The notes: a model not told the origin generated them from the letters alone. A stretch of DNA of 35,875 nucleotides from Magnetococcales bacterium (GCA_015660855.1 JACSDG010000025.1:1-35875); one strand, 5' to 3'; positions 1 to 35,875 are shown, counted from the stretch's first letter. Translations and numbers: made by a program.

Positions 1-80
1 TTCAAAGACAAAACCTTGGGGCGCGGCCCCAAACCCCGCCGGGGGGGATGATCCCCCCCGGACCCCCGCAAAAATTTTTG
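1..80 (+). repeat. GC-rich nested-hairpin interspersed repeat, copy A (partial at window edge)
   Basis: This is a copy, in the orientation I call forward, of a repeat family found at several intergenic sites in the window. It contains an inverted repeat around CCTTGGGG...CCCCAAA (about 15-33), then the palindrome GGGGGGGATGATCCCCCCC, then GGACCCCCGCAAAAATTTTTG. It lies just past the 3' end of the minus-strand gshA. The copy is cut by the window edge, so its left boundary cannot be seen. Confidence 0.85.
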
Positions 81-100
81 CCCAGATCATCCCGTGGTCC

Positions 101-1531
101 TCAAGCACATTCACCATAGAAAGACTCAAACTCCTCCTCCATGAATATCGGATCCACCTGCCCCCCCCAGCGTCCATGGTAAGTTTCAAGGAGACGATCC
201 GCAGGAGATTTTCCCGCTTCGGCCCACTGATAAAGCACTTTTAAAAAAATGGATTCATCACAACCATTCTGGTTGCGCTCGTTATGGGTCTGCAATCCGT
301 CCCGCGCCAAATCCAAAAGTTCCAAAGCCAACTCACGCACCGTTCCCCCACCCGGAACCCCAGTTTTAAGGCCCAGTTTTGGAACCTCGGCATGCAACCG
401 CTGCCGCTCGCCAACAGACCATTCCACCACCCGTTCCCAAGCCCCCTCCAAAGCATCGTCATCATAGATCAAACCCTTCCAAAAGGCGGGTAACGCACAC
501 AGCGTGGAAGAATTACCAGCATCGGCCCCACGGGTTTCCAGATAACGCTTCAAACGAACATCGGGAAATAGCGTGGAAAGATGCAAAGCCCAATCATCCA
601 ATGTCGGACGTTGCCCAGGAAGCGCGGGAAAACGGCCCTCAAAAAACATCCGAAACGGCACCCCTCCTGCGGCATGATACCCCCCTTGTCGATAATAAAA
701 TAACATGGGAACATCCAAAGCATAGTCCATGTACCGTTCAAACCCAAAAGAAGGCTCAAAAACAAACGGCAGCAAACCACAACGGTCGGGATCGGTATGA
801 TGCCAAATATGCGCCCGATAACTGCGAAAATCATTGGGCTTGCCGTCAATAAAAGGGGAATTGGCAAACAAAGCAGTAACCACCGGTTGCACCGCCAGCA
901 TCACACGAAACTTGCGCACCATATCCTGTTCGTCGGCATAATCCAAATTGGCCTGTACAGTTGCGGTCCTGGTCATCATGTCCAGACTGAGCCGGCCACG
1001 GGTGGGTAAATAGTCCCGCATGGCCCGATACCGCCCTTTGGGCATCCAGGGAATATCCTTGAACAACCATTTGGGTTGGGCACCAATGCCCAAAAAAGCG
1101 ATGTCCAGGTCGCGACACACCTGTCCCAGTTGTCGCAAATGTTCGTTGATTTCATCCTGAGTTTCGTGAATGGTGCGCAAAGGTGCCCCGGAAAGTTCCA
1201 ACTGCCCGCCAGGTTCCAGGGTGATGGCGGCAGCCCCTTTGACCAAGGCAATGGGCAAACCGGCTTCCAAAGTCAGAGTCCAGTCAAACTTTTCCGCCAT
1301 TTTCACGAGCACGGCATGAATGCCATCATCACCTTCATAGGCGATGGGGGTCAGATTTTTTTTTCTGAAACCAAATTTTTCATGCTCCGTCCCCACCCGC
1401 CATTGATTGCGCGGTTTATTGCCCTCGACAAACCAAGCCATCAAGGCGTCTTTGGATTCCACCGGTGGTGCTTCTGCCTCTGTTTTGTATGATGTATTCA
1501 AGAAGGGTTCTCTTTGAAGTATTGGTCCCAT
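101..1531 (-). CDS. gshA: Glutamate-cysteine ligase (plant/alphaproteobacterial type)
   Basis: This cytoplasmic enzyme joins glutamate and cysteine with ATP, the first step of glutathione synthesis. At 476 residues it is close to the length of the plant and alphaproteobacterial GCL2-type ligases, and it does not resemble the E. coli GshA class. Visible family motifs are VGTEHEKFGF (about residues 46-55), which contributes to the glutamate site, and ITLEPGGQLELSG (about 103-115). The C-terminus, with a FMEEEF segment, is intact. The start is ATG with no clear ribosome binding site, so the first 20-30 residues are uncertain. The gene lies 60 bases downstream of argB on the same strand and may be cotranscribed with it. 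Its 3' end abuts repeat copy A. Confidence 0.92.
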   Translation of the reverse strand: MGPILQREPFLNTSYKTEAEAPPVESKDALMAWFVEGNKPRNQWRVGTEHEKFGFRKKNLTPIAYEGDDGIHAVLVKMAEKFDWTLTLEAGLPIALVKGAAAITLEPGGQLELSGAPLRTIHETQDEINEHLRQLGQVCRDLDIAFLGIGAQPKWLFKDIPWMPKGRYRAMRDYLPTRGRLSLDMMTRTATVQANLDYADEQDMVRKFRVMLAVQPVVTALFANSPFIDGKPNDFRSYRAHIWHHTDPDRCGLLPFVFEPSFGFERYMDYALDVPMLFYYRQGGYHAAGGVPFRMFFEGRFPALPGQRPTLDDWALHLSTLFPDVRLKRYLETRGADAGNSSTLCALPAFWKGLIYDDDALEGAWERVVEWSVGERQRLHAEVPKLGLKTGVPGGGTVRELALELLDLARDGLQTHNERNQNGCDESIFLKVLYQWAEAGKSPADRLLETYHGRWGGQVDPIFMEEEFESFYGECA

Positions 1532-1591
1532 ACACGACGATATTAACAGCCACCCAACCCTGCCCCGCCAACCCTTCCCAAGGGGGCGAAA

Positions 1592-2476
1592 TCAACGAAC
1601 GCAAGTACCCACACCCCTGTCGGTAAAAACCTCCAACAGCAAGGCATGTTCAATACGACCGTCGATGATATGGGTGGAAACAACCCCCCCTTCCCTCGCC
1701 TTGACGCAGGTTTCCACCTTGGGGATCATGCCTCCGGTCACCACCCCCTGATGAATCAACGCCCGCACATCATCCCTTGTCAACTCACTGATCAACTCAC
1801 CCGCTTTATCCTTGACCCCCAAAACGTCAGTCAACAAGATCAACTTTTCCGCCTTCAACGCCACCGCCAACGCCCCGGAAACCGAATCGGCATTGATATT
1901 GTAAGTTTCTCCCCCCTCGCCCACCCCCACCGGGGCCACCACGGGAATGAGGGTGGATTGCGACAAAAGATCCAGCAGGGTGGTGTCGATTTTTTCCACA
2001 TCCCCCACCCACCCCAAATCGATGATTTCGGGGGTGTCCAAGTCAGGCCCTTGGCGTACATGCTGCCGTTTCCGGGCCTGGATGGTATGCCCATCCTTGC
2101 CCGACAGACCCACGGCCCGACCGCCATTAAGATTGATCAGACTGACGATGTCCTTGTTTACCTTGCCTGCCAACACCATCTCAACTACATTGACGGTATC
2201 CTGGTCTGTCACCCGCAGCCCATCGACGAAATGCGGTTTGAGTCCCATTCGTTTCATCGTTTCACCGATTTGGGGACCACCGCCATGCACCACCACGGGC
2301 TTGATACCCACCTGGCGCATGAGAATGACATCCTTGACAAAGGAAACCTTGAGAGCTTCATCCACCATGGCATGCCCTCCGTACTTGATCACGAAGGTCT
2401 TGCCCTCAAACCGCCGCATATAGGGCAGGGATTCAATGAGAACTCGCGCCTTGTTAACCCGATCTTCAATGGGCAT
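1592..2476 (-). CDS. argB: Acetylglutamate kinase
   Basis: ArgB phosphorylates N-acetyl-L-glutamate, the second step of arginine biosynthesis. The 294-residue product has the amino acid kinase motifs IKYGGHAM (about residues 30-37), [10 protein letters not shown], and the late [11 protein letters not shown] segment that binds substrate and ATP. I chose the ATG at 2476 because a GAGGAG sequence lies 6-7 bases upstream and the protein then starts at MPIEDRV, a usual N-terminus for the family. A longer in-frame reading up to 2545 has no support. It is divergent from the SH3 gene, with fewer than 100 bases between starts, so the promoters must overlap or lie back to back. Confidence 0.95.
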
Positions 2477-2554
2477 GTCAATCTCCTCAATGGTTAGAAT
2501 ACTTTTGTCCCGTGCAAAAATATCCTCGTGCAAACAACAAACCAACGCCGGTCC

Positions 2555-3241
2555 ATGATGCCCTACTTTTCCTGCACCAGACCCGTCCGCTTTTTAAAGT
2601 CTCTGGCACTCCTCGCAGCCATGGGGGTTTTCATCATTACCCTGCCAGAAGCGGCCCACGCCCTGGAACCCGACAGCGATGCCGCTTATGTCGCCGACAG
2701 CGTCGATGTTTCCATGCGCAGCGGACCGGAAATCAACTTCCGGATTATACGCATACTCAAGAGCGGTGTAAAATTGCGCGTTTTGGAAAGAAATGGCAAT
2801 GGCTGGACTCGCGTTCGTGATGACAACAACAAAGAAGGCTGGATCCTCTCCCGTTATCTCACCGATGTTGTCCCGGCATCGTTGCGCGTCGCGGAGTTGC
2901 AACAGGCGTTGGACACGCTGCGGGTTGAACGGGACGTGCTTGAAAAAAAATTCAACGAAGTCAAGCAAAGCAATCAATCTCTCAGCCAGGACCGGGTCGA
3001 ACTGGAACGATTGCGTTCCTTGATGCAAAATACCATCAAAGTCGATAATGAAAATAAAAGCTTTAAAATCAAGCTTGACCAAATGAACACCGAACTGACA
3101 CGCGCGCTGGATGAAAAACGCTTGTTGGAACGACAGTCGGACACCTCATTTTTTGTTTCCGGTGCCACGGTGCTGGGGCTGGGGATGCTGGCCGGATTTG
3201 TTCTTGCCAAAAAACGGCGCAATCCCTACAGCTCCTTGTAA
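2555..3241 (+). CDS. SH3-domain protein with C-terminal membrane anchor (YgiM/TIGR04211-like)
   Basis: The predicted envelope protein has a signal peptide (positively charged start, hydrophobic stretch [14 protein letters not shown], probable cleavage after AHA). A bacterial SH3 domain follows at about residues 40-100, with features such as [16 protein letters not shown] and [10 protein letters not shown] long charged segment with heptad-like character, probably a coiled coil, spans about 105-195. A transmembrane helix near the end is followed by the basic tail [10 protein letters not shown]. This order (signal, SH3, coiled coil, anchor) is that of the YgiM/SH3_and_anchor family, whose molecular role is poorly defined. 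The start is uncertain: ATG at 2555 or 2558, or GTG at 2528. None has a convincing ribosome binding site. Confidence 0.85.
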
Positions 3242-3257
3242 CCAAACCACCTAGCGA

Positions 3258-3800
3258 TCATTTTCTGCCGCGCCGTTTCCAATCCCAAGGGGCGACAGGG
3301 TAGTCATCGGCCCAAAGCCCACGCTTTTTCAAACGGGCCGCATCTTGCAGTTGTTTAAGTTCAGGATCCTTTGAGAAATAGATGTGCTGCCAAGCCCATC
3401 CTTCATGCACCAGTTCCCGATTCAAACTGCGCCCCCCCATCAGGAAAACCTCTGCCAGCACCCTGTTGTAACGGTCCCGGCCAAAAACCTCCAGGGTGAC
3501 TTTTTTACCTTGCACCCTCTTGCGGACAAACTGGGCCGCATCTTCGGCGAAAGGCTGACCTTTTTCCGGGGCATCGATACCTTTAAGTCGAACAATTTCA
3601 ATTGTGTCTTTAATTTTTATTTTCAGGGAATCCCCATCCTGCACAAAAACCACCCGTCCCTGCCACAATTCTTCGGCAGCCATCGCAGGCAGAGGAAGCA
3701 GCAGGAATGCGAGCACAAGCCCCCATTTCCATAAAATGGGCCAAAACAACCCGGCTTTAAGACCGAATCGATGGTTTTTATTGATTCTGGATGCCCCCAT
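3258..3800 (-). CDS. Secreted thermonuclease (staphylococcal nuclease-like) homologue
   Basis: This 180-residue protein of the SNase family (calcium-dependent phosphodiesterases that cut DNA and RNA) carries an N-terminal signal or anchor helix (LVLAFLLLPLPAMAA). The nuclease fold shows VQDGDSLKI, VRLKGIDAPE and GRDRYNRVLAEV. The R of VRLKG, the E of DAPE and the R of YNRV match the catalytic Arg-Glu-Arg triad of staphylococcal nuclease, so it should be active. The C-terminal RLKKRGLWADD is also typical. I chose the ATG at 3800 because GGAG lies about 7 bases upstream; in-frame codons further upstream lack this. It converges with the SH3 gene, with 16 bases between stops. Its substrate is unknown. 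Confidence 0.88.
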   Translation of the reverse strand: MGASRINKNHRFGLKAGLFWPILWKWGLVLAFLLLPLPAMAAEELWQGRVVFVQDGDSLKIKIKDTIEIVRLKGIDAPEKGQPFAEDAAQFVRKRVQGKKVTLEVFGRDRYNRVLAEVFLMGGRSLNRELVHEGWAWQHIYFSKDPELKQLQDAARLKKRGLWADDYPVAPWDWKRRGRK

Positions 3801-3989
3801 GGAAATTCTCCGAAAGTTGGACATGATGCTTGAAAAATACCAGTGGACTGAAGAGATAAAATCCTGGACAATTTGACCTTGAGAGCGTTGTCTTCGCATG
3901 GACAAACGCCGCAAACTCGACGCTTTCCAGAAGGGATACCATAAAACCTTTTTTCGTTAACCTTTCGATCGACAGAGGAAACAATCGAC

Positions 3990-5027
3990 TTGAAACGGGG
4001 CGACACAAAAACCTATTGGCACCGCTTGGTTGGTGAAACACTCAAAGTATTGCTGGAGCCCGTTGGCATAGAGGTTCGCATGGAAGTCCCTGTTGTCCCT
4101 GCCCCACCCGTAGCAGATCTTATTTTAATTCAGCGAAAAAAAGTTGGCGAACAGGGCTGGACCCAAGAGCAACGGTTGCGTTTGGCCGATGGGCTGCGTG
4201 ATCTTGATACCGATCAGATTCTCGTCGAAATAAAAATTACCGAGAGCCTGAATGAAAAAACACTCGCATGGCTTTCGTTGTACGATACCTTGTACCTGGA
4301 CACGGCAAAATTGGAACGCCATCAACTAAAGAGCGTTATCATCAGCTCCATAACGCCACGCAAAGAATTTTTGGAAAGACATTCTTTCAAGCCCCTAAAA
4401 TCCATGGGTGTCTATGAAAGCGTTCCCCCCTGGGGCGGTGTTGTCCGGTTGATCCTGCTGAATGAATTGGTGGATGAACCACAAAATGCCCCTTTAAAGT
4501 GTTTCGCCAGCCGCCAGGATGAGCAAAGAAAAGCGTTCGAGACAATCAAGCACGCTGGGCTGTTCAAGTTCTCAGTAGCTTTTGGTCAGATTATCATCGG
4601 TTTATGGAGATTGAAAATGAAAAGTGCCTTGAATAGCCCCGAGATGGAAGGGATCACACCAGAACACGTCACCCAACTTGGCAAGGAATGGTTTGAGTTG
4701 ATGGTGGATGCAACGCCGGAGGAGGAACTTTTTTCCTTGCCAAAATTTGAACATCGACTGCTTCGGGAACGCCAAGATAGCGAGCGGAAGGGCGAAAAAA
4801 TAGGCGAAAAAAAAGGTGAAAAAAAAGGTGAAAAAATCGGCGAGAAAATTGGCGAGAAAATTGGCAAGTCAAAAATGCTGACAAGTTTGCTGCAACGCCG
4901 TTTTGGTGACCTGCCCACGTGGACCAGTGAAAAGGTTGCCAAAGCTGACCTCACCGCATTGGAAACCTGGAGCCTTCGCATCTTCGATGCCCAATCCCTC
5001 GACGATGTTTTCTCGGACAAGGCGTGA
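3990..5027 (+). CDS. PD-(D/E)XK-like nuclease-fold protein with Lys-rich tetrapeptide repeat and DUF4351-like C-terminus
   Basis: The 345-residue protein looks like the Rpn/YhgA-type or DUF4351 group of putative transposase-associated nucleases. The N-terminal half has VADLILIQ (D43) and LVEIKIT (E80, K82), which fit the D...ExK signature of the PD-(D/E)XK fold. A repeat of GEKK/GEKI tetrapeptides follows at about residues 267-292. The end, LLQRRFGDLPTW...SLDDVF, resembles the DUF4351 tail. The start appears to be TTG with AGAGGA about 10 bases upstream. No transposase accompanies it. Function is not established; a role in DNA cleavage or recombination is inference from the fold only. Confidence 0.72.
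   Translation: MKRGDTKTYWHRLVGETLKVLLEPVGIEVRMEVPVVPAPPVADLILIQRKKVGEQGWTQEQRLRLADGLRDLDTDQILVEIKITESLNEKTLAWLSLYDTLYLDTAKLERHQLKSVIISSITPRKEFLERHSFKPLKSMGVYESVPPWGGVVRLILLNELVDEPQNAPLKCFASRQDEQRKAFETIKHAGLFKFSVAFGQIIIGLWRLKMKSALNSPEMEGITPEHVTQLGKEWFELMVDATPEEELFSLPKFEHRLLRERQDSERKGEKIGEKKGEKKGEKIGEKIGEKIGKSKMLTSLLQRRFGDLPTWTSEKVAKADLTALETWSLRIFDAQSLDDVFSDKA
4789..4866 (+). repeat. In-frame 12-base tandem repeat encoding GEK(K/I)
   Basis: About six to seven imperfect 12-base units of the form GGCGAAAAAATA / GGTGAAAAAAAA / GGCGAGAAAATT run through the nuclease-like gene and encode a Gly-Glu-Lys-(Lys/Ile) repeat. Two units contain runs of eight A. Loss or gain of a unit keeps the frame; slippage in an A8 run would break it. 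Confidence 0.85.
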
Positions 5028-5109
5028 CACCATTTTCCGCAAAAAGGATCCATGCCTAACGGTCCATGGTAAGCATCTAAACTTGGGCAAACAGTCCGCC
5101 CTGGCATTT

Positions 5110-6933
5110 TCAAACCGGGGGAAGGCCATATTCGGACCAGCGGCGGGTCACTTTTTCCACTGTTTTCGGATCGGGTATCAGGGGTTTTCCCCATAGGCGT
5201 CCGGTCTCGGCCAGGGTTCGCCGGGTGGCGTCCATGGCAAAGCGACCCGTCGCCCCATCCAGGATTAAATCACGTCCCGGATCGGTACGCGTCGCCAGAG
5301 ACCACAACAGGTCGTCCCAGGAATCCGGACGGCAATCGTCATCGACGATCCAAAATTGACGTGGACCCGTTTGGGAATCGACTTGTTCCAGCAAAGTACG
5401 GGCGGCAAGCACCCCCCGTTGCGGCGTCTTGCCATCCACCCCAACCACCGCCACCAATCCCTGGAACCACAGATGCACATTGACGATAAAACCATGAGAA
5501 GCCACCATATCAGCCACCCATACCCCGGATGTCGTTTCCGGTCCATCCATCGTTGGCACCACGTCGTGTTCCACCCCCATTTTAACGGTTGCATCCATTC
5601 CCAATTTGCCACCCAATCCACTATGGCGCGAAGCAAAATCCAGATAATCGATGGGGGTATACTCCAGGCGAACCAAATCCCGTCCCCCGTGACAATTCCG
5701 GGCCACAGCCTCCATGACCCGAGCCGGATCCTCAAGAGGGACACCTTCATCCACCACAATGACATACTTGGTATAAAGAAATTGGCGTAAAAACCCCCAC
5801 ACCGCCATCATGATACGAAAGCCATGCCCAGGATAGGCCTTTTTCAGACCGACAAAAGCCACTCTGTAGGAAGCGGCCGCCATGGAAAGATGAAAACCGG
5901 AAATTTCGGGAAATTGTTTTTTGATCAACGGGGAAAATACCCGGTTCAAGGCGACCGCCAAAATGGCCGGTTCATCGGGGGGACGACCGGTATAGGTGCC
6001 CAGATACAGGGGATCCCGACGCATGGTCATCCGCTCCACAGTCATTACCGGAAAGGATTCCACCTCGTTATAGTAACCGGTATGATCCCCGAAAGGCCCT
6101 TCCCTGGCCAACTCCTGTAAATTCACCATTCCCTCCAACACAATTTCGGCAGTCGCCGGAACCGGAAGACCAGGATACAATCCGGGGGCGGTTTCCACGC
6201 GCCGCTCCCGCAACAAACCGGCAAAAGCATATTCGGAAAGGTTTTCCGGAACCGGGGTGACCGCCGCCAGGATTGTGGCCGGATCACAACCGATCGCCAC
6301 GGCCACCGGCATTTTGTGATCGTATTGCCTGGCATGCAGGGCACCACCCCGATGTTTGAGCCAACGCATGATGACCCGGTTTTTTCCCAATACCTGCATG
6401 CGGTAAACCCCGATGTTGACGGGTCCACCCTCGGTGCCCTGGGTAATCACCAAAGGCCAGGTGATCAACCGGCCTACGTCTTCAGGCCAGCAGGTCAAAA
6501 TGGGCAACCGCCCCAAATCCACCTGGTCCCCACTCCAAACCGTTTCCCGACAAGGGGGATTGAAAACCGTTCGTACCGGCATGAACCGTGCCTTTGCGAA
6601 CAATCGTACCAACCCAATTAAATCCCTGATTCCCGACGGTGGTTGTGGCTGTTTCAAACGGGCTAGGTCTTCCCCCAAAGCTTCCAGTTGTTCCGGTGGA
6701 CGCCCCAAGGCCAATCCGATACGCCTTTCGCTCCCAAAAAGGTTGGCCACCACCCCCATGGAAGACCCCTTGACGCGATTAAAAACCACCGCCGGTCCCC
6801 CGGCATGGAGCAGGCGTCGGCAGATTTCAACGATCTCCAATACCGGATCCACCTCCGCGTCCACACGGACCAATTCCCCGTGCGTCTCCAAAAAGGCCAG
6901 GAATTCCCTCAGATCGGCAAACGCCCTGGACAC
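5110..6933 (-). CDS. ubiD: UbiD-family 3-octaprenyl-4-hydroxybenzoate carboxy-lyase
   Basis: UbiD decarboxylases use prenylated FMN to remove the carboxyl group of 3-polyprenyl-4-hydroxybenzoate in ubiquinone synthesis. Visible motifs are NIGVYRMQV (about residues 173-181), with the conserved Arg that contacts the cofactor, and EGPFGDHTGYY (278-288), with the Glu and Asp positions of the active site. The protein is 607 residues, longer than the roughly 490 of E. coli UbiD, with the extra length at the C-terminus; this is common in many proteobacteria. The start is GTG at 6933, supported by GGGAGG 8 bases upstream. It is divergent from ubiE-ubiJ-ubiB, so the ubiquinone genes face each other across a repeat-rich spacer. 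No prFMN synthase (ubiX) is in the window. Confidence 0.93.
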   Translation of the reverse strand: MSRAFADLREFLAFLETHGELVRVDAEVDPVLEIVEICRRLLHAGGPAVVFNRVKGSSMGVVANLFGSERRIGLALGRPPEQLEALGEDLARLKQPQPPSGIRDLIGLVRLFAKARFMPVRTVFNPPCRETVWSGDQVDLGRLPILTCWPEDVGRLITWPLVITQGTEGGPVNIGVYRMQVLGKNRVIMRWLKHRGGALHARQYDHKMPVAVAIGCDPATILAAVTPVPENLSEYAFAGLLRERRVETAPGLYPGLPVPATAEIVLEGMVNLQELAREGPFGDHTGYYNEVESFPVMTVERMTMRRDPLYLGTYTGRPPDEPAILAVALNRVFSPLIKKQFPEISGFHLSMAAASYRVAFVGLKKAYPGHGFRIMMAVWGFLRQFLYTKYVIVVDEGVPLEDPARVMEAVARNCHGGRDLVRLEYTPIDYLDFASRHSGLGGKLGMDATVKMGVEHDVVPTMDGPETTSGVWVADMVASHGFIVNVHLWFQGLVAVVGVDGKTPQRGVLAARTLLEQVDSQTGPRQFWIVDDDCRPDSWDDLLWSLATRTDPGRDLILDGATGRFAMDATRRTLAETGRLWGKPLIPDPKTVEKVTRRWSEYGLPPV

Positions 6934-7018
6934 CTAATGACCCTCCCTTGGTTCAAACTTGAAAATGGTAACCCCAATCCTAAAGACCTTCGCCCTTCCT
7001 CCCGGATAACCGTTCAGT

Positions 7019-7190
7019 CCCCCCGCCTTTTTTTTCTTTAAAAGTATTGCGGGGGTCCGGGGGGGATCATCCCCCCCGGCGGAGGTTTGGAGGCGGCAGC
7101 CCACCAAGGTTTTTCTTTTGACTTTGATTTTCCTGCCCCCCAAAGGGGGTCAGGGGCGCAGCCCCAAGATTTTGACTTTCTTACACCTGA
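7019..7190 (-). repeat. GC-rich nested-hairpin repeat, copy B (left arm of a long inverted pair)
   Basis: This copy is in reverse orientation. Its first 50 or so bases, from TCCCCCCGCC with a T8 run through AGTATTGCGGGGGTCC, match copy F at the right end of the window base for base. It holds the G7-ATCAT-C7 palindrome, a GGAGGTTTGGAGGC hairpin arm, and a second hairpin unit with CCCCCCAAAGGGGG and GGGGCGCAGCCCC. With copy C it fills most of the 556-base ubiD-ubiE spacer (6934-7489), in which I see no gene. Confidence 0.9.
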
Positions 7191-7249
7191 TTTTTTATTT
7201 TGTCTCAGCATCTTGAGAATAAGGATATTATACCCGTCAGGCAAAAGAA

Positions 7250-7412
7250 TCAAAACCAAAACCCTGGGGCTGCGCCCCTAGACCCCCCTTGGGGGGAAGT
7301 AAAATCAAAGTCAAAATCAAAGTCAAAATCAAAGTCAAAAGAAAAACCTTGGTGGGCTGCTGCCTCCAAACCTCCGCCGGGGGGGATGATCCCCCCCGGA
7401 CCCCCGCAATAG
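7250..7412 (+). repeat. GC-rich nested-hairpin repeat, copy C (right arm of a long inverted pair)
   Basis: This forward copy is the near mirror image of copy B. In order it has GGGGCTGCGCCCC, CCCCCCTTGGGGGG, an AAAATCAAAGTC stretch, CCTTGGTGGGCTGCTGCCTCC, and the GGGGGGGATGATCCCCCCC palindrome followed by GGACCCCCGCAA. The two arms are separated by about 60 bases with no recognised feature. The copy ends about 78 bases before ubiE and so lies in or near its promoter or 5' leader. Confidence 0.9.
7301..7336 (+). repeat. Three perfect tandem copies of the 12-mer AAAATCAAAGTC
   Basis: The 12-mer occurs three times head to tail inside repeat copy C. The matching place in copy B holds a single copy of the same sequence on the other strand, so the array probably expanded locally after the two arms arose. 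Confidence 0.93.
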
Positions 7413-7489
7413 TTTCAACCTAAATCGGGGTCCCCATGTGTTATTGTGGTGCGTTTGTCTTTTGAACGTACCATGCAGGAGCTTTAATT

Positions 7490-8239
7490 ATGACCAGTGA
7501 CCCGACGACCCACTTTGGATTCAGTGAAATTCCTCTGAACGAAAAAATGGCCCGCGTCCGTCAAGTTTTTGATTCCGTAGTGGACAAATATGACCTGATG
7601 AACGATCTGATGTCCCTGGGCATCCACCGCCTGTGGAAGCGTTATGCAATACGACGTCTGCGCATCCGCCCCGGACAACAAATCCTCGATGTCGCCGGGG
7701 GAACCGGTGACCTGACACGATTGATGTATCCCCACCTGCAAGGAAACGGGCGCATTGTGGTTTACGACATCAACGACAAGATGCTCAACCTGGGACGCTC
7801 CAGGATGACCGATCGTGGCATCGTTTCCGGTGTGGAATGGATTCAGGGTAATGCCGAAGAACTGCCGTTCCCCAGCAACACATTCCACATCGCCAGCATC
7901 GGCTTCGGCATTCGCAACGTCACCCAAATCGAAGGGGCCATCCAGGAAATGGTCCGCGTCCTCCAACCCGGAGGGGAATTTCTTTGCCTGGAATTTTCCA
8001 AAATGGCCGTCTCCATGCTGCAACCCCTCTACGATGCCTACTCTTTCAATGTTCTGCCAGAACTGGGACACTGGGTCGCCAATGATCGCGATTCCTACCA
8101 ATATCTGGTGGAATCCATTCGCCGTTTCCCCGATCAGCAGACTTTTGCAACCCTGTTGCAGGATCATGGACTGTCGGGAGTACGCTATCACAATCTTTCG
8201 GGCGGTATCGCCGCCGTTCATCATGGATGGAAGGTTTGA
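7490..8239 (+). CDS. ubiE: Demethylmenaquinone/2-methoxy-6-polyprenyl-1,4-benzoquinol methyltransferase
   Basis: UbiE is the SAM-dependent C-methyltransferase of ubiquinone (and, where present, menaquinone) synthesis. The 249-residue product carries the family signature YDLMNDLMSLGIHRLWK (about residues 34-50) and the SAM-binding glycine motif LDVAGGTGDLT (66-76). The second signature region near IGFGIRNV is also present. The ATG at 7490 is supported by AGGAGC 7 bases upstream. It opens a three-gene cluster with ubiJ (3 bases downstream) and ubiB. This order matches the gammaproteobacterial ubiE-ubiJ-ubiB operon and supports a shared role in the aerobic ubiquinone pathway. Confidence 0.97.
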   Translation: MTSDPTTHFGFSEIPLNEKMARVRQVFDSVVDKYDLMNDLMSLGIHRLWKRYAIRRLRIRPGQQILDVAGGTGDLTRLMYPHLQGNGRIVVYDINDKMLNLGRSRMTDRGIVSGVEWIQGNAEELPFPSNTFHIASIGFGIRNVTQIEGAIQEMVRVLQPGGEFLCLEFSKMAVSMLQPLYDAYSFNVLPELGHWVANDRDSYQYLVESIRRFPDQQTFATLLQDHGLSGVRYHNLSGGIAAVHHGWKV

Positions 8240-8242
8240 ATC

Positions 8243-8932
8243 ATGATCATGTCCCTGCTGTCTGCACCATTGAAAATCATCCCGCAGCCTGTCACTGCGG
8301 TTTCCCTGAGCATCATCCTCAATCTGTTCTTTGCGCGTTACCCAGAACTGAAAGAACGGCTTGGCGAGCTGGATGGTAAAATTTTTCAGTTTGAAATCGA
8401 AGATTTGGGCGAGTCCCTTTACATGAACGTCGATGATGCGGGACAATTGCGCATTCACACCTATTGCGACAACATTCCCCACGTCACCATGTCGGGAAAG
8501 GCTTCCGCTTTTCTTTCTCTGCTGTTTCACACTTCCGATCCCGATTCTTTATTTTTTTCCAGACAATTAAAACTTTCCGGGGAAACAGACACCGGGCTGC
8601 GCTTTAAAAACCTCCTCGATAACATCGAGTTGGACTGGGAAAAAGAGCTGGCCACCCTGGTAGGCCGGGGCGCGGCCAAAACCCTTATGGCCATGGCCCG
8701 CAAGACCAAGGAAACAGGTCAACGCGGCAAGGAAATCCTGGAATCGGAAATGGAATCATGGTTGCAGGACCGTGGTTTTCCCTCCCGTAGCCAACTACAA
8801 GGTTTTTCCCAGGATGTGGACGCGTTAAAAGAGCGTTATGAAAAATTGGAAAAAGGCGTAACTCGATTGGGAAGAAAACGGGCTGTAGCCAACAAAAACA
8901 CAACCCCTGACACCAACCACACCCCAGCCTGA
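8243..8932 (+). CDS. ubiJ: UbiJ-like SCP2-domain ubiquinone biosynthesis accessory factor
   Basis: In E. coli, UbiJ is an accessory protein whose SCP2 lipid-binding domain carries the hydrophobic ubiquinone intermediates in the soluble Ubi complex. The 229-residue product has an SCP2-like N-terminal half (ELDGKIFQFEIEDLGESLYMNV, about residues 40-65, then PHVTMSGKASAFLSLL). A charged helical tail follows (DVDALKERYEKLEKGVTRLGRK) that matches the C-terminal coiled coil of UbiJ. Sequence conservation in this family is low; the call rests mainly on the place between ubiE and ubiB. The related UbiT is the main alternative. ATG at 8243 and at 8249 are both possible starts. Confidence 0.82.
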   Translation: MIMSLLSAPLKIIPQPVTAVSLSIILNLFFARYPELKERLGELDGKIFQFEIEDLGESLYMNVDDAGQLRIHTYCDNIPHVTMSGKASAFLSLLFHTSDPDSLFFSRQLKLSGETDTGLRFKNLLDNIELDWEKELATLVGRGAAKTLMAMARKTKETGQRGKEILESEMESWLQDRGFPSRSQLQGFSQDVDALKERYEKLEKGVTRLGRKRAVANKNTTPDTNHTPA

Positions 8933-8937
8933 TAACA

Positions 8938-10572
8938 ATGTTGAATCATTACCGAACCATCAAACGGCTGATTCGTATCGTCTGGATCCTTGCCCGATAC
9001 CGTATCGATTTTTTTTACGAACGGTTTTTATTTTATCGGTTCATCGTCTGGATGGTAGGATTTAAACCTGGAACCGAAAAAATGCGCCGGGAGTTGAGTG
9101 CCCCGGCCAGGTTGCGTCGTGCCCTGGAAGAGCTGGGTCCCACCTTCATTAAATTTGGTCAGGCTCTTTCAACACGCATGGATGTCCTACCGGAGGATGT
9201 GGGGCTGGAGATGAAAAAGCTCCAGGATGCCGTCCCACCGTTTTCCTTTGACATCGTCACCGAAATCGTCGAAGCCGATCTGGAGGGACCGCTTTCACGT
9301 TTTTTTATTTATTTCAATCCCGTCCCCGTCGCCTCGGCCTCCATCGCCCAGGTACATCACGCCACCACCCTTGGCGGTCGGGATGTTGCCGTCAAGGTGT
9401 TACGCCCCAACGTCGCCGAAATTGTGGATACCGATATTCACCTTTTATCCACCCTGGCCAATCAAATCGAAGCGCACATCCCCGATTGGAGACGTTTTCG
9501 CGTGCGTCGCGTGGTCGAGGAGTTTGCCGCCTCCATACGCAACGAGATCAATTTTCAAGTTGAAGGATCCAGGGCGCACAAGTTCAGAGAAAATTTTCAA
9601 CTGGATACCGAATTGCGGGTTCCCTCGGTGATTTGGGAATTGACAACCACACGCGTCTTGACCATGGAATGGCTTGATGGCATCCCCATCGACGAATTGA
9701 CCCGGCAATCCCATCCCGACCTCGACCCGGCTCAGGTTTCCAAAAATTTGATTGTCAGTTTTTTCAAACAAGTGTTTCGCGATGGTTTTTTCCACGCCGA
9801 TCAACATCCCGGAAACATTTTTGTCCTGAAAGATGGCACCGTCGCCATTTTTGATTTTGGTATCATCGGTCGCATATCGGTTCAAGATCGGATATGGCTG
9901 GCGGAATTGTTACAGGGTTTTATTATCCGTGATTATCGCAAAGTGGCCGAGATCCATCTGGCCGCCGGATATGTGCCACGCAATACCAATATTGATGAAT
10001 TTGAAGATGCCTGCCGCCAGATTGCCGAACCCATTTTTGGTCAACCTTTGAAAGATATTTCCATTGCCCGCCTGCTGGCGCAGCTTTTCAAGGTGACCGA
10101 ACGCTTTGACATGGCGGTACAACCGCAATTGTTATTATTGCAAAAAACCATGTTGACCCTGGAGGGTGTGGGTCGGGAGATCAACCCCGAATTGAACATG
10201 TGGGTTCTGGCGGAACCTTTGATCCGTGATTGGATGATGGAAAACATGGGTCCCAAGGGGAAAATTCGCTCGGCCCGGGAACGCTTCCGCACCGTTTCCA
10301 CCGCCGCTTTTCAGTTTCCAGAGCTGGCCATGCGCAGCGTGGAAAAAGTGGCCAACGACAAACTGGCCATCGAGGTTTATGGAGAAGCGTTGGAGCGAAT
10401 GGAGCGGCGCCTATCCACCGGGATGAAACGCATGAGCATGGCGGTTACCGGAGCCGGTCTGTTCATGGGAGGGGCCATCATGGCCAGTTCCAACCTGCCC
10501 ATCTCCTGGTTCGGTCCACCACTCATGTTGGCAGCAGGTTATTTTTTCCTGGCCATCATGCCCAACCGTTGA
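8938..10572 (+). CDS. ubiB: UbiB/ADCK-family atypical kinase of ubiquinone biosynthesis
   Basis: UbiB is a membrane-bound ATPase of the protein-kinase-like superfamily needed for ubiquinone synthesis, perhaps by helping extract lipid intermediates from the membrane. The 544-residue protein has the hallmark KxGQ motif (KFGQ, residues 72-75) and the Ala-rich nucleotide loop VASASIAQVH. It also has the invariant Lys in VAVKVLRP, the catalytic-loop ADQHPGNIFV and the metal-binding IFDFGIIG. The C-terminus ends in two hydrophobic helices (around VTGAGLFMGGAIMA and PPLMLAAGYFFLAIM), as expected. It starts 5 bases after ubiJ. Confidence 0.97.
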   Translation: MLNHYRTIKRLIRIVWILARYRIDFFYERFLFYRFIVWMVGFKPGTEKMRRELSAPARLRRALEELGPTFIKFGQALSTRMDVLPEDVGLEMKKLQDAVPPFSFDIVTEIVEADLEGPLSRFFIYFNPVPVASASIAQVHHATTLGGRDVAVKVLRPNVAEIVDTDIHLLSTLANQIEAHIPDWRRFRVRRVVEEFAASIRNEINFQVEGSRAHKFRENFQLDTELRVPSVIWELTTTRVLTMEWLDGIPIDELTRQSHPDLDPAQVSKNLIVSFFKQVFRDGFFHADQHPGNIFVLKDGTVAIFDFGIIGRISVQDRIWLAELLQGFIIRDYRKVAEIHLAAGYVPRNTNIDEFEDACRQIAEPIFGQPLKDISIARLLAQLFKVTERFDMAVQPQLLLLQKTMLTLEGVGREINPELNMWVLAEPLIRDWMMENMGPKGKIRSARERFRTVSTAAFQFPELAMRSVEKVANDKLAIEVYGEALERMERRLSTGMKRMSMAVTGAGLFMGGAIMASSNLPISWFGPPLMLAAGYFFLAIMPNR

Positions 10573-10594
10573 ACCAATTTTTGCTCCCGAAAAG

Positions 10595-10622
10595 AGGGAA
10601 CCATTGAGATTCTTGGTTCCCT
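10595..10622 (+). terminator. Possible terminator-like hairpin downstream of ubiB
   Basis: A perfect 9-base stem, AGGGAACCA paired with TGGTTCCCT, encloses a 10-base loop 22 bases after the ubiB stop. There is no T-run after it, so it is not a standard intrinsic terminator. It may be an RNA end structure. Confidence 0.35.
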
Positions 10623-10678
10623 GTAATACCCTCGACAGAGTTGGGGGTCTCCTGTACAACCCTTGCCCGAGGTGGACG

Positions 10679-11203
10679 ATGCTGTCAAATGTTAATAAGC
10701 CCGAGCCAACTAGGTTCCCAAGAAAAATAATCGAAGAACTTGCTGAACGTTTTGCGGGTGTAGTCCAGTTTTCTCATGGAGATGATCTGCGACATATTGT
10801 TGAACAAAAGCTTGGCGGGAAATTAAGGTATGCGGATGCCAATGAGTGGCTGGACACTGCGAGCGGTTCAATTACAGTCGAGGCGCCCAATAAATTTACG
10901 ATCATCCTGGCCAACTTTACTGGCCCTCTACGGAATCGGTTTACTATCGCTCATGAGCTTGGCCATTATGTCTTGCACTCGCGACTTGGCGAGATACCGT
11001 TAACGGCCCCAAGAAAAGACCGTTCCCCTGCGGAAAGCGAGGCCGACTGGTTTGCAGCTGCCTTTTTGATGCCAAAAAAACCATTTCTTGAGGCACTTGA
11101 AGGTATGAATGGTCATCTCAATCTTGACCTGCTTGCTGGACGCTTTCTGGTGTCCAAACCCGCTGCGAAATATCGAGCAGATGAACTCAAACAAAACCTT
11201 TGA
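10679..11203 (+). CDS. ImmA/IrrE-type metallo-endopeptidase (stand-alone, no HTH)
   Basis: The 174-residue product has the zinc-protease motif HELGH (residues 92-96, in FTIAHELGHYVLHS) and the downstream ESEADWFAAAFLMP motif that supplies the third metal ligand. Both are diagnostic of the ImmA/IrrE (COG2856) family. Members cleave repressors or regulators in mobile elements, toxin-antitoxin loci and stress responses. No XRE helix-turn-helix domain is fused to it or encoded next to it, so its substrate is not evident. The ATG at 10679 is favoured by GAGGTG 5 bases upstream. It overlaps the next gene by 23 bases, so the two are probably cotranscribed and translationally linked. It may be an acquired accessory gene between the ubi cluster and the TPR gene. 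Confidence 0.85.
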   Translation: MLSNVNKPEPTRFPRKIIEELAERFAGVVQFSHGDDLRHIVEQKLGGKLRYADANEWLDTASGSITVEAPNKFTIILANFTGPLRNRFTIAHELGHYVLHSRLGEIPLTAPRKDRSPAESEADWFAAAFLMPKKPFLEALEGMNGHLNLDLLAGRFLVSKPAAKYRADELKQNL

Positions 11204-12185
11204 TCAAGAACACCTTGAACCTCATGTCCGTCTTTTTTTAAGCGTGGATATGATTGGGTCCACTGCCTATAAACAACGATGGATCAGTGCTGAGGTCAAC
11301 GAATCCTGGATCCTTTTTTTTGAATCTTTTTTCGACGCATTTAACAATAAATTTCATTCTGAGATTGACAAAATTTTTAATGTTCCTGGAGTTACCAAAA
11401 CCGAATTCCCTGGTCCATGGAAATTGTTGGGCGATGAGATCCTGTACGCCATAAAGCTGAACAAGGGGTGGGAAGTCTCCCATTATGTTAATGCTTTTAG
11501 GGAAGCAGTTATCTCGCATCGTAATGAAATTGAAAAATCTGGTAAACCGGTAAGTTTGAAGGCGACCGCATGGCTTGCTGGCTTTCCGGTTGGCAATTCA
11601 GTCATTGTTACGCCAGCAGGAGGAATCGATTTCATTGGGCCACTCATCGATATCGGTTTTCGACTTTCCAAGTTTGCGTCCCGAGAGCGAATGATTCTAT
11701 CAGTTGATTTGGTGTGGTATTTGACAAAAGGACCATCAGCTTTAAATCACTTGTTCCTGGATAGCCTTAAATCATTGGATGGTGTTCTCGGCGGAAAACC
11801 ATACCCAATTATTTGGTATAGCATGGACATCCAACTGTCTTCTGGCATGAGAGACGTGGGCCTGATTAGTACCGTAGATGCGGCAAAGTTGCATACATAT
11901 TGTGATCTTTTTATATCGCGTGCACCAAAACCATTGATCCATCCTTTCTTTACAGAGGATGGAGATCCGATGCCCGATAATTATTCAACTGATTTGGAAA
12001 GAGTCCGCCAACTCCGAAACAATATTCCCGATGGCCATCCCGAAGAGACATATGATAAAAGTGTTGATGTAATGACTAATGAAGACTATAAGATTATTAA
12101 TAAAACTAAAAGCTCGATTGAGTCCAACATTGCTCTATTGAATAAACCGTCAGGCATTTCAGAATCTGTTGACACCTCAATCTAG
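11181..12185 (+). CDS. Class III nucleotidyl cyclase-like protein
   Basis: The 334-residue product shows the layout of a class III adenylate/guanylate cyclase domain. FLSVDMIGST (Asp23, the first metal-ligand position) is followed by KLLGDEILY (Asp85, the second), then LKATAWLAGFPVGN, then IDFIGPLIDIGFRLSKFA. The last part matches the family's G-x-VNxAARL motif, but the usual catalytic Asn is Asp157 while Arg161 is kept. The protein may therefore be a changed or inactive cyclase, or a divergent one like the Pycsar cyclases. The C-terminal 130 residues are not recognised. The start is ATG at 11181 inside the ImmA-like gene. Activity and product are unknown. Confidence 0.6.
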   Translation: MNSNKTFDQEHLEPHVRLFLSVDMIGSTAYKQRWISAEVNESWILFFESFFDAFNNKFHSEIDKIFNVPGVTKTEFPGPWKLLGDEILYAIKLNKGWEVSHYVNAFREAVISHRNEIEKSGKPVSLKATAWLAGFPVGNSVIVTPAGGIDFIGPLIDIGFRLSKFASRERMILSVDLVWYLTKGPSALNHLFLDSLKSLDGVLGGKPYPIIWYSMDIQLSSGMRDVGLISTVDAAKLHTYCDLFISRAPKPLIHPFFTEDGDPMPDNYSTDLERVRQLRNNIPDGHPEETYDKSVDVMTNEDYKIINKTKSSIESNIALLNKPSGISESVDTSI

Positions 12186-12244
12186 GAACACCTTAGAGGC
12201 TGTCTAAAGTTTCGGTGATGGTCATAGCAGCCCTTTTCCGCAAT

Positions 12245-13846
12245 TCACAAACACGATTGAGTCGTTAAAGCCCATGCTTGTAACTCCGAGGAGAGTCGGT
12301 TTCTGACCTCCTCCCAATCGCAGAGCCGTTGCTGTCGGAAAAGACGCATGGATGAATACCACAGGGTGTTTTCCCCCTCTGGTCCCCAACGCCAGTCGGG
12401 GACAAAGGGCAAAAGAACCCAGACCGGACACCCCATGGCACCAGCCAAGTGGGCCACAGCGGTATCGACGGTGATCACCAAGTCCAACGTTTGCACCACC
12501 CGTGCCGTCACGGCAAAATCGGCAAAGTCGGGACAGTCGATCCGACCCAACCAGTATGGATTTTCGCTGACCTCTTTTCCCCCTCCTTCCTGCAAAGAAA
12601 CCCAAGTCAAAGGTATCAAGTCCAGAAGCGGCTCAAACCAGGCCAAAGTCAGACTGCGATTGTGGTCGTTACGGTGGGTTGGCCGACCGCGCCACACCAA
12701 TCCAACCCGCAAAGACGCAGACAAGGGCCGGTTTTTTGCAAGTTTTTCCCAAGCGAATTCGGGTAGATATCCCATCCCCCCGAAAAGTTCCTCACGGTCC
12801 AGTTTCAATAATCCCGGAAGGGACATCAAAGGGGCGTGAACGTGCCATTGGGGCGACGGCGAACCACCTTCCCACAGCAGGTCAACGCCAGGGGCATGCC
12901 GCAACAAGGGGACCAAAGGACCGGAACAAAAAAGGATCACCCTGGCCACATGCGGCTTGACCTTTGGGAGAAACCGGATGAAATGGATGGCGTCACCATA
13001 TCCCTGTTCGGGATAGACCAGTAAAGTCGCATCCTGAACGTTGTCGCCGCGCCAGAGAGGACTTGCCCATGGCGGTTGTCGCGTCGGGTGGGCCGGGTCG
13101 CGCCAACGCCATTCATAAGCGGCAAAGCCCGATGAAAAATATCCCAAAAACAACAATAACAATGCCCGATGATGTTGGGCACCGGCGTTATTGGGATCCA
13201 ACGCCACCGAACGGTTGATGGTCGTCAAAGCGTCCGCGAAACGTCCCAACCGCCAGAGTGCCGTAGCCCGATTGTTGAGCCACCTTGGGTTGTCTGGCAT
13301 GAGAGAACAGGCGGTATCCAAATCGGCCAAAGCCTCACCATCAGCACCCTGTTCCAAAAAATAAACGCCGCGTTCGTGCCACATGGGGCCGTCCATTGGA
13401 AATTTTTGCACATGACGACCCGCCAGCGACAAAGCCTCATCCGTTTTTCCCACCCGCCACAAAAGGACAAAACGCAATCGTAGCAACCCTTTGTGGTTGG
13501 CATCCTGCTGCAATCCCCGATCCACCGTCAACAATGCTTGATCGAAACAATTCAAGGCCAAAAGTGCCGTAGCCAAGTGTTCATAATTTTCACAATCGGT
13601 CTCAGCCCGTGCTAACGCAATGGCAAAAACCTGTGCTGCTTCGGCAAACCGTCCCAGACCATATAAAGATTGACCACGAAGTTTCCAACCTGTCGGTCCG
13701 GGATTACCATCTGCAAAAAAAGGGTTCATCATTTCCAAAGCTTCGGCAAACCGCCTCTGCCCGTTCAACTCCAGGACTTGCAGCCATACCCCTTCTCCCT
13801 GGTGTCTGCTCTCAGCGATGGTTGGCTGTTGCTGATCCTGGTTCAT
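12245..13846 (-). CDS. TPR protein with C-terminal GT9-like (heptosyltransferase-fold) domain
   Basis: About the first 250 of 533 residues are tetratricopeptide repeats (for example FAEAAQVFAIALARAE, EALADLDTACSLMP, FADALTTINRSVALDP). The second half resembles the glycosyltransferase family 9 / GT-B fold. It has LLVYPEQGYGDAIHFIRFLP near residue 270, GLVWRGRPTHRNDHNRSL, and a C-terminal DLVITVDTAVAHLAGAMG, which matches the sugar-nucleotide-binding region. Such fusions are common in proteobacteria, often annotated only as TPR proteins, and may glycosylate surface structures or flagellins. The substrate cannot be told from sequence. The start ATG overlaps the stop of the upstream small gene by four bases. 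Confidence 0.85.
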   Translation of the reverse strand: MNQDQQQPTIAESRHQGEGVWLQVLELNGQRRFAEALEMMNPFFADGNPGPTGWKLRGQSLYGLGRFAEAAQVFAIALARAETDCENYEHLATALLALNCFDQALLTVDRGLQQDANHKGLLRLRFVLLWRVGKTDEALSLAGRHVQKFPMDGPMWHERGVYFLEQGADGEALADLDTACSLMPDNPRWLNNRATALWRLGRFADALTTINRSVALDPNNAGAQHHRALLLLFLGYFSSGFAAYEWRWRDPAHPTRQPPWASPLWRGDNVQDATLLVYPEQGYGDAIHFIRFLPKVKPHVARVILFCSGPLVPLLRHAPGVDLLWEGGSPSPQWHVHAPLMSLPGLLKLDREELFGGMGYLPEFAWEKLAKNRPLSASLRVGLVWRGRPTHRNDHNRSLTLAWFEPLLDLIPLTWVSLQEGGGKEVSENPYWLGRIDCPDFADFAVTARVVQTLDLVITVDTAVAHLAGAMGCPVWVLLPFVPDWRWGPEGENTLWYSSMRLFRQQRLCDWEEVRNRLSSELQAWALTTQSCL

Positions 13847-14136
13847 CGTTTTTCAATAATTGGCAGTTGTTCTTGGGCGTGGGATTTTGTTTGGGTTGCG
13901 CCATCCAGGATTGTGCGTCCCAATTCGGTGAGTGAACCCAGCCGACATTGGTGATCACAGGTTGAACGCACCTGCCAACGAACCCACCCTTGTTTTTCAC
14001 TCCAATCCATCCATGCCCCATGGGGGGTGGCATCGTCCAAATTTTCAAGGGTAAAATTTTTTTTTCCATCGGAAAAAGCACGGCGAAAAGAAAAAAACCA
14101 AGTTTTTTCAAGCGGATCTTCTTGTGGGTATGGCAT
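13843..14136 (-). CDS. Small protein of unknown function, coupled to the TPR/GT9 gene
   Basis: I do not recognise this 97-residue product. It is acidic to neutral and rich in Trp (for example GAWMDWSEKQGWVRW), with two Cys in STCDHQC and no signal or membrane segment. The ATGA overlap with the TPR/GT9 gene, and an AGG about 8 bases before its ATG, argue that it is translated. The Trp-rich core reads like a folded domain, not chance sequence. It may assist or regulate its partner. Confidence 0.6.
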   Translation of the reverse strand: MPYPQEDPLEKTWFFSFRRAFSDGKKNFTLENLDDATPHGAWMDWSEKQGWVRWQVRSTCDHQCRLGSLTELGRTILDGATQTKSHAQEQLPIIEKR

Positions 14137-14231
14137 GAGAAAAACCTGTTTCTGGGTTCACATCGGACCTGAGAAAGGATTATGATTGCCTTTGGCCATT
14201 GATCGTAACCTTTCACCGCGAAAAAGACATC

Positions 14232-14597
14232 ATGAACCTTGATCCCGCCCCGGTAGCAAAAAAACCACTCCGCCAAGCCCTGGCCGAATTTGCCGAAGAA
14301 CGCGGTTGGCAAACCTTTCACACCCCAAAAAATCTGGCCATGGCATTGAGTGTGGAAGTTGCAGAAATTTTGGAAATTTTTCAATGGAGCGACGGCGTCG
14401 AAAGCCAGACTCTCGCCCCGGATAAACAACAGGCGTTGGCAGAGGAGATCGGTGACGTCATGATCTATCTTACCATGCTGGCCTCCAGATTCAACGTGGA
14501 TCCTGAAGCGGCTGCCTGGGCCAAAATGGCACTCAATGAAAAAAAATATCCTGCCCACCAGGTTTTTGGAAAATCATTGAAATATAATGAATACTGA
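14232..14597 (+). CDS. MazG-like / RS21-C6-type nucleotide pyrophosphohydrolase
   Basis: This small all-alpha NTP pyrophosphohydrolase (121 residues) hydrolyses (d)NTPs to NMPs and diphosphate, and relatives such as RS21-C6/dCTPase favour dCTP or modified nucleotides. The metal-binding pattern of two Glu-rich helices is visible: VEVAEILEIFQW (EVAE) and EEIGDVMIYL. The N-terminal ERGWQTFHTPKNLAMAL is typical of the single-domain MazG-like family. I chose the ATG at 14232; a TTG 33 bases upstream is possible but neither has a strong ribosome binding site. Its last 11 bases overlap the start of a small Cys-rich ORF in another frame. A house-cleaning role is likely. Confidence 0.88.
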   Translation: MNLDPAPVAKKPLRQALAEFAEERGWQTFHTPKNLAMALSVEVAEILEIFQWSDGVESQTLAPDKQQALAEEIGDVMIYLTMLASRFNVDPEAAAWAKMALNEKKYPAHQVFGKSLKYNEY

Positions 14598-14688
14598 ATC
14601 ATTCTACCCTGGCTGCCCCCAAAATGTATGCCGTTGTGAAGTGACGTATACCGTCACCGATTGCCAACCCGGATGCGGTATGGATTGA
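14587..14688 (+). CDS. Candidate Cys-rich 33-residue peptide upstream of the radical SAM gene
   Basis: A short ORF begins with an ATG inside the last codons of the MazG-like gene and stops 4 bases before the arsS-like ATG. It encodes 33 residues with five Cys, in the arrangement CPQNVCRC (residues 10-17) and DCQPGCG (25-31). It fills the intergenic gap exactly, and its Cys content is far above chance. No clear ribosome binding site is seen, but translational coupling with the MazG-like gene is possible. It could be a metal-binding peptide, a RiPP-like substrate of the radical SAM enzyme, or a leader ORF. A chance ORF is also possible. Confidence 0.45.
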   Translation: MNTESFYPGCPQNVCRCEVTYTVTDCQPGCGMD

Positions 14689-14692
14689 AACG

Positions 14693-15652
14693 ATGAACAA
14701 TTTTAAAAGCAACATCCTCCAATTCACTGGCAAACCTGAACTGCAAAGCGGTCCCCTGGAGGTGATTCAGGTCAATGTAGGACTGCAATGCAACCTTCAA
14801 TGTCGCCATTGCCATGTCGCCGCCTCACCCAAACGGACCGAACGCATGGAATGGCCACTGATGGAAGAGGTTGTCCGTCTGGCGGAGCGATCCAGTTGCA
14901 CTTTTGTCGATATTACCGGGGGAGCACCCGAGCTTAATCCCTACCTTACCGATTTTATCGATGCCCTCATCGCCAAAAAAATCAACGTCCAGATACGTAC
15001 CAACCTTTCGGTCCATCTGGAACCTGAACTGGAAGGGATGGCCCCTTTTTTTCGTGACCGCAAAGTATCTCTGACGGGTTCCATGCCCTGCTACCTGGAA
15101 AGCAATGTGGATCGACAACGTGGCCAGGGAACCTTCAAAAAGGCCATCGCCGCCATTCGCAGACTCAACGATCTTGGGTTTGGCCAGGATCCCCAACTGG
15201 TACTCAACCTGGTCTACAACCCTCTGGGTGCCCGGCTACCCCCCGATCCCTGCAAACTGGAATTTGACTATCGGCATGAACTGAAAGAAAGATTTGGCAT
15301 CATTTTTACTCGCCTGCTTACCATCGCCAACATGCCCATCGGTCGTTTTCGGACCGATCTGGTACGTCAGGGTCATGAGGAATCCTATCGGCGTTTGTTG
15401 TTGGAATCCTTCAACCCTGCCACACTCAACAACCTGATGTGCTTGAACCAGATCAGTGTCGCCTGGGATGGAACCCTGTTTGATTGCGATTTCAACCTAG
15501 CATTGAAAAAACCAGCCCGATTGCCGGTAGCCCCCCATATTCTAGGGCTGGATCCATCGCTCCTCAACAAGCGTCCCATCGTCATCGACGACCATTGTTT
15601 CGCCTGCACGGCGGGACGTGGCTCTTCCTGTGCGGGAGCACTGGTGGCTTGA
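14693..15652 (+). CDS. arsS: Radical SAM/Cys-rich domain protein, ArsS-type
   Basis: The 319-residue protein has the radical SAM cluster motif CxxxCxxC (CNLQCRHC, residues 33-40), the glycine motif DITGGAPELNP, and a C-terminal CFACTAGRGSSCAGAL. That tail is the hallmark of the radical SAM/Cys-rich family called ArsS (TIGR04167, DUF3641). Members act in arsenosugar biosynthesis and some carry selenocysteine; here the SSC site is a normal Cys codon. No arsM or other arsenic gene is visible, so the arsenosugar role is inference from family only. It directly follows the Cys-rich small ORF and precedes an unknown gene by 13 bases. Confidence 0.85.
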   Translation: MNNFKSNILQFTGKPELQSGPLEVIQVNVGLQCNLQCRHCHVAASPKRTERMEWPLMEEVVRLAERSSCTFVDITGGAPELNPYLTDFIDALIAKKINVQIRTNLSVHLEPELEGMAPFFRDRKVSLTGSMPCYLESNVDRQRGQGTFKKAIAAIRRLNDLGFGQDPQLVLNLVYNPLGARLPPDPCKLEFDYRHELKERFGIIFTRLLTIANMPIGRFRTDLVRQGHEESYRRLLLESFNPATLNNLMCLNQISVAWDGTLFDCDFNLALKKPARLPVAPHILGLDPSLLNKRPIVIDDHCFACTAGRGSSCAGALVA

Positions 15653-15665
15653 ACGAGGTTTTTCC

Positions 15666-16211
15666 ATGACGCCACAACGTCTTCATCAGATGCAGATCAT
15701 CTACTCCCAAACCGCCGACCGGTTGATGTTGCGCGTCAGCACCCAGGATCGGCAAGAATTTCGTTTTTGGTTTTCCCGGCGATTTACCAAAAGGCTTTGG
15801 CCTGGATTGTCTCAAGCCCTGAACCGTCAGGTTCAACCCGAAGCGACCCACAGTCCCCAGGCCCGCGCAGCCATGGTCGATCTCATGCACCAAAACGCCA
15901 TTTCCCAGTCCGATTTCAACACCCGATACGACAACCAGGTGCAAACAGTACCCATGCCGGAACCGCTTTTGGTAACCAAAGCCCGCCTTACCCCAGTAAA
16001 ATCGGGGATACTCATCCTCTCCCTCTACCCTGAAACCGGTCCAGGCATCGAACTCGCCCTGGATTCCAACCTGCTGCATGCCTTGTGCAAACTGTTGCAG
16101 GATTCTTTGCCCCAAACCGACTGGGACTTAAAGTTACAATTCGCTGAATCGATGGCAGACTACGGTTTGACATCCACTTCCTCCTCAGATACCAACTGGA
16201 AACTTCATTAG
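15666..16211 (+). CDS. Conserved protein of unknown function downstream of arsS
   Basis: The 181-residue product has no motif I can assign to a function. The N-terminal DRLMLRVSTQDRQEFRFWFSRRF reads as a compact beta/alpha region; a Gln/Ala-rich middle and a C-terminal beta-rich part (VKSGILILSLYPETGPGIELALD) follow. No signal peptide or membrane helix is seen. I chose the ATG at 15666 because GAGG lies about 7 bases upstream. It begins 13 bases after arsS, so it is probably cotranscribed. Confidence 0.8.
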   Translation: MTPQRLHQMQIIYSQTADRLMLRVSTQDRQEFRFWFSRRFTKRLWPGLSQALNRQVQPEATHSPQARAAMVDLMHQNAISQSDFNTRYDNQVQTVPMPEPLLVTKARLTPVKSGILILSLYPETGPGIELALDSNLLHALCKLLQDSLPQTDWDLKLQFAESMADYGLTSTSSSDTNWKLH

Positions 16212-16411
16212 ACAGGCACATTTTTTTGCAAAGGTGTGGTTTCGGCAATTTTATTGCAGATCACTACAGCAATCGTTGACCTGCTCATCCGGTACCGTCA
16301 ATTCTTGCCGAAATCAATTGTATTTAATAATGATAATTTTCAGGTTAATCCTTACAAAATCATGTGCGTTAAATAGCAGGTTCCAAAAAAGATGTTATGA
16401 GGTGCCCATTC

Positions 16412-17359
16412 ATGTATAACCATCGCCGTTGTTGTGTTAATGTTTTGGCCATCATGATCCCAACGTTACTGTCTGGGTGTCTGACGACTTCCGCCATTGA
16501 CACCCCCAGGAGTGATGTCAAAAAACCGGCAGAGGAAAGTATCGCCTCCATGGGAGATGTCCGGCTGGGCGTGGCAGAAATTCAACATTATCTCAACCGT
16601 TTACCGGTAAAGACCAAAAACAGGTTGCTGAAAGATCGGGAAGCCCTTGAGCTGCGGATACGGCGGGAGGTAGAAAAAAAATATCTGGTCAATGCGGCCA
16701 TGAAAGATGAAACCATGATACAAATCGGGGCCTTGCGCAAAAAGAAACAGGCGGAAGAGGAAACCATGCGCAGCCTTTATCTGGCATTCGTCACAACGCC
16801 GCAATCCCAATATCCCGATCAGGCCACCCTGAAGCAGAAATATATGGACATGTTGGAAAGATCCAAACCATCCGTGCAAGTTCATCTCCGACAGATTTTT
16901 ATCCCTTTTGGTGACCATCGTGAAGCGGCCCGAGTTAAAAGTGAGGCATTACTCGCCATGGCGAAAAAGCCCAACGCCAACTTTTCCGAACTGGCACGTA
17001 AACTATCCATGGACCAGACCACGGCACCACAAGGTGGCGATATGGGATGGGTTCCCGTCACCGCATTACCCCCCTCTTTTAAAAAAGGGGTGAAAGGTTT
17101 GGAGGATGGGGGAATCATCGGGCCGATGGAAACGGATCAAGGGTATCATATCGTCAAGAAAATATCTGAGGCGTCCGCCCCGCAAAAAAGTTTTGATGAA
17201 GTCGCTGTGTCGCTGCGGAAAAGTCTGCGCCAGCAACGGGCCGCTGAAAATTTGAAAAACAGCCTGGTACGTTGGAACAAGGAATATCCCATCGAATTGA
17301 ATTTGGACGAAATGCCTTTGCTAAACCGGGAATTTTCAAGCCAGACCAACCTGAATTAG
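16412..17359 (+). CDS. Parvulin-type peptidyl-prolyl isomerase, predicted lipoprotein
   Basis: The 315-residue protein starts with a lipoprotein signal ending in a TLLSGC lipobox, so it should be anchored to a membrane facing the periplasm. An N-terminal SurA/PrsA-like helical chaperone part follows, then a parvulin domain (VQVHLRQIFIPF ... GGDMGWVP ... GPMETDQGYHIVKK). It should help fold or deliver exported proteins. I chose the ATG at 16412 because GAGGTG lies 7 bases upstream; an ATG 15 bases earlier lacks this. It is a paralogue of the next gene, and the two lie with sapC in one direction. Confidence 0.88.
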   Translation: MYNHRRCCVNVLAIMIPTLLSGCLTTSAIDTPRSDVKKPAEESIASMGDVRLGVAEIQHYLNRLPVKTKNRLLKDREALELRIRREVEKKYLVNAAMKDETMIQIGALRKKKQAEEETMRSLYLAFVTTPQSQYPDQATLKQKYMDMLERSKPSVQVHLRQIFIPFGDHREAARVKSEALLAMAKKPNANFSELARKLSMDQTTAPQGGDMGWVPVTALPPSFKKGVKGLEDGGIIGPMETDQGYHIVKKISEASAPQKSFDEVAVSLRKSLRQQRAAENLKNSLVRWNKEYPIELNLDEMPLLNREFSSQTNLN

Positions 17360-17497
17360 GGCGGCTTCAAACCAACCACCTGCGACGGAAAATTGTACAA
17401 AACCGTTGAACTATTGTAGGTTAGCACCGAAGGATCCTGTCCAAAGGGGGGTCCGTTTTTATCACGACACTGATTCCAAGGAAAAGGAGTTGCGGCC

Positions 17498-18430
17498 ATG
17501 CCGTTAGATTTGGTGAAAAAACATTCTGTTGGACTGGTTTTGTCCCTGTGTCTGTTGTTCCTTTTGCCCCCCGTGGCAAACGCCAAGGAAGACGCCACCA
17601 AAAAGCCTGCGGAAACATCTGCTGACAAAGTGATTGCCTCCATGGGCGACGTCAAGCTCATGGCCTCGGAATTGAACAGGCTTTTTGCTTACAGCGACCC
17701 AAAAGCCAGAAACCGGGTGCTTACCAACCCCAAATTGCTAGAACAAACGGTCCGCGAGGAATTGTTCAAAAAATTTATCGTCCAACAATCCAGCAACACC
17801 GGCTTTAGCAAACAACCCCAGGTACAATGGGCGGTTGACCGGGCCGGAGAAAATGTATTGCTTGAGCTGTATTTGAACTCCAATTCCAAACCCGAGGATA
17901 ATTTTCCCCCAGAAACCATGCTGAAAGAGGCCTACCAACAAAATCTGGTCCATTTTCAGGTACCCGTCCAGGTTCATGTCGCCCAGATTTTTCTCCCCAC
18001 CGATGGCGATGAGAAAAACAAAAAAGAGACCCACATCAAGATCAACGATCTTGCCGCCAAGGCCAAAAAGGCCAACGCCGATTTTGCCAGCCTAGCCAAG
18101 GAGCACTCCAAGCACGCCGAGAGTGCCTCCGCTGGTGGGGATATGGGTTGGATCCCTTTAAACCAACTGCTACCGGAAGTCAGCAAGGTCGCAGAATCCA
18201 TGAAAGTTGGGGAAATCAAAGGACCGATTCAGAGTCCCCAGGGTTTTCATGTCGTCAAGCTGTTGGAAACCAAACCGGCATCCACCCGATCCTTTGAAGA
18301 AGCCAAACCCGTTTTGATTGCCGGGTTGAAAAAACAACGGATGGAAGTCTTGCGGGCCCAGTTTTTAAAAAATCTGCTGGAAAAGGTTCCGGTGGTCATC
18401 GATAACGAAAGCATTTCCAAACTTAAATAA
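17498..18430 (+). CDS. Periplasmic parvulin-type peptidyl-prolyl isomerase
   Basis: The 310-residue protein has a cleavable signal (LVLSLCLLFLLPPVANA), a helical N-domain, and a parvulin domain with VQVHVAQIFLPTD, GGDMGWIPLNQL and GPIQSPQGFHVVKL. It shares its domain order and the ASMGDVxL opening with the preceding lipoprotein, so the pair arose by duplication. The start ATG has AAGGAG about 8 bases upstream. Located 20 bases before sapC, it may assist export or assembly of a surface protein. Confidence 0.92.
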   Translation: MPLDLVKKHSVGLVLSLCLLFLLPPVANAKEDATKKPAETSADKVIASMGDVKLMASELNRLFAYSDPKARNRVLTNPKLLEQTVREELFKKFIVQQSSNTGFSKQPQVQWAVDRAGENVLLELYLNSNSKPEDNFPPETMLKEAYQQNLVHFQVPVQVHVAQIFLPTDGDEKNKKETHIKINDLAAKAKKANADFASLAKEHSKHAESASAGGDMGWIPLNQLLPEVSKVAESMKVGEIKGPIQSPQGFHVVKLLETKPASTRSFEEAKPVLIAGLKKQRMEVLRAQFLKNLLEKVPVVIDNESISKLK

Positions 18431-18450
18431 ACTCCAGGAGGAGAGGCGGC

Positions 18451-19188
18451 ATGGCGCAACTTCTTTTTTATGAAAAACCTATCCCTCTGAACAAGGACAT
18501 TCACAAAAACCTTCACATCAAGACGGCAGATAATCTTTACAGTTTCAGCCGTATTACCAATTCGGTATTGTTGGCAGGGGTCGAGTTTGCCCATGCGGCC
18601 AAGGAATACTGTATTGTCTTCACCAAGGCGGGTGAGCTGATCATGCCGGTCGCCCTTTTGGGGTTGCGCAACGATGAAAATCTCTATGTCACTGGGGATA
18701 ATCGTTGGGATGCCCATTATGTCCCCGCCTTTATTCGCCGCTATCCTTTCATTTTGGCGGAATCGGGACAAGAAGAGGGCCAGAAGACGGTTTGCATTGA
18801 TGAAACCTTCATTGGACTCAACGACAAAGAAGGGCGGCGTCTTTTCGATGATGGTGGCGAGCCTACGGAATTTTTAAACAGTGCCATCAAGTTTTTGCAG
18901 GATTATCAAGGGCAATACCGGCGTACCGAGGTTTTCGTCAAACGAATGAAGGATTTTGATTTATTTACCGAAATCAGTGCCCAGGTACAAATGCCCGATG
19001 GACAAAAACTCAACATGGGCGGCCTGTTGGGAATTGATGAAAACAAACTGTTGCAATTGGAAAAAAGCAAAGCACTGGAGTTATTTCGCTCGGGGGAACT
19101 GAGCTGGGTCTACGCCCACTTGTTGTCCATGGGAAACATGCAAAGGCTTGGCGAACGCTTGACGAAAAGAAATTCTGTCCAGCCCTGA
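18451..19188 (+). CDS. SapC family protein
   Basis: The 245-residue protein matches the SapC family (PF07277), named for a Campylobacter fetus protein in the S-layer secretion locus. Visible family features are the opening LLFYEKPIPLNKDIHKNL, the middle NLYVTGDNRWDAHYVPAFIRRYPF, and a late LNMGGLLGIDENKL. The biochemical role of SapC is not well known. A very strong ribosome binding site (AGGAGGAG) precedes the ATG. Its place after two parvulins supports a link with surface protein assembly or export, but no S-layer protein or type I secretion gene is in the window. Confidence 0.9.
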   Translation: MAQLLFYEKPIPLNKDIHKNLHIKTADNLYSFSRITNSVLLAGVEFAHAAKEYCIVFTKAGELIMPVALLGLRNDENLYVTGDNRWDAHYVPAFIRRYPFILAESGQEEGQKTVCIDETFIGLNDKEGRRLFDDGGEPTEFLNSAIKFLQDYQGQYRRTEVFVKRMKDFDLFTEISAQVQMPDGQKLNMGGLLGIDENKLLQLEKSKALELFRSGELSWVYAHLLSMGNMQRLGERLTKRNSVQP

Positions 19189-19211
19189 TGCCTTGTCGTT
19201 TTTCAAGGTTG

Positions 19212-19312
19212 AACATGATGCCCTTTGGGCACAAAATCAAAACCTTGGAGGCTCCGCCTCCAAACCTCCGCCGGGGGGGATGATCCCCCCCGGACCCCCG
19301 CAATATTTTTTG
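19212..19312 (+). repeat. GC-rich nested-hairpin repeat, copy D
   Basis: This forward copy lies between the convergent 3' ends of sapC and the SDR gene. It starts with AACATGATGCCCTTTGGGCA, continues with CCTTGGAGGCTCCGCCTCCAA and the G7-ATGAT-C7 palindrome, and ends with CCCCCGCAATATTTTTT. The stem followed by a T-run could terminate transcription of sapC. Confidence 0.9.
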
Positions 19313-19345
19313 CCAAACTTTGTTTTTCCGATACTCGAATCCCCA

Positions 19346-20182
19346 TCAACCATGTGCCAACAACCGCTCCAGCATCCTTTGCGACAAAACCCGCCTTAAC
19401 AAAGCAGCCACATGGGTTGGCAGAGTCACCCCATAACGCAAGCGCGGTCGAGGACTTTCCAAGGCATGGATAACTTTCTTGACCACCGCTTCCGGTGGCA
19501 ATGAAAATCGACCTTCGGATTTTTCGCTGTCTTCATCTTCGCGCAACCATCGGTCATATTTTTGGGTGTGCCGACTGGTTTCAACCGGGATGTTTTCAAG
19601 GAAGGCCTTACGCGCATTGACACGAAAAGGGGTATTGATGGGGCCGGGTTGGATTAAAATAAAGTGAATGCCAGTCCCACGCATTTCCAGGCGCATAGCC
19701 TGAGTGATGCCCTCCAAGGCAAACTTTGTCGCCACATAGGCCCCACGATAGGGCAAAGCGACGAAACCAAGGATAGAACTGTTCTGCAACACCCGACCAC
19801 GACCCTGGCGTCGCATGACCGGCAAAACGAGGCGCGTCAATTCGTGGGTGCCAAAAAGATTGGTTTCAAACTGCCGCCGCAAAGCCTCCCGGGATAGATC
19901 CTCCATCGCCCCTGGCTGACCGTAAGCCCCATTATTGAAAAGGGCGTCCAACCGCCCCTGAGTCAAAGATAAAACATCATCCAACGCCCCTTTAATGGAC
20001 TCGGAATCATTGAGATCCAAGCGAAAAGACTCAAATCCCTCCCCCCGTAACCGCGCAACATCCCGATCCTTGCGGGCCGTAGCAAAAACTCGCCAGCCAC
20101 GGCCCCTCAGGGCCTGGGCACTGACATATCCAATGCCGCTGGAACATCCGGTAACGAGGATACATTTTTTGGTGGAGGCCAT
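19346..20182 (-). CDS. Short-chain dehydrogenase/reductase (SDR)
   Basis: The 278-residue classical SDR shows the NAD(P)-binding motif TGCSSGIG near the start, the NNGAYG motif, the catalytic-region SSILGF, and the YxxxK active site (YVATK) after YRGA. An Arg-rich segment after the first beta strand (ATARKDRDVARL) suggests NADP preference. The substrate is unknown. I chose the ATG at 20182; a GTG at 20215, right after the stop of the upstream gene, would add 11 residues. Neither start has a strong ribosome binding site. It follows the unknown gene with little or no gap. Confidence 0.88.
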   Translation of the reverse strand: MASTKKCILVTGCSSGIGYVSAQALRGRGWRVFATARKDRDVARLRGEGFESFRLDLNDSESIKGALDDVLSLTQGRLDALFNNGAYGQPGAMEDLSREALRRQFETNLFGTHELTRLVLPVMRRQGRGRVLQNSSILGFVALPYRGAYVATKFALEGITQAMRLEMRGTGIHFILIQPGPINTPFRVNARKAFLENIPVETSRHTQKYDRWLREDEDSEKSEGRFSLPPEAVVKKVIHALESPRPRLRYGVTLPTHVAALLRRVLSQRMLERLLAHG

Positions 20183-20215
20183 GTTCGGGTTGCCATCACT
20201 TGCGGACGCCGACAC

Positions 20216-20590
20216 TTATGGTTGTGTCAGAGTCGCCCGCCCACTCCCCTCCTCCCTGCTGGCTTCTTCCAATAGGGCATCAAACGAGGCTTCCCCAACG
20301 ACAGCCTCCACCAATCCTTCTTCGGCTTTCTGGCTATCTTTGCCCGAATCACCAAACAAGGTATCCATAAAGATTCGCGCCATGTTCCAACGCACGACAT
20401 CTTCGCCAACCAAAAGCTGTGGCAAGGCGATCGCCTGCTGCGTCCCCACCACCTGGGCCATGGCCTGAGCGGAAAACTCCACCGAATCGGCCCGACCCGT
20501 GCCAGACCCGCTCCTGTTCACGGTATCCTGGTTTTTTTTCGCATTGAGATAGGACAGTAGTGCCACCTGCCCCGCACTGTCGATCACCAT
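20216..20590 (-). CDS. Protein of unknown function upstream of the SDR gene
   Basis: The 124-residue product is not recognised. It has a short N-terminal segment with VALLSYLNAKKNQ, a Ser/Gly-rich linker, and Ala-rich helices (VEFSAQAMAQVVGTQQAIALPQLL; VVGEASFDALLEEASREEG). No signal or motif is seen. I chose the ATG at 20590 because GGGAGGGG lies 5-6 bases upstream; in-frame starts up to 20716 are possible but would run closer to the divergent clcA gene. Confidence 0.6.
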   Translation of the reverse strand: MVIDSAGQVALLSYLNAKKNQDTVNRSGSGTGRADSVEFSAQAMAQVVGTQQAIALPQLLVGEDVVRWNMARIFMDTLFGDSGKDSQKAEEGLVEAVVGEASFDALLEEASREEGSGRATLTQP

Positions 20591-20737
20591 CGAAACCCCT
20601 CCCAGCATCCATTCTAGATTTAAAAAGGCCTGGCTGCTGAACACACTGGCTTGTAGGCAGACGCAGACCGGTCTAGTATCGTTTTTTATTGCCACAGGGA
20701 TCTTATCGACAGCCATTTAGAAAATCTTGAAGAGTTC

Positions 20738-22483
20738 ATGCTCAAATTTATCCAAAGGCTGGGAATCAATGAACACATCGTCCTGTCCGTCATAGCAATA
20801 GCCATCGGCCTGATGGTTGGCTACGGGGCCATCCTGTTTCGCCTGTTGATCGAAGGCTTCCAGTTTCTTTTCATGGCCAGCGGTAACGAGAATGTCGCGG
20901 AAATCGTTCGCGGCCTTTCCTGGTGGCACGTCCTGTTCATGCCGGTGCTTGGTGGTGCCATCATCGGACCTTTGGTCCATTTTTTCTTCCCGAGTTCCCG
21001 AGGGGACGGCGTGCCGGAAGTCATGTCGGCGGTAGCGTTGCGTGGGGGAAAATTGGGATTGCGCGAAGGATTGGGAAAAATGCTTTCCTGCTCGCTATCC
21101 ATTGGCTGCGGTGGCTCGGTCGGCAGGGAAGGACCCGTCGTCCACCTGGGAGCCACCCTGGCTTCCTGGTTTGGTTCGCTCCTGCCCATGTCCAACAATC
21201 ACATGCGCACCATCGTCGGTTGTGGTGCCGCCGCAGGCATCGCCGCCTCCTTCAATGCCCCCATCGCCGGCGTCATGTTCGCCCTGGAAGTGATCTTGGC
21301 TGACTATGGACTGGCCACCTTTTCGCCCATCGTCCTTTCATCGGTCGTCGCCACCGTCATCGCCCGTATGCACCTGGGCGATTTTCCCGCCTTCATCGTC
21401 CCCAACTACACCCTGGTGTCTGCCTGGGAAATTCCCGCCTATGTGGGATTGGGACTGGTGTGCGGACTCACAGGGATTTTATTCATGGTGACCCTCTTCA
21501 AGATGGAAGATCTGTTCGCCACCATTAAAATTCCCATTTATCTCAAACCCATCATCGGTGGTTTTTGCCTGGGTGTCATCGCCCTGGTTTTTCCTGAAAC
21601 CATGGGGGTCGGTTATGACATCATGAATCATGCCTTGCTGGAAGAAATGGCCGTCCTCGCCATGATCGCCCTGATTTTTGCCAAAATCATCGCCACTTCC
21701 ATTGCCCTGGGGAGTGGCTTTTCCGGCGGAGTCTTCACCCCCAGTCTTTTCCTTGGTGCCATGGTGGGAGGAAGTTTCGGCACCATCGCGCATTCCATTT
21801 TTCCGGCAATCTCCGCCGGTCCCGGAGCCTATACCCTGGTCGGCATGGGAGCCATGGCCGCTGCGGTTTTGGGTGCCCCTATCGCTTCCATCCTGATCCT
21901 GTTCGAGCTGACCGGCGATTATCGCATCATGCTGGCCCTTATGGTCGCCTCCATCGTCGCCACCCTCCTGATCAACCAGATCTATCGCGAGTCGGTTTAT
22001 ACCAAAACCCTCAAACGCAAAAAAATTGATCTGCGCCAAGGCCGTGAAGCCAATCTGCTGCGCAATATTCCCGTCAGTTCCATTATTCGAAAAGATTTTG
22101 AAACCATTCAAGAATCGATGAACATTCGTCAATTCAAAGACAAAATCAGAGAATCACAGCAGGATTGTTTTATCGTCGTTGCGGCGGATGGCCATCTCAA
22201 GGGAATCATTTCTTTCCAGGATATTCGCAAGGTCGCCTTTGCAGAAGGGGAGTTTGACGATTTGGCCCTGATCAAGGACTTCTACATTCCGAACCCGGCG
22301 ACCATCCATCCCAATGAAAATTTATACGATGCCCTTTTGCGTTTTGAGGCCAACAATGTAGAACAACTCCCCGTCGTCGCCCCGGACGATCCTACCCTTG
22401 TCATTGGTTTAATTTCCATCCACAACATGATCCGCGCCTACAATATGGCCCTGCTCAGTCAAAACAACCCCTATCGTGATTGA
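20738..22483 (+). CDS. ClC-family chloride channel/antiporter with C-terminal CBS domains
   Basis: The 581-residue membrane protein has ClC signatures: GDGVPEVM at the helix D site, GREGPVVHLGA with the gating Glu, and GSGFSGGVFTPSLFLGA at helix N. The membrane part spans about residues 15-420. The C-terminal 150 residues form two CBS-like regions (VSSIIRKDFETIQ; NPATIHPNENLYDALLRF), which in relatives bind nucleotides and regulate transport. The helix D site is RGDGVP, not the GSGIP of E. coli ClcA, as in many CBS-bearing bacterial members. Transport direction and ion preference cannot be decided here. GAAGAG precedes the ATG. Confidence 0.93.
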   Translation: MLKFIQRLGINEHIVLSVIAIAIGLMVGYGAILFRLLIEGFQFLFMASGNENVAEIVRGLSWWHVLFMPVLGGAIIGPLVHFFFPSSRGDGVPEVMSAVALRGGKLGLREGLGKMLSCSLSIGCGGSVGREGPVVHLGATLASWFGSLLPMSNNHMRTIVGCGAAAGIAASFNAPIAGVMFALEVILADYGLATFSPIVLSSVVATVIARMHLGDFPAFIVPNYTLVSAWEIPAYVGLGLVCGLTGILFMVTLFKMEDLFATIKIPIYLKPIIGGFCLGVIALVFPETMGVGYDIMNHALLEEMAVLAMIALIFAKIIATSIALGSGFSGGVFTPSLFLGAMVGGSFGTIAHSIFPAISAGPGAYTLVGMGAMAAAVLGAPIASILILFELTGDYRIMLALMVASIVATLLINQIYRESVYTKTLKRKKIDLRQGREANLLRNIPVSSIIRKDFETIQESMNIRQFKDKIRESQQDCFIVVAADGHLKGIISFQDIRKVAFAEGEFDDLALIKDFYIPNPATIHPNENLYDALLRFEANNVEQLPVVAPDDPTLVIGLISIHNMIRAYNMALLSQNNPYRD

Positions 22484-22490
22484 TACCCTC

Positions 22491-24485
22491 ATGTCCCATG
22501 ATTTTTTGCTCAAAGACCTCAACCCCCCCCAGACCGAAGCCGTCACCGCCGCCGCCGGACCCATCATGATTCTGGCCGGAGCCGGTTCCGGCAAAACCAG
22601 GGTGCTGACCCGGCGTCTGGCCTGGCTCCTGGCCAAACAGGGTGTCCTGCCCAATGAAATCCTGGCCGTCACCTTTACCAACAAGGCGGCCAAAGAGATG
22701 CGTGAACGGATAACTCAACTGATCAACATGGACCCAGAGACTTCCCGGCGATTGTGGATTGGCACCTTTCACGGCATGAGTGCCCGCATATTACGCCAAA
22801 ATGCGGAAAAAATTGGCTTCAATCCCGATTTTATGATCCTCGACGCCTCCGATCAAGAACGGACCATACGCAAAATTGCCGAAGAAATCGAATTCAATAA
22901 CGTTTACTGGACTCCCAAGCGGTTGGCCACCACCTTTTCCCGTTGGAAAGATGGCGGGCTTGGACCCGAAGACATTACCGAAGAACATGTTCGCTTTTCC
23001 CAGGATGTGACACGTATTTCTCAAATTTTTTCCATGTATCAGGGGGTGCTCCTGAAGACCAACTGCATGGATTTTGGCGACCTTCTGGTTCATTGCCTGC
23101 GACTTTGGCGGCAATATCCCGAAATCCTTGATCGCTATCGCATGAGTTTTCGTCATATTTTGGTGGATGAATATCAGGACACCAACAAGGTGCAGTATGA
23201 TTGGATGCGTGCCCTGGCCAGTCATCATGGTAATTTATGCGTCGTTGGCGATGATGATCAATCCATCTACAGTTGGCGTGGTGCCCGTTTGGAAAATATC
23301 CTTAATTTTGAAAAAGATTTTCCAAATACCAAAATTGTTCGCCTGGAACAAAATTATCGCTCTACCGGCAATATTCTCAAAGCGGCCAGCCAACTGATCG
23401 ACCACAATCATGGCCGCATGGGAAAGACCCTTTGGACCGACGGTCCCTCCGGTCCAAAGCTGATCCGTTATGTCGCCGAGGATGGCGAAGACGAAGCCCG
23501 GTTTGTGGCGACGGAAATTGTACGCAACCTTGGCTCCGGAGGATCTTTCAGTCAGGCGGCGATTTTGGTCCGGGCGTCGCATCAAACGCGTATCCTCGAA
23601 GAAGCTTTGAACCGGCAGCGGATCCCTTATCAGGTGGTGGGGGGACTTCGGTTTGTGGAACGCGCGGAAATCAAGGATGCTGTCGCCTATTTGCGCCTGG
23701 CGCATTCCCAGTTGGATAATTTGGCCTTTGAGCGCATCATCAACACCCCCAAGCGCAAACTGGGAGACAAGGCCCTGGCCACCATTGAATCTTGCGCCCG
23801 GGAGACCGGGGATAGTTTGTTTGTCGGGGCCAAAACGGTCATTGCCGAAAACAGGTTGGGCAAAGCCACCCTGGCACCGTTGGCAGATTTTGTGGTACTG
23901 ATTGAAAAGGCAGCTGCGGAACTTGACGCCGGATTATTGCCTGGTGAAGTCATGGAGCACCTCCTGGATGAGAGCGGTTATCGAGTTTTTTTAAACGCGG
24001 GTGACCGTGGTGATGAAAAAAATGAAAACCTTACGGAATTGATCGCTTTTCTCCGGCAGGAGACCGATGTTACCGGATTTTTGGAACGGGTCTCGCTGGA
24101 TGCCGATTTGACGCACGAATCCAAAGTGTTGACCGATCATGTCGTCCTTTCCACCCTGCACGCCGCCAAGGGATTGGAATTTCCCCTGGTATTTCTGGTC
24201 GGCATGGAAGAGGGATTGTTGCCCCACAAACTGGCCCTGAAAGATGATCCCACGGGGTTGGAAGAAGAACGGCGATTGACTTATGTTGGGATGACCCGAG
24301 CAAAGGAAAGGCTTTATCTATCCCATGCCAAGCGTCGTTTCACCTATGATCGTCATGAATCGACACAGCCCTCCCGCTTTCTCGGGGAGCTTCCTGAAGA
24401 TGTCATGGAACTTAAAGGGTTACGGGTTGGAACGCATGCTGGAATCGGGGGATTTCATTCGCGGGGACGTTTTCCCCGACGTTAG
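22491..24485 (+). CDS. UvrD/Rep/PcrA-type superfamily 1 DNA helicase
   Basis: The 664-residue ATP-dependent 3'-5' helicase has all expected SF1A motifs: the Q-motif region LNPPQTEAV, Walker A AGAGSGKT (about 29-36), the VDEYQDTN Walker B, DDDQSIYSWRGA, EQNYRSTGNI, STLHAAKGLEFPLVF, and the late EERRLTYVGMTRAKERLYL. Its length is closer to Rep than to the roughly 720 or more of UvrD and PcrA. It should act in DNA repair or fork restart. The ATG at 22491 starts after the clcA stop; a GTG at 22476 overlapping clcA is also possible. Confidence 0.94.
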   Translation: MSHDFLLKDLNPPQTEAVTAAAGPIMILAGAGSGKTRVLTRRLAWLLAKQGVLPNEILAVTFTNKAAKEMRERITQLINMDPETSRRLWIGTFHGMSARILRQNAEKIGFNPDFMILDASDQERTIRKIAEEIEFNNVYWTPKRLATTFSRWKDGGLGPEDITEEHVRFSQDVTRISQIFSMYQGVLLKTNCMDFGDLLVHCLRLWRQYPEILDRYRMSFRHILVDEYQDTNKVQYDWMRALASHHGNLCVVGDDDQSIYSWRGARLENILNFEKDFPNTKIVRLEQNYRSTGNILKAASQLIDHNHGRMGKTLWTDGPSGPKLIRYVAEDGEDEARFVATEIVRNLGSGGSFSQAAILVRASHQTRILEEALNRQRIPYQVVGGLRFVERAEIKDAVAYLRLAHSQLDNLAFERIINTPKRKLGDKALATIESCARETGDSLFVGAKTVIAENRLGKATLAPLADFVVLIEKAAAELDAGLLPGEVMEHLLDESGYRVFLNAGDRGDEKNENLTELIAFLRQETDVTGFLERVSLDADLTHESKVLTDHVVLSTLHAAKGLEFPLVFLVGMEEGLLPHKLALKDDPTGLEEERRLTYVGMTRAKERLYLSHAKRRFTYDRHESTQPSRFLGELPEDVMELKGLRVGTHAGIGGFHSRGRFPRR

Positions 24486-24615
24486 CTCATGTTTAACACT
24501 GGACTGGACAGACGAGTCAAGCCATTTTTCCATATGATAGCCAGCATATTCCAGAAGGAGACATAAAAACCCGTCCGGCCTGGAACGTCATCCACTTTAT
24601 TATGGACGCCACCCC
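24486..24615. other. 130-base spacer before the HEPN-like gene
   Basis: The spacer holds an AAGGAG at 24555-24560 with no start codon at the usual distance. A 5-codon ORF at 24602 ends with a TGA that overlaps the HEPN-like ATG by four bases. No promoter could be assigned with confidence. Confidence 0.3.
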
Positions 24616-25059
24616 ATGATCCATGTGTCAAACTGCCGTAATTATAAGCTGGACCAGTCATGGAAAACGCATAGGAAGGCGGTCAAGTTGCAGGGACTGT
24701 CTCCAGCGTCCGCCAACCTCCTTCTTTTCTACGCCGTGGAATGTGGGCTAAAGTCTCTTCTTCTCAAAAAACACCTTTGGACCACCTGTCCGACAGATCG
24801 CGGCAACCTGCTCCGCAGCCATGACCTCGCGAAGATTTTCATGGGAACGGAACCTTCCAAAGCAGAGGTTGAAAAAGCAGCTCCTCCTTCTCCCCTGCAC
24901 CTTAAATGGGGATCGGAAAAAGTACCGCATATAAAAATTGGAGATGTCCATTCGGTGTGGCGATACGGTTTACCCATCGACCGGGATGACGAGAAAAAGG
25001 TCATCGCTTGGCTGCAGAAGGTCAATCAATACATTGCATTAAAAAGGATACAGCCATGA
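24616..25059 (+). CDS. HEPN-like small protein, partner of the dual-ATPase
   Basis: The 147-residue product looks helical. The stretch SPASANLLLFYAVECGLKSLLLKK (residues 30-53) and the later LRSHDLAKIF resemble HEPN proteins, whose helices carry a conserved A/E-C-G-L-K segment and an H-D-L motif. R-x6-H is present (RGNLLRSH), slightly longer or shifted compared with the typical R-x4-H of HEPN RNases, so nuclease activity is uncertain. Its stop overlaps the ATG of the ATPase gene (ATGA), so the two are almost surely made together. The start ATG lacks a clear ribosome binding site. The family call is moderate and comes from motif reading only. Confidence 0.5.
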   Translation: MIHVSNCRNYKLDQSWKTHRKAVKLQGLSPASANLLLFYAVECGLKSLLLKKHLWTTCPTDRGNLLRSHDLAKIFMGTEPSKAEVEKAAPPSPLHLKWGSEKVPHIKIGDVHSVWRYGLPIDRDDEKKVIAWLQKVNQYIALKRIQP

Positions 25060-27878
25060 GCACCGCCGAACTGCTTTTGAACTGGGTAGACGTGGCCCGA
25101 AGGCTCTGGATGGTATCTCATGGCACCGATGCCGAGAGCGATCGCCTCTCTCCCCCGAAAGGGGTTGTCTTTGCCCAAACCTTTTGGGACCGCCTGCTGG
25201 TGGGTGTCGCACCCAATACGGAATTGAAAGATGTCTGGGGCTGGCTGTCCCGACTCTTCGGACCGCGATGGATCCACCATGCCGACGATGGCAACGCTAT
25301 TCTCCTGGAGGCTCAGGGGGAAAGCCTGAACCGTCTCCCCGTGGAGGTTGAGGAACTTGATGCCGATGAAGTCGGAGAGTGGCGGAAAGTTCCTTTTCAT
25401 CCCCGCTTCACGCCATTAAGAACCGCTCGTTTCTCGCGCGAGCAAGAACCACCCCCTGCGGATTTGCTGCCGGACCATCCGCCGATTCTGGCTTTCCATT
25501 CCTTCAAAGGGGGGGTGGGTCGCACCCTGTGCGCCTTGGCCACCACCCTGGCCTATACCGCGCATCACAAGAAAGTTCTGCTGGTGGATGCCGATTTCGA
25601 GGCTCCCGGCATCAGTTTTCTTTTCGAGAAGAGAATGCCCGACCCCGATTTCGCCATGGCCGACCTTCTGACCATGATCCACGCCGACCCGGATCCCAAA
25701 GGCGACAACGCCCTGGCCAGTGCCAAAAAAGGAATTGCCGGACAGCGGTTGGGGGACGTTTACATCCTCCCCTGTTTCAGACACCTGCAAGACAGCGTCT
25801 CTCTTGAAATCCGCCCGGAGCATCTGGTGGCCAGCACAGTCCATCCCCCCTTCTTCCTGAGCGACATTCTTTCCCGTCTCGGTAAGGAACTCGGAGTGGA
25901 CGTGGTGATCGTCGATTTGCGGGCGGGACTGTCGGACTTGTCGTCCCCCATAATCCTTGATCCCAGAATCAAGCGCATTTTGGTGGCCAACGCCTCGGGA
26001 CAGTCCATTCGCGGCACCCAGTTTTTGATTCAGGAAATCGGCAAAGTATTAAAAAACAATCAATGGCCTGTCGGCAATCTCCCTGCCCTGATCCTCAATC
26101 AACTGCCAGGCACCATGATGCCAAAGAAAGGCGAATCCGGGGGAGATGAACGATTCAACGCCATTCTGGAAAGCATCAACAAGACCCTGGAGCAGGCATT
26201 TCCGCAACAGTCCGAATTGACAAAGGATGACGGCACCACGACCACAACCGAACAACCGCTGATTCTGACCAGTGCTGAGGAAGGCATCGCCAAGGCTTAC
26301 CTGTCGTACAACGAACCCTTGGCCGCGCTTTCTGATGAATGGGAAGACGCCATGGAGACCATTCGTGACTCTCTTATTCCTAATAAGCTTTGGGAATCCC
26401 TTCAGCTTTGGTTGCCCATAAAATCGGAACCTGTTTCGTCGGTAGCCACCAGCACCGACGAAACATTGGATGAAAGACGGCAGCGTCTTTGTGCTTTTGC
26501 CGATAAACTGGTAACAGCCGAAGGGACATCCGAAGGGGCCACCAAGGATATGGACTTTCTCCCGATTCTTCCCCTCACAAATTTGGCCAATGATCACACC
26601 TCAAAGCTTCCCATTGTCGTTTCCATTGGTGCCAAGGGAGCAGGCAAGACTTATTCCTATCTTAACATTGCCCGAAGTGGACGCTGGAATGCGTTTGTCA
26701 AGAAAATCAGCGACGATCGTTGCGAAATTTCCGCGTTCATTCTTCCGGTTCTTTGGAGTAAGAACGCCGACCAGCAGGAGATGCAGTCCACTCAAGAATC
26801 GTGCCGAAAACACGCAAACTTTCAGAAACACCTGAAACTGGAACTGTATCGAGAATTGTCCGGGTTTACCAGCGATGACCTTTATGAATGGAGAGATTTC
26901 TGGGCCAACGCCATTGCCAAGTCTCTTATTGATCCCGAGGATTCTTGCCAACCCTATGAATCTCTCATCAAGCACTTGCAGGGTGGCACTCGGCAAATCA
27001 TAGCCGTTTTCGATGGCCTCGAAGAAGCTTTTCCACAGTTTGCAAAGGATTCCAGGCAGCAAACGGCTCTGCGCGCATTGCTCCAGGAACTGCCAAACTG
27101 GCTGCGCACCCTGCCCGGCATGCCCCTTGGCCTGATCATCTTCGTCAGACAAGACATGGTATTGCACGCCATTCCACAAAATCGAACGCAATTTACCGAT
27201 AAGTTCAAAAGCTACGCCCTGCGTTGGACATGGCAAGAGGCCCTGGAGTTGGCTGCCTGGGTGAGTGACAAATCGACAGCAACCAAAAACCTTTGGGATC
27301 AGAAATTTGCCAAACTGTCGGAGGCGGACCGCTCAACATGTTTGAAACCTCTCTGGGGATACAAACTTGGTGGAGATGAAAGCAATGAGGCCGTTTCCAA
27401 TAATTGGGTTCTTTCCGTCCTGTCCGATCTGCGGGGACGGATTCAGGGACGGGATGTTGTTCGTTTCCTGAGCTTGGCTGCCAAGGAGTCTGTGCGCAAT
27501 ACCAAGTCAACTGATCGCCTCCTTGCTCCGGCAGCTATGCGAGCAGCCATTCAACAGTGCAGCCAGAAAAAGGTCGAAGAAATCGGCGAAGAGAATGCTC
27601 CTCTCAAGGAGGTGTTCGACAAGATAAAGGACCGCACTTCCGCGAAATCTCAAGGTGCATTGCTTTCCCCATGTACGTATGATGATCTCGGATCTCTTGG
27701 TCTAAAAAGAGAACAGGTTGAACTTCTTGAGGAGAATGGTATCATCTTTTTGGATCCAGGCGAGCAGAAGTACCACTTCCCGGAAATCTTTCGCCATGGG
27801 CTTAATGTCGAGCGTGCCGCCGGGGCACGACCAAAAGTCGTTTCCCTTCTTCGTCAGGCACGTAACCAGGGGCGATGA
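25056..27878 (+). CDS. Large dual P-loop ATPase: MinD/ParA-like KGGVGRT domain plus second STAND/AAA-like domain
   Basis: The 940-residue protein has an N-terminal region of about 140 residues of unknown fold. A MinD/ParA-like domain follows, with SFKGGVGRT (K151; the P-loop Lys is replaced by Arg), VLLVDADFEAPG and VDVVIVDLRAGLSDLSS. A linker leads to a second P-loop, GAKGAGKT (residues 525-532), with a Walker B-like AVFDGLEEAF (D653) and a sensor-like LGLIIFVRQD. The last 200 residues look helical and end in a winged-helix-like YHFPEIFRHGL. The architecture resembles large signalling or defence ATPases, but I do not recognise a named system. The ATG at 25056 has AGGA about 8 bases upstream. 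It overlaps the HEPN-like gene and nif3 by ATGA at each end. Confidence 0.82.
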   Translation: MSTAELLLNWVDVARRLWMVSHGTDAESDRLSPPKGVVFAQTFWDRLLVGVAPNTELKDVWGWLSRLFGPRWIHHADDGNAILLEAQGESLNRLPVEVEELDADEVGEWRKVPFHPRFTPLRTARFSREQEPPPADLLPDHPPILAFHSFKGGVGRTLCALATTLAYTAHHKKVLLVDADFEAPGISFLFEKRMPDPDFAMADLLTMIHADPDPKGDNALASAKKGIAGQRLGDVYILPCFRHLQDSVSLEIRPEHLVASTVHPPFFLSDILSRLGKELGVDVVIVDLRAGLSDLSSPIILDPRIKRILVANASGQSIRGTQFLIQEIGKVLKNNQWPVGNLPALILNQLPGTMMPKKGESGGDERFNAILESINKTLEQAFPQQSELTKDDGTTTTTEQPLILTSAEEGIAKAYLSYNEPLAALSDEWEDAMETIRDSLIPNKLWESLQLWLPIKSEPVSSVATSTDETLDERRQRLCAFADKLVTAEGTSEGATKDMDFLPILPLTNLANDHTSKLPIVVSIGAKGAGKTYSYLNIARSGRWNAFVKKISDDRCEISAFILPVLWSKNADQQEMQSTQESCRKHANFQKHLKLELYRELSGFTSDDLYEWRDFWANAIAKSLIDPEDSCQPYESLIKHLQGGTRQIIAVFDGLEEAFPQFAKDSRQQTALRALLQELPNWLRTLPGMPLGLIIFVRQDMVLHAIPQNRTQFTDKFKSYALRWTWQEALELAAWVSDKSTATKNLWDQKFAKLSEADRSTCLKPLWGYKLGGDESNEAVSNNWVLSVLSDLRGRIQGRDVVRFLSLAAKESVRNTKSTDRLLAPAAMRAAIQQCSQKKVEEIGEENAPLKEVFDKIKDRTSAKSQGALLSPCTYDDLGSLGLKREQVELLEENGIIFLDPGEQKYHFPEIFRHGLNVERAAGARPKVVSLLRQARNQGR

Positions 27879-28687
27879 TACCGGGTCTTGACACCTATGT
27901 TAAACTTGGGTTGGGAGATTTGGTTGTGGCCAAACTGGAAAAAATTGAAAACCATTGTGCGCAGATACTTCAGGTGGACCGATTTTCCGACTGTTGCCCC
28001 AATGGAGTACAGGTACGGGGATCGAGAAAAATCCAGCGTATCGTGACGGGGGTATCGGCTTGTGTGGAATTGTTTCAAGCGGCGGTGGACCAAAAAGCCG
28101 ATTTGGTATTGGTCCATCATGGATTGTTTTGGGACAAGGATTCCCGGATCATTCAGGGTCAACTGAAAAAACGCCTCCAGATACTCACGTCTGCCAATCT
28201 GACCCTCATGGCTTTTCACCTGCCGTTGGATGCCCACCCAAAATTCGGTAACAATACCCAGCTTTTGCAACGTTTGGGCATAGGCAAGAAAAAACCATTT
28301 GGCCAGTATCATCAGCAGACCATTTCATTCATGGGCCAACTGGACGAGGCCATGTCCATTGAACGGTTTGCCAAACGGACCATGAAAACGCTCCGCGCCC
28401 ATTCCCTGGTGGTTCTCCCCTTTGGTCCCAAAAAAATACGTCGAGTGGCCGTATGCAGCGGCGGTGCTCCGGAATTGATTCGCGAAGCCAAGGAAAAGGG
28501 GGCCGATTTGTTTTTAACGGGAGAAGCCAACGAACCGTTGTATTATTTTGCCCAGGAAGAAAAAATCCATTGCATCGCCGCCGGGCACCACTGCACCGAA
28601 ACTTTGGGAATCCGCGCCCTGGGTAAACATTTGGCCCGTTCTTTTGGTATCGAACACATTTTTTATGATTGTCGCAACCCAATGTAG
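27875..28687 (+). CDS. Nif3-like dinuclear metal centre protein (YbgI/NIF3 family)
   Basis: The 270-residue protein matches the Nif3/YbgI family, hexameric proteins with a two-metal site whose biological role is still unclear. Expected ligands are visible: VLVHHGLFW near residue 87, HLPLDAH in the middle, and the C-terminal AGHHCTE with His and Glu. GVQVRGS and LFLTGEAN are also family features. The first 15 residues may be extra, since the ATG overlaps the upstream ATPase stop. nif3 is a housekeeping gene, so the tight overlap suggests cotranscription with the upstream pair, but probably not a shared function. Confidence 0.9.
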   Translation: MIPGLDTYVKLGLGDLVVAKLEKIENHCAQILQVDRFSDCCPNGVQVRGSRKIQRIVTGVSACVELFQAAVDQKADLVLVHHGLFWDKDSRIIQGQLKKRLQILTSANLTLMAFHLPLDAHPKFGNNTQLLQRLGIGKKKPFGQYHQQTISFMGQLDEAMSIERFAKRTMKTLRAHSLVVLPFGPKKIRRVAVCSGGAPELIREAKEKGADLFLTGEANEPLYYFAQEEKIHCIAAGHHCTETLGIRALGKHLARSFGIEHIFYDCRNPM

Positions 28688-28689
28688 GG

Positions 28690-28836
28690 TCATATGTGCG
28701 TCAGGGTTTTCCATAATCTGAAAAAATAGACCACACCGGATAGCAAGAGTGCCAGCACAGCGATCCCCATCACCGTCGGCAGTGCCTGCAATAATCCACG
28801 CCGAATACGTTGCCGCATTTCTTTTGAAAGGTTCAA
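28690..28836 (-). CDS. 48-residue single-pass membrane protein
   Basis: A short ORF encodes a basic N-terminus (NLSKEMRQRIRRG) and one hydrophobic helix (PTVMGIAVLALLLSGVVYFF), followed by RLWKTL. The start is probably TTG at 28836, supported by GGAGG 7 bases upstream; extending it further upstream would read through repeat copy E. It converges with nif3, with 2 bases between stops. Function is unknown; a small inner-membrane protein with its N-terminus in the cytoplasm is likely. Confidence 0.6.
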   Translation of the reverse strand: MNLSKEMRQRIRRGLLQALPTVMGIAVLALLLSGVVYFFRLWKTLTHI

Positions 28837-28854
28837 AAGTTTGCCTCCAAAAAG

Positions 28855-29029
28855 AACATGACGCCCTGCGGGCACAAAGTCAAAACCAAAACCTTGGGTG
28901 CTCTCGCCCCCAAACCCCCACAAGCGATGAAGCTTTTTGTCCAAATTATCAAAAAAAGAACCTTGGGGCACTGCCCCAAACCCCGCCAGGGGGGATGATC
29001 CCCCCCTTAACCCCCACGAAAATTTTTGC
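28855..29029 (+). repeat. GC-rich nested-hairpin repeat, copy E (two units)
   Basis: Two forward units follow each other. The first begins AACATGACGCCCTGCGGGCA and has CCTTGGGTGCTCTCGCCCCC. The second has CCTTGGGGCACTGCCCCAAA, a shorter GGGGGGATGATCCCCCCC palindrome and AACCCCCACGAAAATTTTTG. The copy lies between the 48-residue membrane protein and the alr 3' end, where no other gene is seen. Confidence 0.88.
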
Positions 29030-29039
29030 TCAACCTTGT

Positions 29040-30119
29040 TCATGGCCGATCTTTTTTATATTTCCGTTTAACCCTCGTACCAAGATTACACAATATTTCA
29101 TAGTTGCTTTTTTCACTCCAACACGCCACATCCTCCGCAAAAATCTCTTCCCCACCACTGCGGCCAATAATGACCACACGATCCCCTACCGCCACATCCG
29201 GGATCGAAGTCACATCCACCGTAGTCATGTCCATGCTGACCCGACCTACAACAGGGGCGCGTTGCCCTTTGATCAAAAAAAATCCGCGATTGGACATCCT
29301 GGTACTCAATCCATCCGCATAACCAATGGCAACAACCGCAATGCGCATTTTACCATCGCTGCGAAAAGTGCGTGAATACCCTACCGATTCCCCCTCTTTA
29401 ATTTTTTTTACCTGTATGACACGACTGGTCAAACGAACAGCAGGAAACAAATCCTCATCCCGCTCAAGCAGTGGCGTCACCCCAAACAAAGCCAACCCCG
29501 GACGAACCATGGCACAATGGCTCTCGGGAAACACCAACGTCGCCGCACTGTTGGCAATGGATATCTCCTGACAACCAACCAAACGTTTAATCCGCTGCAA
29601 CTGCTGCGCCATTTCTTGGTTATCGCCATCATTGGCAGAACTGAAATGACTGAAAATACCCTTGATGCGAATGTTTTCCGCCCCACGCAATCGCTGAATA
29701 ATTTTTTTGCGTTGACTGTTGATCCCGATGCGATTCATACCGGTATCAATTTTAAGATAGATATTCAAAATGCCTTGTATTTTTAACAGTGTGGGAATGA
29801 TCGTCGGTTCAAAAACAACGGGGGTCAATCGATATTTTTGCACCGTTTTCAAAGCCGGCTGGCACAAACCTGACAAAATAATAATTTCAATCTTTGAATT
29901 TAAACGCCGCAGTTCCACACCTTCCTCAACACTGGCGACACACACACTTTCCAGTCCCGGAAGAACCTTGATAATCTCCCTGACCCCCAGACCATAGGCA
30001 TCGGCCTTTAATACCGGGGCCACACGAACGTTTTCTCCCGCCTTTTTTTGAATCGTATGATAGTTATGAACAATCGCGTCCAGATCGACCCGCAGACAGG
30101 TTTGCCGAAAATTTTTCAT
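29040..30119 (-). CDS. alr: Alanine racemase
   Basis: This PLP enzyme converts L- to D-alanine for peptidoglycan. The 359-residue protein has the cofactor Lys in VLKADAYGLG (K38), the GMNRIG segment of the barrel, AIGYADGLS with the second catalytic Tyr region, and GRVSMDMTTVDVT near the C-terminus. It is the last gene of the mnmG-to-alr operon and overlaps dnaB by ATGA. The same strand, the tight overlap and the following repeat copy E suggest that the operon ends here. Confidence 0.95.
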   Translation of the reverse strand: MKNFRQTCLRVDLDAIVHNYHTIQKKAGENVRVAPVLKADAYGLGVREIIKVLPGLESVCVASVEEGVELRRLNSKIEIIILSGLCQPALKTVQKYRLTPVVFEPTIIPTLLKIQGILNIYLKIDTGMNRIGINSQRKKIIQRLRGAENIRIKGIFSHFSSANDGDNQEMAQQLQRIKRLVGCQEISIANSAATLVFPESHCAMVRPGLALFGVTPLLERDEDLFPAVRLTSRVIQVKKIKEGESVGYSRTFRSDGKMRIAVVAIGYADGLSTRMSNRGFFLIKGQRAPVVGRVSMDMTTVDVTSIPDVAVGDRVVIIGRSGGEEIFAEDVACWSEKSNYEILCNLGTRVKRKYKKDRP

Positions 30120-31465
30120 AGGTTGAATTCTCTGTCTTCCAGATTGTCAAAACGGGTAAATTTATGGGTGAATTGCAATTTGACACTCCCAGTAGGACCG
30201 TTTCTGTGCTTGGCAATGATCACCTCCCCGATCCCCTGGAGATTGACATCATCCTTTTTATAGTATTCTTCGCGATGGATAAACATGACCACATCGGCAT
30301 CCTGTTCGATGGAACCCGATTCGCGCAGATCGGAAAGAATGGGCCGCTTGTCGGGACGCTCCTCAACCTTGCGTGACAGCTGGGATAAAGCCAAAACGGG
30401 AATATTGATCTCTTTGGCAATTCTTTTAAGTCCCTGGGAAATATTGGTAATTTCCTGGACCCGGTTTTCCATCCCCGCCTCCCCCTTCATCAATTGCAAA
30501 TAATCGACGACAATCAATTGAATATCACGCTCTTTTTTCAAACGCCGCGCACGGGCCAACAAAGTATGGATGGAAATGGCGGGGGTATCATCGATATAAA
30601 TACCCGCTTTGGAAAGACGATCGGCGGTATGGATCAATTTTTGATATTCATCATCCTTGAATTGCCCCAAACGCAAATTTTGGGCGTCGATACGACCCAG
30701 GGAGGAAAGCATCCTGGCAACAATCTGATCACGCGACATTTCCAGGGAAAAAATACCCACGGGACAATCGCTATTCATGGCGGCGTTGACGGCAATGTTG
30801 ATGGCCAGAGCGGTTTTACCCATGGAAGGACGTGCGGCAAGGATGAGCAAATCGGAGGGCTGCATACCTGTCAACATTTTATCCAAACGGACAAACCCGG
30901 TGGGAACCCCCGTAACCCCCTTTTTCTCCGACATCAGTTTATCCACTTTGGCCATGAAAGGCATCAGAATGGTCTTCATGGTGGCATAACTGGATTGACG
31001 AGATTTGAATTGATCGCCAACTCTGAGGATGCGTGCTTCGATTTCGTCGAGGAAGGGATCGATTTCCACTTTTTCGGTAAATATTTTTTCGTTGATGTCT
31101 TTCAACTCATCGGTCAAAAAACGCAAAATTCTTTTTTCTTTAAGAATCTTTATATAGGATCTGATGTTGTAAGACGAGGGAGCCGAGTCGAGGAGACCGA
31201 GGACGTAGAGTTGCAATTCTTTTTCCGCCTCGCCGGTCCGCCCCATTTTAGATACCAGGGTTACAGTATCGACAAAACTTTCTTTTTCTATGGCTTGAAA
31301 TATTTCTTTATAGAGTTGCTGATTGAGGGGGACAAAAAAATCGTCGGGAGTCAATTCCTCGGTGATGGTGTCAAAGTTGGAATTATCCAGCAAAAGGGAG
31401 CCAAGAATGGTCTTTTCCACGCTGACGGAGTAGAGCCTCTCCAGTCTGGTATCCTGCTCATCCAT
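30116..31465 (-). CDS. dnaB: Replicative DNA helicase DnaB
   Basis: DnaB is the hexameric helicase that unwinds DNA ahead of the replisome. The 449-residue protein has the N-terminal helical domain (EKTILGSLLLDNSNFD), a linker, and the RecA-like C-terminal domain with Walker A ARPSMGKTALA, SLEMSRDQI, LIVVDYLQLM and the late KHRNGPTGSVKLQF. Its length is normal. It begins 6 bases after parB and overlaps alr. The pairing dnaB-alr is common in proteobacteria, but linkage to parAB in one operon is less usual. Confidence 0.97.
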   Translation of the reverse strand: MDEQDTRLERLYSVSVEKTILGSLLLDNSNFDTITEELTPDDFFVPLNQQLYKEIFQAIEKESFVDTVTLVSKMGRTGEAEKELQLYVLGLLDSAPSSYNIRSYIKILKEKRILRFLTDELKDINEKIFTEKVEIDPFLDEIEARILRVGDQFKSRQSSYATMKTILMPFMAKVDKLMSEKKGVTGVPTGFVRLDKMLTGMQPSDLLILAARPSMGKTALAINIAVNAAMNSDCPVGIFSLEMSRDQIVARMLSSLGRIDAQNLRLGQFKDDEYQKLIHTADRLSKAGIYIDDTPAISIHTLLARARRLKKERDIQLIVVDYLQLMKGEAGMENRVQEITNISQGLKRIAKEINIPVLALSQLSRKVEERPDKRPILSDLRESGSIEQDADVVMFIHREEYYKKDDVNLQGIGEVIIAKHRNGPTGSVKLQFTHKFTRFDNLEDREFNL

Positions 31466-31471
31466 GGCAAA

Positions 31472-32464
31472 TTATCCGGAAAGGTTGTCTTGTTGAAAAA
31501 AATCAACAAGGCGTTGCAGGGTATCCTCATTTTCGCATTCAAAAACGATGCGTCTTTTACCTCCGATACGTTGAATGGCCACCGCAACGCCAAAACGTTG
31601 GCTGATACGGGTTTCCGCTGCCGCAAGGGTTGGGTCCGGTTGAACCCGAACGGATGCTGACGAGGATGGAGGATCTGGTAGTATCGTTGGTGTTTCATCC
31701 AAGGTTTCCAACGTTTCCGTCGGTATTTGCGTTGTTGTCTCTTCAATCCATGGTGTCGGCGGTGGTAGTGGATCGGGAGGATTCGGCAATGAAGGCTCGG
31801 GTTTGCTCACCATTTTTTCAATTTCGCGCACCGAAAGATTTTCCCGTACAATTTTTTCCACGATTTCTTCGAGAAAATTTTCATCATCGATCCGAGCCAG
31901 CAGGGCACGGGCATGACCGGTGCTGATGCGACCCAGTTCCAGATGCTGGAGAATGGCGGGGGGAAGTTTTAAAATGCGGATGGTGTTGCTCACCGCCATG
32001 CGACTTTTCCCCACCGAATCGCCGACCTGTTTGTGGGAGTAATGGTATTCGGTCACCAAACGTTCAAAAGCCCGCGCCTGTTCCACCGGATTGAGATCCT
32101 CGCGCTGAATGTTTTCCAACAAGGAAATTTCCAAGGTTTCGGCATCGTTTAATTTTTTTTCGATCACGGGAATTTCCTGCATCCCTGCAATCTGTGCCGC
32201 ACGCCAACGGCGTTCGCCCGCGATAATCTGATAGGAACCATCCTCCAGTTTTCGCACCAGGACCGGTTGCAACATCCCTTTTTCCTTCAGGGAATTGGCC
32301 AGTTCCGTCAATTTTTCCTGGTCAAAAACGCGCCGGGGTTGATCTTTGTTGGGGTTGATCCGGTCGATGGAAAGGGTGGAGACTTCCCGTATTCTGTCGC
32401 TCATCCCCTCCTCACCCAAAAGAGATCCCAAACCCCGACCCAATCGGCTTGATGGTGCAGTCAT
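31472..32464 (-). CDS. parB: Chromosome partitioning protein ParB
   Basis: ParB is a CTP-dependent clamp that binds parS sites and works with ParA to segregate origins. The 330-residue product has the N-terminal ParA-interacting RLGRGLGSLL, the CTP-binding AGERRWRAA, an LLENIQREDLNPVEQA segment, and the helix-turn-helix (SHKQVGDSVGKSRMAVSN). A proline-rich linker precedes the C-terminal dimerisation domain. The ATG at 32464 has AGGGG about 6 bases upstream and overlaps the parA stop. Confidence 0.96.
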   Translation of the reverse strand: MTAPSSRLGRGLGSLLGEEGMSDRIREVSTLSIDRINPNKDQPRRVFDQEKLTELANSLKEKGMLQPVLVRKLEDGSYQIIAGERRWRAAQIAGMQEIPVIEKKLNDAETLEISLLENIQREDLNPVEQARAFERLVTEYHYSHKQVGDSVGKSRMAVSNTIRILKLPPAILQHLELGRISTGHARALLARIDDENFLEEIVEKIVRENLSVREIEKMVSKPEPSLPNPPDPLPPPTPWIEETTTQIPTETLETLDETPTILPDPPSSSASVRVQPDPTLAAAETRISQRFGVAVAIQRIGGKRRIVFECENEDTLQRLVDFFQQDNLSG

Positions 32465-33231
32465 TGTATTCCCCTGTTCGCCCGGATCAAGTCGAGGGCG
32501 ATTTCCTGAAATTGTTTCGCAGCCTCCCCCCACGGGTTAAAACACACCCCGGGCTTTAGGTGACTCGGTGCAATGTTGACCTGGCTGTCATAATGGACAA
32601 TCCAGGTGGAAGCTGGTTGATCCAGCCGGTCTTTGAATTCTTGAATAAAATTTTGTTTCGCTTCAGAACCGTCGAACATGTTGAATATGATGCCGTCCAC
32701 GGTAATGGCCTTGGCAAAATTACGGTTGATTCTCAAGATGGTGTCGCGGGTTTGGACAAAACCTTCAATGGAGAAAAATTCGCATTGCAGCGGTACCACC
32801 ACCCCATCGCACGCCACCAAGGCATTGACCGTGAGCAAACCCAACGATGGTGGGCAATCCAGGATGATAAAATCATAATGGGATCTGTGGGGATCGATGG
32901 CCTTTTGCAAATGGCGTTCGCGATTTTCATAACCGACCAGTTCAATTTCCGCCCCCACCAAATCGGCGTCGGCCATGATAAAATGAAACAAGGGTGGATA
33001 AATTTCCATCACCACTGCGGCAAAATTTTTGGATCCCAACAACAAGTGGTAAACCGTTCCCAACCCCCGATCTTTGCGGACACCCAATGTCGTCGTCGCG
33101 TTGCCCTGGGGATCCATGTCCATCAGGAGCACTTTTTTCCCCGCAGCCGCCAAGCAAACCGCCATGTTGACCGCACATGTCGTCTTGCCCACACCCCCTT
33201 TGCGGTTGATCACGGCAAGAATTCTGGCCAA
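32461..33231 (-). CDS. parA: Chromosome partitioning ATPase ParA
   Basis: ParA (Soj) binds the nucleoid and moves ParB-parS complexes by ATP-driven dimer cycling. The 256-residue product has the deviant Walker A NRKGGVGKTTCAVNMA at the start, MDMDPQGNAT and the Walker B-like FIILDCPPSLG. The start appears to be TTG, with GGGAG about 7 bases upstream; no ATG lies at this end. It sits 13 bases after rsmG and overlaps parB by four bases, so the order rsmG-parA-parB matches the usual origin-proximal cluster. Confidence 0.95.
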   Translation of the reverse strand: MARILAVINRKGGVGKTTCAVNMAVCLAAAGKKVLLMDMDPQGNATTTLGVRKDRGLGTVYHLLLGSKNFAAVVMEIYPPLFHFIMADADLVGAEIELVGYENRERHLQKAIDPHRSHYDFIILDCPPSLGLLTVNALVACDGVVVPLQCEFFSIEGFVQTRDTILRINRNFAKAITVDGIIFNMFDGSEAKQNFIQEFKDRLDQPASTWIVHYDSQVNIAPSHLKPGVCFNPWGEAAKQFQEIALDLIRANRGIQ

Positions 33232-33244
33232 TCCCTTTCTCCCT

Positions 33245-33862
33245 TTATTTTTTTGTCAGTGCCACAATCCGGTTTCCCGTCGCAGTCTCCGCATAGACAA
33301 TTCTTGGAACCTCAAAAAAACTGGAAATTTTATCCTGGGAAAAATTTTGGATTTCCTGTTGATGGTTAAAACCCTTGAATGTCAGATAGGTTCCTCCAGG
33401 AGGCAGGAGCGACAAGGCTTCACGACCCCCATAAAGCAGATCACCAATACCACGGCTGACAACGGTATCAAACCGCCCCCCCCACTTCTCCCCGGCATGC
33501 TTTGCGGTACCATGAAACACTTTAACCTTTTCAAGCCCAAGCAATTGCACAACATGGTTGAGAAATCGAACTTTTTTTTTTCTTGATTCAATCAGACAGA
33601 TTTCATCCACACCGTCCGCCAGCAACGCCAAAACCATCCCCGGCAATCCCGCACCCGAACCCACGTCAGCCAGCTTTCCTCTGGTGATCCAATGATCCAG
33701 CAACAACACCCCATCCAAAAAATGGCGGTCAAAAAGTTCCTCCCGCGTACACGGGCCGATCAGATTATACGTTTTAGACCATTTCAACAATTCTTCGGCA
33801 TAAACATTCAATTGTTCCCGAATCCCCGGATCAAACCGGCTCAAGGGAAATTTTTCCGCCAC
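33245..33862 (-). CDS. rsmG: 16S rRNA (guanine-527-N7) methyltransferase
   Basis: RsmG (GidB) methylates G527 of 16S rRNA. The roughly 205-residue product has the SAM-binding DVGSGAGLPGMVLALL and ICLIESRKKKVRFLNHVV, plus TYNLIGPCTREELFDRHFLDG near the start. I chose the GTG at 33862 because GGGAG lies 7 bases upstream; an ATG at 33889 would add 9 residues and has no ribosome binding site. The length is then close to the 207 residues of E. coli RsmG. It follows mnmG closely on the same strand. Confidence 0.93.
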   Translation of the reverse strand: MAEKFPLSRFDPGIREQLNVYAEELLKWSKTYNLIGPCTREELFDRHFLDGVLLLDHWITRGKLADVGSGAGLPGMVLALLADGVDEICLIESRKKKVRFLNHVVQLLGLEKVKVFHGTAKHAGEKWGGRFDTVVSRGIGDLLYGGREALSLLPPGGTYLTFKGFNHQQEIQNFSQDKISSFFEVPRIVYAETATGNRIVALTKK

Positions 33863-33893
33863 AAAAGTTCTCCCTTCCCCACCATGCATTGGG

Positions 33894-35729
33894 TCACAAA
33901 GATTTTTGTTGCAACAAACGAAAATGAATCAGCAGATTGGAGATGGCAGCACTAGTGATTCCGGGTATCCTTTCGGCCTGTCCCAAAGTTTCCGGTTGTA
34001 TTTTTTTAAGTTTTTCGCGGACTTCCGTAGACAAACCAGCCACCTGCCACCAATCCATTTCTCTGGGAATTCGTATAGCATCCAAACGTTTGTCCTGGTG
34101 CAAACCATGCTTCACTTGGTCCCAATAACCACCATAATGACAATCATTGACGATAAAAGCGCGCACGTCCGCAGTCAGCGTTTCCAGACCAAACTCCAGC
34201 AACACCGCATCTTTGTCCGCATCGGTAACCGCCAACCATTGCAAACCCGTTTTGCGACCGCCACTTCCCGCCGGACGTGGCGACAGGGTTTTCAACCGTT
34301 CCCAGGCCGTCTCTATCGCCTGGCGTTTGGCGTTGAACCTTTGCCAGCGTCCATCATCCACCAACCCCAAACGTCGCCCCAAAGGGGTCAACCGTTCATC
34401 GGCATTGTCGGGCCGCAAAAGAATGCGCGCTTCGGCACGAGAGGTAAACATGCGGTAAGGTTCATCGACGCCACGGGTCACCAAATCGTCGATCATAACG
34501 CCGATATAGGAAGTTTTGCGATCCAGCACCACCGGTTCGTTGCCGCGAATCTGCGCCCAGGCATTAATGCCGGCCATCAACCCCTGGCCTGCCGCTTCTT
34601 CATAGCCGGTGGTGCCATTAATCTGCCCGGCGGTAAACAATCCGCCAACCTTCTTGACCTCCAGGGAAGGACGCAAACTTTGCGGATTCAAAGCGTCGTA
34701 TTCAATAGCGTAACCGGGACGGGTAAAAAAGGCCTGTTCCAAGCCTGGGATGGAGTGTACCACCGCACGCTGAACTTCCAGGGGGAGACTGGTTGAAATG
34801 CCATTGGGATAGATTTCAAAGGAATCCAACCCTTCCGGTTCCAAAAAAATGGTATGCTCGTGCCGCTCTGGAAATTTGTTGATTTTATCTTCGATGGAGG
34901 GACAATATCGGGGGCCAATGCCTTGAATCTGACCATTAAAAAGTGGGGCCTGATCCATGTTTTCCCGAATAATTTCTCCGGTGCGCTTGGTTGTCCGGGT
35001 CAAATGGCAAAGGGTTTGCCGTAAGGGAATGGCATCGGTCATGAAAGAAAAAGGTTCCGGTTGCCGATCTCCCTCCTGGGGTTCGGTGCGACTGAAATCA
35101 ATGGAACCGACATGCAACCGGGGGGGAGTGCCTGTTTTCAAGCGCATCATATCCAGGCCCAAGGAGTGTAAAAAAACGCTCAGGGGGTTACTGGGTTGAT
35201 CCCCCAATCGACCCATTTCAAACTGGTGGCGACCGATATGCGCCTTGCCTGCCAAAAACGTCCCTGTGGTCAATATCACGGCGCGCGCACCAAATTCCAA
35301 CCCCTGGGTTAAAACCACCCCCGCCACCTCCCCTCCCCGACCCAAGGTTATTTGCGCCACTTCACCCTGGAAGATGGTCAGATCGTGCAATTGACCCAAA
35401 AACGATTGCGCCAAACGACGATAGTGGAGTTTATCCACCTGGGCCCGAGGTCCCCGGACTGCGGGACCTTTTCTGCGGTTGAGCAGACGAAAATGAATGC
35501 CGGCACGATCGGCAATGGTCGCCATGATCCCCCCCATGGCATCGATTTCCCGTACCATATGACCTTTGCCGATCCCCCCAACAGCGGGATTGCAGGAAAG
35601 GGCACCGATGGTATCGATATTTTGGGTGATCAACAAAGTTTTTGCCCCAAGACGCGCCGCCGCATGGGCCGCCTCGATACCTGCATGACCACCACCGACG
35701 ACAATAATTTCAAAATCACCAAATTTCAT
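33894..35729 (-). CDS. mnmG: tRNA uridine-5-carboxymethylaminomethyl modification enzyme MnmG
   Basis: MnmG (GidA) uses FAD and works with MnmE to modify wobble uridines of several tRNAs. The 611-residue protein has the FAD-binding IIVVGGGHAGIEAAHAAA at its start, the GGIGKGHMVREIDAMGG signature, GQINGTTGYEEAAGQG, and a C-terminal helical domain. I chose the ATG at 35729; a reading up to 35855 would run into repeat copy F and is rejected. No strong ribosome binding site is seen, only GGCGGGA. The preceding gene, often mnmE, lies outside the window. Confidence 0.96.
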   Translation of the reverse strand: MKFGDFEIIVVGGGHAGIEAAHAAARLGAKTLLITQNIDTIGALSCNPAVGGIGKGHMVREIDAMGGIMATIADRAGIHFRLLNRRKGPAVRGPRAQVDKLHYRRLAQSFLGQLHDLTIFQGEVAQITLGRGGEVAGVVLTQGLEFGARAVILTTGTFLAGKAHIGRHQFEMGRLGDQPSNPLSVFLHSLGLDMMRLKTGTPPRLHVGSIDFSRTEPQEGDRQPEPFSFMTDAIPLRQTLCHLTRTTKRTGEIIRENMDQAPLFNGQIQGIGPRYCPSIEDKINKFPERHEHTIFLEPEGLDSFEIYPNGISTSLPLEVQRAVVHSIPGLEQAFFTRPGYAIEYDALNPQSLRPSLEVKKVGGLFTAGQINGTTGYEEAAGQGLMAGINAWAQIRGNEPVVLDRKTSYIGVMIDDLVTRGVDEPYRMFTSRAEARILLRPDNADERLTPLGRRLGLVDDGRWQRFNAKRQAIETAWERLKTLSPRPAGSGGRKTGLQWLAVTDADKDAVLLEFGLETLTADVRAFIVNDCHYGGYWDQVKHGLHQDKRLDAIRIPREMDWWQVAGLSTEVREKLKKIQPETLGQAERIPGITSAAISNLLIHFRLLQQKSL

Positions 35730-35768
35730 TTCCCGCCATCCACACCTGTAGCGTGGGAACCATTCAAT

Positions 35769-35875
35769 CCCCCCGCCTTTTTTTTCTTTAAAAGTATTGC
35801 GGGGGTCCGGGGGGAGGTTCTCCCCCCGGCGGAGGTTTGGAGGCGGAGCCTCCAAGGTTTTTCTTTTGACTTTGA
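35769..35875 (-). repeat. GC-rich nested-hairpin repeat, copy F (cut by window edge)
   Basis: This copy is in reverse orientation and lies about 40 bases upstream of mnmG. Its left part matches copy B base for base over about 45 bases, from TCCCCCCGCC with T8 through AAAAGTATTGCGGGGGTCC. Its central palindrome is changed to GGGGGGAGGTTCTCCCCCC. It ends, at the window edge, within TTCTTTTGACTTTGA, which is the boundary of the AAAATCAAAGTC stretch seen in copies B and C. Confidence 0.9.

Follow-up and report, generated by a model that had tools for sequence, protein, structure and literature searches.

A diverged HEPN protein and a double P-loop ATPase form a putative, horizontally moving antiphage module related to PDC-M28

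We found that a 35,875-nucleotide contig of a Magnetococcales genome (GCA_015660855.1, JACSDG010000025.1:1-35875; the window below) carries a pair of overlapping genes, A and BC, that, in the reading we somewhat favour, would form an antiphage module of two genes, horizontally mobile and of abortive-infection type, with A as its effector and BC as its switch. The pair is very probably a conflict module, and an antiphage role is likely. The narrower proposal, judged from sequence, that A is the effector and acts under the control of BC falls slightly short of an even chance. The analysis turns PDC-M28, until now an uncharacterised database candidate, into a defined module for which an effector site and a switch are predicted. 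The module spans cyanobacteria, actinobacteria and methanogenic archaea, and for bloom-forming Microcystis it comes with a candidate for a natural, phage-borne inhibitor.

Gene A (positions 24616-25059, plus strand) encodes a diverged HEPN-like protein of 147 amino acids. Gene BC, on the same strand, runs from the ATG at 25056 to 27878 and encodes a double P-loop protein of 940 amino acids; the stop codon of A and the start codon of BC overlap in an ATGA (25056-25059). Both reading frames and the overlap lie exactly where the first-pass annotation had placed them. The pair is flanked on the left by a uvrD-type helicase gene (22476-24485, plus strand) and on the right by nif3 (27926-28687, plus strand). 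An apparent second ATGA, between the stop codon of BC and an ATG for nif3 (within 27875-27928), is not real, because the nif3 ATG of the congeners aligns with the GTG at 27926. This GTG is probably the native start, and the spurious overlap would thus be a by-product of insertion. The window contains no tRNA genes or Rfam RNAs, promoter and terminator scans across it performed no better than on shuffled sequence, and a hairpin upstream of A showed no conservation.

In four congeners uvrD, the left side of the junction, adjoins nif3 without the module; the gene order there is clc, uvrD, nif3 (clc lies outside the coverage in one of the four). The region is rearranged in two further congeners. 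The pair is therefore not universally kept with nif3, and the empty junction rules out a housekeeping tie to that gene, an arrangement that would have spoken against defence. We detected no direct or inverted repeats beyond 7-8 bases flanking the module, and no tRNA or recognised mobile-element gene at the insertion. Nevertheless, the sequences of BC and of the flanking helicase point to movement. BC of the window shares 84% identity with its counterpart in a genome from another family (G022), where the flanking UvrD is 56% identical, and it is only 65-67% identical to BC of congeners, where UvrD is 76-79% identical (65% and 76%, respectively, in congener G006). This opposite order of identities indicates horizontal transfer.

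The same observations bear on a lineage-retained cellular function without a conflict role, perhaps in DNA repair, which we regard as very improbable. It would fit the presence of uvrD, uvrB or recG beside several copies of the module, as well as the two long-lasting sites found in cyanobacteria, where one group has the module downstream of recG and a second group has it tail-to-tail with uvrB. It fits poorly with the neighbours of the module, which differ among Magnetococcales beyond the genus of the window, with the discordance between BC and genome relationships, and with the patchy occurrence of the fused form. The latter was present in 12 of the 399 Pseudomonadota genomes drawn, all from the order of the window (12 of 48 genomes of this order and none of about 350 others sampled). 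The cyanobacterial fixed-site loci are L093, L103, L104, L113, L118, L120 and L122, and L055-L058 and L075; in Nostocales the module stably adjoins recG.

A scan of the collection for relatives of BC gave 201 matches, the best 80 of which were examined. These 80 come from cyanobacteria, Streptomyces and other actinobacteria, methanogens, Acidobacteria, Bacteroidota and others. Together with one viral locus (L124) they make 81 loci, and at 77 of these a homologue of A lies directly upstream of BC (with the -4 overlap in 34 of the 77), so that the arrangement in the window is not due to chance. The distance matrices of A and BC are correlated (r=0.87), and none of 2000 permutations gave a value as high. 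A and BC are thus a co-evolving pair, nearly always found together. Among 61 genomes A was present 11 times, each time beside BC, and the only BC without A was found in G004, where the first ~21 codons of A are left and BC is intact. Loss of A before BC is the order expected if A were harmful without BC. We also noted an additional conserved small gene downstream of BC in Methanotrichaceae (L064:5600-6145, L117:8704-9105 and L070:6481-7023), directly after BC in two of the loci and 1.5 kb further on in the third, which is possibly a third component of the module there.

Searches of Pfam, NCBIfam and PHROGs with A gave no match, and a sequence search against solved structures gave no credible one. 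By profile-profile comparison, however, A is a diverged HEPN protein. The profile of 65 relatives aligned along the length of A with the HEPN proteins of PF05168 (hhalign P=2e-4, score 28.7), while the best score from 100 column shuffles was 17.7. The same profile matched that of PDC-M28A more strongly (P=2.7e-6, score 40.3; shuffled maximum 18.4). The AlphaFold model of A (pLDDT 93) gave nothing significant in Foldseek against the PDB and viral models; the top match, at E=0.34, was 1wwp, which is listed as a HEPN protein in PMC3710099. The first-pass annotation had called the small protein HEPN-like. The profile comparison upholds this, although the structural search was not significant and the canonical HEPN motif is missing, as described below.

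Mean column identity across the 65 A sequences is only 26%, and yet Y39, E42, C43, K46, H69, R116 and Y117 are invariant in all of them. E42 and K46 form an Ex3K motif in helix 2 (FYAVECGLK; 24739-24753, plus strand), H69 follows that helix (24820-24822), and R116-Y117 (in WRYG; 24961-24966) closes the penultimate helix. The Rx4-6H motif canonical for HEPNs is either missing from the 65 sequences or not conserved among them, and none is conserved after R116-Y117. HEPNs of the AbiV/AF0298 type have been described in which helix 2 carries Ex3[KR], the Rx4-6H motif keeps its Arg and loses its His, and the active site could be restored by a further conserved His located between helices 2 and 3 (PMC3710099). 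The combination of Ex3K, alternative His and Arg occurs in 65 of the 65 A sequences, with H69 as the candidate alternative catalytic His. This match makes catalysis by A through E42, K46, H69 and R116 plausible.

Alternatively, A may be a non-catalytic HEPN that binds RNA or nucleotides as a sensor or adaptor, with BC as the effector, an ATPase that might, for instance, deplete nucleotides or target nucleic acid; the pair would still be antiphage. We consider this division of labour unlikely, although some observations agree with it. Families of HEPNs without Rx4-6H exist, some of them probably non-catalytic RNA binders (PMC3710099), and BC persists in G004, where A is lost. The invariance of E42, K46, H69 and R116 in so variable a protein, however, fits an active site, and A was never found without BC in the 61 genomes.

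The two P-loop domains of BC are of different kinds. The first (residues 142-328; 25479-26039, plus strand) is a KGGVGR-type domain of the MinD/ParA/FleN fold. It matches NF047398, the KGGVGR-motif variant AAA ATPase family, at 151.6 bits against a curated cutoff of 90, and PDB FleN in Foldseek at E about 2e-6. In its deviant Walker A, KGGVGRT (residues 151-157; 25506-25526), the signature Lys is kept and the P-loop Lys is changed to Arg in 47 of 47 aligned BC sequences; K151, G152, G153, R156 and T157 are invariant across the 47. The DxDxEAPG switch motif and DxRAG are intact. From general knowledge of MinD-type ATPases, we infer ATP-dependent dimerisation with weak hydrolysis for this domain, and the replacement of the P-loop Lys by Arg points to hydrolysis that is slow or absent, which would make the domain a nucleotide-dependent dimerisation latch.

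The second P-loop region (residues 522-852; 26619-27611, plus strand) resembles the Sll1717 family (NF047389), with 65.8 bits over 331 residues, below the curated cutoff of 75, and is also covered by the profile of PDC-M28C. It contains the Walker A GAKGAGKT (residues 525-532; 26628-26651) and the Walker B-like FDGLEE (residues 652-657; 27009-27026). All three motifs singled out in the first-pass annotation, KGGVGRT, GAKGAGKT and FDGLEE, are thus present and conserved among relatives. Conservation is similar in the second P-loop domain and in the helical region at the C-terminus of BC, so no candidate for a fast-evolving sensor domain is obvious in the protein. We recognised no motif of a nuclease or another effector in BC, which is a further point against BC as the effector. 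A match to mad8 of MADS was weak and limited to 4 of the 47 BC proteins.

The only phage record matching BC was ORF5 of Microcystis phage Mic1 (206 amino acids; L176:6010-6630, corresponding to MN013189.1 8171-8791), annotated as ParA. Earlier work assigned it to a ParABS system as the ParA component and cited it in favour of lysogeny (PMC7156551, PMC11237433). A true ParA can be rejected, because the part of Microcystis viridis BC to which ORF5 aligns (residues 471-691, 61% identical) is the second P-loop domain and not the MinD-fold domain. The Walker A of ORF5 is destroyed, reading GEDVAKKT compared with GAKGAGKT in BC, and a His replaces the invariant Arg of the FxRxD motif.

The second P-loop domain was found as a stand-alone protein in Mic1 and in nine viral contigs. 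Four of these are Mic1-like (three distinct sequences) and carry the gene at the same place, with a Walker A that is likewise destroyed (GEGVAENT, GEGVAENI or GADVAEYT); most of the phage genes around it share 92-97% identity with those of Mic1, compared with about 68% for the domain gene. The other five contigs (L208-L212) form a second phage group, with a ribonucleotide reductase at 89% identity to that of Mic1 and a 251-amino-acid copy at a different phage locus (for example L210:3932-4684). This copy is less degraded, its Walker A (GAKDAGKT) still being within consensus, and it is flanked by HigA-like regulator genes, so that the locus is possibly a counter-defence gene cluster. All phage copies begin at a common N-terminal boundary, and all but two, which are a few residues shorter, also end at the same C-terminal position. 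Together the copies form one clade (100/100) that groups with Microcystis BC. The dN/dS among them is about 0.35, indicating that the gene is maintained rather than decaying.

The best reading of a domain that was captured, repeatedly disabled and yet maintained is that of a decoy or a dominant-negative inhibitor. It is quite conceivable, though we advance this tentatively, that Mic1-type phages neutralise the module with a captured BC-domain decoy that poisons the BC complex, in which case ORF5 would be an anti-defence protein. If so, the ParA annotation published for cyanophage Mic1 would be corrected, and the evidence for a lysogenic Mic1 that is based on ORF5 would fall. We take the phage-borne domain as the strongest independent hint that BC acts against phages. 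That the phage-borne proteins mimic part of BC and not A would also suit BC as the effector.

We scanned 35 neighbourhoods of the module with PADLOC, taking simple longest-ORF picks as genes. At L117 the BREX genes BrxB, BrxC, PglZ and BrxL surround the module, and BC follows a truncated gene inside the BREX operon; the assembly may be chimeric there. PglW adjoins the module at L088, the type I-C genes cas3, cas5 and cas8c adjoin it at L065, and methyltransferases recognised by PADLOC lie near it at L101 and L115. The match from the viral collection, L124, is a P2-like prophage in which the module sits between the portal gene and replication gene A, an interval known as a defence hotspot in P2 (PMC9122126). 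Most sampled neighbourhoods, as at the window, are housekeeping, and the occurrences of defence genes are raw counts. The defence role that the first-pass annotation had put forward nonetheless gains support, as the pair is not tied to nif3, has moved horizontally, has some relatives in defence loci or a prophage hotspot, and has had a domain of BC captured by phages.

These neighbourhoods also weigh on a further explanation, a chromosomal toxin-antitoxin or stress pair, with A as toxin and BC as antitoxin, kept by addiction or for general stress and not for phages. The gene order and overlap are typical of such pairs, retention of BC after loss of A in G004 agrees with it, and a HEPN and ParA/Soj dyad has been proposed as a toxin-antitoxin type (PMC3710099). 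However, at 940 amino acids and with two ATPase domains, BC is large for a protein serving only as antitoxin, and no plasmid-borne close relatives were found in PLSDB at E<1e-20. In addition, the P2 hotspot, the BREX, Pgl and CRISPR neighbours and the phage-borne domain copies point to phages. We therefore rate a toxin-antitoxin pair of this kind as quite unlikely.

For the favoured antiphage module with A as effector, a mechanism can be outlined. BC would be an ATP-dependent sensor and switch that keeps A inactive, the first domain acting as the nucleotide-dependent latch and the second ATPase domain signalling. Upon infection, BC would release or activate a dimer of A, which would cleave or bind RNA through E42, K46, H69 and R116 and so stop the infected cell. 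Microcystis phages would counter the module with their captured copy of the second ATPase domain. Several observations weigh against this picture: A lacks the Rx4-6H motif and a significant fold match, most neighbourhoods are of a housekeeping kind, the Nostocales copies keep a stable place next to recG, BC shows no clear fast-evolving sensor, and the second phage group retains a consensus Walker A.

In its working principle the proposed module resembles RloC and PrrC, in which a HEPN effector is restrained by an ATPase until infection. In these systems, however, an ABC ATPase is fused to the HEPN, and we know of no homology between that ATPase and BC. The HEPNs of the AbiV/AF0298 type (HEPN-T, PF05168) share with A the Ex3K motif, the Arg kept and His lost, and the second conserved His, but their partner is a nucleotidyltransferase instead of BC; the AbiV model was not among the Pfam matches of the 65 A sequences. 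The gene dyad of a HEPN and a ParA/Soj-like ATPase was proposed in 2013 as an RNase toxin with an ATPase antitoxin (Anantharaman et al., PMC3710099). In this dyad a small HEPN gene likewise adjoins a gene for a ParA-fold ATPase. Its HEPN, of the MAE_18760 family, however, has the Rx4-6H motif that A lacks, its model was also not among the Pfam matches of the 65 A sequences, and BC differs by the added second P-loop domain and the KGGVGR variant.

The closest known relative is PDC-M28, itself a database prediction and an uncharacterised candidate of PADLOC, which likewise combines a KGGVGR domain, a second ATPase and a small upstream HEPN-like A with the Ex3K/H/RY pattern. PDC-M28B matches BC at E=9.8e-18 in the window and in 47 of 47 relatives, and PDC-M28C at E=5.9e-13 and in 46 of 47. 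The PDC-M28A profiles match A of the window marginally (E=0.04-0.06) and 11 of the 65 relatives at E<0.01; by profile-profile comparison A is a remote relative of PDC-M28A. By the profile lengths, B and C are separate genes in PDC-M28, in contrast to the single 940-amino-acid reading frame here, and because of this fusion we file the module as a variant or sister of PDC-M28 and not as PDC-M28 itself. The genome of the window also contains a true split A-B-C operon of PDC-M28 (G000:C163; L026:8255-11462), with pilin-like genes at its bounds and matches to M28B, M28C and M28A at E=1e-173, 6e-197 and 5e-51, respectively. It further holds a third lineage (G000:C62, L177:2050-5139; also L179-L181) with a fused KGGVGR/ATPase protein of about 880-910 amino acids and its own diverged HEPN-like gene directly upstream. 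Within the literature collection searched, no paper named PDC-M28, KGGVGR or Sll1717. The module can no longer be called undescribed, as it had been at first, given the match of both halves of BC to PDC-M28 and the dyad of 2013. What is new here, relative to these systems, is the fused variant, the assignment of A to the HEPNs with an alternative pattern at the active site, the evidence that the module moves and the BC domain carried by phages.
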